The position numbers and the translations under genes are program-made. Of a DNA stretch of 61,212 nucleotides, positions 1-61,212 are shown in pieces (positions within the stretch are counted from its first letter, which is position 1; each line of letters starts with the position of its first letter). The notes under the pieces were generated by a model. That model was not told where the DNA came from, searched no databases, and saw nothing but the letters and a program-made list of their open reading frames with translations. Location of the stretch: NCBI GenBank assembly GCA_012730045.1, contig JAAYBR010000032.1, positions 1-61,212 on the forward strand. The letters are read 5' to 3'. Source of the stretch: Candidatus Hydrogenedentota bacterium. Lineage in GTDB: Bacteria > Hydrogenedentota > Hydrogenedentia > Hydrogenedentales > CAITNO01.

Positions 1-176
1 CCGAGGAAAGCGTCCGCGAACAGTACGCGGAGACCGTCAAGCCCATGGCCGACCGATGGTGCCGCCCCACCCGCGCCCACGCGGACCTCGTCCTCAACGG
101 CGCGGACCCCGTGCCGGAGAATGTGGCGAGGATTGTGGAGTGGCTGCGCGGGGGGAAGGGAGTGGGGAGTCTGTAG
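1..176 (+). CDS. Uridine kinase-like P-loop kinase, C-terminal fragment (5' end outside window)
   Basis: An open frame entering from the left edge (first full codon at position 3) ends at a TAG at 174-176 and gives about 57 residues. The visible part contains ETVKPMADRW followed by AHADLVLNG, which resembles the C-terminus of uridine kinase / phosphoribulokinase-type P-loop kinases, where a Tyr-x-x-Thr-Val-x-Pro-Met segment precedes an Ala-Asp-Leu-Val strand. These enzymes phosphorylate uridine or cytidine in pyrimidine salvage. The Walker A half is outside the window, so the substrate cannot be settled. The 191 bp to the next start hold nothing recognisable. Confidence 0.6.
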   Translation, partial: EESVREQYAETVKPMADRWCRPTRAHADLVLNGADPVPENVARIVEWLRGGKGVGSL

Positions 177-367
177 TCCGGAGTCCGGAGGGAGGAAGGC
201 GGTGGGGAGGGCGCCGTGGAACGGGCCGAGGGGAACGCGGCTTGCAGCGGGCTTTCACACCCGGGGCGGGGAATCTCCGGGCACTTGCGGGGACGGAGGG
301 CGGTGTGTCACTGTTTGGCTTTCCCGGCGGCCGCGGGGGTGCCGTCGTCCCGACGAAAGGTTGTTTA

Positions 368-1453
368 ATGCCCGCATCCGAACGCAGGAAGAGACTCCTT
401 GCGGCCTTGGCGCTGGTGGTGTGCTCGTTTTTCTTTGTGTTTCTGGTCTGCGAGGCCGCGTTCCGGATCAAGGGCGCGCTGGGTCCCGTGCCGTTGAGCC
501 CGGAATTGGAGCGCGACGGGGAGCGCGGCTGGCGGACGCGCCCGAACTTCCATTTCTCCGGTGTGAAGAGGGATGCGGCGGGCGCCGAACACCCCGTGGA
601 GATCGTCACCGACGCGAACGGGTTTCGCGCGTTCGGCGACCCCGGTTCCGCCAAGTGCCGCGTGCTCTTCATCGGCGACTCTTTCACCTTCGCCAAGGAC
701 GTGAGCCAGCCGGAGCCCTTCCACGCCGTGGCGGGCAGGATGCTCGATTTGGAGGTCTTCGCCTACGGCGCCGACGGCTACGGAACGCTCCAGGAGTATC
801 TGGTGCTGGACGCGTGGATGGACCGGATACGGCCCCATGTCGTGGTCTGGCAGTTCTGCAGGAATGACTTCATCGGAAACCAGCCGGAACTCACGCGCGC
901 AAGCGCCAAGAACCAGTGCCATGTCGCCCAGCCGTTTCTCTTTGCGGACGGGTCCATTCGCCGCATCAACCCGGGCGAGGGCCGGTGGTCGCAGGGAGTC
1001 CGCCCCCTCCCCTCGGCGCTTCTCCGCTCGCTGGCCTACCGCCTGGACAACCGGAACGGCTTTCCCACCCCGGAGAGCACCGTCGAGAACATCATCGAGA
1101 GAGAGGGGCCCCAGTTTCCGCCTTTCCAGCGGGCGGTGGAGACCACGGAGAGGCTGTTCGAGATAATCCGGGTGCGCTGCGGCGAGACGCCCCTGCTTGT
1201 GTTTGACGTGGAGGCCCGGGAGCCGTATTCGGAGGCGTTCCGTGACATCTGCGTCCGCCGGGGGCTCGTGCGGGTGGAGGGTGTCGCGGAAGCCGTTCAG
1301 CGGGCCGCCGCCTCCGGATCGGTGGTCTTTGCCGAGGATGGGGGGCATTGGAACGCGGAGGGCCACCGGATCTGCGGTGAGCTGCTGGTGGAGGCGCTCC
1401 AGCCCCTCTGCCAGGCGCGCCGAAGCGCGCCGTCTCCGGAGGGCCGGCGGTAG
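368..1453 (+). CDS. Membrane-anchored SGNH/GDSL-type hydrolase
   Basis: The protein has 361 residues. The ATG at 368 is chosen because it is preceded by AAAGG and starts a basic N-terminus followed by one hydrophobic segment (about residues 9-32), a signal anchor or signal peptide. The open frame extends upstream to 56, but that part is low-complexity Arg/Gly and unlikely to be coding. Block I of the SGNH fold is IGDSFT with the nucleophile Ser105, and block V is DGGHWN with Asp324 and His327 completing the triad. Such proteins are esterases or acyl/acetyl transferases acting in the envelope, often on polysaccharides. The substrate is unknown. The gene converges on the epimerase-like gene with only 26 bp between them. 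Confidence 0.8.
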   Translation: MPASERRKRLLAALALVVCSFFFVFLVCEAAFRIKGALGPVPLSPELERDGERGWRTRPNFHFSGVKRDAAGAEHPVEIVTDANGFRAFGDPGSAKCRVLFIGDSFTFAKDVSQPEPFHAVAGRMLDLEVFAYGADGYGTLQEYLVLDAWMDRIRPHVVVWQFCRNDFIGNQPELTRASAKNQCHVAQPFLFADGSIRRINPGEGRWSQGVRPLPSALLRSLAYRLDNRNGFPTPESTVENIIEREGPQFPPFQRAVETTERLFEIIRVRCGETPLLVFDVEAREPYSEAFRDICVRRGLVRVEGVAEAVQRAAASGSVVFAEDGGHWNAEGHRICGELLVEALQPLCQARRSAPSPEGRR

Positions 1454-1479
1454 GGCGAAAACGCGGCGGCCCGCGCCCG

Positions 1480-2172
1480 TCAGGCGATGCGGATGGCGGT
1501 GGAGAGGGCGCCGCGGAACTGGTCGAGGTGGACGCGGCAGGATTCGGGGGTGGTGTCGCGGGCGTCGGGGGGGAGGAGGTCCTCGACGACGACCCCCTGC
1601 GCGCCGAGGCGGGCGGCGCGGCCCATGAGGGCGACGTCGGCGCAGCCGTGGACGATGATCCCGGCGCGAAGCTCCTGGTAGCGGAGGTATTCGCCGAGGA
1701 GTTTGACGCGCTCGGTGACGGGTCCTGCGGCGGCCGCGCCGCCGCCGGGCTCGGCGGACAGGAGGACCACGCGGTCCACCAGCGGAAGAAGATAGTCCGC
1801 CTTGGTCAGGGGGGTGCAGGGGAGCATCGCGATGCCGGGGGACACGCCGAGGTCGCGCAGGCGCCCGAGGGCGCGGTGGGGGTGGGGGCAGCCCTCGAGC
1901 TGGAGGGTGACCCGGGCGCAGCCGAGCCCCGCGAGGGCCTCCAGCACCGCCGACCCGCCGCACACGGGGACGTGCAGATGGCAGGGCAGGGCGGACGCGG
2001 CGGCGGCGGCCCGGACGGTGTCGGCGCCCAGCCCGCGCAGGGGCGTCTCAGACGGGTCGCCCAGGGGCATGAACCATTCGTCGGCGCCCGTGTCCCCCCG
2101 GAGAAACGGCTCCAAGTGAAGCTGGGGAAGGGACGCCGCGGACAGGGAAATCTTCGGTAGGGAATTGGCCAC
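1480..2172 (-). CDS. Ribulose-phosphate 3-epimerase-like protein lacking catalytic residues
   Basis: The protein has 230 residues. The GTG at 2172 is chosen because AGGAG lies 8 nt upstream and the frame further upstream is the shadow of ribokinase. The order of segments follows the RPE TIM barrel: an N-terminal KISLSAA strand, a LHVPV segment where family members have VHLMV, and ATPL-like CTPLTKADYLLPLVD before the phosphate-binding end. The HxDxMDG motif is replaced by WFMPLGD, and the late VDGG motif by VHGC, so both metal-binding catalytic aspartates appear lost. It lies 28 bp downstream of ribokinase, probably in one operon. It may be a non-catalytic or altered-chemistry relative; a true RPE is unlikely. 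Confidence 0.6.
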   Translation of the reverse strand: MANSLPKISLSAASLPQLHLEPFLRGDTGADEWFMPLGDPSETPLRGLGADTVRAAAAASALPCHLHVPVCGGSAVLEALAGLGCARVTLQLEGCPHPHRALGRLRDLGVSPGIAMLPCTPLTKADYLLPLVDRVVLLSAEPGGGAAAAGPVTERVKLLGEYLRYQELRAGIIVHGCADVALMGRAARLGAQGVVVEDLLPPDARDTTPESCRVHLDQFRGALSTAIRIA

Positions 2173-2200
2173 CTCTGTCTTCTCCTCTTGACGAAACCGG

Positions 2201-3130
2201 TCACTCAGCGGGATAGGCCGCCAGAAACGCGTCCACCGCGGCCGCCAGCGGCATGCTGGGCTGGGCCCCCTCGCTCTTGGCGGCCAGCGCCCCGGCGGCG
2301 TTCGCAAAGCGCAGGGTGTCGCGCATGCGGGCGGGGTCCCACCGCAGGGCGAGGGCCGCCGTGAAGGCGTCGCCCGCCGCGGTGGTGTCCACGGCCTCCA
2401 CCGGGAACGCGGGGACGTGCAGCTCGCCCGTCGGGCCGAGGTAGTAGGAGCCGCGGTCGCCGAGCTTGAGGACCACGTGGTCCACGCCCATGTCGAGCAG
2501 CTCCTGGGCCGCCTTGTGCACCCCGTCCATCGTGTCCACGGCGATGCCCGTGAGGGTCTCGGCCTCCGTCTCGTTCGGCGAGACAATGTCGGCCAGGCAC
2601 AGCATGTCAGGGGACAGGTTCCGCGCGGGGCCGGCGTCGAGGATGGCGAGGGCACCGCACTCGCGGGCCATGCGCAGGGAGGCCTCGACGGTGCCCAGGG
2701 GGGTCTCCAGCTGGAGCAGGACGGCGTCGGCGTCCTGGAACACCTCGCGCCGCTCCAGCACGTCGGAGGCGCGCAGGCAGAAGTTCGCGCCCGAAGCCAC
2801 CACAATGCTGCTTTCCCCGGACTCGCCCACCAGGATCATCGCAACCCCCGTGGGGGCGTCGGAGACGGTGCGCACGTGCGACACGTCCACCCCGGAGGCG
2901 GTGAGGCCGTCCAGCTGCTGGCGGCCGAAGAGGTCGTCGCCCACGCAGGCGATGAGGGAGACCTCGCCGCCGAGCCGCGCCGCGGCCACCGCCTGGTTCG
3001 CGCCCTTGCCGCCCGACACCGTCTGGAAGGACTGGCCGATGACGGTTTCACCGGAGCGGGGCATGCGGGACACCCGCAGAACCAGGTCCATGCTGGAGCT
3101 TCCGACGACCAAGACCTTTCTCGCGTCCAT
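2201..3130 (-). CDS. rbsK: Ribokinase (PfkB family)
   Basis: The protein has 309 residues, the usual length for ribokinase. It phosphorylates D-ribose (or a related pentose) at O5 with ATP in the cytoplasm. The N-terminal PfkB signature VVGSSSMDLVLRV is followed by SGGKGANQAVAAARLG, and the C-terminal signature contains DTTAAGDAFTAAL with the catalytic base Asp. The ATG at 3130 is preferred because GGAAGG lies about 9 nt upstream; the ATG at 3139 abuts that ribosome-binding site. A TTGCGG-17-TATAAT promoter lies 70-100 bp upstream. With the epimerase-like gene downstream it forms a pentose operon. Another sugar of the PfkB family cannot be excluded. Confidence 0.9.
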   Translation of the reverse strand: MDARKVLVVGSSSMDLVLRVSRMPRSGETVIGQSFQTVSGGKGANQAVAAARLGGEVSLIACVGDDLFGRQQLDGLTASGVDVSHVRTVSDAPTGVAMILVGESGESSIVVASGANFCLRASDVLERREVFQDADAVLLQLETPLGTVEASLRMARECGALAILDAGPARNLSPDMLCLADIVSPNETEAETLTGIAVDTMDGVHKAAQELLDMGVDHVVLKLGDRGSYYLGPTGELHVPAFPVEAVDTTAAGDAFTAALALRWDPARMRDTLRFANAAGALAAKSEGAQPSMPLAAAVDAFLAAYPAE

Positions 3131-3198
3131 GAGGCTCATCCTTCCACCTGTTGCAGTGTCCGGCCGCGGCAAGCAGCCCCCTTCTTGCCGTCACGGGG

Positions 3199-3227
3199 AT
3201 TATAGCAACCGGAACCCGGGACCGCAA
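3199..3227 (-). promoter_or_regulatory. Sigma-70-type promoter for the ribokinase operon
   Basis: On the minus strand TTGCGG (3227-3222) is followed after exactly 17 bp by a perfect TATAAT (3204-3199). The distance to the chosen rbsK start is about 70 bp. No clear operator palindrome is visible beside it. Confidence 0.6.
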
Positions 3228-3379
3228 TGCGGGGGATCAGACCCCTCCAACGGGCAAGACAGCGGTCAGCATCGGGCAGGCTGCGCGAAAGCGCGGAACA
3301 ACGCGCACCGTCCTGGGCGGAACGCCCCTCCCCCGCGGAGGAGACGGGCATGGCGTTGAAAAAGAGGGCGCCGCCGGGA

Positions 3380-4957
3380 TCAACCGGGTGCCCGTTCCAC
3401 CAGGAGGAGGAGTCCGCCGTCGAAGGGCGCGTAGGTGAGCAGGTGCCCGCTTTTCAGGACGCGCTCGCGCAGGGCGAGGACGTGGGGCGGGCGGCGGGTG
3501 TGCTCCCACCAGGACTCGACATACCAGACGCGGCGCGCGCCCGCCAGCGCCTCGTCCACGGGCACGGGCATGGCACCGTAGAACTCCCAGGCGTTCGGGT
3601 TGGGAAAAGAGCCGAGGAATCCCTCCAGCTCCGCGGGGTCGCCGTAAATGCACTGCTGGGGGATGTTCCGTCCTTGCAGATAATGCCGGAGGGGCAGCAG
3701 GGTGAAGTGGCTGGCGTGCAGCACCCGGTCGCCCGGCTGAAACCCGTCGGCGATCCGGCGGGCGGCGGCGCGGTTGTCGGGCTTGTAGCGCACCCCCATG
3801 AGGTGGGTGTCCAGGGGGTGGATGCGCTGGGCATGCTCGTCCGCCACGGTCACCCCCATGAGGGCGAGCAGGACGGCCCAGACAACGGCCCGCAGGGGAC
3901 GGCGCGGCAAGGCGGCGATCCCCAGGGCGACCACGCCGCAGTAGACGGCGCCCGCAAAGAGGAACTGCCGGTGCTCGTAGTAGGGCACCCGGGGAAACTG
4001 CCAGAAGAGCAGGTTTCCCGCCACGGGAAACACCACGAGCAGAAACGCCATGCCCGCGCGCCGGGGGTCGCGCCGCAGGCTCCAGAGGCCGGCGAGAAAG
4101 AGCGCGAGAGAAACGGCCAGGAGCGGCCAGTACACCTCGCGGCGGTCCGTGAACCCCGCGAGGAAGGTCTTGAAGGTGATCAGAAACTGCTTTGCGTCCG
4201 GATGGATGGTGTAGACGTTCGTGATGCTGGCGATCAGTCTTCCGGCCCGGGCGGCCATGAGGAGCATGGGCAGGCTCAGGAGGCCGGCGGCGGCGTTGGC
4301 GAGAAACCACCCCGGAAGCAGGTGCCACCGGAACAGGACGGCCCATCCGCCCGTCAGCGCAAGGGTGAGCAGCACCCACGCGGCAAAAAAATGGTTGTAC
4401 ATGCCCAGCGCGCCCGCGAGGGCGTAGGCGGCCCACCAGCCGGGGCGGTTCCCCTCCAGCGCGCGGTCCAGGCAGTACCATGCCGCCAGGGCGATGAGCA
4501 GCATGGAGGCATAGGGCCTGATTTCGTGGGCGTACATGATTTGAAAGGGCGACAGGGCGCAGAGCAGCGCCCCGCCGAAGGCGGCGCCCGGGCCGAGAAC
4601 ACGGCGAAAACAGGCGAAGGCCAGCGCCACCGCCGCGGTGGAGAAAAGCAGGGGAATGACGTGGACGAGCGCGTCGTGGGCACGCGTGGCGCGGTCCAGC
4701 CCCAGCCACGGCCCGAGCACACGGTTGGGCAGCACCGCCAGCCAGGTGAGCAGGGGCGGATCGTTGGTCCGGCCCCAATCAAGCGCGTCCAGGGGGGACG
4801 CCAGGGCGTCCGCGAGCAGCGTCGTGGCCCCCTCGTCATACCAGAGGCTCCGGTCGCCCAGGCCCCACAGGCGGACCGACAGGGCGATCCCCACCGCAAG
4901 GAGCAGAAGGACGGCGGGGCGGACCCCGCGCCGTGGGCTGTGTTCGTTCCGGGCCAT
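3380..4957 (-). CDS. Polytopic glycosyltransferase of the GT39/ArnT-like type
   Basis: The protein has 525 residues. It is very hydrophobic, with about ten or more predicted membrane segments beginning at residues 14-33. The first extracytoplasmic loop carries WYDEGATTL, matching the Asp-Glu motif of GT-C glycosyltransferases (PMT/ArnT group), which use polyprenyl-phosphate sugars to glycosylate lipids or proteins on the outer face of the inner membrane. The donor and acceptor are unknown. It starts 5 bp after the stop of the radical SAM gene, so the two are almost certainly co-transcribed and may serve one lipid or glycolipid pathway. Confidence 0.75.
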   Translation of the reverse strand: MARNEHSPRRGVRPAVLLLLAVGIALSVRLWGLGDRSLWYDEGATTLLADALASPLDALDWGRTNDPPLLTWLAVLPNRVLGPWLGLDRATRAHDALVHVIPLLFSTAAVALAFACFRRVLGPGAAFGGALLCALSPFQIMYAHEIRPYASMLLIALAAWYCLDRALEGNRPGWWAAYALAGALGMYNHFFAAWVLLTLALTGGWAVLFRWHLLPGWFLANAAAGLLSLPMLLMAARAGRLIASITNVYTIHPDAKQFLITFKTFLAGFTDRREVYWPLLAVSLALFLAGLWSLRRDPRRAGMAFLLVVFPVAGNLLFWQFPRVPYYEHRQFLFAGAVYCGVVALGIAALPRRPLRAVVWAVLLALMGVTVADEHAQRIHPLDTHLMGVRYKPDNRAAARRIADGFQPGDRVLHASHFTLLPLRHYLQGRNIPQQCIYGDPAELEGFLGSFPNPNAWEFYGAMPVPVDEALAGARRVWYVESWWEHTRRPPHVLALRERVLKSGHLLTYAPFDGGLLLLVERAPG

Positions 4958-4962
4958 GCCCC

Positions 4963-6369
4963 CTACTTTACCAGAGTCAGCCAGTAGCGGAAAGCATCCC
5001 AGTAATTCCGCAGGACCACGGGGTTTCTCGCCCGCCAGAGGGCGCGGGCGATGTAGCGGGGCCGGAGGTAGTAGCGGCGATAGGCGGACCGGATGACCCG
5101 CGAAACCTGCTCCGCGTCCCGGTAGCCTTTGGGCACATAGACCGGCTGGTGCATTTCCGTGCCCGGGGGCACGAGGGTGCCCTCAAGGGCCGCCAAGTCG
5201 CCCAGGGCCGTGCCCGCGCTGGGATGGTAGGGGTAGAAGATCATCCAGTCTATGTTCAGTTCGCAGGCGAAACGGATGGTCTCCTCGGCGATCTCCGGCG
5301 TGTCGCCGGGCATGGCGAAGATGAACGACCCGCGGATTTCCATGCCCGCGGCCTTCGCCCATTTCACGGCCTGCCGCGCCTGGTCCAGGGTGATGCCCTT
5401 TCGGATCGCGTCCAGCATGCCCTGGTTGCCCGACTCAAAGCCGTAATAGACGTTGTAGCAGCCCGAGCGCGCCATGCGCCGCAGCATCTCCTCCGTCACC
5501 GTGTTCACCCTGCCGAACACCGTCCAGGTGAGGTTCAGCCGCTCCCCGTCCAGCAGGTCGCAGAAACGGGACACCCACTTGCCGTTGATGCAGAAATTGT
5601 CGTCCCAAAAAATGACCTCGCGGATGCCGCGCGCGGCGAGCCGCCTCAATTCGTCCACCACGTTCTCCGGGCTGCGGCGGCTGTACGGGGCGGCATAGCA
5701 CCCCCCCTGAAAGCAGAAACGGCACTTGCCGTAGGGGCAGCCGCGGGACGTGATCACCGTCGTCGCGGGGCGGCGCCGGCACTGGTTGGGCAGGGGCGCA
5801 TACAGGCGGTCCTCATAGATGTGCCGCGCGGGGTGCGGCAGGAGGTCCTGGTCGCGCAGGGGGGGGCGGACAGGGGTGGTCACGGGCCGTCCGTCCGGCC
5901 CGCGGTAGAGGAGCCCTTTCACCGTGTCGAGCGGCCGGCCGTGTTCGAGGGCCCCCAGCAGTTCCGCCAGCGTCTCCTCGCCCTCGCCGGGCACCAGAAT
6001 GTCCACGCCGGGAAAATCCGCGAGCGCGCTGTCGAAGAAGGAGGTCACATGCGGGCCGCCCATGATGACGGGCAGGCCGGGCCGCGCCTCCTTGAGCAGG
6101 CCGGAGATCCTTCGGGCGGCGTCGGCGAGCTGGGTCAGGCAGGAGATGCCGACGGCGTCGGGTTCCAGGTCCAGCACCCGTTTCACGGCGGCGGCCTCGT
6201 CCAGGTTCAGCGCCTGGGCGTCCACAAAGGCCGCCGTGTGCCCGGCCGCCTCCGCGGAGGCGGCCAGATACCCCACGCCCAGCGGGGGCAGAATGCCCCG
6301 GCGCAGCACGCCGCCGCCGCCGTACGATTTCACCAGCTCGTACGAGGGCATGACAAACACAATCTTCAT
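4963..6369 (-). CDS. B12-binding-domain radical SAM protein
   Basis: The protein has 468 residues. The ATG at 6369 begins MKIVFVMPSYE, the usual first strand of the cobalamin-binding Rossmann domain (residues 1 to about 140, with MGGPHVTS and VPGEGEETLAEL). A radical SAM core follows with the cluster motif CPYGKCRFC (Cys-x3-Cys-x2-Cys) inside TSRGCPYGK. This class includes methylases and cyclases acting on unactivated carbons, such as hopanoid and bacteriochlorophyll enzymes; the substrate here is not deducible. It is the first gene of a pair with the GT39-like gene, with its own promoter at 6414-6441. Confidence 0.85.
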   Translation of the reverse strand: MKIVFVMPSYELVKSYGGGGVLRRGILPPLGVGYLAASAEAAGHTAAFVDAQALNLDEAAAVKRVLDLEPDAVGISCLTQLADAARRISGLLKEARPGLPVIMGGPHVTSFFDSALADFPGVDILVPGEGEETLAELLGALEHGRPLDTVKGLLYRGPDGRPVTTPVRPPLRDQDLLPHPARHIYEDRLYAPLPNQCRRRPATTVITSRGCPYGKCRFCFQGGCYAAPYSRRSPENVVDELRRLAARGIREVIFWDDNFCINGKWVSRFCDLLDGERLNLTWTVFGRVNTVTEEMLRRMARSGCYNVYYGFESGNQGMLDAIRKGITLDQARQAVKWAKAAGMEIRGSFIFAMPGDTPEIAEETIRFACELNIDWMIFYPYHPSAGTALGDLAALEGTLVPPGTEMHQPVYVPKGYRDAEQVSRVIRSAYRRYYLRPRYIARALWRARNPVVLRNYWDAFRYWLTLVK

Positions 6370-6413
6370 GAGCCGCTCCGGTTGGGGCGCCCGCGGGGGC
6401 GCCGCAAACACCT

Positions 6414-6441
6414 ACTATAGTGTCTCCGCCCGGTGGAACAA
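6414..6441 (-). promoter_or_regulatory. Sigma-70-type promoter for the radical SAM/GT39 operon
   Basis: On the minus strand TTGTTC (6441-6436) is followed after 16 bp by TATAGT (6419-6414), about 45 bp before the chosen start at 6369. The -35 is a weak match and the -10 a good one. Confidence 0.45.
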
Positions 6442-6471
6442 CACTCCGGGGGCCGGGTCCCTTCCCGGGCG

Positions 6472-7863
6472 TCAGGCGCGCAGACGGTCCAGGGGCAGGG
6501 TGATGAGCACCTGGCAGCCGCCGCCGCCAGGGGCGGAGGTCATCTCGATGGCGCCGCCGTGCTCCTCGATGACCCCGCGGGTGATGGACAGGCCGAGTCC
6601 GGTGCCGCCGGGCTTGGTGGTGTAATAGGGGTCGAACACGCGCTCCAGGGCCTCGCGGTCGAGGCCGGGGCCGTCGTCGCGGACCTCCACCTGGCAGGCC
6701 GTCTCGGTCACGCGGGAGAACAGGCGCACGCGCCCCCCCTCGGGGCAGGCCTCCAGCGCGTTGAGCAGGACATTGAGCACGGCGCGGCTGATGTGGCGGG
6801 CGTCGAGCATGAGCCGGAGCCCGCCCGCGCCGCATTCCGCCGTGAGCCGCACGCCGCGCTGGTCGGCCTCGCGGCCCAGCAGGCCGACGCATTCCTGGAG
6901 CAGGGCGTCGAGGTCCACGGGCTCGGGGTGCAGCTCCGTCTCCCGCGCGAGGGAGAGGAACCCCGACACGATCTCCTCGAGCCGGCCCACCTCGTTGCGG
7001 ATGGTGCGCAGGGACCGGGCGGGGGGGGAGTCCGGGTCGCCGAGCTGCTCCACGGCGTGGCCGGAGAGGAGCTTGATGGCGTTGAGGGGGTTGCGCACGT
7101 CGTGGGCGACGCCCGCGGCGAGCGTGCCGAGGGCGGAGAGGCGCTGGGCCTGGCGGAGCCGCGCCTCGACGGTCTCCTTCTCGCGCAGGGACTCGATCAT
7201 GCGGTTGAAGGTGGTTTCCAGGGCGAGGACCTCGCCGGAGGCCCCGGAGGTGGCCACGGGCTCGAGATGCCCCGAACCGACGGCCGCGCAGCTCTCGGCG
7301 AGCCGCCGCAGGGGGTGCAGGGCCTTCCAGATGAACCAGACCATGGCGCCCAGGGCGAGCAGGAACACCGCCGTCACGGCGAGGAGGTAGCGGCTGGTGA
7401 AGGCGTGGAGGATTTCCGTCTGCGGCACGATGGTCATGGAGGCGGTGAGGAGCACGGTCCGCCCCTCGCTGGTGAGGGGCACGCGGGCCACGCGGAGGAA
7501 GCTGCCGTCCCGCTGCCGCTCGATGGTGAAGGTGGCGCCGGGCTCCTCGGCCGCCGGGCGGTCCTCCAGGCGGATGTCGAAGCCCTTGTGCAGGTCCATC
7601 AGCTCGCCCTCGAGGGCCTGATAGTCCCCCTGGAAACCCTCGTCCAGACGGAGTTCCAGGCTCCGCGCGATGTCGAGGGTGCTCGCCTCCATCTGCACCG
7701 CCGCCTCGTGGAAGAAGTACCGCGCGATCACCACCACGGCCGCGAACAGACACAGCAGCAAGACGCCGCACAGCACGACCACGCGCAGGAAGAGGGTGTT
7801 CCGCCAGCGCGCAAGGGGCGGGGAAAGCGGGGCCGGGGTCTCGTCGGGGACACGGACGCTCAT
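6472..7863 (-). CDS. Membrane sensor histidine kinase (HAMP, HisKA, HATPase)
   Basis: The protein has 463 residues. Membrane segments at about 25-48 and 155-178 flank a periplasmic sensor domain of roughly 105 residues. A HAMP-like linker follows, then the H-box GVAHDVRNPL with His254, the N-box NVLLNALEA, G1 DDGPGL, the F-box FDPYYTTK and G2 GTGLGLS. The layout and the F-box resemble NtrB/ZraS-type kinases that partner sigma-54 activators. The start ATG overlaps the UDG stop codon (ATGA), so translation is probably coupled to the DNA repair gene. No response regulator is adjacent; the NtrC-type regulator at 31.7 kb is a possible but unproven partner. The ligand is unknown. Confidence 0.9.
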   Translation of the reverse strand: MSVRVPDETPAPLSPPLARWRNTLFLRVVVLCGVLLLCLFAAVVVIARYFFHEAAVQMEASTLDIARSLELRLDEGFQGDYQALEGELMDLHKGFDIRLEDRPAAEEPGATFTIERQRDGSFLRVARVPLTSEGRTVLLTASMTIVPQTEILHAFTSRYLLAVTAVFLLALGAMVWFIWKALHPLRRLAESCAAVGSGHLEPVATSGASGEVLALETTFNRMIESLREKETVEARLRQAQRLSALGTLAAGVAHDVRNPLNAIKLLSGHAVEQLGDPDSPPARSLRTIRNEVGRLEEIVSGFLSLARETELHPEPVDLDALLQECVGLLGREADQRGVRLTAECGAGGLRLMLDARHISRAVLNVLLNALEACPEGGRVRLFSRVTETACQVEVRDDGPGLDREALERVFDPYYTTKPGGTGLGLSITRGVIEEHGGAIEMTSAPGGGGCQVLITLPLDRLRA

Positions 7864-8615
7864 GGCGCGGGCGGCGGGGCGATCCCGAGGAATTGCATGA
7901 TTTCCTGGATGTCCACCCAGGCCTTCGCCTTCTCGCCGGGGCTCCGCAGCAGGTAGGCGGGATGGTAGGTCACGCGCAGGGGGATGCCGTGGTAGGTGTG
8001 CCACACGCCGCGCAGGCTGCCGACGGTGGCGTTGGTCTTGAGAATGGTCTGGGCCGCCGTGCCGCCGAGGGCGCAGATGACCTTCGGCCGCAGCAGGTCG
8101 AGCTGGCGCAGGAGGAAGGGCTCGCAGCAGGCCACCTCCTCCGGGTTCGGCGTGCGGTTGTCCGGCGGGCGGCACTTGAGCACGTTGCAGATGAAAACGC
8201 TCCCGCGGGGGATCTTCATGCCCTTCTCGATAATGTCCGTCAGGAGGTGGCCCGCCCGCCCCACGAAGGGGCGGCCCTGCGCGTCCTCGTCCGCGCCGGG
8301 CGCCTCGCCCACAAAGACCAGGTCCGCGTTCGGGTTGCCCTCGCCGGGCACCGTGTGGCGGCGCGTGGCGTGGAGCGGGCAGGCGGTGCACCCCCGCACC
8401 TCGTCGGCGATGCGCTCCAGCCCGTCCGGCGGCCCGCACGCGGCGGCGGCCCGCGGCGGCGCGGGCGCGGTGGACAGCCCCTCCAGCAGGCGGGCGGTGT
8501 GGCGCGACAGGCGCACCTTGGGCGGCGTGCCGCGCGCCGCCTTCTTGGCGAGGCTCCGCACGTCCTCCACCGCCTCGGCGTAGAGTTCTTCGGGCGTTCT
8601 GGAAGCGTCGGTCAT
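7860..8615 (-). CDS. Uracil-DNA glycosylase, family 4/5-type, iron-sulfur
   Basis: The protein has 251 residues. It removes uracil from deaminated DNA to start base excision repair. The [4Fe-4S] ligands begin with GCTACP (Cys76, Cys79) and continue in [14 protein letters not shown] followed by CC. Motif A is [20 protein letters not shown], close to the canonical family 4 form, and motif B is HPAYLLR. The first 60 residues are a charged extension without a recognised domain. The ATG at 8615 has GGAG 8 nt upstream and is preferred to in-frame ATGs further up, which lie in repeat DNA. It overlaps the histidine kinase gene by 4 nt. Confidence 0.92.
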
Positions 8616-8647
8616 GGGGGTACTCCGGGTGCCCATGATAGCACGGC

Positions 8648-8833
8648 CCCGCCCCCCGGCGGGAAGCCGGGCCGGGCTCTGCCATCCGACCGATCGGTCG
8701 GATCCGTCGGATCGGTCGGAGGAGTCCTCTCCCCTGCTCCGCCCCCCTCCACCTCCCCCGCCCGCGCATGCCGCCATTCCCCGGGGTTCGCGTGGCCGTC
8801 GCGGTCGCCATCGGCGCCGGGGTCGGGCGGCGG
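8648..8833. repeat. Direct repeat, left copy, with a lyase C-terminus remnant and GATCGGTCG nonamers
   Basis: About 185 bp here match 10423-10605 in the same orientation, roughly 88% by eye. The right half, read on the minus strand, encodes GADGDRDGHANPGEW, a decayed form of the calcium-loop-like C-terminus of the PL1 gene at 10.5 kb. The left half holds nonamers of the type GATCGGTCG / GATCCGTCG and the 16-bp palindrome CCGACCGATCGGTCGG (8686-8701). The gap 8616-8966 holds only this repeat and the promoter of the next gene. Confidence 0.8.
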
Positions 8834-8881
8834 CGGCGGGGCGGGAGACCGTCATTTGCCCCCCGTGCGCGGCCGCGTCGT

Positions 8882-8911
8882 TTGACATGTTCCGGGTTCA
8901 TGCGCCACAAT
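8882..8911 (+). promoter_or_regulatory. Sigma-70-type promoter for the second radical SAM gene
   Basis: A perfect TTGACA (8882-8887) is followed after 18 bp by CACAAT (8906-8911), about 55 bp before the GTG start at 8967. It is the best -35 box in the window and lies just outside the left direct repeat. Confidence 0.55.
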
Positions 8912-8966
8912 GCAAATCCGCCGTGGAGCAGCGTTTCGGGCTTTTCGGCAGTCAGGAGGCTCTTCT

Positions 8967-10400
8967 GTGAATCGTCTGCGTGTGTTTCTCGCCATCGCGG
9001 CCAAGCCCGTGTTTCTGCTCCCGCAAGTGGCCCCCCCGATGGGCCTGCTCTATCTGGCGGCGTATCTGCGCGAGAAGTTTGACACCGACATCCGCATCGT
9101 CAACCAGCGGAAGGACAACTGTTCGGTTGAAGAGCTCGCAAAGCACGCCGTGGACTTCGGGGCGGACGTGGTGGGCATCAGCGCCCTGACGCCCTCGGCG
9201 CACGAGGTTCCCCCCCTGACCTGCATGATTCGGAAGGGTCTTCCCAACGCCCTGATTGTGCTTGGCGGCCCGAATGTCACGGCTTCGGGCGCCGACGCGA
9301 TGGCGGGCACGGAGGCGGACGCCGCCGTGTCGGGGGAGGGGGAGCTGACCTTGGAGGCGCTGATAAACGCATGGTTCGACGGCGGCAGGGACCTGAGCAA
9401 AATACCAAACCTGATGTGGCGCGCCCCGGACGGCTCTGTGGTGAGGAATCCCGGCGAGACGCCCCTCGTAGAGGACCTGGACTCGCTTCCGTTTCCGGCC
9501 TATGACCTCATAGACATGAAAGACTACTGGAAGTCCCTGTCGTTCACGCCGATCCCGCACCGGAAGTACATTTCGCTGTTCACAAGCCGGGGCTGCCCCT
9601 ACAAGTGCATCTATTGCCACCGCGTGTTCGAGAAACGCTTCCGCGCCCATTCGGCCGGGCGCGTCGTTGACGAGATAGAGCACTATGTCAAGACCTACGG
9701 CATAGACACGGTGGAGATACTGGACGATGTGTTCAATCTTGACAACCGGCGCGTGATCGAGATCGCCGAGCTCATGAACCGGCGCAACATCAAGGTGCAC
9801 ATCACCGCGCCAAACGGGGTCCGCGCAGACATCTTCAAAGAGGAGACGATGGACGCGCTGGTCGGGGCCGGACTGGATTTCTGCTCGTTCGCCCTCGAGT
9901 CGGGCTCGCCGCGCATCCAGGAGCTCATGGGGAAGCGGCTGAACATCCCGAAGTTCCTGCAGACCATGGAATGGGCGAGCCGCCGGGGCGTGTTCGTCCA
10001 CTGCTTCAACATGCTGGGCTTTCCAACGGAGACGGCGGAGGAGATGCAGCAGACCATTGACGTGTGCCTCAATTCCAAGACGCACACCGCATCCTTCTTC
10101 ACCGTGACGCCGTATCCGGGAACCGCGCTTTACCGCCTGGCCATGGAAACCGTGCCCGAAAGGATGACCGCCCTGGATTACCGCGACATAGAGTTGTCCA
10201 ACGTGCGCATCAACCTGTCGGCGGTTCCGGACAACGTTCTGTTCGCCTATCAGCGCAAAGCCCAGCGGACTTTTTACATGCGGCCGTCCCGCATATGGCG
10301 CATCCTTCGGGACCATCCGCAGCGGACCTCCCTGCTGGGGTACGGCATGCAGTTCCTGCTGCGTGCGAACAAGCAATTGCTTGGCGGCGGCGGTTCATAG
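8967..10400 (+). CDS. B12-binding-domain radical SAM protein, second copy type
   Basis: The protein has 477 residues. The GTG at 8967 is chosen because AGGAGG lies 7 nt upstream. The N-terminal half follows the cobalamin-binding pattern (PPMGLLYLAAYLRE, LGGPNVTA, VSGEGELTLEAL), then comes a radical SAM core with TSRGCPYKCIYC (Cys-x3-Cys-x2-Cys). It is distinct from the gene at 4963-6369, with longer spacing and a different C-terminus. Base composition is visibly less GC-rich than its neighbours, with more A/T-ending codons, and it is bracketed by 185-bp direct repeats, which suggests arrival by insertion or duplication. The substrate is unknown; methylation or rearrangement of a lipid or cofactor is plausible. 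Confidence 0.85.
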   Translation: MNRLRVFLAIAAKPVFLLPQVAPPMGLLYLAAYLREKFDTDIRIVNQRKDNCSVEELAKHAVDFGADVVGISALTPSAHEVPPLTCMIRKGLPNALIVLGGPNVTASGADAMAGTEADAAVSGEGELTLEALINAWFDGGRDLSKIPNLMWRAPDGSVVRNPGETPLVEDLDSLPFPAYDLIDMKDYWKSLSFTPIPHRKYISLFTSRGCPYKCIYCHRVFEKRFRAHSAGRVVDEIEHYVKTYGIDTVEILDDVFNLDNRRVIEIAELMNRRNIKVHITAPNGVRADIFKEETMDALVGAGLDFCSFALESGSPRIQELMGKRLNIPKFLQTMEWASRRGVFVHCFNMLGFPTETAEEMQQTIDVCLNSKTHTASFFTVTPYPGTALYRLAMETVPERMTALDYRDIELSNVRINLSAVPDNVLFAYQRKAQRTFYMRPSRIWRILRDHPQRTSLLGYGMQFLLRANKQLLGGGGS

Positions 10401-10422
10401 CCGGAGCGCGCGGCGGAACCCG

Positions 10423-10605
10423 GCCCCCCGGTGGGAAGCCGGACCGGGCTCTGCCATCCGACTGATCGGTCGGATCCGTCGGATCGGTCGGAGGAGTCCT
10501 CTCCCCTACTCCGCCCCCTCCACCTCCCCCGCCTGCGCGTGCAGCCATTCCTCGAGGTTCGTGTAGCCGTCGCGGTCGTCGTCGGCGCCGGGGGCCGGCG
10601 GCAGC
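10423..10605. repeat. Direct repeat, right copy, overlapping the PL1 gene 3' end
   Basis: This copy aligns with 8648-8833. Its right part is the functional 3' end of the PL1 gene (last 30 or so codons) and its left part is the convergent intergenic region with the nonamers GATCGGTCG and GATCCGTCG. It has one substitution in the 16-bp palindrome (CCGACTGATCGGTCGG). Its position between convergent genes would suit a bidirectional terminator. Confidence 0.8.
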
Positions 10606-11897
10606 TCCAGCGGACGGCGCGTGGCGGCGTCCTGGGGCATGCCGCCGACCTGCTCCTGGCTGTCAATAATGCGCCCCGCGCCGGTGCGGACCTCGTCCAC
10701 GACCCGGGTGTCCACCGCGTCGCGGTCCGCCGGGCGCGCGCCCGCATGGGCCAGCACCCAGTCCGCCACCGTGGCGGCGGGGCGCACAGTGAGCGGGGAA
10801 ACGCGCACCGGTGAGTCCTCCAGCCGCGCGAGGTTCACACGCCGGGTGGACCAGGCCCACTCGCCCCATTCGGCGCGGCCCGGGCACAGGTTGTCGAACA
10901 TGCCCACGACGGCCGTGCGCTGGGTGTGGACGTGCACCGTGACCAGGGGCACCCCGCGGCGCGTGTCCGGTCCCGGTTTTAGCACGTTGCCCATGAACGC
11001 CGTGAGGGAGGGGCCGGACGAATTGTAGTCGCCGACGTGCATCGCGTTGCGGCGCGGGTTGTAGACCAGGTTGTTGACCACCAGCGCGCTGACGTCGCCC
11101 TTCACATAGGGGTTGCGCTCGTCGTTGTGCGCGAAGAGGCACCCGGCGACGGCGATCCGCCGGCCGTGGTCGCCCAGGAGCAGGCCCTTGGAATGCTCGC
11201 CCTCCGGGTGGATGGAGTGCGACAGGTTCTCCGAGAAAATGCAGCCGCTGAAGGTCACATCGCGCACGCCCGCGCCCCAGTGGCTCGCGCCCTCGTCCAC
11301 CGCCCAGCCCACCGAGCAGTGGTCCACCACCACGTTGAACGCCTGACCGTCCCCGCCCGGATAGACCGACAGGCCGTCGCGGGCGTCCCCCGGCGGGCCG
11401 GGCATCCGGTCGCCCACGCGGATGCGCAGATGCCGCACCAGCGCGTCGTGCGTGGCGATGACCAGCCCCGCCCCCGTCAGCGTGATCCCCGGCGGGGGCG
11501 CGGTCTCGCCCGCCACGGTCACAAAGGGGTGCGGGATGGTCAGCGGCTCCGACAGGCGGATGACCCCGCCCGCCTCGAACACCACCACGCGCGGCCCCGG
11601 CGTCTCCAAAGCGGCGCGCAGCGTGCCGGGCCCGGCGGACTCCAGCGACGTGACGCGCAGCACCGCGCCACCGCGCCCGGCGGGCGTGTCCGTGCCGAAA
11701 CCCTCCGCGCCGGGAAACACGGGCAGCGCGCCCGACAGGTCGCGCACGGCGTCCCGCAGCCCGGGCGACCCCGCCAAGTTCGGCGGAAACACCAGCGACG
11801 GCACCACGAGCAGCGCGGCCATCCCCGCCGCCGCGAGAACGCCCAGAACTGTCAGCACCCGTTTGCCAGTCACTCTGTTCTCTCCCATGGTGGTCAT
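10506..11897 (-). CDS. Secreted right-handed beta-helix lyase, PL1 pectate lyase-like
   Basis: The protein has 463 residues. An N-terminal hydrophobic segment (about 13-35) is a signal peptide or anchor. The family opening PVFPGAEGFG, then GRGGAVLRVTSLE and GPGTLRAAL, is typical of PL1-type pectate lyases, followed by parallel beta-helix coils (VVVDHCSVGW, DVTFSGCIFSEN). The C-terminus DDDRDGYTNLEEW is a calcium-loop-like tail common in such lyases. The expected role is cleavage of polygalacturonan outside the cytoplasm. The start may be the ATG at 11897 or 11888; an 18-bp palindrome abuts it. The catalytic Arg cannot be assigned from sequence alone, so activity remains inferred. Confidence 0.75.
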   Translation of the reverse strand: MTTMGENRVTGKRVLTVLGVLAAAGMAALLVVPSLVFPPNLAGSPGLRDAVRDLSGALPVFPGAEGFGTDTPAGRGGAVLRVTSLESAGPGTLRAALETPGPRVVVFEAGGVIRLSEPLTIPHPFVTVAGETAPPPGITLTGAGLVIATHDALVRHLRIRVGDRMPGPPGDARDGLSVYPGGDGQAFNVVVDHCSVGWAVDEGASHWGAGVRDVTFSGCIFSENLSHSIHPEGEHSKGLLLGDHGRRIAVAGCLFAHNDERNPYVKGDVSALVVNNLVYNPRRNAMHVGDYNSSGPSLTAFMGNVLKPGPDTRRGVPLVTVHVHTQRTAVVGMFDNLCPGRAEWGEWAWSTRRVNLARLEDSPVRVSPLTVRPAATVADWVLAHAGARPADRDAVDTRVVDEVRTGAGRIIDSQEQVGGMPQDAATRRPLELPPAPGADDDRDGYTNLEEWLHAQAGEVEGAE

Positions 11898-11914
11898 TCC
11901 GTGCCGGCACGGAA
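11897..11914. promoter_or_regulatory. 18-bp perfect palindrome at the lyase start codon
   Basis: TTCCGTGCCGGCACGGAA is a perfect palindrome whose last base is the A of the first ATG of the lyase gene. It could be an operator or, in RNA, a hairpin occluding initiation at 11897, in which case the ATG at 11888 might be used. Confidence 0.4.
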
Positions 11915-12061
11915 GGCGGATGTGGGGCGGCGTTTCGAACGCAGACCGTCAGCTTAACAGGGGAAAGCCCTTCGGTCAACCGAGAGGAAACTCCGCCAAG
12001 AACGACCTCAAGCAACCGGTCGGAGGAGGTGGGAAGCAAGGAATTTCAAAGAACCACGGCG

Positions 12062-12994
12062 TCAAGTGGTGACTTTAATCCGCAGGCTTGGGTCAGTTTC
12101 GTGTTCCTCGATGATTTTGTTGTACTCCGCAACAAGCTGGGCGGCCGTGGCTTTCCTTCCGGCACCGCCGAACTTCCCAATTTCATAGAGATTTCCCGCC
12201 AGGAACTGCTCCGCCTCGAAAACGTCCACCCGGTCCGCAATGCCTTCCAGCTCCGCCTGCCCTTCCGCCATCGCCGCGCCCTTTGCCGTGGTGATGATCA
12301 CGGGTTTGAGGCCGTTGGCCAGATTCTTATCGCATTTCTGCATCAGGGCTTCCGATGGCAGCATCGTGACATGTATCGCCACATCCTCAACGATGAAATC
12401 TCCGGGCCTTCCAGAAGGATCATCCGCCACGCTGGCCCCATGGTGTTCAACTCCGGCAGGCAAAAGAAGCGTCAGTTTTGCCCCGACAAGATGCTGGAGC
12501 ATGGTTCCCGCGAAGGTGGTTCCCGGAAACTGCGACTGTCTCTTCTGTGCCTGGGCCAGCAAATCCCTTACCACCGCCCGCAGCGACTTCGACGTGTCAT
12601 AGTTCAGAAAGAACGGCCCCGCCGCAAAAAATGCCCTCACCCGTTGAACCCACCACTCTTCAATGAATGTGAGATCAGCCTCTTTCTTCGAGTGCAGGTT
12701 GTTCAGAAAGGCAACATACTTTTTCATGTTGCCGACGCTTCCGCGGCTTGTCCTTCCACCCTCTTCGGCCAGTGTCCGGATGATGCCGTGGTCCTTTAAA
12801 ATGGACTGCACCGCCGCCTTTCCCAGCCCCGCGACCTGCCCCCCGGCATCGGTAAGAAGCTCGTCAGGTGCCAGGGGTAGTCCCACGTCCCGCGCGTGCC
12901 GGGTGACCACTAGGGCCACACACAGCGGCCCTTTCCCCCTCATTCCTTCTTTTTCCGCGAATTCCCGCAGCCTCTTGTCCAGATTCACATTCAC
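12062..12994 (-). CDS. DUF4928-like protein, probable restriction endonuclease
   Basis: The protein has 310 residues. The GTG at 12994 is preceded by GGGGAG at 8 nt; its N-terminus is NVNLDKRLREFAEKEG. The sequence resembles the DUF4928-type proteins encoded beside cytosine methyltransferases (GKGPLCVALVVTRHA, GLGKAAVQSILK, EEGGRTSRGSVGNMKKYVAF). A segment near residue 210, GDFIVEDVAIHVTM, has the strand pattern of PD-(D/E)xK nucleases but with His-Val-Thr where Glu-x-Lys is usual. It would cut the unmethylated target of the partner methylase. Base composition is lower in GC than the surroundings. The family name is from memory; the endonuclease role is inferred from context. Confidence 0.65.
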   Translation of the reverse strand: MNVNLDKRLREFAEKEGMRGKGPLCVALVVTRHARDVGLPLAPDELLTDAGGQVAGLGKAAVQSILKDHGIIRTLAEEGGRTSRGSVGNMKKYVAFLNNLHSKKEADLTFIEEWWVQRVRAFFAAGPFFLNYDTSKSLRAVVRDLLAQAQKRQSQFPGTTFAGTMLQHLVGAKLTLLLPAGVEHHGASVADDPSGRPGDFIVEDVAIHVTMLPSEALMQKCDKNLANGLKPVIITTAKGAAMAEGQAELEGIADRVDVFEAEQFLAGNLYEIGKFGGAGRKATAAQLVAEYNKIIEEHETDPSLRIKVTT

Positions 12995-14081
12995 ACTCGT
13001 TTCTCCCCGCGATGTCAGCCAGTGGGGCAAGTAAATGTTGTGACAGGTAGCGAACCACGGGGACGACAACCGCGTCCCCCATGGCCCTGTAGCCATCGTT
13101 GTAAGTGCCCGGAATCTTGTACCCCTCACGGACTCCCATCAGGGCGGCCGCCTCCCGAACGGTCAGCAGGCGTGTCCCAAGCTTGCCGTCACGCCTGATA
13201 ACCAGGAACTGCCGGCTGCTCCCCCCCTCCGGAGTGCGGAGACAACCCGCCACTCCGTCAAAACGCAGTTCCAACACCTGCCGTCCGTTGCGGACCCGTT
13301 TGTATCCTGGAAAAACGGACAGCCGCTTTTCATGCTCGATCTTCTTGCGATGCGTCTCCGGAACAAGCGCCAAGACATGGCTGCTCTTGTCTTCGACGTC
13401 CATCGGGGCGTCAAAATCAATCAAATCCTCCAGGGAGACCTTTCTGCGGGGGGGAGGCGGCAAGTGCCACCACACCCAGTCCTTCAGTCCCTTCGCGGCG
13501 TTTTGCACCGGGCGGGGATGGCACCACGTTGGTCTCGCCGTCTCCATGCACCGGGTATCCACGTCACGCTTTACAGCGACCACAAACACCCGCTTGCGGG
13601 ACTGGGGCACCCAATGAACCGCGTCGAGAAGAAGCGCCCCAACCTTGTACCCCCTTTCGACCAGGGCATTGTGCAGCAGACGGTAATGCGCCCCTCCCTC
13701 CGCGGACACGAGTCCCGCGACGTTCTCCGCGGCCAGCACAGGGGGTCTGCGTTCGCCCATCTCATCCATGATGCGAAGCCAATGCCAGACCAAACCGCTT
13801 CTCTCCGCGGAGATGCCCCGCATATTGCCCGCCAGAGAAAGGTCCTGGCAGGGGAAACTGGCCCAAGACAGCTCCGCTTCCGGCAGACGCTCGCCCTTAA
13901 CACCCTCAATGGGCCCCAGCGTGAACGCCTTCCAGGAATGGTTGGCGCAGAAGACTGCGGCCTTTTTCTCGCAGATGTCATTTGCCCAGATCGTCGCAAA
14001 AAACGGACTCAGGCCCTCGGAAACGAGACCGCTCCCCGCGAAGAAATCCAACGCGGTTCTGCTGTTTCCCACTTCGCTCAT
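12864..14081 (-). CDS. DNA (cytosine-5) methyltransferase
   Basis: The protein has 405 residues. Motif I is LDFFAGSGLVSEGL, motif IV ASFPCQDLSLAG with the catalytic Cys78, motif VI AENVAGLV, motif VIII QSRKRVFVV, and the late motif GYRAMGDAVVVPVV. It transfers methyl from SAM to C5 of cytosine in a specific site, protecting DNA from the adjacent nuclease; the site is unknown. The last 45 or so codons overlap the start of the nuclease gene by 131 nt in another frame and are low-complexity, beyond the conserved fold, so the overlap may come from a missing earlier stop. Upstream initiation signals are weak. GC is lower than in the neighbours, suggesting horizontal transfer. Confidence 0.93.
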   Translation of the reverse strand: MSEVGNSRTALDFFAGSGLVSEGLSPFFATIWANDICEKKAAVFCANHSWKAFTLGPIEGVKGERLPEAELSWASFPCQDLSLAGNMRGISAERSGLVWHWLRIMDEMGERRPPVLAAENVAGLVSAEGGAHYRLLHNALVERGYKVGALLLDAVHWVPQSRKRVFVVAVKRDVDTRCMETARPTWCHPRPVQNAAKGLKDWVWWHLPPPPRRKVSLEDLIDFDAPMDVEDKSSHVLALVPETHRKKIEHEKRLSVFPGYKRVRNGRQVLELRFDGVAGCLRTPEGGSSRQFLVIRRDGKLGTRLLTVREAAALMGVREGYKIPGTYNDGYRAMGDAVVVPVVRYLSQHLLAPLADIAGRNECECESGQEAAGIRGKRRNEGERAAVCGPSGHPARAGRGTTPGT

Positions 14082-14223
14082 GCCAAGATGCTTTCTGCGG
14101 CCTTGCCGCTGTCAATCCGGACGCTGCACACTGTCGGGTGCCGCCATGAAGCTTGGCCCCGGCTTCCGCTCCCAATATATCACATGGCAGGGCTGGGCAC
14201 CCCGTGAGCGCGGGTGCGTGCCG

Positions 14224-14284
14224 AATTATAAGGAGTTTACGGAGTTTATCGAAAAAACCTAAACTCGCTAAACTCCTTATAATT
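14224..14284. repeat. AT-rich nonamer dyad (long hairpin)
   Basis: Arms 14224-14239 (AATTATAAGGAGTTTA) and 14269-14284 are perfect 16-bp inverted repeats. After a 2x2 mismatch a further 7 bp (14242-14248 with 14260-14266) pairs, leaving an 11-nt loop. Within each arm the sequence repeats with a 9-bp period (GGAGTTTAC, GGAGTTTAT). The AT-rich composition stands out in this genome. It lies downstream of the GH36 gene and upstream of the methyltransferase gene, both on the minus strand, where it could act as a terminator. Confidence 0.85.
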
Positions 14285-14346
14285 CCAGAAGCCGGAAGGC
14301 TGGCCCGGAGGGCGGGTTTCTATGTAACCTGCTGCCAATAAGTCGG

Positions 14347-16827
14347 TTACTTTGGTTTGTTTCCCTCGTACATGAACACCCTGGCCGACGGTCGTTCGGG
14401 CAGGAGGAGGGGAAGCCCCTGCTCCGTGAGGGCGCGGCCGGTCAGGGACTGGGATTCTCCGGTGTCGAGGTCGGTGACGGTGTAGGCCGCCGCCGGGTCG
14501 AGGCCCCGGAGGGGGACGCGCGCGGATTCGTAGATGCTTTCCGTGCGGCGGAAGGCGCGGACCACGCCGCCGCCCAGGTCCGGACGGTCGAACTGGAGGA
14601 CCATCCAGGCGTTCTCCTCGCGGGTGTACGGGGTCAGGGGATGGAAATCGCCGAGGAGGTAGGGCGCGATGCGCCGGTGTTCGGCGGTCATCTTCCGCAG
14701 AAGCGCAAAATCGGTTTTCTCCACGCCGGCGGCGGCGGGGCCGAAGGACATCTCGGGGGCCATGCTGCTGCGCCACCAGTAGGCGTCGTGGTCGTAGATG
14801 ACGCCCGTGCCGTGGTAGGGGATCCACAGGGACAGGCCGTAGCTGAGGCACTGCTGGCCCGCCTCGGACCAGTACCAGTCGCTGCGGAGCAGGGGCACGG
14901 CGCGGCGGAGGGTCTCCAGGTCGTTGCGGCGGCCGCCGGAGGCGCAGGAGTCAATGAACATGTCCGGCCGCCGCGCGCGCAGGGCGTCCCAGTAGGCGAG
15001 GTAGCCCTCGACGTGCCGGATCTCCGTGAGGCCCCGCCGGTCCTCCGTGTCGGCGCCGCGCCAGAAGGGCAGCGGGTCCATGTTGAAGTCCTGCCGGTAG
15101 TGGTCAATGCCCTCCGCGTCCATGAGCCCGGCGACATGGTCCGTCAGCCATTCGCGGCAGGCGGGGTTGCCCAGGTCGAGGAGCCCGCCCTTCCGGCCGC
15201 CGTGGACCCATTCCGGACGCTCGTCGGCCAGCCAGGTGCCCGCGTGGACCCGTTCCGGCTCGAACCACACCAGCACGGACTTCCCGTGGGCGTGGACCAG
15301 GTCGCTGAGTTCGCGCAGGCCGCCGGGAAAGCGCCCCCGGTCCACCTCCCAGGTGCCGGTCTTGGGCCAGCCGGGGCCGTCGCAGGGGTACCATCCCGCG
15401 TCCTGCCACCAGCAGGTGAAGTCCACCTGCTCCGCCAGATGCCGCTCGATAAAGGCGCGCTCGGAGGCCGCCACGGTCATGAGGCCCGGGTAGTAGTTCC
15501 CGTTGCAGAGCGACCGCATCGGCGCCAGCGGCCTGCCGCCGGGGGCGGGGGTGTTGTGCGCCAGCATCCACGCGCGCCAGACGTTCTGCGCGCGGAGCCA
15601 GTCGCCCGTGTAGAACTGAAGCACCACCAGCGGCCCGCGCACCGCCTCGCCGGGGTGCAGGATGAAGTGCGCGTCCTCCTGCCCGCCGGAAATCCGGAGC
15701 GTCTCCCCGTCGTCGCGGGTGAAGTCCGCCGCCCACTGCCCGGGCCAGCCCAGCGCGCAGATCACGCCCCCGCCGCCCCACGCGATGTTGAACCCGGGGA
15801 AGACCTCCTGCGTGGGGCGGCCGCCCGTGCAGGCGAGGCGGACGCGCTCCTTCGGCGGCAGCGGCGTCTCCAGGGGCTCATAGCTGGCGCTGGTGCAGTT
15901 GTCGCCGCGGATGCCGCGCATCAGGAACTCGCTGTGCGGGTCGCGGCGGAACGCCGTGTCCACGGCCCGGACATTCTCCAGCAGCGGCGTGTCCGCCGCG
16001 CCGGTGTTCCGGAAATGCAGCGTCCACTCCACCGTGGGGAAGTCGAGATACCGCACCCCGTCGCAGCGGACCTCCAGCCCCGTCTCCGGGTCCGTCCAGG
16101 TGGCGGTGTGGCGCGCGCGGCGCGCGTCCGGCGCCTCCGTGGCGCGGGTCACCGTCCACGACGGCAGCAGGTCCGCCGACGCCTTCCCGCCGCAGGTGAA
16201 CGAGAAGAACGGCGCGCCGTCGAAGCCCGGCGCGGTGCGGTCGCGCAGGGGCAGGTCGCCCAGTCCCACCACGGACCCGTCGGCGCACACCACCCGCGCG
16301 TCCGCCCAGTCCCCCTGGTCGCAGGCGTTGCCGTCGCCGCCGTCGCCGAGGCCCAGCGTGAAGACCCGCGCGCCGCCCAGGTCCGCCGACACCTCCGCCG
16401 CGGGCCCGGCCTCCGTAAGCGTGCCCGACGTCCACACCGTGCGGTCCCCCACGGAAACCGCAAACACAACGCTGCCCCTGCCGCCCGAAGTCTGGTCGTT
16501 CCCGTCCACCCCCACGACGGCCTCCAGCCGCGCGGCGGGCCGGTCCAGCGTCACCCGCAGCGCCCCCGGCGCGTGGCAGTACAGCCCCCGGTCATGCCGC
16601 CGCACCCCGCCGTCCGCGCCGCGAAGGCACAGCGGTTTGCCTCCCCGTGTGTTCTGGTGCACGGGCCCGTAATTCCCCAGCACCTCAATGAACATGCCGG
16701 GGTCCGGCGCGGGCGCGCCGGCGAACTTCGCCGCCGCCCACTCCGCCGCCGTGGCCGTCTCCCCCGGCGCCGGGGCCGCCCCGTGGACCATGCACCCGAT
16801 GCCCAGTGCCGCAATGAATGCCAGCAT
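14347..16827 (-). CDS. Secreted alpha-galactosidase, NPCBM domain plus GH36
   Basis: The protein has 826 residues. The ATG at 16827 is chosen because GGGAGG lies 6 nt upstream and it begins a signal peptide (MLAFIAALGIGCMVHG). Residues about 30-195 form an NPCBM-type carbohydrate-binding domain (ADLGGARVFTLGLGDG, GDGNACDQGDWADARV). The GH36 barrel carries WWQDAGWYP, VWFEPERV, HYRQDFNM with the probable nucleophile Asp580, SCASGGRRNDLE, and LRSDWYW with the probable acid/base Asp650. It would release terminal alpha-galactose from galactosides or galactomannan in the periplasm or outside. A TATAAT on the minus strand at 16891-16886 lies about 60 bp upstream. The distinction from alpha-N-acetylgalactosaminidase is not certain. 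Confidence 0.88.
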   Translation of the reverse strand: MLAFIAALGIGCMVHGAAPAPGETATAAEWAAAKFAGAPAPDPGMFIEVLGNYGPVHQNTRGGKPLCLRGADGGVRRHDRGLYCHAPGALRVTLDRPAARLEAVVGVDGNDQTSGGRGSVVFAVSVGDRTVWTSGTLTEAGPAAEVSADLGGARVFTLGLGDGGDGNACDQGDWADARVVCADGSVVGLGDLPLRDRTAPGFDGAPFFSFTCGGKASADLLPSWTVTRATEAPDARRARHTATWTDPETGLEVRCDGVRYLDFPTVEWTLHFRNTGAADTPLLENVRAVDTAFRRDPHSEFLMRGIRGDNCTSASYEPLETPLPPKERVRLACTGGRPTQEVFPGFNIAWGGGGVICALGWPGQWAADFTRDDGETLRISGGQEDAHFILHPGEAVRGPLVVLQFYTGDWLRAQNVWRAWMLAHNTPAPGGRPLAPMRSLCNGNYYPGLMTVAASERAFIERHLAEQVDFTCWWQDAGWYPCDGPGWPKTGTWEVDRGRFPGGLRELSDLVHAHGKSVLVWFEPERVHAGTWLADERPEWVHGGRKGGLLDLGNPACREWLTDHVAGLMDAEGIDHYRQDFNMDPLPFWRGADTEDRRGLTEIRHVEGYLAYWDALRARRPDMFIDSCASGGRRNDLETLRRAVPLLRSDWYWSEAGQQCLSYGLSLWIPYHGTGVIYDHDAYWWRSSMAPEMSFGPAAAGVEKTDFALLRKMTAEHRRIAPYLLGDFHPLTPYTREENAWMVLQFDRPDLGGGVVRAFRRTESIYESARVPLRGLDPAAAYTVTDLDTGESQSLTGRALTEQGLPLLLPERPSARVFMYEGNKPK

Positions 16828-16912
16828 GACCTGCCTCCCGTCCGGACGGCTTCCGCCCCGCGTCCGGGCAACCCGTCCGCACGCCATTATAGCCCGTGCG
16901 GGTCTGCCGTCC

Positions 16913-16942
16913 TTGCATCGCGGGCGGGGTTTTGGGGACAAT
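16913..16942 (+). promoter_or_regulatory. Sigma-70-type promoter for comM
   Basis: TTGCAT (16913-16918) is followed after 18 bp by GACAAT (16937-16942), about 43 bp before the comM start. It forms a divergent promoter region with the TATAAT of the GH36 gene at 16886-16891. Confidence 0.45.
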
Positions 16943-16984
16943 GCCGGGGATGCGCCCCTGCGGGCGCGGGGGAGGCTTCTCCGG

Positions 16985-18529
16985 ATGCTGGCCAGAATAC
17001 AGTCTTGCGCCGTCGTGGGGATTGACGCGTACCCGCTGGCGGTGGAGGTGGACGCCGGGCCGGGCATGTTCCGGTTCAAGGTGGTGGGGCTGCCGGACGC
17101 GGCGGTGAAGGAGAGCGAGGACCGCGTGCTGGCGGCGATCCGCAATTCGGGGTTCCGCACGCCGACGGGGAACGTGGTGGTGAACCTGGCCCCGGCGGAC
17201 ATGCGCAAGCAGGGCAGCGCGCTGGACCTGCCCATCGCCCTGGGCATTCTCGCGGCGACGGGGCAGCTCAAGGGCGCGCGCCTGCGCAGCCACCTGATCG
17301 TGGGCGAGCTGGCGCTGGACGGGTCGGTGCGGCCCGTGGCGGGCGCGCTGGCCATGACGATCACGGCGCGGGACCTGGGGCTGGAGGGCATCCTGCTGCC
17401 GAGGCACAACGCGGGCGAGGCGGGGGTCACGGACAAGATACAGGTGCTGCCCGTGGGGTCGCTCCACGGGGCGCACGCCTTCCTCTCGGGCGCGGAGGAG
17501 ATCGCCCCGCATGTGACGGACGTGGCGGCGGCCTTCTCGTCGGCCCACCGCGAGGTGCCGGACCTCAGCGACGTGAAGGGGCAGGGCGCCGTGAAGCGCG
17601 CGCTGACCGTGGCGGCGGCGGGGGGCCACAACCTGCTGATGGTGGGCCCGCCGGGCACGGGCAAGACCATGCTCGCGTCGCGCCTGCCGGGCATCCTGCC
17701 CGAGATGACCTTCGAGGAGTCCCTGGAAACCACGCGCATCTACAGCGTCATGCCGAGCATCGCGCGGCGCGACGCGCTGGTGGTCTCGCGGCCCTTCCGC
17801 AGCCCCCACCACACCTCGACCACCGTGTCCATCGCCGGCGGCGGCGGCGGGCCGACGGCCTGCCCCGGCGAGGTGAGCCTCGCGCACAACGGCGTGCTCT
17901 TCCTCGACGAGCTGCCGGAGTTCAACCGGGCCACGCTGGAGGTGCTGCGCCAGCCGCTGGAGGAGGGCCAGGTCCACATCCGCCGGGCGAACTACTCCGT
18001 CACCTACCCCAGCCGCTTCATGCTGGTGGTGGCCATGAACCCCTGCCCCTGCGGCTGCCGCACGGACCCGCGCAAGGTCTGCCGGTGCAGCCTGGGCGAG
18101 GTCCAGCGCTACATGGGCCGCGTGTCCGGGCCGCTCCTCGACCGCATTGACATCCATGTGGACGTGCCGCCCCTCTCGTTCGAGGAGCTGACGGACCACC
18201 GCGCCAGCGGCCCCACCAGCGCCGAGGTCCGCGCCCAGGTGCAGGAGGCCCGCGACCGCCAGCAGCACCGCCTCGGCGGACGGCACACCTGCAACGCCCA
18301 CCTCGACACCCGCGCCATCCGCAAGCACTGCGCGACCACCGAGGGTGCCAAGGGCATGCTGGAAAGCGCCCTCAACCGACTCGGCCTCAGCGCCCGCGCC
18401 TACGACAAGATCCTCCGCGTCTCGCGCACCCTCGCCGACCTCGAGGGCGCCGACATCATCCGCGAGCACCACGTCGGCGAGGCCGTCCAGTACCGCAGCC
18501 TGGACCAGCAGCTCTTCGCCGGCGCGTAG
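16985..18529 (+). CDS. comM: YifB/ComM-family Mg-chelatase-like AAA+ ATPase
   Basis: The protein has 514 residues, the standard length. ComM is a hexameric branch-migration helicase that helps integrate transformed DNA. The N-terminal ChlI-type domain (MLARIQSCAVVGIDA, VVGLPDAAVKES, LAPADMRKQGSALDLPIA) is followed by Walker A GPPGTGKT (residues 221-228) and Walker B VLFLDELPEF. MNPCPCG and the downstream Cys residues are typical, and the C-terminal lid contains LSARAYDKILRVSRTLADLE. The start is chosen at the family-conserved MLARI. It is followed by a large hairpin and then priA on the same strand. The family is found in both competent and non-competent bacteria. Confidence 0.95.
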   Translation: MLARIQSCAVVGIDAYPLAVEVDAGPGMFRFKVVGLPDAAVKESEDRVLAAIRNSGFRTPTGNVVVNLAPADMRKQGSALDLPIALGILAATGQLKGARLRSHLIVGELALDGSVRPVAGALAMTITARDLGLEGILLPRHNAGEAGVTDKIQVLPVGSLHGAHAFLSGAEEIAPHVTDVAAAFSSAHREVPDLSDVKGQGAVKRALTVAAAGGHNLLMVGPPGTGKTMLASRLPGILPEMTFEESLETTRIYSVMPSIARRDALVVSRPFRSPHHTSTTVSIAGGGGGPTACPGEVSLAHNGVLFLDELPEFNRATLEVLRQPLEEGQVHIRRANYSVTYPSRFMLVVAMNPCPCGCRTDPRKVCRCSLGEVQRYMGRVSGPLLDRIDIHVDVPPLSFEELTDHRASGPTSAEVRAQVQEARDRQQHRLGGRHTCNAHLDTRAIRKHCATTEGAKGMLESALNRLGLSARAYDKILRVSRTLADLEGADIIREHHVGEAVQYRSLDQQLFAGA

Positions 18530-18578
18530 GGCCGCCGGCGCCACGACGAGCCCCGGACCGCCGAGGGCGGGACACGTA

Positions 18579-18644
18579 GACGCGCCATCTTGGCGCGTTC
18601 TTCGGTTCAACGAAAACCCCAAGAACGCGCCAAGATGGCGCGTC
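18579..18644. repeat. Perfect 24-bp inverted repeat between comM and priA
   Basis: Positions 18579-18602 are exactly complementary to 18621-18644, with an 18-nt loop that can itself pair a few bases (GGTT with AACC). Each arm contains a smaller hairpin (CGCGCCA-TCT-TGGCGCG). There is no T-tract. It lies between two co-directional genes, so it may attenuate or terminate comM transcripts or stabilise mRNA ends. Confidence 0.9.
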
Positions 18645-18730
18645 GTTGCGGGCGGTCCCTTTCGGGTGCGGCGGGGGTTGTGGTAGGCTGGGGGGCGCGG
18701 CGGAAGGGTCCGCCGCACCCCGGAATCTTC

Positions 18731-21232
18731 ATGCGCGAGCCCAGGCACACCCCCCATCCCCCGGAGACCGCGACAGACGCCCTGTACGCGGACGTGGTGT
18801 TCGCCCTGCCGCTGGACCAGACCTTCACCTATGCGGTGCCCGCGTCGCTGCGGGAGCGGGCGGCCCCCGGCATGCGGGCCCTGGCGCCCATGCGCGAGCG
18901 CATCGCCACGGGCTACATCACCGCCCTGAGCCCCCGAACGGACCTGGCCCCGGACAAGGTGCGGCGGCTGCTGGACCTGCCGGACGAGGAGCCGGTCTTT
19001 GACGCGGAGATGCTGGCGCTGTGCCGGTGGATGGCGGACTACTACTGCTGCTCGTGGGGCGAGGCGCTGCACTGCGCCGTGCCCGCGGGGCTGCGCTCCG
19101 GCGGGGCGAAGAAGGCCTACCGGCTGGTGACGGAGCGCGCGGGCGAGGGTCGGCTGTCGGAGCGGCAGGCGAAGATCGTGGCGGCGTTGTACGCCAAGGG
19201 CCCGCTGACGCGGGTGCAGCTCGCGCGGGCCGCGGGGGCGCAGGCCCTGAGCAACACGCTGATGGCGCTGGTGCGGCGCGGGCTGGTGGTCGAGGAGGAG
19301 GCGAGGGAGGAGGGCGGCGTCTCCATCATGACGGAGACCTGGGCGGTGCTGGTGGAGGAGGCGGTGCCGGACGCGGCGGCGCTGGAGGCGATGCAGCGGC
19401 GCGCGCCGAAGCAGGCGGGGGTCTACCTGGACCTGCTCCACGGCGCGCCGGAGCGCGCGGCCTCGGAGCTGTACGACAAGCACCGGGTGGACGCGGGGGT
19501 GCTGGCGGCGCTGGAGAAGAAGGGGCTCATCGGGCGGGTCCAGCGGGAAATCTACCGCGCGCCGGACATGAACGCGCCGCCGCACGCGGCGGAGAAGTTC
19601 CCCCTGAACCCGGAGCAGCGCCGGGCCTTTGAGGCCCTCTGCGCGGCGGGCGAGTCCCGGGAGTACCGCACCTTCCTCCTGCGCGGCATCACGGGCTCCG
19701 GCAAGACCGAGGTGTACCTCCAGGCCATCGAGCGGTTTCTGGAGCTGGGCCGCGACGCCATCATCCTCGTGCCGGAAATCTCGCTCACCCCGCAGACCGT
19801 GGGGCGCTTCTACGCGCGGTTCAGCCAGTCCATCGCCGTGCTGCACAGCGCCCTGAGCCAGGGCGAGCGCTACGACGAGTGGCGGCGCGCGCGGCGCGGC
19901 GAGGTGCGCATCGTCGTGGGCGCGCGGTCCGCCGTGTTCGCCCCCCTGCCCAACCTCGGCATCATCGTGGTGGACGAGGAGCACGACAGCTCGTACAAGC
20001 AGGGCGAGACGCCGCGTTACCACGCGCGGGACGTGGCGATCATGCGGGCGCGGAGGCTGGGGGCCGTGTGCGTGCTGGGGTCGGCCACGCCCTCCGTGGA
20101 GTCGCGGCACAACACGGACCTGGGCAAGTCGGAGCGGATCGAGCTGCTCACGCGCGCCACGCGCGGCGCCCTGCCCGAAGTCCGGCTGGTGAACATGCGG
20201 GAGGAGGCCGCCGAGTCTCCCGGCCAGGTGATCCTGTCGCAGGCGCTGGAGCGGGCGGTGACGGACCGCGTGGCCGCCGGGGAGCAGTGCATCCTGCTGC
20301 TGAACCGGCGGGGCTTCGCCCCCTACGTCCTCTGCCCGAAATGCGGGTGGGTGGCGGGCTGCGAGAACTGCCAGGTCAGCCTGACCTACCACAGCAGCGG
20401 CGGCGTGCTCCGGTGCCACTACTGCAACGCGGAGCAGCCCAAGCCCGGTGCCTGCGAGCGGTGCGGGTTCCGCGGGCTGGCCTATGTGGGCCTGGGCACG
20501 CAGAAGGCGGAGGACTACCTCCTGCGCGCGTTCCCGGGGGCGCGGGTCGCCCGGATGGACGCCGACACCACGGCGGGCCGGGGCGGCCACGCGAAAATCC
20601 TCGGGTGCTTCGCCGCCGGGGAGATTGACATCCTCATCGGCACGCAGATGCTCGCCAAGGGCCACGACTACCCCGGCGTGACGCTGGTGGGCGTGATCAA
20701 CGCGGACAGCGGCCTCGCGCTGCCGGACTTCCGCGCCGCCGAGCAGACCTTCCAGCTCCTGACGCAGGTGGCGGGCCGCGCGGGGCGCGGCGACCGGCCG
20801 GGCACGGTGTACATCCAGACCTGGCATCCCCTGCACTACGCCGTCGCGGCGGCGGCGGGGCACGACTACGAGACCTTCTACGCGACGGAGCTGGAGCACC
20901 GGCGCAAGGCGGGCTACCCGCCCTTCCGCCGGCTGGCGCACTTCCTCATCGAGTCGGAGGATCCCGAGGTGGCCGAGCGCGAGGGGTTCCGCCTGCGCAA
21001 CCTGGGCCAGGCGATCCTGCGGGAGGGGGACTTCCGGGGGATGGAGATTGTCGGTCCGGCCCCGGCGCTCATCCGGCGGGTGAACAAGAAATACCGCTGG
21101 AACCTCGCGCTCTTCTCCAAGAGCGCGGGGCGGATCAACGCCGCGGCCCGCCGCATGCGCGACGACTTCGCGCAGGGCCAAAACGCCAAGGTCAGCCTCA
21201 AGCTCGACCTCGACCCCTACGGGCTGTATTAG
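18731..21232 (+). CDS. priA: Primosomal replication restart helicase PriA
   Basis: The protein has 833 residues, somewhat longer than the E. coli protein. The N-terminal 3'-DNA-binding domain (ADVVFALPLDQTFTYAVP) is followed by a winged-helix linker, Walker A GITGSGKTEVYL (residues 319-326 are the P-loop), and the DEAH-like box VVDEEHDSSYKQ. The zinc-binding insertion has CPKC, GCENC, CHYC and CERCG pairs, followed by GLGTQKAEDYL. PriA reloads the replisome at collapsed forks. The ATG at 18731 is the last reasonable start before conserved sequence; upstream in-frame codons lie in the hairpin region. Confidence 0.95.
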   Translation: MREPRHTPHPPETATDALYADVVFALPLDQTFTYAVPASLRERAAPGMRALAPMRERIATGYITALSPRTDLAPDKVRRLLDLPDEEPVFDAEMLALCRWMADYYCCSWGEALHCAVPAGLRSGGAKKAYRLVTERAGEGRLSERQAKIVAALYAKGPLTRVQLARAAGAQALSNTLMALVRRGLVVEEEAREEGGVSIMTETWAVLVEEAVPDAAALEAMQRRAPKQAGVYLDLLHGAPERAASELYDKHRVDAGVLAALEKKGLIGRVQREIYRAPDMNAPPHAAEKFPLNPEQRRAFEALCAAGESREYRTFLLRGITGSGKTEVYLQAIERFLELGRDAIILVPEISLTPQTVGRFYARFSQSIAVLHSALSQGERYDEWRRARRGEVRIVVGARSAVFAPLPNLGIIVVDEEHDSSYKQGETPRYHARDVAIMRARRLGAVCVLGSATPSVESRHNTDLGKSERIELLTRATRGALPEVRLVNMREEAAESPGQVILSQALERAVTDRVAAGEQCILLLNRRGFAPYVLCPKCGWVAGCENCQVSLTYHSSGGVLRCHYCNAEQPKPGACERCGFRGLAYVGLGTQKAEDYLLRAFPGARVARMDADTTAGRGGHAKILGCFAAGEIDILIGTQMLAKGHDYPGVTLVGVINADSGLALPDFRAAEQTFQLLTQVAGRAGRGDRPGTVYIQTWHPLHYAVAAAAGHDYETFYATELEHRRKAGYPPFRRLAHFLIESEDPEVAEREGFRLRNLGQAILREGDFRGMEIVGPAPALIRRVNKKYRWNLALFSKSAGRINAAARRMRDDFAQGQNAKVSLKLDLDPYGLY

Positions 21233-21339
21233 GGCAGGCAAAGAAGAACGGTGTCCGGCTCCGCGCGCCCTTCCACGCTGCCGCTGCGGTTTCGATGCCC
21301 GCCCCCAGGCTGTTTCGGGGAATGTCCCCGAAGGGGACA

Positions 21340-21531
21340 AATGTCAATAGCCGGAGGTGACCGAAGGGAACCTCCGGTGGGAGGGGGTTGATAGAAACCA
21401 ACCCCGAAGGGGTTGAATGTGAACGGGCTCGCGGACCTGTCTGCCGCGAACACGCATTCAACCCCTTCGGGGTTGTGGATCCCGGGTGCCTGTCCGGAGG
21501 TTCCCTTCGGTCACCTCCGGCTATTGACATT
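21340..21531. repeat. Nested long inverted repeats between convergent priA and GH2 genes
   Basis: Outer arms 21340-21377 and 21494-21531 are perfect 38-bp inverted repeats. Inner arms 21399-21419 and 21455-21475 are perfect 21-bp inverted repeats containing CCCCGAAGGGG. Each arm is itself partly palindromic (GGAGGT...ACCTCC), so several alternative hairpins can form. The whole gap 21233-21606 between the convergent genes holds only this element. A bidirectional terminator or an interspersed repeat are the main possibilities. Confidence 0.92.
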
Positions 21532-21606
21532 CTTCCCCTCCGGGGAAGCAGAGTCCGAACACGCAAGAGCGGCACGGTCCACTTTGAAGTGCCCCAACGC
21601 TTCAGT

Positions 21607-24834
<3,228 letters not shown>

Positions 24835-26517
24835 CTAGCGCCAGATGATGTAGATGCCGACGGTGATGACGATGACGATCACGCCGAAGACCTTGACCAT
24901 GGGGTCGGGCGTGAGGTCAATTTCCGACCGGGGCATGGTGACCTCCTTCGGGAGGGGCTCCCGCCGCGCGATGATCCCGATGATCAGCATGAGCAGCAGG
25001 AAGACGAGGGCCATGTGGTGAAGGAAGGTCACCGAGCAGAAGCGGTAGACCGCCCCGGCCACGCCCCCGGGCATCTGGAAGGTTCCGTCCGCGCCCGTGG
25101 ACGCGGCCTTGATCAGCCAGCCGGGCACGCGGCAGCAGGCGTACATGGCGGGGCCGACGACCAGGGCGAACTTGGCGGCCTTGGCCGGGGCCTTCTTCCA
25201 CACGAGCCCGCCGATGAAGGCGGCGACGATGCCGGGGGAGAAGAAGCCCCAGAACTCCTGGATGTAGTTGAAGACGCCCTCTCCCATCACATAGATCATG
25301 GGCGCCCACAGGCAGGCGATCAGGACGAAGCAGACCGTGGCCAGACGGCCCACCCGGACCATTTTCTCCGGCGCGGCGTCCTTCACGAGGTGCTTCTTGT
25401 AGAAGTCAATGGTGAAGATGGTCGCCGCCGAGTTCAGCCCCGAGTTGAAGGTGCTGATCACCGCGCCCGCCAGGGCCGCCAGCATGACCCCGCGCGCCCA
25501 GGACGGCAGGATCTGGCCGAGCATGTAGGGGTAGGCGCTGTCGCTGTGCTTGATCACGTCCCCGTAAAGGTCGTAGGCGATGATGCCGGGCATGACGATG
25601 ATGAACGGGATGGTCAGCTTGAGCATGGCGCCGAACAGCACGCCCTTCTGGCCCTCCGCCAGGCTCTTCGCCGCCAGCGTGCGCTGCGTGATGAACTGGT
25701 TCAGGCCCCAGTAAAAGAGGTTGGGGATCCACAGCCCGCCGATGAACACCGCGATCCACGGCATCGCCGGATCGTTCCAAGGACGCACCACGTGCAGCTT
25801 GGCCACATGGGTGGACGTGAACTTCGCCCAGCCGGCCGTCACGCTGCCCCCGCCGAGCTCGCCCAGGCCGTAGTACAGCACGATGACCGCGCCGATCATC
25901 AGCGCGGAGCACTGGAGCAGGTCGGCCCACACCACCGAGCTGAGCCCGCCGTAAGTGGTGTAAATCCCGGCCAGAATCCCGATCACCCAGATGGAGAACA
26001 CCAGCGCCCAGAACCGCGCCTGTTCAGGCTCCAGCCCCAGCCGGGCCTCGAACATTTCGGGGATGCCGAACACCGCATTAAGCGCGATGGCCCCGCTGTA
26101 GAGCACCGTGGCCAGCAGCACCACGACGTAGGCCACCATCATGTAGCTGGCCATGATGCCGCGCGTCCTGGCGTCGTAGCGGTACTCCAGAAACTCCGGC
26201 ATGGTGTAAATGCCCGCGCTCAGGAAGCGGGGGAGCAGGAACCACGCCACCACGACCAGCGTGATGGCGGACATCCACTCGTAGCTGGCGATGGCCAGGC
26301 CCGTCTCCCCGAAGGCCTGCCCCGCCATGCCCACGAAGTGCTCCGTGCTGATGTTCGCCGCGATCAGGGAAAACCCGATGAGCGGCCACGTCAGCCTGCG
26401 CCCCGCGAGGAAGTAGTCCTCCGAGGACCTTCCCTTGCGCCCCGCGTACAGGGATATGCCCAGCACGGCAAGGACAAACGCCACGAATACGGCACCATCC
26501 ACCCATGTCAACGCCAT
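24835..26517 (-). CDS. SSS-family sodium:sugar symporter (SGLT-like)
   Basis: The protein has 560 residues with about 14 membrane segments. The ATG at 26517 begins MALTWVDGAVFV and has AAGGA 8 nt upstream. Typical SSS features are SSEDYFLAGR after helix 1, LIAANISTEHFVGMAGQAF, GIYTTYGGLSSVVWADLLQ, and the long helix GAVISTFNSGLNSAATIFT that carries sodium-coordinating hydroxyl residues. It should import a hexose or galactoside with Na+. The co-transcribed GH2 beta-galactosidase suggests galactose or a beta-galactoside as substrate; this is inference. Confidence 0.92.
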   Translation of the reverse strand: MALTWVDGAVFVAFVLAVLGISLYAGRKGRSSEDYFLAGRRLTWPLIGFSLIAANISTEHFVGMAGQAFGETGLAIASYEWMSAITLVVVAWFLLPRFLSAGIYTMPEFLEYRYDARTRGIMASYMMVAYVVVLLATVLYSGAIALNAVFGIPEMFEARLGLEPEQARFWALVFSIWVIGILAGIYTTYGGLSSVVWADLLQCSALMIGAVIVLYYGLGELGGGSVTAGWAKFTSTHVAKLHVVRPWNDPAMPWIAVFIGGLWIPNLFYWGLNQFITQRTLAAKSLAEGQKGVLFGAMLKLTIPFIIVMPGIIAYDLYGDVIKHSDSAYPYMLGQILPSWARGVMLAALAGAVISTFNSGLNSAATIFTIDFYKKHLVKDAAPEKMVRVGRLATVCFVLIACLWAPMIYVMGEGVFNYIQEFWGFFSPGIVAAFIGGLVWKKAPAKAAKFALVVGPAMYACCRVPGWLIKAASTGADGTFQMPGGVAGAVYRFCSVTFLHHMALVFLLLMLIIGIIARREPLPKEVTMPRSEIDLTPDPMVKVFGVIVIVITVGIYIIWR

Positions 26518-26743
26518 GACACTGTTCCTTCCGAAGTGTATTGCCCAGACCCTTGCCCGCACGGACCGCCGCCCGGCCGCGCGGAATACGGGATGCATGA
26601 TACTCGAAAAGCGCCGGTTTTCACACCTTGACGGACGGCGGGTCCGTGCCCCCCTCCACCTCCCGCATTCAGTGTGCGGAGAGGGGCGGCGGTTGGGTAT
26701 ACTGGAGCGAGCCACCCAGAAACGGGTGAAACCTGAGGCTGAC

Positions 26744-27844
26744 ATGAGCATGCTGCGCGCGTTTTTCCTGACGCTGACACTCTCCGCCCTTGTCGCGGCC
26801 ACCGCCGCGGGGCAGGCCCCCGCCCCGGCGCCCCCCGCGCAGGGGGCGCCGCTGCCCACGCCCGGGTCGGACGTGGTGGTGAACAACTGGCAGCTGGTGC
26901 AGGCGATCATGAAGCGCATCGCCGCCGCGCCGCCGCGCCCGAATTCCGTGGATGCGGCGCTGGACGTGCCCGCGCCGGACTACCCCTTTGAGGCCTTCCA
27001 GAACCTCCGGGCCAAGGACCTGCTGCGCGCGGCCACCGACGGGGCGGCCGAGGCCCGCAAAAACGGCTTCAACAGGCCCCCGGAGGAGGTGGAGCGCCAG
27101 GCCCGGGCCAACGTCGTCCTGGCGCTGGAGTATCTTCCCCTGCTGATCCGGGACAAGAAGGACGCGGGCATGGTGTCCGGCTATATCGGAACCTCGCAGA
27201 GCGACCCCGTGGTGCGCCGGTATCTCGTGGAGCAGTTCGCCCCGGACGCGCCGGCGGTCTCCCTCCTGGGCAGCACGCTGGACGACATGTACGACCGGTT
27301 CTCGCAGGAGTTCCAGCCGGCCCTGGAGGCGGTCGCCTCGCTGGCCACAGAGGAGCCGGACATCCAGACGCTGGCCATCCGCGTGCTCCATGACCGCCAT
27401 TGGGGCGCCTACGCCGCCGCCTACGCCGCCGACCCGCTGGTGGCGGAGCGCTCCGCCGCCGCGGGCGCGCCGGAGCCGCCTTCCGTCCAGCTCGGCGACA
27501 CGCCGCCCCCTGTGAAACCGGAGACCCTCTCCATCCTCCGCGACCAGGGCGCCATGATCCAGCGCTATGCCGAGTCCCTCGGCTCCCACATCGCCGCCGA
27601 GAGCATCCGCGATGAACGCGTGAAGGAGGAGACCCGCCGCACCCTCCAGCATTTTGCCGACAATGTGCTCCTGCCCGACCGCGACCGGGTTCTCCATCTG
27701 CTCAACCCCGCGGCGGCGCCCCCCCTGCCCGCCACCGGCGGCGACCTGCCCATCCCCCTGCCGGACATCCTGTCGGACGCGGCCGGGGAGGCCCCGTCCG
27801 CCCCTGCGGGTGTTCCCATGGTGGATCTCCCCCCCGGTTTGTAG
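26744..27844 (+). CDS. Exported helical protein of unknown function
   Basis: The protein has 366 residues and no family I recognise. The ATG at 26744 has GAGG 6 nt upstream and begins a clear signal peptide (MSMLRAFFLTLTLSALVAATAAG). A Pro/Ala-rich stretch follows, then a largely alpha-helical body (for example PPEEVERQARANVVLALEYL, about residues 110-130, and SDPVVRRYLVEQFAPD) suggestive of HEAT-like helical repeats, and a Pro-rich tail. TATACT at 26698-26703 is a possible -10 box. It lies 38 bp before the ArnT-like gene, so the two probably share a transcript. It might be an accessory envelope protein for glycan modification, but nothing in the sequence proves it. Confidence 0.7.
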   Translation: MSMLRAFFLTLTLSALVAATAAGQAPAPAPPAQGAPLPTPGSDVVVNNWQLVQAIMKRIAAAPPRPNSVDAALDVPAPDYPFEAFQNLRAKDLLRAATDGAAEARKNGFNRPPEEVERQARANVVLALEYLPLLIRDKKDAGMVSGYIGTSQSDPVVRRYLVEQFAPDAPAVSLLGSTLDDMYDRFSQEFQPALEAVASLATEEPDIQTLAIRVLHDRHWGAYAAAYAADPLVAERSAAAGAPEPPSVQLGDTPPPVKPETLSILRDQGAMIQRYAESLGSHIAAESIRDERVKEETRRTLQHFADNVLLPDRDRVLHLLNPAAAPPLPATGGDLPIPLPDILSDAAGEAPSAPAGVPMVDLPPGL

Positions 27845-27882
27845 GCCGTTTTCCCGGGTTTCTCCGGAAAGGACCCCATCGC

Positions 27883-29775
27883 ATGACCAACCCAAACGGC
27901 GGTCTGTTTCCCGTTCGCACGGCGCTGTTGATGCTGTTGGGCGCCGCCATGCTGCTGGGCGCCAATCTCGGCGGCTACGGGGTGTGGGCACCCGACGAGC
28001 CCCGCTTCGCCCAGGTCGCCCGCGAGATGATGCTGCGGGGCAATTATCTGGTCCCGCAGGTCAACGGCGAAGACTATCTGGAAAAGCCCCCCCTGCTCTT
28101 CTGGGCCATCGCCGCGTTCTCGCAGCTCACCGGCGATGTCACCCCCCTCACGGCGCGGATTCCCTCGTGGCTGGGCGGTGTGATGACACTGGTCCTCACC
28201 TGGATGCTGGCGTGGCGCATGTTCGGGGCGCGGGTCGCGTTCTGGTCCGCCGCCATTCTGGCCACGGGCTACCGCTTCTGGTGGCAGACGCGCACGGGCC
28301 AGATTGACATGCTCCTCACCGCCTGCACCACCCTGGCCCTCTACCACCTCTGGCAGTGGGACCAGGACCGCAAGTTCTTCCGCCTGCCCGTCATCTACGG
28401 CGCCGTGGCCGCCGGGATGCTGGCCAAAGGGCCGCCCGCCGCCATCTTCCCCCTGATGCTGATCCTCTCGCTCTACTGGCGCGACAAGGACTCCCGGAAG
28501 GCCGTCCACTGGGTCGCCGGACTGGCGGGGGCCCTGCTGATCGTCATGCTCTGGTACATCCCCGCGCGGCTGGCCATCGCCGGAGGCGGCGAGACCACCG
28601 TGGCCGAGGGCATCGGCGGCAACCTCTTCCGCAACACCATCGGCCGCGCCGTCATGGGCGTGAGCAAGGCGCAGTGGCCCTGGTACTACGTCGTCAGCCT
28701 GCCCTCGGACTGGCTGCCCTGGACGCTTTTCCTCCCGTGGGTGGCCTGGCGCACCTGGAAGAACCGCCACGCCGACCGCATGCGCCATTTCCTCTGGTGC
28801 TGGACCCTTCCCGCCTTCCTGCTCTTCTCCGCCGCCGTGGGCAAGCGCGCCATCTACATCCTGCCGCTGTATCCTGCCCTGGCCATCCTGACCGCCCTCG
28901 CCGTGCTGGAACTGATGGACAGCGACCGGGTGACGTGGCGGAAGCGCACCGGGCTGGTGTGGGCCGCCGCCCTGCTGCTGATCGGCCTCGCCCCGCACGC
29001 GCTCCTGCTCACCGAGCATGCGGACAAGTACACCCCCGGCGCGTTTGTGGTCTCCGTGGCGGCGCTGGCGGCCGCCGCCGCCACCCTCGCCTGCGTTCGC
29101 CGCAACGAGTGCCGAAACCTGCACGTCTCCGTCGCGGGGTCCGCCGCGCTGCTGTTCACCGGCGCGGCCTTCGTCGTGTTCCCCGCCCTCGACCCCTACA
29201 AGTCGGCCGAACGCGTCTGCGCCCCCGTGCGAACCCTCTCCGAACTGGGCCAGGACTACGACCTTTTCTGCGTGGGTTTCTCGCGGGAAGAGTATGTCTT
29301 TTACAGCGAGAAGTTCCACGAGTCCGTGCTGACGGACCTGGTCGGGAGGGCCTCCATTCCGCCGGACAGGCTGATGCAGGCTGCGCGGCTGCAGCTTCAT
29401 GCGAAGGACGCCATCGAGGAGGCCGTGGAGGACATCCCCATCGCCGACCTGGCCTCCCCCACGCCGGAGGAGCGGGCCGCCCTCCTGAAAGCCCTTCACA
29501 CCACCCTTGAGGAGGAGGAGGAGCGCATCGTCGGCGCGCTGCATTTCGAGGAGGACCTGCGCGCCGAACTCGGCGCGTTCGCGCGGCGGCTCGACTCGGC
29601 AAGGCCGGCCTTTCTGTTCGTGCAGGCGGAGGACTGGCGCTGGGTGGTTCCCTTCCTGCCTGAAACCCTGAAACTGCACGGGCTGGTCCAACGGGAGGTC
29701 GGGCGGCGGGACGCCCTCCTGCTCGCCAACGACGCGGGAAAGGCCCTGCTGGACCGGTTCGGTGTGGCATATTAG
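27883..29775 (+). CDS. ArnT-like GT39/PMT-type membrane glycosyltransferase
   Basis: The protein has 630 residues. The ATG has AAGGA 9 nt upstream. The first periplasmic loop has VWAPDEPRFAQVAREM, the Asp-Glu-Pro-Arg signature of ArnT-type GT-C enzymes, and GEDYLEKPPLLFW follows as in the PMT family. About eleven or twelve membrane segments end near residue 440, and the last 190 residues form a soluble, acidic C-terminal domain. Such enzymes transfer a sugar from undecaprenyl phosphate to lipid A or another envelope acceptor. The donor is unknown; no arnA/B/C/D genes are nearby. It lies between an exported unknown and a membrane-anchored GH31. Confidence 0.8.
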   Translation: MTNPNGGLFPVRTALLMLLGAAMLLGANLGGYGVWAPDEPRFAQVAREMMLRGNYLVPQVNGEDYLEKPPLLFWAIAAFSQLTGDVTPLTARIPSWLGGVMTLVLTWMLAWRMFGARVAFWSAAILATGYRFWWQTRTGQIDMLLTACTTLALYHLWQWDQDRKFFRLPVIYGAVAAGMLAKGPPAAIFPLMLILSLYWRDKDSRKAVHWVAGLAGALLIVMLWYIPARLAIAGGGETTVAEGIGGNLFRNTIGRAVMGVSKAQWPWYYVVSLPSDWLPWTLFLPWVAWRTWKNRHADRMRHFLWCWTLPAFLLFSAAVGKRAIYILPLYPALAILTALAVLELMDSDRVTWRKRTGLVWAAALLLIGLAPHALLLTEHADKYTPGAFVVSVAALAAAAATLACVRRNECRNLHVSVAGSAALLFTGAAFVVFPALDPYKSAERVCAPVRTLSELGQDYDLFCVGFSREEYVFYSEKFHESVLTDLVGRASIPPDRLMQAARLQLHAKDAIEEAVEDIPIADLASPTPEERAALLKALHTTLEEEEERIVGALHFEEDLRAELGAFARRLDSARPAFLFVQAEDWRWVVPFLPETLKLHGLVQREVGRRDALLLANDAGKALLDRFGVAY

Positions 29776-29817
29776 GCCCCGGGCGGGGCAGAAACAACAC
29801 AATCTGGGAACGCTGCC

Positions 29818-31557
29818 ATGTCATTCACTGGATGGAAGAGGAAACTGCTCATCGCGGCGGGGGCGCTGGCCCTTGGGGTGTTCCTGTTCGCGTACTTCGT
29901 GGTCTTTCTCCCCGTGTGGGGCGTTCCCTTCAACGCCCAGCGCCACAGCACCGTGCCCCTGACGCCCGCGTGGGCGCTGGAGCCCTGGATCTGGGAGGAC
30001 GACCACAACACGGCCGCCTTCACCAACGAGCTGATTGACGGCTATCTCCAGCATGACTTCCCCGTGGGCGCCGTCCTCATTGACAGCCCGTGGTCCCTGC
30101 GCTACAACGACTTCGAGGTGGACACGGAGCGCTTTCCCGACCCGGGCGCCTTCTTCCAGTCCGTCAAGGACCGGGGCGTGCGCGTCGTGCTGTGGATGAC
30201 CTGCTTCGTGGACAGCGAGAGCAAGGACACGGCGGTCACGGATTCCCGCCCGTGGTATGAGGAGGCCCGGAACAAGGGCCACCTCGCGGACACGGGCGAG
30301 ATCAAATGGTGGAAGGGGCGGGGCGGCCTCATTGACTACACCAACCCCGAGGCCATGGCCTGGTGGCGCGGCATGCAGCAGCAGGTCTTCGACTGGGGTC
30401 TGGACGGCTGGAAGCTGGACGGCACGGCCACCTATTTCGGGACGTGGAGGGGAAAAATCCCCTTCCCCTACGCGAAGACCCGCGGCGGCCTCATGACCAT
30501 GCGCGGCTACATGGACCACTACTACCGCGACGAGTACACCCACGGCCTCACGCAGAACCCCGAGTTCGTCACCCTGGGCCGCGCGCTGGACAGCGTGCTC
30601 CCCAAGGCGCACCCCGAGGGATTCGCGCCCCTCGACGCCTCGCCGGCAAACTGGGTCGGCGACAACACGCACACCTGGGAATATGAGTCCCGCGGGCTGG
30701 AGCGCGCCCTCACCTGCATCCTCGGCAGCGCCAAGATCGGCTACAACATCGTCGGGTCCGACATCGCCGGGTACCACGGCGACGAGCCCATCCCCGCCAG
30801 CCTCTACATCCGCTGGGCCCAGTTCTCCACCTTCTGCGGCCTCTTCCTCAACGGCGGCCACGGCGAGCGCCGCATGTGGATGCGCTCCCCCCTGGAGCTG
30901 GAGGTCGTCCGCGAGTACTCCTGGCTGCACTCCGAGCTGGTCCCCTACATGTACAGCCACACCGTCGCCGCCCACCGCGGCGGCAAGCCCCTCATGCGCC
31001 CCCTCAAGAACGGAAAATACCATTACCTCTTCGGCGACGACCTCCTCGTCGCGCCCATCTACCGCGACTCCGAGACCTCCGAGGTCGTCCTGCCCGCCGG
31101 AAAATGGCGCTACTGGTTCAACGACGCCGAGGTCATCGAGGGTCCCAAGACGTTCACGCGCAATTTCCCCATGGACGAGTACCCCGTCTACGTGCGCGAC
31201 GGCGCCATCCTCCCCATGAACGTCCGCCGCGACTACACCGGCATCGGCGCGAAGGACTGGGAGGGGATGCTCACCCTCAACATCTACCCCGCCGCCGACA
31301 GCCGCTTCACGGTCCACCACACGGACAACCCCGGCGAGCTGACGGTCACGGTCAAGAAGGACCAGGGCGTCTCCGTCAAGCTGGAGGGCGTGGCGAAGCC
31401 CCACATCCTCCGCGTGCTCCTCGACGCCAAGCCGGCCGCCGTCTCCCGCGACGGCGCCGCCCTCGCCGAGGGGACCGACTGGACCTACGACGCCGAAAAG
31501 CGCCGCCTCGTGGTGAAGTGCCCCCTCACCGCCACGGGACAGTACCTCATCCGCTGA
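29818..31557 (+). CDS. Membrane-anchored GH31-family glycosidase
   Basis: The protein has 579 residues, shorter than most GH31 enzymes because the usual N-terminal beta-sandwich is nearly absent. A single hydrophobic segment (about residues 10-33) anchors it. The barrel begins at once (PWIWEDDHNT), with DGWKLDGTATYFG supplying the nucleophile Asp201, WVGDNTHTWE supplying the acid/base Asp282, and GSDIAGYHGDEP typical of the family. A C-terminal beta-sandwich follows (GKWRYWFNDAE, YPVYVRDGAILPM). Alpha-glucosidase, alpha-xylosidase or sulfoquinovosidase activities are all found in GH31; the substrate here is open. It starts 42 bp after the ArnT-like gene. Confidence 0.88.
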   Translation: MSFTGWKRKLLIAAGALALGVFLFAYFVVFLPVWGVPFNAQRHSTVPLTPAWALEPWIWEDDHNTAAFTNELIDGYLQHDFPVGAVLIDSPWSLRYNDFEVDTERFPDPGAFFQSVKDRGVRVVLWMTCFVDSESKDTAVTDSRPWYEEARNKGHLADTGEIKWWKGRGGLIDYTNPEAMAWWRGMQQQVFDWGLDGWKLDGTATYFGTWRGKIPFPYAKTRGGLMTMRGYMDHYYRDEYTHGLTQNPEFVTLGRALDSVLPKAHPEGFAPLDASPANWVGDNTHTWEYESRGLERALTCILGSAKIGYNIVGSDIAGYHGDEPIPASLYIRWAQFSTFCGLFLNGGHGERRMWMRSPLELEVVREYSWLHSELVPYMYSHTVAAHRGGKPLMRPLKNGKYHYLFGDDLLVAPIYRDSETSEVVLPAGKWRYWFNDAEVIEGPKTFTRNFPMDEYPVYVRDGAILPMNVRRDYTGIGAKDWEGMLTLNIYPAADSRFTVHHTDNPGELTVTVKKDQGVSVKLEGVAKPHILRVLLDAKPAAVSRDGAALAEGTDWTYDAEKRRLVVKCPLTATGQYLIR

Positions 31558-31579
31558 GGGAAGCCCCCGCTCTGACCGG

Positions 31580-31620
31580 GGTCCATACGGTCCATGCCGT
31601 CCATACCGTCCATGTCGTCC
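31580..31620. repeat. GTCCATACC nonamer array, single orientation
   Basis: Four to five 9-bp units of the form GTCCATACG, GTCCATGCC, GTCCATACC, GTCCATGTC run in tandem just after the GH31 stop. The facing arm seen at 47.4 and 58.4 kb is missing here. A possible -10 box TAAAAT at 31634-31639 for the next gene lies just beyond. Confidence 0.8.
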
Positions 31621-31702
31621 CCCGGAGACATGCTAAAATGCGTTGTTCACGGGGACGGGGCGGTTTCCCGCCTCCGCGCCCCCGGGAAGGAATGCTCCGC
31701 AC

Positions 31703-33079
31703 ATGCCGTTTCGCGTAATTGTGACAGAAGACGACCTGGTCCAGCGGGAGGTGATCGCCGACATCCTGACGGTGGCGGGCTTCTCCGTGCGCCCGTGCGC
31801 GGAGGCGCGGGAAGCCCTGGCCGCGCTGGAGGAGGACGACTTTGACATCCTCCTGACGGACATGCGGATGCCGGGCATGGACGGGCTGGAGCTGATGCGG
31901 GCCGCGCGCCGGATCCGGCCGGAGCTGGCGGTGGTGATCATGACGGCGCATGCCACGGTGAAGACGGCGGTCACGGCGCTGAAGGAGGGGGCCGCCGACT
32001 ACCTGGAAAAGCCCTTTGACAAGGACGAGCTGCTGCTGGTGATGACGCGCACGGGCGACCGGGCCGAGCTCCAGCGGCAGAACCTGCGCCTGCGCGAGCT
32101 GGTCACCGAGTCGGTGTCCCTGGGCAACATCATCGGCCAGAGCGACGCCATGCGCCAGGTCTTCGAGCGCACCCGCCGCGCCGTCAGCGTCAACAGCACG
32201 GTCCTCATCCTCGGCGAGTCGGGCACGGGCAAGGAGCTCATCGCGCGGCACATCCACTTCTCCGGCCCCCGGCGGAACAAGCCGTTCATCGTGGTCAACT
32301 GCGCCGCCATCCCCGACACCCTTGTGGAGTCGGAGCTGTTCGGCCACGAGAAGGGCGCCTTCACGGGCGCCGAGGTCAGCCGCCCCGGCAAGTTCGAGCT
32401 GGCCAACGGCGGCACCCTCTTCCTCGATGAGATCGGCGACATGCGCCTCGAGAGCCAGGCCAAGCTGCTCCGCGTCCTCCAGGACGGCGTCATCGAGCGC
32501 GTCGGCGCGTCCAAGCCCCGCCAGGTGGACGTGCGCGTCATCGTCGCCACCAACCGCAACCTGCGCCAGCGGGTCGAGGAGGGCGCCTTCCGCACGGACC
32601 TCTACTACCGCCTCGAGGTCCTCTCCATCGAGCTGCCCCCCCTGCGCGACCGCACCCAGGACCTCCCCCTGCTGGTGGCCCACTTCCGCGAAAAACTCGG
32701 GAAGAAACTGGGGATTGCCCCCCCCGTGGTCGTCCCCGACGTCCTGGACGCCTTCCGCCGCTACCGCTGGCCCGGCAACGTCCGCGAGCTGGAGCACACC
32801 CTGGAGCAGGCCTTCATCCTCTCCAGCGCGCCGCGCCTCACGGCGGACGACCTCCCCGAGAAACTCCGGACCCCCTCCCCCCAGACCGGCGGATTCCTCC
32901 TGCCCCCCGGCGGCCTCGTCATGGAGGACCTCGAGGAGGACCTCATCCGCCAGGCCCTCGACCGCGCCGGCGGCCGCATCAAGGAGGCCGCCGAACTCCT
33001 CGGCCTCACCTACAAAACCCTCCAGTACCGCCTCAAAAAGCACGACATAGACCGCACCGCCCCCGCCGCCGACGAGTGA
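31703..33079 (+). CDS. NtrC-family sigma-54 response regulator
   Basis: The protein has 458 residues. The receiver domain (1 to about 120) has VTEDD, the phosphoacceptor Asp53 in LLTDMRMPGMDG and KPFDKDEL. The AAA+ domain has Walker A GESGTGKE (171-178), the sigma-54 contact motif GAFTGA (218-223) and Walker B GGTLFLDEIGDM. A Fis-type helix-turn-helix (RIKEAAELLGLTYKTLQYRL) ends the protein. On phosphorylation it would drive promoters read by RpoN. No kinase is adjacent; the sensor at 6.5 kb is of a compatible class. I saw no convincing -24/-12 element in the window. The ATG at 31703 has GGAAGGA upstream. Confidence 0.95.
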   Translation: MPFRVIVTEDDLVQREVIADILTVAGFSVRPCAEAREALAALEEDDFDILLTDMRMPGMDGLELMRAARRIRPELAVVIMTAHATVKTAVTALKEGAADYLEKPFDKDELLLVMTRTGDRAELQRQNLRLRELVTESVSLGNIIGQSDAMRQVFERTRRAVSVNSTVLILGESGTGKELIARHIHFSGPRRNKPFIVVNCAAIPDTLVESELFGHEKGAFTGAEVSRPGKFELANGGTLFLDEIGDMRLESQAKLLRVLQDGVIERVGASKPRQVDVRVIVATNRNLRQRVEEGAFRTDLYYRLEVLSIELPPLRDRTQDLPLLVAHFREKLGKKLGIAPPVVVPDVLDAFRRYRWPGNVRELEHTLEQAFILSSAPRLTADDLPEKLRTPSPQTGGFLLPPGGLVMEDLEEDLIRQALDRAGGRIKEAAELLGLTYKTLQYRLKKHDIDRTAPAADE

Positions 33080-33109
33080 CCCCCGCCGGAAGGCGGCCGC
33101 CATCGGGGT

Positions 33110-33137
33110 TTGAGGGGGAAGCCCGTTTCTGTACAAT
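33110..33137 (+). promoter_or_regulatory. Sigma-70-type promoter for the beta-propeller gene
   Basis: TTGAGG (33110-33115) and TACAAT (33132-33137) are 16 bp apart. Transcription would begin about 100 nt before the start at 33244. Confidence 0.5.
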
Positions 33138-33243
33138 GGGGAAGGACACGTGCCCGCACGACCCGGAATTCGGCGCGGAGAGAATGCTCCGGAACGGCCG
33201 CGAACCGCGGCCGGATGCGGCGCGCACACAGGGAGTGCCGAAA

Positions 33244-34758
33244 ATGAAGCATGCCGCCGCAATGATGATCATCGCGCTGGCCGTCCCCGGGGCGTTCGCC
33301 CCCGTCCGGGCGGCAGCCCAGGACAACGCGGCCCCCGTGGACATCGGGTCTCGAAGGGAGCTGTTCTGGGATGACGCCCTTCTTGACACCGCCCGGACAA
33401 CCGCGGTCCTGACACTGCATCATCCCCGGCCGGCGGAGGTGGTCATGGTCTCCGACGAGCCCTGGGAGGGCGACGGCGGCGGGTACTACAACCTCCTCAA
33501 CGACGACGGCCTCCACCGCATGTACTACCTCGCCGGACAGCAGCTGAACGAGGACGGCACGCGCCTGAGCAGCCAGCCCATGGTCGTCTGCTACGCCGAA
33601 AGCCGCGACGGCAGGACCTGGGTCAAGCCCCGGCTGGGAATCTGCGACTTTCGCGGGATGCGGGAGAACAACATCCTGCTCGACGGCGCCACCGCCCTCT
33701 TCGACAACTTCTCGGTGTTCAAGGACGCCAACCCCGCCTGCCCGCCGGAGGAGCGGTACAAGGGCGTGGGCGTGGACGGCAACGACCATTTCCTCTGGTG
33801 CTTCACCAGCGCCGACGGAATCCACTTCGCCAAGGCGTGGCGCATGACGGACAAGGGAAAGTTTGACACGCTCAACATCGCCTTCTGGGACCGCCACGCC
33901 GGGCAGTACCGGTGCTACATCCGCGACTTCCACAATGTCCCCGGCGGCGACCTGAACGCGGGCATCCGCGATGTGCGCTGGATGGTGTCCCGGGATTTCC
34001 GGGAGTGGTCCGACCCCGTGCCGCTCGACTTCCGGGGCGCCGACGACTACCCCCTGTACACCAACGCCGTCCAGCCCTACTACCGCGCCGACCATGTCTT
34101 CGTCGGGTTCCCCTCCCGCTATGTGGAGCGGGGGGAGTGGACGGGAAACTACGACCAGCTGCCCGGCGTTGAACGCCGCCGGGCTCGCATGCAGGGGCAC
34201 CCGCGCTTCGGGCTGGCCGTCACCGACTGCGTGTTCATGTCCTCCCGCGACGGCGCGTCCTGGAAACGATGGGACGAGGCCTTCATGACCCCCGGTCCGG
34301 AGGGGGAGTTCAACTGGGTCTACGGCGACTGTTACCCGGCGGTCGGCATGATCGAAACCGCAAACGACCGGCCGGGACTCCCCAACGAGATCTCCATGTA
34401 CGACCCCGAGGGGCACTGGTCCATGCGCCACCACCAGCTGCGCCGCCACACCCTGCGCGTGGACGGGTTTGTCTCCCTCCGCGCCCCCTACACACCCGCC
34501 ACCGCCGTCACCAAGCCCTTCCTCTTCGCGGGAAAGGCCCTGTCCGTCAACTTCGCCACCTCGGCCCTGGGCTATGTCCGGATCAAACTCGTGGGCGCGG
34601 ACCGGACGCTTGAGTCCGTCGAGCTCTTCGGCGACGCCCTGGACCGGAACGTCCCCTTCCCCGACGGGGACCTTGCCGCCCTCGCCGGCACGCCGGTCGT
34701 CATGGAAATCACCCTGCGCGACGCCGACCTCTATTCGTTCAAGTTCAACGGGGAATGA
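33244..34758 (+). CDS. Exported beta-propeller protein, GH32/GH43-like, unknown substrate
   Basis: The protein has 504 residues. The ATG at 33244 has GGGAG about 8 nt upstream and begins a signal peptide ending near VRAAAQ. After it, DIGSRRELFWDDALLD is an opening typical of exported planctomycete-type proteins with a five-bladed propeller. Repeated Trp/Asp blades follow (FLWCFTSADGIHFAKAWR, RWMVSRDFREWSDPV, FMSSRDGASWKRWDEAF), resembling GH32/GH43/GH117-type folds, and a C-terminal beta-sandwich (LSVNFATSALGYVRIKL). Catalytic acids cannot be named with confidence. It converges on the methyltransferase gene across a repeat-filled gap. Confidence 0.7.
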   Translation: MKHAAAMMIIALAVPGAFAPVRAAAQDNAAPVDIGSRRELFWDDALLDTARTTAVLTLHHPRPAEVVMVSDEPWEGDGGGYYNLLNDDGLHRMYYLAGQQLNEDGTRLSSQPMVVCYAESRDGRTWVKPRLGICDFRGMRENNILLDGATALFDNFSVFKDANPACPPEERYKGVGVDGNDHFLWCFTSADGIHFAKAWRMTDKGKFDTLNIAFWDRHAGQYRCYIRDFHNVPGGDLNAGIRDVRWMVSRDFREWSDPVPLDFRGADDYPLYTNAVQPYYRADHVFVGFPSRYVERGEWTGNYDQLPGVERRRARMQGHPRFGLAVTDCVFMSSRDGASWKRWDEAFMTPGPEGEFNWVYGDCYPAVGMIETANDRPGLPNEISMYDPEGHWSMRHHQLRRHTLRVDGFVSLRAPYTPATAVTKPFLFAGKALSVNFATSALGYVRIKLVGADRTLESVELFGDALDRNVPFPDGDLAALAGTPVVMEITLRDADLYSFKFNGE

Positions 34759-34770
34759 CCGGGGCGGATC

Positions 34771-34938
34771 ACCGGACAAGCGACGGCCCATGTGCTCGCT
34801 CCGGGGCGCGGCAAGCGGCGCCCCTACGGGCGGGGATTCCCGCGTCATTGCGTGGGCTCGGGTCCGCGCATGTAGGGGCGCCGCTTGCCGCGCCCTCTTC
34901 CCGGGGGGGCGCCGCTTGCCGCGCCCTCTTCCCGGGGG
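34771..34938. repeat. Dispersed GC-rich element with 24-bp inverted arms (copy 1)
   Basis: Arms 34804-34827 and 34872-34895 are perfect 24-bp inverted repeats (GGGCGCGGCAAGCGGCGCCC core). The left flank from 34771 (ACCGGACAAGCGACGGCCCA) recurs at 45423 and, inverted, at 50441-50498. The right arm is partly duplicated at a 31-bp period (34875 and 34906). It separates two convergent genes. Confidence 0.88.
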
Positions 34939-34952
34939 GCGGTGGTTCCCCG

Positions 34953-35951
34953 CTAGGCGCGGGGTTTTTCGGCGATCCAGAGGCGGGACTGGGCGGTGAG
35001 GGGGATCATGCGCCCGGGGAGGAATCCGGCGGCGTCGGTCCACGCCGCGGCTTCGGACACGGCGTAGGTGCCGCCGGCGGGGGTGTTGACGAGCATGATG
35101 AGGGCGAAGGTGAGGCTGTAGGGCGGGCCGGTGCGGCCGTCGTCCGTGAGGAAGTCCTTGATGACGAGCATGCCGCCGGGTTCCAGGCTCTGGAAGGCCC
35201 TGGCGACGAGGACGCGGTTCTCGTCGGCGCTGAAGCTGTGGATGATGTTCGACATGAAGACGAGGTCGTAGGGGCCGCCCAGGGGGTCGGCGAGGCAGTC
35301 CCCGGCAAGGAACCCGAACCGGTCCGCGAGTCCGGCGTCCGCCACCTGCCCCCGCGCGATATCGATGACCGCGGGGCGGTCGAAGAGCGTGGCGCGGAGC
35401 GCGGGGTGTTCCCGGAGGAAGGCGATGGAGTAGGTGGCGGGGCCGCCCGCGAGGTCGAGCATGCGGCGGCGGCCGGAGAGGTCCACCGCGCCGAGCACGC
35501 TTTGGGCGCTGAACCGCGCGATGTTGTCCATGCCGAGGATGAAGTTGCGCAGGGCGGGGCCGGAGCGCTCGCGCTCGTTGGCCGGGGGGGCGCAGGTGCC
35601 GGTGCGCACACACTCCGCGAGGCCGCCCCAGGCGTCCCAGTTTGCGGCGGCATGGCGGATGATGTCGCCCTGCCAGGCGGGCGCGCCCCTCACAAGGCAG
35701 GCCTCGGCCATGGGGGTGTTTCCGTAGCGGCCGTCCCCCTTCCAGAGGAGTTCCATGGCGACCAGCGCGTCGAGGAGCATGCGGACGCCGCGCAGGCTGC
35801 ACCCGGTCTTTTCGGCGACATGCTCCGCCGGGGCGGCGGGGATGAGGTGCGAGAACACGTCCAGTTCGACGGCGGTGAACAGGGTCTGGGACTTCCGGTA
35901 GGCGTTGGCAATGCCGCTGAGGGCCGTGCTGTACTCCTGGAGCGGGTCCAT
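34953..35951 (-). CDS. SAM-dependent O-methyltransferase (family 2 type)
   Basis: The protein has 332 residues. An N-terminal winged-helix dimerisation domain (about 15-100, with AVELDVFSHL and HVAEKTGCSLRGVRMLLDAL) is followed by a class I methyltransferase fold. Motif I is MLDLAGGPATYS and later strands include YDLVFMSNIIHSF and LEPGGMLVIKDF. It belongs to the group of hydroxyneurosporene, caffeate and polyketide O-methyltransferases. The substrate is unknown. It starts 5 bp after the tatB stop, so it is the last gene of the tatC-tatB operon; the functional link is unclear. Confidence 0.88.
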   Translation of the reverse strand: MDPLQEYSTALSGIANAYRKSQTLFTAVELDVFSHLIPAAPAEHVAEKTGCSLRGVRMLLDALVAMELLWKGDGRYGNTPMAEACLVRGAPAWQGDIIRHAAANWDAWGGLAECVRTGTCAPPANERERSGPALRNFILGMDNIARFSAQSVLGAVDLSGRRRMLDLAGGPATYSIAFLREHPALRATLFDRPAVIDIARGQVADAGLADRFGFLAGDCLADPLGGPYDLVFMSNIIHSFSADENRVLVARAFQSLEPGGMLVIKDFLTDDGRTGPPYSLTFALIMLVNTPAGGTYAVSEAAAWTDAAGFLPGRMIPLTAQSRLWIAEKPRA

Positions 35952-35956
35952 GGCGG

Positions 35957-36382
35957 TCAGTCCATTCTCTCCGGGGGGGTGACGTCAAACTCGGAGGGGG
36001 TGGCCTCCGCCTCCGGCGCGTCCCCGTCCGTCTCCGCAGAGTCGGGCGGCCTGGCGTAGGGGTCGGCGTCGGAGGTGCTGTCCGCCGCCGTGTCCGCCGC
36101 CGCCGCGCCCTCCGCCGTGACCTCGGGCTTTTTCTCATCGCCCCCCATGAGCGTGTCAATGAGCTTTTCCGGGTCCGTGCGGTTGAGCTTGTCCAGCTCG
36201 CGGCGGAGGGGGTTGATCTCGCGGGCGACGTCCGTCTTCACCTCGTCCATGTACCCGCGGACGTCCTTGAAGGCGCGGAGGAACATCTTGGCGTACTGGG
36301 GGAACTTCTCCGGGCCGAGCACCACGAGGGCGATCACGGCCAGGAAGATCATCTCGCCCATGCCTATGCCCATGTCAAACAT
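35957..36382 (-). CDS. tatB: Sec-independent translocase TatB-like subunit
   Basis: The protein has 141 residues. A short periplasmic N-terminus with MFDMGIGMGE, one membrane helix (about 10-22, IFLAVIALVVL), the hinge GPEKFP and a long amphipathic helix (AKMFLRAFKDVRGYMDEV) define a TatA/B protein. The acidic residue before the helix and the longer helical region favour TatB over TatA. The last 60 residues are disordered, rich in Ala, Asp and Glu. With TatC it recognises twin-arginine signal peptides. It lies 14 bp after tatC. No separate TatA gene is in the window. Confidence 0.88.
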   Translation of the reverse strand: MFDMGIGMGEMIFLAVIALVVLGPEKFPQYAKMFLRAFKDVRGYMDEVKTDVAREINPLRRELDKLNRTDPEKLIDTLMGGDEKKPEVTAEGAAAADTAADSTSDADPYARPPDSAETDGDAPEAEATPSEFDVTPPERMD

Positions 36383-36396
36383 GGAATGACAACTCC

Positions 36397-37248
36397 TCAG
36401 GGGGTTTCGGCCGCGGCGGCCTCTTCATTCTTCTTCTTCCTGCGGAGGACGAGGTAGGACATCCAGATGCTGGCCTCGTAGAGGATCACCAGCGGCAGGA
36501 GCATGATGCTCATGGAGAACACGTCCGGCGGCGTCAGGATGGCCGCGGCGACCGCCATGATGACGATGGCGAACTTGCGGTACTCGCGCAGGGACTGCGG
36601 GGTGAGCAGGCCCATGTAGACCAGCACCAGCACGACCATGGGAAACTGGAACGCGATGGCGAAACCGGCCAGCAGCTTCACGATGATGCTCAGCGTCTCG
36701 GTGACGCGCAGCTGGATCTGCACCCACTCGGGGGTCCATTCCAGCAGGTAGGGGAGGACCAGGGGGAACACGCCGAAATAGGCGACCCCCACGCCGACAA
36801 TGGCGAGGGCGCTGCACCCGCCCGCCAGAATCTGGACCACGCGGCGCTCGTGCGGGAGAAGCCCGGGGAAGACAAAGGCCATGATCTGGTAGAGGATGAA
36901 GGGCAGGGCGAGGAGAAAGCCGCCGTAGCCCGCGATCTTGAACTGGACCACCACAAACTCAATGGGGTTCAGAACGGTCCACTCCATGCTGCGCTTGGGC
37001 TTCTGGTCCGGGGCGGCCGGAGGAGCCGCCGCCGGATCCGTCCCGGCCGCGGGGACGGCCGCCGGAGCGGAGATCATGCCGCGCTCGCCCAGCGGGGCCA
37101 GGGGCCGGGCCAGCTGCTTGAGGATGACGTCTGACAGGGCGTAGCAGAGCAGCACCGCCACAAACAGCGCCATGATGGAGCGGATGATGCGCGTCCGGAG
37201 CTCGCCCAGATGCTCGGTGAACGTCATTCTCTTGTCGTCGTTTTCCAT
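36397..37248 (-). CDS. tatC: Sec-independent translocase TatC
   Basis: The protein has 283 residues. The ATG at 37248 (MENDDKRMTFTEHLGELR) is chosen because it gives the conserved HLGELRTR cytoplasmic N-terminus and has AAGGA upstream. Six membrane helices are visible. Conserved family segments include NPIEFVVVQFKI, ALPFILYQIMAFVFPGLLPHERR and FQFPMVVLVLVYMGLL. The first periplasmic loop carries an extra 30-40 residue Ala/Pro-rich segment (SAPAAVPAAGTDPAAAPPAA) not usual in TatC. The C-terminus is a short Lys/Glu/Ala tail. It receives folded Tat substrates at the inner membrane. Confidence 0.95.
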   Translation of the reverse strand: MENDDKRMTFTEHLGELRTRIIRSIMALFVAVLLCYALSDVILKQLARPLAPLGERGMISAPAAVPAAGTDPAAAPPAAPDQKPKRSMEWTVLNPIEFVVVQFKIAGYGGFLLALPFILYQIMAFVFPGLLPHERRVVQILAGGCSALAIVGVGVAYFGVFPLVLPYLLEWTPEWVQIQLRVTETLSIIVKLLAGFAIAFQFPMVVLVLVYMGLLTPQSLREYRKFAIVIMAVAAAILTPPDVFSMSIMLLPLVILYEASIWMSYLVLRRKKKNEEAAAAETP

Positions 37249-37353
37249 CCGCGGGGGGTTCCTTGGGGCCATGAACCCCCTATTATGGCACACCGCGCGG
37301 TGCCGGGGCGATTCACCGGCGGGAACGGCGGCCGCAGGGTGGCGGGTCCCGCC

Positions 37354-38043
37354 TCAGACGGTGACCCACGCGCCGGGGACGCACTTGTCGCCGAGACGGA
37401 TTCCGAGGTCGGAGCCCTTGACGCTGTCGAAGTCGGCGCCCGCGGCGGGCAGCTGGAAGACCTCGCCGGGCTTGGCGCGGCGCAGCCGCTCGAGGGCGTA
37501 GATGCCCTCGACGGCGGACACCGTGACGCCGGTATCGGCGTTGAGGCGGGCGATCTCGTTGTAGAGGGCCTTGCGGTCCTTGTTCTCCTCGGCGAGGAGC
37601 TTCTGGGCCTCGTTGCGCTTCTCGTTGTCGCCGAGGGCGTCGCACTCGCGCAGCTCGAGGTAGCCGCGGTTGTTCTCGCCGAAGCAGCCGGGGGCCTTGA
37701 AGGCCTCGACGCGCGGGTTGCGGTCGCGCATGCGCACGGCGATTTCCTTGACGAGGGGGGAGGTGGTGACCTTCAGGGTGTCGGCGTGGACGACGCCCAT
37801 GGGGCTGAAGAACTGCAGGACGGCGCGGGCGCGCGACTGCGGCCCGGCGGCGGGCTCGGCCTCGAGGCCGGGCAGGGCGTCCGTCTTGCCCTCGACGAAG
37901 TCCAGCACGTTCTCCGCCTGGGCGGCGATGTGGCGGATGTCGAGGGTGATGTGGGCGTCTATGCGGTGCTCGGTGCGGATGACGCACCCGACGGTGACAA
38001 GAAACAGGGCAACAGCCGCCGCGAGTCCGATTTTCATCCGCAT
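37354..38043 (-). CDS. YnbE-YdbL fusion lipoprotein (DUF1318)
   Basis: The protein has 229 residues. Residues 1-20 form an export signal ending in TVGC, a slightly non-canonical lipobox with Cys20. Residues 20-52 (TEHRIDAHITLDIRHIAAQ) resemble the small lipoprotein YnbE. After a linker, residues about 118-200 match YdbL/DUF1318: FGENNRGYLELRE, then a helix with DRKALYNEIARLNAD, and ARAKPGEY-like RRAKPGEVFQLP. In E. coli YnbE multimerises onto the YdbH tip to complete an inter-membrane lipid bridge, and YdbL modulates YnbE. Here both appear in one chain, directly downstream of the YdbH-like gene in the same order. GAGGA about 8 nt upstream supports the start. Confidence 0.75.
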   Translation of the reverse strand: MRMKIGLAAAVALFLVTVGCVIRTEHRIDAHITLDIRHIAAQAENVLDFVEGKTDALPGLEAEPAAGPQSRARAVLQFFSPMGVVHADTLKVTTSPLVKEIAVRMRDRNPRVEAFKAPGCFGENNRGYLELRECDALGDNEKRNEAQKLLAEENKDRKALYNEIARLNADTGVTVSAVEGIYALERLRRAKPGEVFQLPAAGADFDSVKGSDLGIRLGDKCVPGAWVTV

Positions 38044-38103
38044 GATCCGCTCTCCTCAGTAGTTTGCCGCCGGTGGCGGCCGTCCGGTGTCCTCGCTGCC
38101 ATT

Positions 38104-41040
38104 CTACTGCATCCCGTCCGGATTCGCCACCTCCGCCGACGCGCCGTCGCGGCCCGCCCGCAGCGCCTCCAGCAGCGCCGCCGGATCAGCCTTGATGTCC
38201 ATCGTCAGGTTCAGGTCGCGGCTCTCCAGCCGGGCCACCCCCTCGATGCGCCCGTCGCGCAGGGCAAGGGTCAGCACCGCCGCGTCAAAGGCCCGCTGGG
38301 GGTCGTCGCCGAGCACGTCGCGGATCAGGGCGGTCACCTGTTTCCCGCCGGTCATGGTGGTCACATACTGGCTCGTCAGGAGCTGCTCCACCATGTCCTT
38401 GTTCAGCGAGAAGCCGCTGGACGCCGCCAGGTCCACATGCAGGTCGGCCAGTTTCGCGTCGCGCACCAGCAAATCCGCCGTACCGCCGACGCGGCCCGTC
38501 AGCACGACCGACGGCGGCTTAAACTCCTGCGTGAACACGGCCAAATCCACGTCGCTGACGGTCATGTCCACCCTCAGGGGCATGCCCTCGTCAACAAGCG
38601 CCGCCGTTCCGGTCATTCCCACGCTGCCGCCGAAGACGGCCGCGGTGGCCTCCTCCAGCAGGACTGTGCCGTTTTCCACACGCGTTTTTCCCGCAATGGC
38701 CGACCAGCGGGTGCCCGCGACGGTGCAGGATTCGGCGGAAAGCGCGCCCGCCCCAGCCCACCCGCTGTCGGAGCAATACAACTGTCCCGAGGCGGCGACG
38801 CCCTCCAGCGCGGCGTCCACCGCCGACAACACCAGACGAGGGAAGGCGGCGCTGTATTCAACGGGCGCGGACCCCTGCGCCGCCGTGCCGCCGAACGCCA
38901 GGGCGCCGCAGTGGGCCTCCGCGCGGCCCTCGGCCTCGCGCAGCCAGCCCTTGGACACCAGCGGCCCCAGCCCCGTCTCGAAGGAAAGGCCGCCAAGGAC
39001 GGCCAGGCCCTCCTGCCAGCCGGCGCTCTCGAGAGTGAAAAGGGTGTCCTCCCCGAGGGCGGCGCGGACCGTGCCCGCATGCAGGCGCAGCGGCGACGGG
39101 ACGGCGCGCAGGTCGGCGGACAGGGTGGTCTCCATGCCGTAGGGGAGGGACCAGCCGCCGTAGCCCAGCGCCTCCAGTGTGACCGTCACCGGCGCGGTGA
39201 GGTCGCCCTTGGCATCCCGGCTCCCCTTCGCGGAGGCCCGGAGCGTGCCCCACAAGTCCGGGAACCCGGCAAGCTTCGCCCAGGGGCCCAGTTCCGTCTC
39301 GATGGTGAGGTCGCCGGAAGCCGCGCCTGTTCCGGGCGCAAACCGCAGCTTCTCCGCCGTCGCGCGCGCCGCATCGCCGAAGGCCGCCGACAACGAGCCG
39401 GTCACCGCGTCCGGCGTTCCCGAGAGGGATGCCTGAAGGGACAGGGGCCAGTCGTCGGGCAGCGCCGCGCCGCCCCAGCCCGGCGGCGGCGCGGTCAGGG
39501 TTCCCTGGACGGTCCATCCACCCGCCGCCGGCAGGGAGACCGCCACCGGGCCGTCCAGCGCGAGCGCCAGCGGGTCCAAAAGTCCGGACCCCGTGATCCC
39601 GCGCCACCACGCGGCGGGCGCGAGCTTGGAAAGCGCCGCGTCCAGCGAAACGCCCGCGTCACCGTATTTCATTTTGGCGGTTGCCGACCCGTCGCCGAGG
39701 TGCGCGGCGGCGGCGCCTTCGACCCCCTCCTGTCCTGCGGCGCGGACCGCTGAAAACTCCACGGTGGCGGTGTCTGCGGCCAGCGCGGCGGACGCGGTTC
39801 CGGCAAGGTTCAGCCCCTCCGGCGAGGAGACCATCTCCGCGTTCCCGGTCACGGATTTCAGGCCGGGAATCCGCGCCAGCGCGGCGGCGGCGGGAACGGC
39901 CCCGCCCAGCGCGCCCACGGGGAGCTCCTTCACCCCTGCCCGCACGGACAGGCGGGACGCCGCGGCGTCCTGCGCCACGGACAGCGTCAGCGGCGGCAGG
40001 TTTCCAAACGTCACCGACCCGCCAAACGCACCGGGCGCTTCGCCGGGGGCAATGTCCACGGCGAGGTCGCCGGCGGCCCAGGGGGTCTCCAGCGGCCCGA
40101 CGCGCAATCCGGGCACCGCGGCGCGCAGCGCCAGCGTGTCCAGCGCGGGCGCCCCGCCGCGCCACGCGGCGGCCAGCTTCCCCTGTTCCACGTTCACCGA
40201 GGAAAACGCCACAGGGAGGAACGACCCCGCCAGCCGCCCCCACTCGGGGCGGTTCAGCGCGAGCCGCGCGAGGGAGACGCGGAGTTCCCGGTCGCCGCCG
40301 GCGGTGCGCGTCTCCAGGGAGAGGTCCGCGGCGTCCCCGGCCTCCGGGCTGTCATAGCGGAGCGACGCCGACGCGCCGTCGGCGCGCAGCTCGGCGGAGA
40401 AGGCGGCCTGCTCGCGCAGGCCCGTGAGCCGGGCAAGCGTCTCGCCCCCCCGCTCCAGGATCATGTCGCCGTCCAGCCCCACCCCGCCGGAATACGCGGT
40501 GGACGAGGCGAGGGAGACATCGGCCTTCAGCCCGTTGAGCTGAAGCCGGACGCCGCCGTGCCCCGACACGTGCACCGCGCCCCCGGTCACCCGGACCTGC
40601 CGGGGCACAAAGCGCTCAATGTCCCAGCCGCTGGAGGGTTGCGCCAGAAAGCGCAGCAGGAAGCCGTAGTTGGCCGCCCCGTCGTCGGCGCGCACCAGCG
40701 ACAGGATCGGCCGGCGCACCGCCAGGTCGCCGAAGAGCCGGCCCTGTTCCGGCGAAAAGGACAGCGTCATCTCCTCCGCCGTGAGCAGGCACGGCAGGGG
40801 CACCTCGGGATCGCGGACGTTCAGATGGGTGACCTGCGCCCCGCCCTGACCCAGGTGCAGCCGTCCCGACACCCGCCCCCCGAGGAAATCCCCGGCCAGC
40901 TTGAAGGCCGCGCGGTGCGGAAGTCCCCCCATCCACGCCGCCCCGGCGAGCAGGGCAAGCACGAGCAGCGCGCGGAGGACGCGCCGACGCGGCCGCGCCG
41001 GGGATTCGGTGCGTTTGTCAGGGACAGACGGCTGATCCAT
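38104..41040 (-). CDS. YdbH-like AsmA-superfamily inter-membrane lipid transport protein
   Basis: The protein has 978 residues. A cytoplasmic Arg-rich N-terminus is followed by one membrane helix (about 22-40, VLRALLVLALLAGAAWMGG); the rest is a long periplasmic beta-rich repeat body, as in AsmA-like bridge proteins. The C-terminal 250 residues, with VVLTGRVGGTADLLVRDAKL, SGFSLNKDMVEQLL and LALRDGRIEGVARLESRDL, follow the pattern of YdbH/dicarboxylate-transport-domain proteins. It should span the periplasm and pass phospholipid to the outer membrane. The YnbE-YdbL fusion starts 60 bp downstream. The overall sequence is diverged, so the assignment leans on architecture and neighbour. Confidence 0.7.
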   Translation of the reverse strand: MDQPSVPDKRTESPARPRRRVLRALLVLALLAGAAWMGGLPHRAAFKLAGDFLGGRVSGRLHLGQGGAQVTHLNVRDPEVPLPCLLTAEEMTLSFSPEQGRLFGDLAVRRPILSLVRADDGAANYGFLLRFLAQPSSGWDIERFVPRQVRVTGGAVHVSGHGGVRLQLNGLKADVSLASSTAYSGGVGLDGDMILERGGETLARLTGLREQAAFSAELRADGASASLRYDSPEAGDAADLSLETRTAGGDRELRVSLARLALNRPEWGRLAGSFLPVAFSSVNVEQGKLAAAWRGGAPALDTLALRAAVPGLRVGPLETPWAAGDLAVDIAPGEAPGAFGGSVTFGNLPPLTLSVAQDAAASRLSVRAGVKELPVGALGGAVPAAAALARIPGLKSVTGNAEMVSSPEGLNLAGTASAALAADTATVEFSAVRAAGQEGVEGAAAAHLGDGSATAKMKYGDAGVSLDAALSKLAPAAWWRGITGSGLLDPLALALDGPVAVSLPAAGGWTVQGTLTAPPPGWGGAALPDDWPLSLQASLSGTPDAVTGSLSAAFGDAARATAEKLRFAPGTGAASGDLTIETELGPWAKLAGFPDLWGTLRASAKGSRDAKGDLTAPVTVTLEALGYGGWSLPYGMETTLSADLRAVPSPLRLHAGTVRAALGEDTLFTLESAGWQEGLAVLGGLSFETGLGPLVSKGWLREAEGRAEAHCGALAFGGTAAQGSAPVEYSAAFPRLVLSAVDAALEGVAASGQLYCSDSGWAGAGALSAESCTVAGTRWSAIAGKTRVENGTVLLEEATAAVFGGSVGMTGTAALVDEGMPLRVDMTVSDVDLAVFTQEFKPPSVVLTGRVGGTADLLVRDAKLADLHVDLAASSGFSLNKDMVEQLLTSQYVTTMTGGKQVTALIRDVLGDDPQRAFDAAVLTLALRDGRIEGVARLESRDLNLTMDIKADPAALLEALRAGRDGASAEVANPDGMQ

Positions 41041-41112
41041 AAACCCTCAGTGCATGTTCAGGGTGAAAGACCATGTTTTCGCGAAGATGTCCGGCCCGCG
41101 CCTTTGAGGCGG

Positions 41113-41178
41113 CACGGGCTTCCAGCCCGTGGTTTTCGGGCCGCATCCATGACTCAATCCACGGGCTGGAAGCCCGTG
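41113..41178. repeat. 20-bp inverted repeat upstream of the YdbH-like gene
   Basis: Positions 41113-41132 (CACGGGCTTCCAGCCCGTGG) and 41159-41178 are perfect inverted repeats. Each arm is nearly self-complementary (CACGGGCT...AGCCCGTG). It lies between the homocysteine methyltransferase stop at 41253 and the YdbH-like start at 41040, both on the minus strand. Confidence 0.9.
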
Positions 41179-41252
41179 TCACCTCTCCGGGGCCGCTCTT
41201 TTCCGCTCGTGGCGGGGCGCGGCGGAAAACACGCGTGTCAGCCTTCAAATGT

Positions 41253-42146
41253 TCAGCCGCGCAGCGCGTCCACGGCGGCGCGGATCGCGCGGATGTGGTC
41301 CGGCCCCGTGCCGCAGCAGCCGCCGATGATGCCCGCGCCCGCCGCGGCCAGCGCGGGGACGTTCGCCGCCATGATCTCCGGCGTCTCGGGGTACTCGATG
41401 CGCCCGTCGGGATGCTGGAGGGGCCGCCCGGCGTTCGGATGCGCGATGACCGGCGTGTCCGGCGCGGCGGCGCGCAGGGCGGCCACCACCCCGGCCATCT
41501 CCGCCGAGCCCAGGCTGCAGTTCGCGCCGAGGATGTGCGCCCCGGCGGCGAGCATCTCCTCCGCCATCTGCTCCGGGCTGACGCCCATCATGGTCCGCCA
41601 GCCCGCGTCGGTCTTCCGGTCAAAGGTGAACGACGCCACCACCTCCAGGCCCGTGTTCTCGCGGACCGCGCGCACGGCGATGCCCGCCTCGTCCACAGCG
41701 GACATGGTCTCCACCGTCACGGCGTCCGCGCCGCCCTCCTCCAGCGCGACGGCCTGCGCGCGGAAGGCGTCGTACAGCTCCTCCTCCGCCACGTCGCCCA
41801 TCATCAGCAGCTTGCCCGTCGGGCCCATGGAGGCCATCACATGGCGGTCCGGCCCGGCGGCCTCGCGCGAAAGCCGCGCCGCCGCGCGGTTCAGCTCCGC
41901 CACGCGCCCGTCCAGCCCGAAATGCGCCAGCTTGAACCGCGTGCCGCCGAAACTGTTCGTCATGACAATGTCCGCGCCCGCCGCCGCGTACACGGCGGCG
42001 ATGCCCCGCACATCGTCCGCACGCTCCACGCACCACAGCTCCGGGCATTCCCCCGGCTGCATGCCCTTCGCCACCAGAAAGGAGCCCCACGCCCCGTCCG
42101 ACACCAGCACCCGGCCGGAGGCCGTCTCTTCGCGCATTGTCTTCAT
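41253..42146 (-). CDS. Homocysteine S-methyltransferase-family protein
   Basis: The protein has 297 residues. The ATG at 42146 has GAGGA 6 nt upstream. It is the isolated barrel domain seen in MetH N-termini and betaine- or S-methylmethionine-dependent enzymes. VSDGAWGSFLVAKG at the N-terminus, MTNSFGGTRFKL and MGPTGKLL are family motifs. The zinc-thiolate ligands are Cys in GANCSLG and the pair in GGCCGTGPDHI. It would methylate homocysteine or another thiol, with a corrinoid protein or a small methyl donor as partner. No corrinoid-binding or MetH activation domain is attached, so the donor is uncertain. Confidence 0.85.
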   Translation of the reverse strand: MKTMREETASGRVLVSDGAWGSFLVAKGMQPGECPELWCVERADDVRGIAAVYAAAGADIVMTNSFGGTRFKLAHFGLDGRVAELNRAAARLSREAAGPDRHVMASMGPTGKLLMMGDVAEEELYDAFRAQAVALEEGGADAVTVETMSAVDEAGIAVRAVRENTGLEVVASFTFDRKTDAGWRTMMGVSPEQMAEEMLAAGAHILGANCSLGSAEMAGVVAALRAAAPDTPVIAHPNAGRPLQHPDGRIEYPETPEIMAANVPALAAAGAGIIGGCCGTGPDHIRAIRAAVDALRG

Positions 42147-42370
42147 GGCTTTCCTCGTCCTTGGGGTCAAACAGGCCGCCCCGCAGCCCGGTAGAAACAG
42201 TGTACACCGCCCCCCCGTCCAAACCCAACGCGCGGGGATGTTTCCCCTTGGGCACCGGATGAGGAAGGACCGTCGAGACGCCCGCAGAGCAACGCGCCTT
42301 GTGGATTCACGCCGAACGTGCCTGCGGCAGAGAAGATCAAGGCATCCTCCCATGAGACGCGGAGAACTTG

Positions 42371-42520
42371 AGGCGTTCAGACAAGAGATTGCCGCGCCGG
42401 CCGGGGCGGCCGACTCGCAATGACCGGGCCGGCCGGGGCTTTGGCGGGAGCGAGATTGCTTCGCTACGCTCGCAATGACGCGCGTTTCCCCGTCATTGCG
42501 AGCGTAGCGAAGCAATCTCG
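42371..42520. repeat. GTCATTGCGA/GAAGCAATC-family repeats with a 30-bp inverted repeat
   Basis: Arms 42451-42480 and 42491-42520 (TCATTGCGAGCGTAGCGAAG core) are perfect 30-bp inverted repeats with a 10-nt loop. Just before, 42371-42424 (GACAAGAGATTGCCGCG...CTCGCAATGAC) is a second member that recurs at 51232-51286. The family is widespread in intergenic DNA of many bacteria. The 423-bp gap 42147-42569 holds only these. Confidence 0.92.
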
Positions 42521-42569
42521 TTCCCGGATCGGCTCCCTTTCTCACGGTGTCTTGTCCGGCGATCAGGCC

Positions 42570-45302
42570 TCACCGCGCCTCGGCGAGCGCCTTCACCGCC
42601 TCGTCGTCGAGGGCCTCGCGCTGGAAGCGGACGCGGGCGATGTCGCCGTGGAAGCCCTCCAGCTCCGAGTGCAGGGGGTTGCAGCCGACGCCGAGGGCTT
42701 TCGCGTCCGTGGCGAGGAGTTCGGGCACGGCGAGGGACGCGGCCTCCGCGCCGTTGACGAAGAGCCGTATCGCCGCGCCGCGTTTCACGACGGCGGCATG
42801 GGTCCATTCGCCGCGCGCCACGGGCACGCCGGGCGTCTGGAAGGTGCCCATGGGGTGCTCGATGCGGACCACGAGCTGCCCGCCCGTCAGCGCGAGGCGC
42901 AGGGGGTCGCAGCCGCCCTGGTACCACGCGGAGACGATCTCCTGCCAGCCCTTGTTGGCCGGGTCGGGGGCTTCTGCGCGGAACCAGACGGACAGGGTGT
43001 GGTTGCGCGTGGGGAAGCCGGGGGCGTCGTAGACCAGCTTGGAGGCCTTGCCGTCGAAGCGCAGGGCGCCGTCCGCCGCGCCGTCGGGGCCGGGCGCGGG
43101 GGCGAGCTGTTCGGCGGCCAGCACCGCGCCCGCCGCCGGGTCGGGCGCGCCGCGCAGGGGCGCGTCGAGCACGGTCCCCTTCATGCGCGAGGGCAGCGCG
43201 GGGTCCACCGCCACGCAGAGCGGAGAGCCGACGGCGGAAACCACCGCGCCGCCGACATGCGCCCTCACGCACACAAAGACGGGCCCGGCCGCCGCGTCGC
43301 GGCCGAATTCGGGGGCCGCATGGGGGACTTCCAGGCCCTCCGCGTGCCAGAGGGCATCGGTCCTTTCCATATCCCGCGCCACGGTCACGTCATACACCGC
43401 CCCCTCCTCCGCCGCGGGGGACCACTCCACCATGAGGTCCTCCGGCGGGACGCGCGATCCGGGGACGGGCCAGGTGACGTAGAACGGGGCGGGCGGCGCG
43501 TTGCGCACGGGCAGCCAGGACTCGTAGCGGGTGCCGTGGGCGCCCGCGGTGGCGAAGTCCACCAGCGTGAGCGTGCGCCCGTCGGGGGCAACCACGGGGC
43601 AGCACACGAGGGGCGCGAACCGGCCCGCGGGCGGGTCGGCGGGTGTCAGGGCCAGCGTGTCCAGGTCGAGTTCCGGGAGGTCTGCCGGGTCGAAGGCGTT
43701 GTACTTCTGGTCGTAGGCCAGCAGGAGCGGCCCCCGGTAGAGGGAGCTGCGCCACTGGACATGCGCGTCGCCCCGGAGCGCCCGCGGCCGCATGTCGAAA
43801 GTCATCGCGATGACGTCGCCTGGTTTCCACTCCCGCTCCACGCGCAGATAGGCGCCCGCCGCCACACCCGGCACCGCCGCGCCGTTCACCTTCACCACGG
43901 TCTCCTTCGACCATCCGGGGATGCGCAGGAAGAGCGCCGCGCGCCGGGGCGTGTCGGGCCGCACCTCGATCTCCAGCTCCCCGTCCGCGGGGTATCCGCC
44001 CCGCTGGACAAAGGTCCATTCCTCCGCGCCGTCCGCCCTGGCGGTGAAGGTGCCCGGCCCGTAGTAGTTCAGATGGAGACCGCCCGCCCCCCGCATGACC
44101 GCCCAGTCCGACAGCATCGCCAGGCCGCGCGGGCCGTTCACGGAGCAGCAGTTCAGCTCCGGCGTGCCGGGGCGCGACTGGAACACGATGGAGTGCGCGG
44201 ACGCCGGGCGCTTGCCGTTCATGGGCGTGTCGTAGGTGCACCACCGGCCGCTGGGGTGCTCGTAGCCGAGGACGGCGTTCCAGAAGGCCAGCTCCAGCGC
44301 GTCGGCGACGGCGGGGTCGGCGGACAGGCGCAGGGCCTCGACGGAGTACGCGATCCACGCGACGGTGCAGCAGGTCTCGATGGACCCGGGCATGAAGGGG
44401 TTGCCCGTGGCCTGCTCGTTGGTGGAGAAGCTGCCGGAATTGTGGACGTCGTGCGCGCGGATGCTGCGCCACCAGTGCAGGAGGGCGTCGCGGTATTTCG
44501 CCTCCCCGGTGATGCGGAACAGCTCGCCCAGGCCGAGCATGGGGTGCAGGCTCTCCCAGCGCGGCTTCGGCGACTGGTAGAACTCCGTCCCCGCGAGGGC
44601 GGCGTTCAGGTAGTCCCCCGCCGGGGGCCGCGCCCAGTCCTCCTCGATGGCCCGCATCATGCGCAGGTACTCCGGCTTCCCCGTCTCGCGGTGGAGCAGG
44701 CCGAGGCTGTGGATGACCGCCATGTTCATCTCCGCCGACCCCGCGTCCAGCACGCGGCGGCCCGTGTCGAGATAGGTGGCGCAGACGAGGTCGGCGGCCC
44801 TGCACGCGGCGGCGAGCGCCGCCCGGTCGCCCGTCTCGGCGAACCAGGTGTGCAGGGCGAGCATGGCGTGGTAGTGCCCCCACAGGTCCCAGTGGCCTAG
44901 GAGGCGCTCGCCCTTCCGGAAGGGGCCGAGATAGCCGTCCGCGTCCTGCGTGGCGACCAGCTCCGCGATGAGGCCGCGGGTCATTTCGTCCAGCGCCGCG
45001 CTGTCCGAAATCCGCCGCATGAGCACCGCCGACGTGAGGAACTTGCCGATGAACTCGCCCGCCCACGGCACCGGGTCCTCATAGTCCGGCGCGCGGTCGC
45101 GCAGGCGCATCATCTCCAGCATGCCCGGATTCGCGTCCGGCGCGGGCAGGAGCCACTGGTCCACAATGGCGTCCACATACCGCCCCGCATGCCCCTCCAG
45201 CGACGCCGTCAACGGCGCGGGCGTCAGCAGGTCCGCCCCCGCCGTCCCCGCCCCGTCCGCCGCCGACAGCACGCACACCAGCACACCGATCATCCCCGTC
45301 AT
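42570..45302 (-). CDS. Exported GH127-like beta-L-arabinofuranosidase with C-terminal LamG domain
   Basis: The protein has 910 residues. The ATG at 45302 has GGGAGA upstream and starts a short signal peptide (MTGMIGVLVCVLSAADG). An alpha/alpha barrel follows, with Glu309 and Cys311 (IETCCT) and Cys385-Cys386 (ELNCCSVNGPRG), matching the zinc-bound Glu/Cys set and catalytic Cys of GH127 enzymes in order and spacing. Beta-sandwich domains come next (SLYRGPLLLAYDQKYN), then a linker and a concanavalin/LamG-like domain over the last 180 residues (LSVWFRAEAPD, GEWTHAAVVKRG). It would release arabinofuranose from arabinans or arabinogalactan proteins. It is divergent from the SSS gene at 45.7 kb. 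Confidence 0.88.
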   Translation of the reverse strand: MTGMIGVLVCVLSAADGAGTAGADLLTPAPLTASLEGHAGRYVDAIVDQWLLPAPDANPGMLEMMRLRDRAPDYEDPVPWAGEFIGKFLTSAVLMRRISDSAALDEMTRGLIAELVATQDADGYLGPFRKGERLLGHWDLWGHYHAMLALHTWFAETGDRAALAAACRAADLVCATYLDTGRRVLDAGSAEMNMAVIHSLGLLHRETGKPEYLRMMRAIEEDWARPPAGDYLNAALAGTEFYQSPKPRWESLHPMLGLGELFRITGEAKYRDALLHWWRSIRAHDVHNSGSFSTNEQATGNPFMPGSIETCCTVAWIAYSVEALRLSADPAVADALELAFWNAVLGYEHPSGRWCTYDTPMNGKRPASAHSIVFQSRPGTPELNCCSVNGPRGLAMLSDWAVMRGAGGLHLNYYGPGTFTARADGAEEWTFVQRGGYPADGELEIEVRPDTPRRAALFLRIPGWSKETVVKVNGAAVPGVAAGAYLRVEREWKPGDVIAMTFDMRPRALRGDAHVQWRSSLYRGPLLLAYDQKYNAFDPADLPELDLDTLALTPADPPAGRFAPLVCCPVVAPDGRTLTLVDFATAGAHGTRYESWLPVRNAPPAPFYVTWPVPGSRVPPEDLMVEWSPAAEEGAVYDVTVARDMERTDALWHAEGLEVPHAAPEFGRDAAAGPVFVCVRAHVGGAVVSAVGSPLCVAVDPALPSRMKGTVLDAPLRGAPDPAAGAVLAAEQLAPAPGPDGAADGALRFDGKASKLVYDAPGFPTRNHTLSVWFRAEAPDPANKGWQEIVSAWYQGGCDPLRLALTGGQLVVRIEHPMGTFQTPGVPVARGEWTHAAVVKRGAAIRLFVNGAEAASLAVPELLATDAKALGVGCNPLHSELEGFHGDIARVRFQREALDDEAVKALAEAR

Positions 45303-45422
45303 GGCGTCTCTCCCAGTGGGGGCCCCACAGGCGCGGCCCGCCAACCATGGTACTCCCGGGCACCCCCGACGAAAAAGCGGATTCCTACAGACGCCGGGCA
45401 CCCATCCAGACGCTCCCGCATC

Positions 45423-45549
45423 ACCGGATACGCGACGGCCTTCGTGTCCGCTCCAGGGCGCAGCAAGCGGCGCCCCTACGGCCTCCTGCCTTGGGCTCAC
45501 GCAACGGCGCGGGAGTCGCCATCTGTAGGGGCGCTGCTTGCTGCGCCCT
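45423..45549. repeat. Dispersed GC-rich element with 25-bp inverted arms (copy 2)
   Basis: Arms 45455-45479 and 45525-45549 are inverted repeats with one mismatch (GGGCGCAGCAAGCGG core). The flank ACCGGATACGCGACGGCC matches copies at 34771 and 50441-50498. It lies in the divergent region between GH127 and the SSS gene (45303-45709), which otherwise shows only a possible -10 box TACAAT at 45658-45663. Confidence 0.88.
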
Positions 45550-45709
45550 CTTCTTTCGCGACATGACCGTCGCACCCTTCGGGTGACGGGTATTCTGCAT
45601 GATGGCGTGCATTTCACCGCGTTCCCACGGGGATGGGTTTTTCCGGGGGCGTTCGGCTACAATGCCGGGGCGGGCCGCGGGGGTCGCGGCGCAAGAGAGG
45701 GACCATGCC

Positions 45710-47371
45710 ATGACGGTGCTTGCGGGTTGGGACTGGGCGATCATCGCGGTGTATTTCGGGGCGGTGGCGGGGATCGCCCTGTGGGCGTCGCGCAACCAGA
45801 ACACGTCGGCGGACTATTTCCTGGCGGGGCGCGACGTGGGGTGGTTCGCCGTGGGGGCGTCGCTGTTCGCGTCGAACATCGGGTCGGAGCACCTGGTGGG
45901 GCTGGCGGGGGCGGGGGCGAAGAGCGGGATGGCGATGGCGCACTATGAGCTGCACGCGTGGTGCATCCTGGTGCTGGGGTGGGTGCTGGTGCCGTTCTAC
46001 TACCGCTCGGGCGTGTTCACGATGCCGGAGTTTCTGGAGCGCCGGTACAACCCGGCGGCGCGGTGGATCCTCTCGATCGTGAGCCTTACGGCCTATGTGT
46101 TCACGAAGGTGAGCGTGACGGTGTACGCGGGGGGCACGGTCTTCGCGACGCTGTTCCCGGACGTGAACATCGCGGGGCTGGACAGTTTCTGGGTGGGCGC
46201 GCTGGCGACGGTGATCCTGACGGGCATCTACACGGTGGTGGGCGGCATGAAGGCGGTGGTGTACACGGACGCGATGCAGGCGGTGGTGCTGATTGTCGGG
46301 TCGCTGACGATCACAGCGCTGGGCCTGTGGCATCTGGGCGGCTGGGCCGAGCTGCGGGCGCAGTGCGGCCCGACGCACTTCAACATGTGGCGGCCCTGGA
46401 ACGACCCGGATTTCCCGTGGCCGGGCATGCTCTTCGCCGCGCCCATCGTGGGGCTGTGGTACTGGTGCACGGACCAGTACATCGTGCAGCGGACGCTGGC
46501 GGCGCGCAACCTGACCATCGCGCGGCGGGGCACCATTTTCGGCGCCTATCTGAAACTGACGCCCGTGTTCCTGTTCATCGTGCCGGGGATGATCGCCTAC
46601 GCCCTGGCGAAGAAGAACCTGCTGGTGCTGGAAAGCCCGGACCAGGCCTTCCCCGCGCTGGTGTCGCAAATCCTGCCGGTGGGTGTCAAGGGGCTGGTGA
46701 TCGCGGGGCTGCTGGCCGCGCTGATGAGCTCCCTGTCCGCCCTGTTCAACTCCTGCTCCACCCTCTTCACGGTGGACATCTACCAGAAGCTGAAGCCGCG
46801 GGCGTCGGAGCGGGAGCTGGTGACCGTCGGGCGCGTCGTGACCGCCGTCGTCGTGGTGCTCGGCATCGCGTGGATCCCCGTGATGAAGATGGTGGCCGGG
46901 GCGCTCTACGAGTACCTCCAGAGTGTGCAGTCCTACCTCGCGCCGCCCATGACGGCCGTGTTCTTCCTTGGCGTCTTCTGGAAGCGGCTCAACGGAACGG
47001 GGGCGGTCGCCGCGCTGGGGGCGGGCTTCGCCCTGGGCCTGCTCAAGCTGGCATGCCAGGTCTACGCGAACAGCTTCGAGCCGGCGGCGCTGGAGGCGCT
47101 GTCCGGACCGATGGCCCTCGCCGCGGCCTATGGCCACATCAACTTCCTGCTCTTCTGCGTGTTCCTGTTCGTGTTCTGCTGCGCCGCCCTGGTCGTGGTG
47201 AGCTACGCCACCGCCCCGCCGGACGAGAAGCGGATCACCGGCCTCACCTACGCCACCGTCACCGCCGAGGGCCGCGACGAAATCCGCGCGGGCTGGAACC
47301 GCTGGGATGTCATCCACACCTGCATCGTGCTGGGGCTGATCCTGGGCGTCTACCTCTACTTCACGGGGTGA
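45710..47371 (+). CDS. SSS-family sodium:solute symporter (SGLT-like), second
   Basis: The protein has 553 residues with about 14 membrane segments. The ATG at 45710 (MTVLAGWDWAIIAVYF) follows AGAGAGG. Family features include NTSADYFLAGRDVGW, LFASNIGSEHLVGLAGAGA, GIYTVVGGMKAVVYTDAMQ and GLLAALMSSLSALFNSCSTL with the sodium-site Ser pair. It differs from the symporter at 24.8 kb in length and C-terminus, so a separate substrate is likely. Divergent orientation to GH127 suggests arabinose or an arabino-oligosaccharide; this is inference. It converges with the large TIM-barrel-like gene. Confidence 0.92.
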   Translation: MTVLAGWDWAIIAVYFGAVAGIALWASRNQNTSADYFLAGRDVGWFAVGASLFASNIGSEHLVGLAGAGAKSGMAMAHYELHAWCILVLGWVLVPFYYRSGVFTMPEFLERRYNPAARWILSIVSLTAYVFTKVSVTVYAGGTVFATLFPDVNIAGLDSFWVGALATVILTGIYTVVGGMKAVVYTDAMQAVVLIVGSLTITALGLWHLGGWAELRAQCGPTHFNMWRPWNDPDFPWPGMLFAAPIVGLWYWCTDQYIVQRTLAARNLTIARRGTIFGAYLKLTPVFLFIVPGMIAYALAKKNLLVLESPDQAFPALVSQILPVGVKGLVIAGLLAALMSSLSALFNSCSTLFTVDIYQKLKPRASERELVTVGRVVTAVVVVLGIAWIPVMKMVAGALYEYLQSVQSYLAPPMTAVFFLGVFWKRLNGTGAVAALGAGFALGLLKLACQVYANSFEPAALEALSGPMALAAAYGHINFLLFCVFLFVFCCAALVVVSYATAPPDEKRITGLTYATVTAEGRDEIRAGWNRWDVIHTCIVLGLILGVYLYFTG

Positions 47372-47387
47372 GCCGGGGCGGCCGGGC

Positions 47388-47487
47388 CATGGACGAGATG
47401 GACGGCATGGACGCTATGGACTGAGAGGGCTGGGCAACGGCGCCGCCGTTATGTCCATCCCGTCCATACAGTCCATATCGTCCATTC
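47388..47487. repeat. Nonamer dyad: GGACGnnAT units facing GTCCATnnn units
   Basis: The left arm 47388-47421 has 9-bp-spaced units GGACGAGAT, GGACGGCAT, GGACGCTAT. The right arm 47453-47487 has GTCCATCCC, GTCCATACA, GTCCATATC, GTCCATTCC. Together they form a degenerate inverted repeat of about 34 bp arms. It fills the 119-bp gap between two convergent genes, where it would suit bidirectional termination. Confidence 0.88.
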
Positions 47488-47490
47488 CCC

Positions 47491-50316
47491 CTACGGCTTC
47501 AGCGCCTCCCCGGTGGTCGTGAAGGTCAGCCGGGCGCGGACGGGGCCGTCCTTTTGCGGGTCGGCGGCGAAGGCGCAGACCGTGTCCCCCGCCGCGAGCA
47601 GGGGCAGCACGCCGAGGGGCACGATGTCGGCCTTGAACGCGCCCCGCGCGTCGTACACCTTGCAGTCCGCGAAGTCGTTGTATTCCAGATACTCCCCGGC
47701 CTCGAGCGTGACGGGGAAGACAACGGTCTCGCCGCCCATGAGGAGGAACGGGTTCGCCACCACGCCCGCGCGCAGTTTCACGGCATGCACCGGCCCCAAC
47801 TTCGCCGTTACGGTTTTCCCCTTGGGGAGGTTGGTGACGCCGACACTCATGGAGGCGATGCTGGCGTAGTCCACCCAGATGTGGTACATGGGGTAGAGGA
47901 AGCCCGTGAGCCGGTCGGGGTCGGCGGCCCAGTCGCCCCGGCGGCGGGTGTGGGGCCATTCCCAGGTCGCCAGCCGGTCGGACTCCGGCTCGACGAGGAG
48001 CACCTGCCGCCGCCCCTTGAAGTCCAGGGGGATGTAGTGGTCGGCGATGCCGCCGCCCAGATGCTCCGAGGCCCGGAGCTGCACGTTGAGCACCGCGCCC
48101 TGGCCATCGCCCTCCACCGTAAGCGCCAGCCCCCGGTGGGTCAGGTCGAGGGGCGCGGCAAACTCCGACCGGAAGGCGGCCCACGCGCGGCCCGGCTCGG
48201 CGGAGGCGTTCTTCGCCGTCAGCACCGCCGCGGGTCCGGGGGCGAGGGTGGCTTCCACCCCCTGCTGGGCGGTGGCGGGGGCGAATTCGCCGACGCCCTG
48301 AAAATCCGTCAGTACCAGCGTGTCGGGGGAGGCGGGGTCCCCGGCCGACAGCAGCGCCTCGATGCGGAGCCGCAGGGGCTGCTCGCCGTGGGGGTTGGCC
48401 ACCGTCACCTCCGCGGGCGCACCCGTCACGGTGACGGTGTGGCGGGACCGGTCCAGGGGGAGGAACTTTCCGTCTGCCTTGGGGTCGAGGGTGAACTCCT
48501 TCCCCGGGGCGGCCAGTCGCGCCCGCACGGAAACGGGCACGGTGCCCGCCGCACGCAGGGCCTCGTAGCGTTTGGCGATGCCGGCGAAACGCCCCGCGCC
48601 GCCGGTCTTCAGGGTCTCCGGCGTCACCCCTGCGATGTAGGAGAGGCTGCTGTCCGTGGCGAGGGCCTTGGCGCAGACATACTCGATGTCCTCGGGGAAG
48701 CTGCGCTCCGGCTGCACGCCGCCCCACCCGAACACGCCCCACCACCCGAGATGGACGGGCAGGAAGGACGCCTCCCAGCGCCGGTTGTGGAGGACATGGG
48801 CGTCCACGAAGTCCCGGGCACCCCGTGCGGGGCAGTCCCACGCGCCCATGCGCGAGCGCAGGGGCCACAGGTGGTGGAAAAAGGTGCTCATCTCCATGAC
48901 GGCGGGCCGGTCGAGGCGGCGGGCCAGCTCATGGGTGAACTTCGCGGCGTAATGCCACGCGTGCGGGCCCCCTGCGAGGGTGTCCGCGCCGTCCAGCGCG
49001 TCGAGATAGAGCATGTCGAAACCGCATTCGTTGAACAGGTCCGCCGTGCGCCGCGCGACCTCGGTGAACAGGGTGGAGTCGCCCTTGGGGACGAAGAGGC
49101 CGAAGCACTCCTTGAGGTGGGCGGCCTTTGCCCCGCGCGCGTGCCGCGCGGCCTTGGTGCCCAGCGCGCCGCGCGTGCAGCCCGTGAAGGCGTAAGGCGC
49201 CTCCTTCGACACGCCGGTGTACGTGATCAACTCGTCGCCCACGCGGAGCGTGGCGCTGTTGCGCACCTGGAACCCCGTGACGGCGGATAGGGTTGCCGTG
49301 TCCTCGTTCACCGCCACCTCCGTCGCGTCGGCGCCCAGCCCCTCCGCGAGGGTGAACACGGCGTCGGTGTCGAGCCGGTCATCGGGAACGGGCGTGACCC
49401 AGGGGGTCTCCTTGGCGATGAAAAAGGCGTAGGTGTGGAGTCCGGCGGCGAGGCCCGCCGCGTGGATCGTGTCCACGACGGCCTTGAGGCTGTCCCGCCC
49501 GCGCGGGTACACGTCGCGGTTCACCTCGTAGTCGCCCCAGCGGAACGCGTGGCCGCCGTGCAGGTCGAGCTGCGTCGCGCCGACGCTGTGGGCGGCCTGG
49601 ATCCAGTACGCGACGTTGGCCTCCGTCACGTCCTCCGTGGCGATGAGGTACGAGCCCCGGTTGATCTTCGCCTCCTGCGCCCAGGGGCCGCCCAGGGGGG
49701 AGTGCTCCAGGCCTTCGGCGGACTGGAGCGCCTCTTTCAGCGCGTCGCGGAGCCCGGCCATGGGCGCGGCGACCACGGCGCCTTTGGCCCCCCGGAACCC
49801 GAACCGCTCCGGGGCGGTGAACCCCGTGAGGCCCGGGCAGAGGCCGGGGATTTGCGCGCAGTTCGTCTCCAGGTTCAGCGCGAGCGGGCTGACCGCGAAG
49901 GGTTCGTCGGGCGCGCCGCGCAGGGTGGTGGGGATCTGGGCGAACACCAGCTCGGCCGCGCGCTCGCAGGTGAGGGAGGACACCTCGAATTCAATGCGGC
50001 GGAACGCCGAAGTGACGCAGAAGACGGCGCGGCCTTTGATGTCCGCGAACTCCAGCGTGAGCTGCCCGTTCTCATACGAGGCCGATGTCGCGGGAAACGT
50101 CTCGCCGCCTCGCCGCACGGCGGCGAAGGGGACCCCCGTGTCCGGAACGCCGTAATCCTCCCCGGCGCGCATGTCCATCACCCCCGTGGCGCGCGCGTCC
50201 GCCGAAAGGATCAGGGCAAAGGAGTCCGTTTGCAGATAGATGTCACCCGCCACCCGGGGGGCGTTGCCCGCCGCGGAAAGCGCCAACACCAGCGCGGAAA
50301 GTGCCGACAGCATCAT
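47491..50316 (-). CDS. Large exported TIM-barrel-like protein, putative unclassified glycosidase
   Basis: The protein has 941 residues and no family I can name. A signal peptide (MMLSALSALVLALSAAG) leads into a beta-sandwich domain (about 25-200). A probable (beta/alpha)8 barrel follows with AAHSVGATQLDLHGGH, HAAGLAAGLHTYAFF and FDMLYLDALDGAD, in which Asp439 sits where a barrel strand-4 acid would be expected; later VMEMSTFFHHLW continues the barrel. Inside the barrel a loop of about 60 residues (TGFQVRNSATLRVGDELIT) looks like a small beta insertion. C-terminal beta domains end the protein. Context (GH127 and SSS nearby) supports a role in polysaccharide breakdown, but the reaction is unknown. 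Confidence 0.6.
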   Translation of the reverse strand: MMLSALSALVLALSAAGNAPRVAGDIYLQTDSFALILSADARATGVMDMRAGEDYGVPDTGVPFAAVRRGGETFPATSASYENGQLTLEFADIKGRAVFCVTSAFRRIEFEVSSLTCERAAELVFAQIPTTLRGAPDEPFAVSPLALNLETNCAQIPGLCPGLTGFTAPERFGFRGAKGAVVAAPMAGLRDALKEALQSAEGLEHSPLGGPWAQEAKINRGSYLIATEDVTEANVAYWIQAAHSVGATQLDLHGGHAFRWGDYEVNRDVYPRGRDSLKAVVDTIHAAGLAAGLHTYAFFIAKETPWVTPVPDDRLDTDAVFTLAEGLGADATEVAVNEDTATLSAVTGFQVRNSATLRVGDELITYTGVSKEAPYAFTGCTRGALGTKAARHARGAKAAHLKECFGLFVPKGDSTLFTEVARRTADLFNECGFDMLYLDALDGADTLAGGPHAWHYAAKFTHELARRLDRPAVMEMSTFFHHLWPLRSRMGAWDCPARGARDFVDAHVLHNRRWEASFLPVHLGWWGVFGWGGVQPERSFPEDIEYVCAKALATDSSLSYIAGVTPETLKTGGAGRFAGIAKRYEALRAAGTVPVSVRARLAAPGKEFTLDPKADGKFLPLDRSRHTVTVTGAPAEVTVANPHGEQPLRLRIEALLSAGDPASPDTLVLTDFQGVGEFAPATAQQGVEATLAPGPAAVLTAKNASAEPGRAWAAFRSEFAAPLDLTHRGLALTVEGDGQGAVLNVQLRASEHLGGGIADHYIPLDFKGRRQVLLVEPESDRLATWEWPHTRRRGDWAADPDRLTGFLYPMYHIWVDYASIASMSVGVTNLPKGKTVTAKLGPVHAVKLRAGVVANPFLLMGGETVVFPVTLEAGEYLEYNDFADCKVYDARGAFKADIVPLGVLPLLAAGDTVCAFAADPQKDGPVRARLTFTTTGEALKP

Positions 50317-50440
50317 AGGACCACCCCGTCCCGCGGGAGACGGCGCCCCGGGGGAAGTCCCGGAAAGACCCGCTCCGCCACCCCCCTATCATACATTCCC
50401 GGTGCGCCCCGCGCACACACGAAAACACCGGGCAATCCCC

Positions 50441-50498
50441 GTGCAGGGGCGCCGCTTGCTGCGCCCTGGAGCGGACGCATGGGCCGTCGCTTATCCGG
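50441..50498 (-). repeat. Dispersed GC-rich element, single arm (copy 3)
   Basis: Read on the minus strand this segment (GATAAGCGACGGCCCATG then GCGCAGCAAGCGGCGCCCC) matches the left halves of the elements at 34771-34827 and 45423-45479. The second arm is absent. It lies in the 296-bp divergent region between the TIM-barrel-like gene and the sigma factor. Confidence 0.85.
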
Positions 50499-50572
50499 CG
50501 GTCCGGGTTCGCCGGGCGCGGGTGGACTCTTCCCGCGCCGGGGCCCCACAATAAGGCGGAGCTTCCGGCGCC

Positions 50573-50600
50573 GGAACTTTCCGGGCCGGGCGGTGTTACA
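50573..50600 (+). promoter_or_regulatory. Candidate ECF-sigma promoter upstream of the ECF sigma gene
   Basis: GGAACTT (50573-50579), identical to the classic -35 of RpoE-type sigma factors, is followed after 15 bp by GTTACA (50595-50600). Its location fits autoregulation. If used, the mRNA would start near 50606, which favours the ATG at 50625 (GGAG 7 nt upstream) over the ATG at 50613. Confidence 0.45.
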
Positions 50601-50612
50601 AGGGGCAGGTTG

Positions 50613-51188
50613 ATGGAGCGGCCCATGCAGGACACGGAAGACTGGGCGCTGGCGTTCCGCGCGCGGGACGGCGACACGGACGCGTTCGCGCGGCTGGTGC
50701 GGCGCTATCAGCGGCCGGTGGTCCATTTCTGCGCCCGCATGACCGGCTCCCTCGAGGACGCGGAGGAGGTCGCCCAGGAGGTGTTCCTGGGGCTCCACCG
50801 CAGCCTGCCGACACTTGAACCGAGGGCGCGGCTCTCCACCCTCCTCTTCGGCATCGCCCGGAACCTGTCGCTGAACTGCATCCGCAACGGGAAACGGCGC
50901 GGCCGCGACCGCATGGTGTCGCTGGACGCGGCGCCGGTGGATTATGCGGGCGGCGTGACGCCGGACCGGCACGCCGAGGCGTCGGAGCTGGGCGGCCTGC
51001 TGGAGGCGGCGCTCCTGCGCCTGCCGGAGGACCAGCGGGAGGTGCTGCTGCTGCGCGAATACGAACACATGGACTACGGGGCCATCGCCGAAACGGTCGG
51101 ATGCCCCGTGGGCACGGTGCGGAGCCGCCTCGCCCGCGCGCGGGAAAGCCTGCGCCGGGAACTGGAGGCCTGGGACCACGGATCATGA
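50613..51188 (+). CDS. ECF-type RNA polymerase sigma factor
   Basis: The protein has 191 residues from the ATG at 50613 (AGGGG 8 nt upstream); 187 if the ATG at 50625 is used. Region 2 has FARLVRRYQRPVVHFCARM and DAEEVAQEVFLGLHRSL, and region 4 has LPEDQREVLLLREYEHMDYGAIAE then GCPVGTVRSRLARARESL, the helix-turn-helix for the -35. There is no C-terminal extension. It heads an operon with a putative anti-sigma factor and a Spy-like periplasmic protein. A 499-bp gap with a tandem array separates it from the anti-sigma gene, unusual because such pairs often overlap. Confidence 0.93.
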   Translation: MERPMQDTEDWALAFRARDGDTDAFARLVRRYQRPVVHFCARMTGSLEDAEEVAQEVFLGLHRSLPTLEPRARLSTLLFGIARNLSLNCIRNGKRRGRDRMVSLDAAPVDYAGGVTPDRHAEASELGGLLEAALLRLPEDQREVLLLREYEHMDYGAIAETVGCPVGTVRSRLARARESLRRELEAWDHGS

Positions 51189-51231
51189 ATCACCGGCATG
51201 CGAGCGATTGGCCTGTAGGGTGTGTCAGAGC

Positions 51232-51625
51232 GGAGGCATTCCGACAAGAGATTGCCGCGGCGGCCGGGGCGCCGCCTCGCAATGACGCGCTGCGCGCCGG
51301 CCTTCTTGATGCCGCCGCGTCCCCCCGTCATTGCGAAGGAGCGGAGCGACCGAAGCAATCGCGCCGACGCCGGATCCACCGACCAAGTCCCCGTCATTGC
51401 GAAGGAGCGGAGCGGCTGAAGCAATCGCGCCGACGCCGGATCCACCGACCAAGTCCCCGTCATTGCGAAGGAGCGGAGCGACTGAAGCAATCTCGCCGAC
51501 GCCGGATCCACCGACCAAGTCCCCGTCATTGCGAAGGAGCGGAGCGACTGAAGCAATCGCGCCGACGCCGGATCCACCGACCAAGTCCCCGTCATTGCGA
51601 AGGAGCGGAGCGACTGAAGCAATCT
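51232..51625. repeat. 66-bp tandem array (4.5 copies) of a GTCATTGCGA...GAAGCAATC unit
   Basis: Copies begin at 51326, 51392, 51458, 51524 and 51590, an exact 66-bp period; the fifth is partial and ends near 51625. Each unit joins a 34-bp GTCATTGCGAAGGAGCGGAG...GAAGCAATC element to a constant linker (GGATCCACCGACCAAG). Only a few substitutions separate copies. A diverged family member lies at 51232-51286. Because 66 is a multiple of three, one plus-strand frame stays open through the array into the anti-sigma gene. The rest of the gap 51189-51687 shows nothing else. Confidence 0.95.
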
Positions 51626-51687
51626 CTTGCCCGCCACGGCCTCCGTTCGTGCCTTGTCTTGTCCGGCAACAGGGAGCGAAGCGAATC

Positions 51688-52338
51688 ATGAACAGGGAAC
51701 ACGGGCTGACACAGGAAGACCTGGAGCGGATCGGCGCGATCCTCGACGGCGAGGGCGCGGACCCCGCGGCGGACGCCGCGTGGCTGGCCGCCAACCCCGC
51801 CCGCGCGGCGTATCTGGAACAGATGCGGGCGCTGCGCGGCGCGCTCGCGCGCCTGTCCGCCCCGGAGGTCTCCCCCGGGTTCGCGGAGCGGGTCTGCGGG
51901 CGCATCCCCCCGCTGCGCGGGGAGCATGCCGCGCGCTTCCGCCGGGTCACGGTGACCGTGACCGCGCTGGCGGCCTCGCTCGCGGTGATCGCCGGGGGCG
52001 CGTGGGTCGCCCTGTCCCTGGAGGATCCCGCGCCCGCCCCGGCGGCCCTCCAGTTGGCCGCCCCGCCGACAGGCGAAGACGCGGAACTCCCAACCCCGGA
52101 AACGCTCTGGCCCTTCGAGGACGGCATGGCCGAGGTGCTGGAGGCAAGCGAGACGCTGACGGACGCCGAACTGGTCGCCGCGCTGGCGCTGGAGGAGGAC
52201 GGCGCGGCGGCGGACGCGTGGCTGGACGCCGAGGGAAACGGGGGCGTGTGGGCCCTGTATGAGGAGGCGGAACTGCTGGCTGACGAAAACGCGGAGGCGC
52301 TGGCGCCCCTGCTTCGGAGGGGCGCGCCGCTCGTCTAG
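51688..52338 (+). CDS. Putative membrane anti-sigma factor
   Basis: The protein has 216 residues. The ATG at 51688 follows AGGGAG at 11 nt. The cytoplasmic N-terminus (1 to about 75) has ILDGEGADPAADAAWLAANP and YLEQMRALRGALARL, resembling the helical anti-sigma domain of RskA/zinc-less ASD proteins; the HxxxCxxC zinc motif is absent. One membrane helix follows (about 90-112, VTVTALAASLAVIAGGAWVA). The periplasmic part is very acidic, with repeated Leu/Ala/Glu helices. It would hold the ECF sigma at the membrane until a periplasmic signal arrives. The call rests on topology and position more than on sequence identity. Confidence 0.7.
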   Translation: MNREHGLTQEDLERIGAILDGEGADPAADAAWLAANPARAAYLEQMRALRGALARLSAPEVSPGFAERVCGRIPPLRGEHAARFRRVTVTVTALAASLAVIAGGAWVALSLEDPAPAPAALQLAAPPTGEDAELPTPETLWPFEDGMAEVLEASETLTDAELVAALALEEDGAAADAWLDAEGNGGVWALYEEAELLADENAEALAPLLRRGAPLV

Positions 52339-52377
52339 CGCGGCGCCCCGGCGCAACCGGAAAAGGAGACACCGAAG

Positions 52378-53076
52378 ATGAAGACATTCTGGATGGGCCT
52401 GTGCGCGGCGTGCCTGCTGGCCGCCGGCCTGATGGTGCAGCCGGCCGCCCAGCCGCCGGAAGGCCCCCCGCCCGGCGGACCCGCCGCCGGCCCGCCCCCC
52501 CCGGGAATCGCCCCGCCCGGCCCCGCGCCGCAGAAACGCCCCGGCGCGGCCCGCGAGGCCCGGGGCCGCGAAATGCTGGAACAGGTCATGGTGGCGCGCC
52601 TGTCCGAGGATCTCGGCCTGTCCGACGAACAGAGCGTGCTCATGGTCCGGCGCTTCTCCCAGTTCAGGAAGGAAACCCAGCAGCTCCAGAAGGAGCGCGC
52701 CGAGACGGTCAGGGAACTCCGCCAGACCGCCCTGAAGGGCGACGCGGACCCCGGCGCGGTGGCGCCCCTGCTCGAGCGCGCCCTGCAACTGAACGAGAAA
52801 ATCGCCCTCCAGCGCCAGCGCCTTTTCCACGCCATGGCCGAAGGCATGGACCCCGTCCAGCAGGCGAAACTCCTGCTCTTCCTCGACGAGTTTGAGGGAC
52901 AGATGCGCCAGGTGGTGAAAACCGCCCAGGAACGCCGCGCCCCCGGCCCGCCCGACCGCATGGGCCCCCCGCCCGGCGTACAGCCCGGACCGCCCCCGCC
53001 GCCCGGCGCGCCCCGCCCCCACAAACAGGGTGACCGCACCCCCCCCGGCCCGCCGCCCGCCCCGCCGCAGGAATAA
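52378..53076 (+). CDS. Spy/CpxP-like (LTXXQ-type) periplasmic sensor or chaperone, proline-rich
   Basis: The protein has 232 residues. A signal peptide (MKTFWMGLCAACLLAAGLMV) precedes a Pro/Gly-rich segment (about 25-55). A helical hairpin domain follows (about 60-180): LSEDLGLSDEQSVLMVRRF holds the LTxxQ-like turn, and MDPVQQAKLLLFLDEFEGQM the second one. The C-terminus is again Pro-rich. Such proteins (Spy, CpxP, ZraP, CnrX) bind misfolded proteins or metal in the periplasm and tune an envelope stress system. It lies 39 bp after the anti-sigma gene, so sigma, anti-sigma and sensor form one module comparable in layout to CnrYXH. No His/Cys-rich metal site is seen. Confidence 0.7.
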   Translation: MKTFWMGLCAACLLAAGLMVQPAAQPPEGPPPGGPAAGPPPPGIAPPGPAPQKRPGAAREARGREMLEQVMVARLSEDLGLSDEQSVLMVRRFSQFRKETQQLQKERAETVRELRQTALKGDADPGAVAPLLERALQLNEKIALQRQRLFHAMAEGMDPVQQAKLLLFLDEFEGQMRQVVKTAQERRAPGPPDRMGPPPGVQPGPPPPPGAPRPHKQGDRTPPGPPPAPPQE

Positions 53077-53152
53077 CCCGGCCCGTCCACGCGGCGCGCG
53101 CCGCCGATCATCGGACAAGGCACCGCCATGCCTGGCCCCTTGAGCGCCGAAG

Positions 53153-53326
53153 GCGCGCCACAAAATAGCCCGGGGCGTGAGCCCCGGGAAGGAGGGTGCG
53201 CCCATCCCCCACAGAGCGCTGAAAGCGCGGCACATGCGCGGAGGGTTGTTGTGCCGCCCCTTCAGGGCTCAGAGGGAGGGGTCGCGATTTCCCGGGGCTT
53301 ACGCCCCGGGCTGTTTTGTGGCGCGC
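53153..53326. repeat. Nested long inverted repeats between convergent genes
   Basis: Outer arms 53153-53190 and 53289-53326 are 38-bp inverted repeats with two mismatches, with a GCCCGGGGCGTGAGCCCCGG core that is itself a hairpin. Inner segments near 53214-53234 and 53250-53270 pair imperfectly. The layout matches 21340-21531 although the sequence differs. The 331-bp gap 53077-53407 holds nothing else. Confidence 0.88.
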
Positions 53327-53407
53327 TTTCAGCGCTTTGGTCTTCGCTACCTCATCCGGATCATCGCGCCGCCCGTAAAACCAACCACCGTTTCGCCTGG
53401 CCGCTTC

Positions 53408-54708
<1,301 letters not shown>

Positions 54709-54712
<4 letters not shown>

Positions 54713-56850
54713 GGGGTGCCTTCCTTCCTCGCCGCCCCGGGTTTCATCACGGGGTACAGGGCGATGACAACCATGCCGAGCAGTCCGAAGAGGCCGGCGA
54801 AGGGCCCCACCAGCAGCACGCCGGTGTGCTCCCCGACCCGGTTGCCCCAGACGCTCATGGAGAGCGAGGCGAGCAGGACCGACCCGGCCATGGAGGCCTT
54901 CCAGATGAAGGCGCTGAGGCCGTTGTAGAGGGCCTCGCGCCGCTCGCCGGACCGCCGCTCGTCGCAGTCAATGATGTCGCCCATCATGGGCACGATCATG
55001 ACATAAATGATGGCCTGGCCGACGCCGCAGTAGCCGAAGAGGAGCATGCCCATGAGCTGGCGCGTGGCAAAGTCCGCCCCGGACTTCCCGATGAGGTACA
55101 TGAAGGGCATGCCGGTGGCGATGATGGCCAGGGCGGCGAACATCATCCACTTCATGTGGACGCGCCGCGCCACCAGGGGAATCACGGCGTAGGACGCCAC
55201 GGCCACCAGGACGAACGGCACGAGCAGCTTCGTGATGGTGCCCTCGTCGCCGTCGAGCCCCAGCTCGGCCCAGTAGGGAAGCGCCCGCTGCACGGCCAGG
55301 AACCCGATGGTGAACAGGAAAAACGACGCGGCGTAGATGAGGAAGGGCCTGTTGCGCAGGGCGTCCAGCAGGGCCCGCCCGCAGGGCATCGGGTCCGACG
55401 GCACCGCCTCGGAGTCGTAGCGCTCGCGGACCAGCAGCACGGGGCACAGGAAGGTGAGGAAGGAGACGGCGGCGAAGATCATGGCGACGCGCCGGTAGCC
55501 CGCGGGGGAGAAGGACTCCTCGCGGCGCGTGGCCGACGGCCCGCCGGGGGCGTCGGCCAGCAGGGCGCGCACGCGCGCGAAGGCCAGATCCCCCCGCAGG
55601 GCGCGGGTGAGGGCCACGGTGGGCGCCCCCGACTCGTCCATCAGGATCAGGTTGGCCCGCACGGCCTCGCGGGCCGCCGCGGCGGCGAGAAAGTCGGCCA
55701 GCTCACCCGAGGGCGCGGTGCCGGGGGGCAGCATCAGGCGCAGATGGGCCGCGCTCTTCTCCACCCCCACCGGCCCCTGGACCCCGGGCGCGCCCGCGAG
55801 GGCCGCCGCCAGCGCCTTTTCGTCCATGAGCTCCGCCTGCGATGTCGGGTAGGTGATGGAAAAAAGCCCCCCGTCCACGCCCGCCAGGCTCTCCGCGGCG
55901 AAGGCCGCCGCAACCACCGGCGCCAGGCGCGCCCGGATCGCGTCCAGCTGCGCGGCGTCGGGCCCGGGCGCGTCAAACCGCGCGCCGGACCAGGCCTTGC
56001 GCCGCACGGGGGTCATTTTCCCCCGGAGCGCCTCCGGAAACGCCGCGGCCACGGCATCCTCCTGCGTGTGCTCGCGGATCCGCTCGTAGAGCGGCCCCGC
56101 CACGGACACGGAGACGGCGCCGCTTTCGTCCTTTTCCGAGACCGTCAGGCCCCCCGCCGTGCCCGCCTCCAGCCCCGTCTCGCCCGGGGGCAGCAGGCGT
56201 CCCACGGCGCCGCGGACGTCGGCGACCGGCCCGGCAAAGCGCAGGGCCAGACCGCTCTCCACGCGGCCGGGGTCCAGCGCCGTGATGAGCACGCCGGGCA
56301 GGGCGTTGGCGAAGGCAAGGCCGAGGATCATGCCGACGGCGACCCAGGTGCCGACGGCCACGCGGGCGGCCCCGGACCGGGCGATTTCCGGGCCGAGCGC
56401 GTTGAGCGGCACCACGGCCAGGGAGAAGAGGGTCCAGTGGGCGCAGAGGAAGACGGTTCCGTAGGCGAGGTTGAGGAGCGAGGTGCCCTCCACCGGGGGG
56501 TACCAGAACCCGACGAGGGTGAAGACCATGCCGAGGGCGCCCCAGAAGATGTAGGGGAGCCGGCGTCCGGGGATGGGGAGAATCCGCCATTTCCCCGGGC
56601 GCGTGGGGGTCTTGTCGGACAGGACGCCGACCACGGGGCTGCTGACGGCGTCCCACAGGGTGCCGATGATGAAGATGACCCCCACGAGCGCGACGGGCAC
56701 GTAGATGGTGCGGCCCACGCCGCCGGACGGCGAGTAGAAATAGAGGCCCCACTGGTTGATGACCTCGCTGCACAGCTGCACGCCGACCATGGAGATGCAG
56801 ATGGCCAGGCCCTCGTGCCAGCGGAACTCCCTGCCCTCTTGGTGCGTCAA
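54709..56850 (-). CDS. MFS symporter (GPH/MelB-like) with a 260-residue periplasmic insertion
   Basis: The protein has 713 residues, versus about 450-500 for the family. N-terminal helices 1-5 end near residue 190; the motif GTLWDAVSSPVVGVLSDKT after helix 2 is typical of glycoside-pentoside-hexuronide cation symporters. Residues about 191-451 are a soluble alpha/beta domain (GPVGVEKSAAHLRLMLPPG, ANLILMDESGAPTVAL) inserted between helices 5 and 6, which would face the periplasm. Helices 6-12 follow from YRRVAMIFAAVSFLTF, with MMGDIIDCDERRSGERREAL conserved in the family. The sugar is unknown. It overlaps the UDP-sugar dehydrogenase gene by 4 nt (translational coupling). Confidence 0.8.
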
Positions 56851-56903
56851 ACGAACGACTCCTTCCTGGACGGCGCGGCGATTCCGCGGGGTGCGGGCCG
56901 CCG

Positions 56904-58211
56904 TCAGACGATGCGGGTGCCGGGGGGGATGACGGCGTCCTTGAACACGACCACGATCCCGTCGCGGATGGCGTAGCCGTCGCCGTCGTAGTCCTTCATG
57001 CGGTCCGAGCCCCGGATGACCACGTTGTCCCCGATGCGGGCGTTGTGGTCAATGATGGCCTGCGAGATGCGGGCGTTGCGCCCGATGCCGATGGCGACCC
57101 CGACCTCCTCCGGCGGCTCCGCCTCGAAGTAGTCCGCCCCGAGGACGATGGCGCGCTCGATCACCGCGCCCGGCCGGATCCGGCTGCGGATGCCGATGAT
57201 GCTGTTGCGGATGGTCGCCCGCTCGATCTGCGACCCGCTGCACAGGATGGCGTTCTTCACCGACGCGTCCACGACCCGCACCCCCGGCAGCATGCGGGCA
57301 TGCGTGTAGACGGTGTGGTCCGGGTCGTGCAGGTCGAAGGGCGGGTCCGGCGAGGTCATGGCCATGCTCACGTCGAAGTACGACCGCACGGTCCCGATGT
57401 CCTCCCAGAACCCGCTGAACATGTGCGCGAAGACGCGGTGGGTCTTGAGCGCCCCGGGGATGATCTCCTTGCCGAAGTCCAGCCACGACGGGTTGCGCAG
57501 CAGCAGCTCCTCCAGCACCTCCGCCCTGAAGGCGTACACGCCCATGGAGGCCAGGTGCTTGCGGCCCTTCGGCTCCAGGCCGAAGTCGCTGAAGAGCCCC
57601 GACGGCGTCACCAGCTGGTCGAGCACGGCGTCCTCGCGCGGCTTCTCCACAAAGCGGCGGATCGCGCCGCCGCGCGACACCTTCATGATGCCGAAGGATG
57701 TCGCCGCCTCCCGGTCCACCGGCAGCGCCGCCACCGTGATGTCCGCGTCGTTGCGCAGGTGCGTGTCCAGCAGGGTGCGGTAGTCCATCCGGTAGAGCTG
57801 GTCGCCCGAGAGGATCAGGAAATGCTTCAGGCCCCGCTGCCGGATGTGCAGCAGGTGCTTGCGCACCGCGTCCGCCGTCCCCTGGAACCAGTCGCCGATG
57901 TCGTTCGTCTGCTCCGCCGCCAGAATCTCCACCGAGCCCCCGCTGAACTCGTCGAACTTGTACGTGTTCTTGATGTGCCGGTTCAGCGAGTGGCTGTTGA
58001 ACTGCGTCAGCACGAGGATGCGCAGGATGCCCGAGTGGATGCAGTTGCTCAAAGGAATGTCCACCAGCCGGTAGCGGCCGCACAGCGGCACCGCCGGCTT
58101 CGAGCGCACCCGCGTCAGCGGGTACAGGCGCGTGCCCCGCCCGCCGCCCAGCACAATCGCCCCCACCTCGTTCATCAGATCAACGCCCGGCCCGCCAAAC
58201 ATGTCCTTCAT
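56904..58211 (-). CDS. glgC: Glucose-1-phosphate adenylyltransferase
   Basis: The protein has 435 residues. It makes ADP-glucose from ATP and glucose-1-phosphate for glycogen synthesis. The nucleotidyltransferase signature AIVLGGGRGTRLYPLT, SKPAVPLCGRYRLVDIPLSN, AEQTNDIGDWFQGTADAVRK, the substrate site FVEKPREDAV and HMFSGFWEDIGTVRSYFD are as in bacterial and cyanobacterial GlgC. A left-handed beta-helix C-terminus follows (IRNSIIGIRSRIRPGAVI). The ATG at 58211 has AGGGA 9 nt upstream; the internal ATG before NEVGAIVLGGG is an alternative. The gene stands alone; glycogen synthase is not in the window. Confidence 0.95.
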   Translation of the reverse strand: MKDMFGGPGVDLMNEVGAIVLGGGRGTRLYPLTRVRSKPAVPLCGRYRLVDIPLSNCIHSGILRILVLTQFNSHSLNRHIKNTYKFDEFSGGSVEILAAEQTNDIGDWFQGTADAVRKHLLHIRQRGLKHFLILSGDQLYRMDYRTLLDTHLRNDADITVAALPVDREAATSFGIMKVSRGGAIRRFVEKPREDAVLDQLVTPSGLFSDFGLEPKGRKHLASMGVYAFRAEVLEELLLRNPSWLDFGKEIIPGALKTHRVFAHMFSGFWEDIGTVRSYFDVSMAMTSPDPPFDLHDPDHTVYTHARMLPGVRVVDASVKNAILCSGSQIERATIRNSIIGIRSRIRPGAVIERAIVLGADYFEAEPPEEVGVAIGIGRNARISQAIIDHNARIGDNVVIRGSDRMKDYDGDGYAIRDGIVVVFKDAVIPPGTRIV

Positions 58212-58346
58212 GCGCGCGTGTCCCTGTTGCCTGCACCCATGGCCGCCGCCCCCGAGCGGGGGCCCGCCGCCGCACGCATTTTACCCGACCCGGCCCGCCA
58301 AACCAAATGCCGCGCCCCGGCCCGCGCACAGAGAACACAAGGCACG

Positions 58347-58460
58347 GTGGACAGTATGGACGATATGGACGATATGGACGAAATGGACAACGTGGAAAGG
58401 CGATCCCACAGCAGACCGCCGTTGTCCATGCCGTCCATACCGTCCATACCGTCCATACAC
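58347..58460. repeat. Nonamer dyad: GGACGATAT units facing GTCCATACC units
   Basis: The left arm 58347-58395 has GGACAGTAT, GGACGATAT twice and GGACGAAAT; the right arm 58421-58460 has GTCCATGCC and GTCCATACC twice. The arms pair as a degenerate hairpin with an approximately 25-nt centre. It is the same class as 47388-47487. The 309-bp gap between ferritin and glgC (58212-58520) otherwise shows nothing. Confidence 0.9.
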
Positions 58461-58520
58461 ACAGCGGGCCGGACAGGCACCCTGCCTGTCCGGCCCGCAG
58501 AAAAACCGTCTTCTCCTGAA

Positions 58521-59036
58521 TCAGGCGCCCGCGCCGCCCATGGGGCCGCCCATGCCCGTGCGCTTGCTGCGCTCGATGGACTGGAGGGCCAGGTAGTTCT
58601 CGCCGTACATCTTCAGGTGGTCCATCTCCGTGTCGTACTGGTCGAAATGGCGCTCCTCGTCCATGACGAGGTCCTCGAAGAGCTTCTTGGACGCGGAGTC
58701 GGCGTTCGCGCCGCACTCGTTCGCCCAGCGGTTGTAGGCCGCCGCGCTGTCGGTCTCCATCTGGCAGGCCAGCTCCAGCATCTCCTTCACGCCCGAGATC
58801 TTGCTGACCGGATGCTCCGCGACCATCTCCACCTCGCCCTTGAGGAAGAGGATGCGCTCGGCGATCCGCTCGATGTGCAGCATCTCCTCGATGGCCGTGC
58901 GCTTGAACAGGTTGGCCAGCAGGTCGTAGCCCTGGTCGTCGCAGTGGAAATGGAAGTACATGTACTGGTGGACCGCCGACAGCTCGTCCGCCACCGCCTT
59001 GTTCAGCAGGGCCACACTCTGCTCATGACGCGCCAT
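58521..59036 (-). CDS. bfr: Bacterioferritin-like iron storage protein
   Basis: The protein has 171 residues. The ATG at 59036 is chosen because GGAGGA lies 7 nt upstream and the upstream in-frame ATG at 59051 gives only five more residues. Four-helix-bundle ferritin motifs are ADELSAVHQYMYFH (first ferroxidase Glu), IEEMLHIERIAERILFL (Glu and His ligands, with the Met that binds heme in Bfr), and VMDEERHFDQYD (last Glu and His). It would store iron as a 24-mer cage. The C-terminal Gly/Met tail (RTGMGGPMGGAGA) is an extension over usual Bfr. No bacterioferritin-associated ferredoxin is nearby. Confidence 0.88.
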   Translation of the reverse strand: MARHEQSVALLNKAVADELSAVHQYMYFHFHCDDQGYDLLANLFKRTAIEEMLHIERIAERILFLKGEVEMVAEHPVSKISGVKEMLELACQMETDSAAAYNRWANECGANADSASKKLFEDLVMDEERHFDQYDTEMDHLKMYGENYLALQSIERSKRTGMGGPMGGAGA

Positions 59037-59119
59037 GTCAAGTTCCTCCATGGTTGGGTTGGACTTTGCCCCTAAGATACCACCCGCCCGCGGAGAAAGG
59101 CAATTCTCCCGGGACGGCC

Positions 59120-59187
59120 GGGGCGTTGGCGGGAACGAGATGGCCGCACTCGCTTCGCTCGTTCGCAATGACGTCCGTTTTGCGGTC
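59120..59187. repeat. GTCATTGCGA-family repeat pair (imperfect dyad)
   Basis: The segment contains ACTCGCTTCGCTCGTTCGCA, then AATGACG, a spacer, and GTCGTTGCGAG in the opposite sense, a degraded version of the dyad at 42451-42520. A fragment GACCGAAGCAATCGCG of the same family recurs near 59591-59606. Confidence 0.75.
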
Positions 59188-59281
59188 GTTGCGAGCCCCG
59201 GACCGTCGCGGGCGGGAATTCTGCCCATGAAGCATGGATACGGGTGTCCTTTTCCTCTTCACCCCGGAGGGGTGAGGGATG

Positions 59282-59470
59282 TTAGCCGGTGGTTGAGCGA
59301 AGCGATACCACCGGAAACCGATGCCCCCTCTTCCTTTCTGGCACCCCGGCAGGGGTGCGGGACTCCGGGGCCAGCGGGAACCGACGTGTCCTGAACCCCT
59401 GCCGGGGTTCTTGAAAAAATGGGAGAGGGCCTGCTGTCCGGTGGTATCGCTTCGCTCAACCACCGGCTAA
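59282..59470. repeat. Nested long inverted repeats between divergent ferritin and nucleotidase genes
   Basis: Outer arms 59282-59314 and 59438-59470 are perfect 33-bp inverted repeats (TTAGCCGGTGGTTGAGCGAA at the left end). Inner arms 59343-59356 (ACCCCGGCAGGGGT) and 59395-59408 are perfect 14-bp inverted repeats. Flanking short palindromes (ACCCCGGAGGGGT near 59260, CATCCCTCCGGGATG near 59479) extend the structure. It dominates the 764-bp gap 59037-59800, whose remainder shows only a possible -10 TATAAA at 59746-59751. Confidence 0.92.
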
Positions 59471-59800
59471 TGTCCTGCATCCCTCCGGGATGCCCAAGAC
59501 TTTCGCTTTTGGCCATTTCAACGTTTGGCAGAGAGTAACCGGCAGCTTGGGGCGCGGAAGAATACGTTTACTTCATTAGCAGGGAGCGCAGAGACCGAAG
59601 CAATCGCGTGCCCGGTGCGGCCCCGGTTCTCACCTGACCCGGCGACCAGGGGGGCAGGGCGGGACGCGGCTCCGTGGCCCAGGCGTCCCGCCTGCCCACG
59701 GGTCGGGACTTTGCGAAACGCTGGCGCGGCCCCGGGAGTCTGTTGTATAAAGGCTGACGCGGGCCGCCGTGAGGGTGGCCCTAAAAGGAGTGCTCCCGCA

Positions 59801-61212
59801 ATGAGGATTTCGCATTTTCGGCCGCTTTCGCTGTCCCTGGTGCTGGTGCTGGCCCTTTTCTCCCTGGCGGCGGGGGCCGAAACCCGCTCCCTGCTGGTGC
59901 TCCACACCAACGACGTCCACGACCATGTCGCCCCCGGATACAACGGCCGCGGAGGACTGTGCCATGCGGCGGGGCTGGTGGCCGCCGAGCGAGCGAAGCG
60001 GGACGACATCCTCCTGCTGGACGGCGGCGACCTGATGGAGAAGGGCGACATGGCCGCCCACCGCACGAAAAGCCGCCTCACCTATGAACTCGCCGCGCGG
60101 ATGCGGTATGACATGGTCGTGCCGGGCAACCACGACTTCACCTACGGCGAGGCGTACCTGAAGGAGTGCCACGCCCTGCTGGAGGGCGCCGTCTCCGTGT
60201 GCTGCAACGCCTTTGACAAGGCGGGCGGCACGGTCTTCGCCCCGTCGGCGGTGAAGACGGTAAACGGCATCCGGATCGGCGTCATCGGCGCCATCACGGA
60301 CACCAACGACGCCGACACGCGCAGCCTGAAGCAGACCGCCGCGCTGGTGGCGGCGGAGGCAAAGCGCCTCGCCCCGGAGACGGACCTCCTCATCGTGCTG
60401 GCGCACCTGGGCAAGAAAAGCTGCCTCACCCTCGCCGAAGCCGCGCCAGAGGTCAACCTCTTCGTCGGCGGCCACACGCACGAGCTGCTCCGCGAGCCCG
60501 TCCTCGCCCCGTCCGGTGCGGTGGTGGTCCAGGCCGGCGGCAACGCCGCCTTCCTGGGGCGCGTCGAGCTGGCCGTGGACACGGCGTCCGGTGCCGTCTC
60601 GATGGTGCGCGGCGAGGCGGTGCAGGTGCTCCATGACACCGCCCCCTGCGACCCGGAGCTGCTCGCCCTCGTGCGCGCCCGCGAGGCCGAAGTGGCCCCC
60701 GAGGCGCGCCGGCCCCTCGGCGAAAACCCCGCCCCCCTCGCGGGGCGCGAAATGGCCGCCGTCGCCGCGCGGGGACTCTGCCGACGCGCCGGCGCCGACG
60801 TCGGCTGCTGCCACGCCAAGCAGATCCTCCGCAACACCCTGCCCGCCGGGCCGGTGGACGTGAACGCCGTCTTCCTCACCGGCGGCCAGCGCGGCGAAAA
60901 GATTGTGCGGACGACCCTCACCGGGGCCGACCTGCGCCGCTACCGCGAGCTGCTGCTGGCGCAGAAGCGCGGGCTCACCGAGTTCTCCGGACCCGAAGGC
61001 CCCCTTAATCCGGAAGACCTCCCGCAGGACAAGGAGCTCACCGTCGTCATGCCCGAGCGCGAATGGCAGTCCCTCTTCGCCAGGATGCTGAAAGACACCG
61101 CCGCCGCCCGCCCGCCCCAGCCCTGCGACTTCACCTTCACCGACGCCGTCTCCGGCCTCGTCGAGGACATCCTCAACGGCCGCGCCAAACTCGTCCGAAG
61201 GAATGCCGCCGC
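59801..61212 (+). CDS. Exported 5'-nucleotidase/UshA-family metallophosphoesterase (3' end outside window)
   Basis: At least 470 residues are visible and the frame runs off the right edge. The ATG at 59801 follows AGGAG at 11 nt and begins a signal peptide (MRISHFRPLSLSLVLVLALF...AAGA). The metallophosphatase domain has LHTNDVHDH, LLLDGGDLMEKG, VVPGNHDFTYGE, LIVLAHLGKKS and LFVGGHTHE, the full set of dinuclear-metal ligands. From about residue 290 the C-terminal nucleotidase domain follows (NAVFLTGGQRGEKI, LTGADLRRYRELLL). It would dephosphorylate nucleotides or cyclic nucleotides in the periplasm. UshA, CpdB and SoxB-like members cannot be told apart here. Confidence 0.88.
   Translation, partial: MRISHFRPLSLSLVLVLALFSLAAGAETRSLLVLHTNDVHDHVAPGYNGRGGLCHAAGLVAAERAKRDDILLLDGGDLMEKGDMAAHRTKSRLTYELAARMRYDMVVPGNHDFTYGEAYLKECHALLEGAVSVCCNAFDKAGGTVFAPSAVKTVNGIRIGVIGAITDTNDADTRSLKQTAALVAAEAKRLAPETDLLIVLAHLGKKSCLTLAEAAPEVNLFVGGHTHELLREPVLAPSGAVVVQAGGNAAFLGRVELAVDTASGAVSMVRGEAVQVLHDTAPCDPELLALVRAREAEVAPEARRPLGENPAPLAGREMAAVAARGLCRRAGADVGCCHAKQILRNTLPAGPVDVNAVFLTGGQRGEKIVRTTLTGADLRRYRELLLAQKRGLTEFSGPEGPLNPEDLPQDKELTVVMPEREWQSLFARMLKDTAAARPPQPCDFTFTDAVSGLVEDILNGRAKLVRRNAA

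Follow-up and report, generated by a model that had tools for sequence, protein, structure and literature searches.

The locus examined here raises the question of why an outer-membrane lipoprotein and a periplasmic protein that are separate in E. coli should be encoded as one polypeptide in Candidatus Hydrogenedentota, and what this union may say about the way in which they act. According to published accounts, the E. coli ydbH-ynbE-ydbL locus encodes the AsmA-superfamily bridge YdbH, the outer-membrane lipoprotein YnbE and the periplasmic YdbL (PMC12977461; PMC11784454; PMC12045153), and YnbE was reported to interact with YdbH (PMC12977461; PMC12045153). The function of YdbL is barely known, and in the literature that was searched DUF1318 appears in one paper. 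No description of a YnbE-YdbL fusion was found in the literature on YnbE and YdbL, a search that Kumar et al. (2024) lay outside, and the fusion is provisionally regarded as new.

Within the window, namely the whole stretch of 61,212 nucleotides that was analysed, a 229-aa open reading frame runs from 38043 to 37354 on the minus strand with no internal stop, and the 978-aa open reading frame of a putative bridge protein (41040 to 38104) ends 60 bp before it on the same strand. The original prediction of an exported 229-residue protein, placed in a ydbH-ynbE-ydbL-like gene order, was borne out by this uninterrupted frame with its signal peptide and lipobox, and by the AsmA-superfamily frame directly upstream. 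The features are as follows.

38104..41040, minus strand: AsmA-superfamily bridge protein, 978 aa, with a membrane helix near the N-terminus (residues 19-37) and nearly uninterrupted beta-sheet after it
37354..38043, minus strand: fusion gene, YnbE-like lipoprotein plus YdbL/DUF1318, 229 aa, stop codon at 37354-37356
37984..38043, minus strand: signal peptide and lipobox cysteine, residues 1-20 (...VTVGC), C20 being invariant in 44/44 orthologues
37930..37983, minus strand: YnbE-like beta-strand motif, residues 21-38, VIRTEHRIDAHITLDIRH, with a profile match via Verrucomicrobiota YnbE-like proteins, degenerate in bridge-less genomes
37888..37929, minus strand: helix-like stretch, residues 39-52, IAAQAENVLDFVEG, retained where the strand is lost
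37783..37842, minus strand: linker, residues 68-87, with a signal-peptidase-I-like V-H-A as its last residues (in most orthologues A-x-A), A87 in 44/44, likely a relic of a ydbL signal peptide
37447..37725, minus strand: YdbL/DUF1318 domain PF07027, residues 107-199, a Pfam match, with a C-terminal extension to residue 229

As judged from the sequence, the C-terminal half is certain to be DUF1318/YdbL. PF07027 matches residues 107-199, where residues 118-200 had been proposed, with E=1.2e-12 and 48.6 bits (cut-off 27), and it matches all 44 aligned full-length orthologues as well. Whereas E. coli YdbL is free in the periplasm and carries its own signal peptide, DUF1318 is here part of a lipoprotein frame. 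The fusion occurs in 61 of the 68 Candidatus Hydrogenedentota genomes, several of the matches being partial or diverged, and therefore a sequencing artefact is ruled out. The 44 full-length orthologues have a mean column identity of 54%, with C20, R37, A87, E123, R126, G127, N154, R157, G193, P199 and W226 invariant. After C20, an alternating stretch, HRIDAHITLDIRH, precedes the helix-like segment, and in this strand A30, D35, I36 and H38 are nearly invariant around the invariant R37. The cysteines C120, C134 and C221 are common to many but not all orthologues and could form a disulphide or a metal site. Additionally, genes that by-eye reading of the sequence suggests to be TatC-like and TatA/B-like lie at 35957-37293 of the window, about 60 bp downstream of the fusion gene on the same strand, and perhaps belong to one operon with it.

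The 978-aa protein belongs to the AsmA superfamily by profile similarity and by its long beta-sheet with an N-terminal membrane helix. Its C-terminal 185 aa are AsmA-superfamily in profile comparison, and this C-terminal profile matched an alignment of YdbH C-termini with P=1e-5 over 156 columns (score 42.2 vs a shuffled maximum of 20.6). In the AlphaFold2 model (pLDDT 80.5) the bridge is built entirely of beta-structure apart from a single membrane helix. The PDB entries closest to it in shape are ApoB100, a lipid carrier (E=1e-4), and LptD, which are only supportive because the TM-scores are low. However, E. coli YhjG, compared as a whole protein, is matched by the bridge profile as well as YdbH is (P=1e-6), and PF11739, the Pfam model of YdbH, found no match in the 978-aa protein at E 10, so that its identification as YdbH by sequence was rejected. 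The earlier naming of this protein as YdbH-like therefore stands for its superfamily, position and partner, but not for its sequence family.

The YnbE-like nature ascribed to residues 20-52 proved harder to trace. PF13617, the Pfam model of YnbE, matched none of the 44 orthologues and gave no match in the genome up to an E-value of 10, and the direct profile comparison of the fusion N-terminus with eight proteobacterial YnbE sequences was not significant, with 12 of 150 shuffles scoring equally high. The connection runs instead through Verrucomicrobiota: in profile-profile comparison the fusion N-terminus matched 26 Verrucomicrobiota YnbE-like sequences with a probability of 71% and E 3.6e-5, and these in turn matched proteobacterial YnbE with a probability of 92% and E 5e-7, in both cases with 0 of 150 shuffles reaching the score. 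The comparisons between Hydrogenedentota and Verrucomicrobiota excluded the cysteine and the signal peptide and took column shuffles as the null. In keeping with a YnbE-type protein, the fusion has a lipobox with an invariant C20, and the AsmA-superfamily bridge gene lies immediately upstream in most genomes. Residues 21-52 are therefore likely, but not certain, to be homologous to YnbE, because the match depends on an intermediate.

The Verrucomicrobiota also provide both arrangements of the two halves. DUF1318 was found in 59 of 145 Verrucomicrobiota genomes, and among 30 loci the split form is the commoner, with 24 split and six fused (L168, L173, L177, L183, L186, L188); the fusion has therefore probably arisen more than once. 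A short lipoprotein, e.g. C-IRTDNTVDVKPIEIKPVHITLDINIRIEKALDDFFGDLDAL, directly precedes the ydbL-like gene in this phylum. In the Opitutaceae locus L146, the sole one read with long flanks, the ynbE-like gene is situated between the AsmA-like and ydbL-like genes, downstream of a 1061-aa protein; the ynbE-like and ydbL-like genes share a frame and lie 24 nt apart, and the signal peptide of the latter takes the position of the Hydrogenedentota linker. L146 is a split intermediate of the fusion. The Verrucomicrobiota pairs (L146, L164) and fusions resemble Hydrogenedentota in the strand motif HIT[LI]D[IV], in DUF1318 and in the occurrence of split and fused forms, but differ in being mostly split and in that their fused forms are without the A-x-A linker.

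What the strand is for is indicated by genomes that have lost it. An intact strand together with a bridge C-terminus was found in 47 genomes, while 10 genomes have a degenerate strand and retain the DUF1318 lipoprotein; none of these 10 has a strong bridge match, one of them (G002) giving a single marginal match (E=5e-6). An intact strand without a bridge match occurs in four genomes, of which G031 (95% complete) has the gene truncated at the end of a contig and G042, G056 and G062 are 63-82% complete. The association of strand and bridge has a Fisher p of about 1e-8 by genome and 5e-5 by genus, values that include no correction for shared ancestry. The ten degenerate-strand genomes fall in five taxonomic groups (f1/g3, f2, f7/g19, f11/g29, f11/g32), and the tree scatters their loci over at least two places by strongly supported branches and probably over five. 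What the strand-less proteins retain is the lipobox, the helix and the DUF1318 domain. In six bridge-less genomes (G002, G003, G008, G046, G047, G050) the transglutaminase-like gene that in other genomes stands before the bridge directly adjoins the DUF1318 gene, and the simplest reading is that the bridge gene was removed in place and the strand then decayed. That the degenerate loci are an unrelated paralogue is not favoured, since six of them adjoin the same transglutaminase-like gene and the tree scatters them. The bridge-less genomes thus serve as a natural knock-out in which the strand is gone and DUF1318 is kept. Because strand and bridge are lost together while DUF1318 is retained, we infer that the bridge is what the strand is kept for and that DUF1318 is also useful independently of YnbE and bridge. 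Its survival in about five lineages that have neither strand nor bridge makes it probable that its role goes beyond modulating YnbE.

Based on these findings, we consider it probable that the locus is a two-gene version of E. coli ydbH-ynbE-ydbL, in which a bridge, a docking strand and a DUF1318 cap work together and the last two were fused by loss of a stop codon. Like the E. coli locus, it has the bridge first, then a lipoprotein with a strand and a short helix, and DUF1318 last; unlike it, YnbE and YdbL form one polypeptide, PF11739 does not identify the bridge as YdbH, the DUF1318 part carries an additional C-terminal insertion, and the upstream gene is transglutaminase-like in many genomes. 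The single frame, the lipobox, the DUF1318 domain, the AsmA-superfamily neighbour and the co-loss are established. The 978-aa bridge is predicted to be anchored in the inner membrane and to span the periplasm with a long, hydrophobic groove of beta-structure, while the 229-aa protein would be exported and receive its lipid at C20, its presumed destination being the outer membrane. Strand residues 21-38 could then add to the groove edge at the bridge C-terminus and so anchor the bridge to the outer membrane, a docking that is suggested by E. coli YnbE and by the co-loss with the bridge gene. Kumar, Davis and Ruiz (PNAS, 2024) are said to have found that YdbL of E. coli acts in a chaperone-like manner against runaway stacking of YnbE strands. 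DUF1318, covalently joined at birth, may be a built-in cap, its bulk or a direct contact stopping endless strand stacking; with each strand carrying a domain of about 120 residues, long stacks would already be hindered by its presence, which provides a simple rationale for the fusion if the protein stays uncut. The fusion itself may have originated when neighbouring ynbE and ydbL genes in one frame lost the stop that separated them, which left a cleavage motif in the linker, and the linker is probably the relic of the ydbL signal peptide, with this motif kept and the hydrophobic core lost.

The structure prediction proposed for the fusion with the bridge C-terminus was run in an approximate form, as an AlphaFold2 read-through model from the bridge C-terminus into the fusion with 10 natural paired rows, taken from loci where the two genes share a frame, the stop codons being read as Ser as a modelling device. 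In this model the DUF1318 domain is confident (pLDDT about 90), but the strand is undocked and disordered with pLDDT below 50, and a Foldseek search with the model found no match. A direct interaction of YnbE with YdbL, which had been argued from the fusion, is made plausible by the recurrence of the fusion in separate lineages.

Other explanations of the locus have to be weighed against the two-gene reading. The stretch 21-52 might be an ordinary lipoprotein spacer with a chance resemblance to YnbE, DUF1318 being all that the protein has in common with the ydb system, as the missing Pfam YnbE match and the non-significant direct YnbE comparison would allow; however, the Verrucomicrobiota YnbE-like match lies far above the shuffles, the strand is strongly constrained at R37 and its nearly invariant neighbours, and it decays exactly where the bridge is missing. 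With the Verrucomicrobiota link and the co-loss with the bridge speaking against it, chance resemblance was rejected as very improbable. It is also quite unlikely that the DUF1318 half works mainly with the upstream transglutaminase-like protein in another envelope task, the docking strand being an option that lets the module ride the bridge. Such an exported protein (PF01841, E=7e-19) is found in 65 of the 68 Hydrogenedentota genomes, at least 25 of the intact genomes have its gene upstream of the bridge on a shared contig, and the DUF1318 lipoprotein remains its neighbour once bridge and strand have gone. Nevertheless, the gene is on another contig in several genomes, including that of the window, the loci read from other phyla showed no comparable pairing, and E. 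coli has no such neighbour.

The linker bears on whether the two halves stay joined at all. At its end in the 44 orthologues, A87 (position -1) is found in every one, position -3 is A in 37 and V in six (43/44), P81 (position -7) is present in 41, and the residue after A87 is limited to A, D, Q, E or S, in a linker that is otherwise variable. Signal peptidase I recognises A-x-A/V-x-A with a permitted +1 residue, and 43 of the 44 orthologues carry this motif at -3/-1 and +1. Moreover, the site coincides with the end of the signal peptide in separate YdbL proteins, and A-x-A also stands before DUF1318 in long lipoproteins of Acidobacteriota, Desulfobacterota, Aquificota and Gammaproteobacteria. 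The protein might thus be a processed precursor, its N-terminus trimmed by lipoprotein signal peptidase and the chain cut after A87 by signal peptidase I, giving a YnbE-like lipopeptide and free YdbL in equal numbers that work apart as in E. coli. We regard this as possible but on the whole doubtful: the stretch before A87 is without the hydrophobic core of a signal peptidase I substrate and, with a median maximum 10-residue Kyte-Doolittle mean of 0.72 vs 2.73 for the N-terminal signal peptide, is too weakly hydrophobic for a working signal peptide; the motif is absent from the Verrucomicrobiota fusions; and its retention could be structural. The linker motif was lost in eight of the 10 strand-less proteins, one of which (L056) was scored as motif-less by eye, its pattern match falling in the helix. 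The motif may either still be cut or be required for the structure. Since a canonical signal-peptidase-I-type motif stands between the halves, the mature form may consist of two separate chains, and the claim that tethering fixes the stoichiometry of YnbE and its modulator is left open, the more so as the DUF1318 half outlives strand and bridge. Since the Verrucomicrobiota fusions are without the linker motif, a permanent tether is at least tolerated in that phylum. An extended form, which we hold to be unlikely, would have the docking lipopeptide and its chaperone-like helper made as one precursor cut by signal peptidase I at a phylum-wide conserved internal site, an unusual polyprotein-like route with exact 1:1 periplasmic supply, with YdbL/DUF1318 having a second role that outlasts the bridge.

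Through the fusions, YnbE and YdbL are physically linked in separate lineages; taken together, the fusions and the bridge-less genomes make it testable whether YdbL acts on YnbE in cis and whether it acts without YnbE. The fused construct is also offered for structural work on how AsmA-superfamily bridges are attached to the outer membrane, and the system is extended to phyla in which it is unannotated. The long DUF1318 lipoproteins of Gammaproteobacteria, Desulfobacterota, Acidobacteriota and Aquificota (C-V-T-I-N-V-Y-F-P...) have, as in Hydrogenedentota, a lipobox, a short strand, a helix, an A-x-A linker and DUF1318, and in most loci read they follow a protein of 480-1140 aa with a C-terminus to which the bridge profile matches. 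However, their strand has no significant YnbE match and a weak match to that of Hydrogenedentota (E 0.002, 1 of 150 shuffles), and some, e.g. L127, have no bridge-like protein upstream.

Several smaller observations concern the neighbourhood of DUF1318 genes. At L123-L158, most of the long DUF1318 lipoproteins come after a protein that is without annotation and is conserved at its C-terminus, e.g. YYLVKGGGLPRIDVIGYNRRVDWPELLIRLKR, and the two are possibly an undescribed bridge/lipoprotein pair. The transglutaminase-like gene, which is regularly found upstream of the bridge gene or, where that is lost, of the DUF1318 gene, lies upstream of the DUF1318 gene at L062, L063, L054, L056 and L058, and at L059 (oriented 926-3100) the transglutaminase-like and DUF1318 lipoprotein genes form a single frame of 725 codons with an internal signal-peptide-like stretch, which is either a fusion or an assembly error. 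Some Hydrogenedentota genomes also have a second, distant DUF1318-like lipoprotein (L065-L069), whose gene in several loci adjoins one with a GGDEF-like C-terminus.
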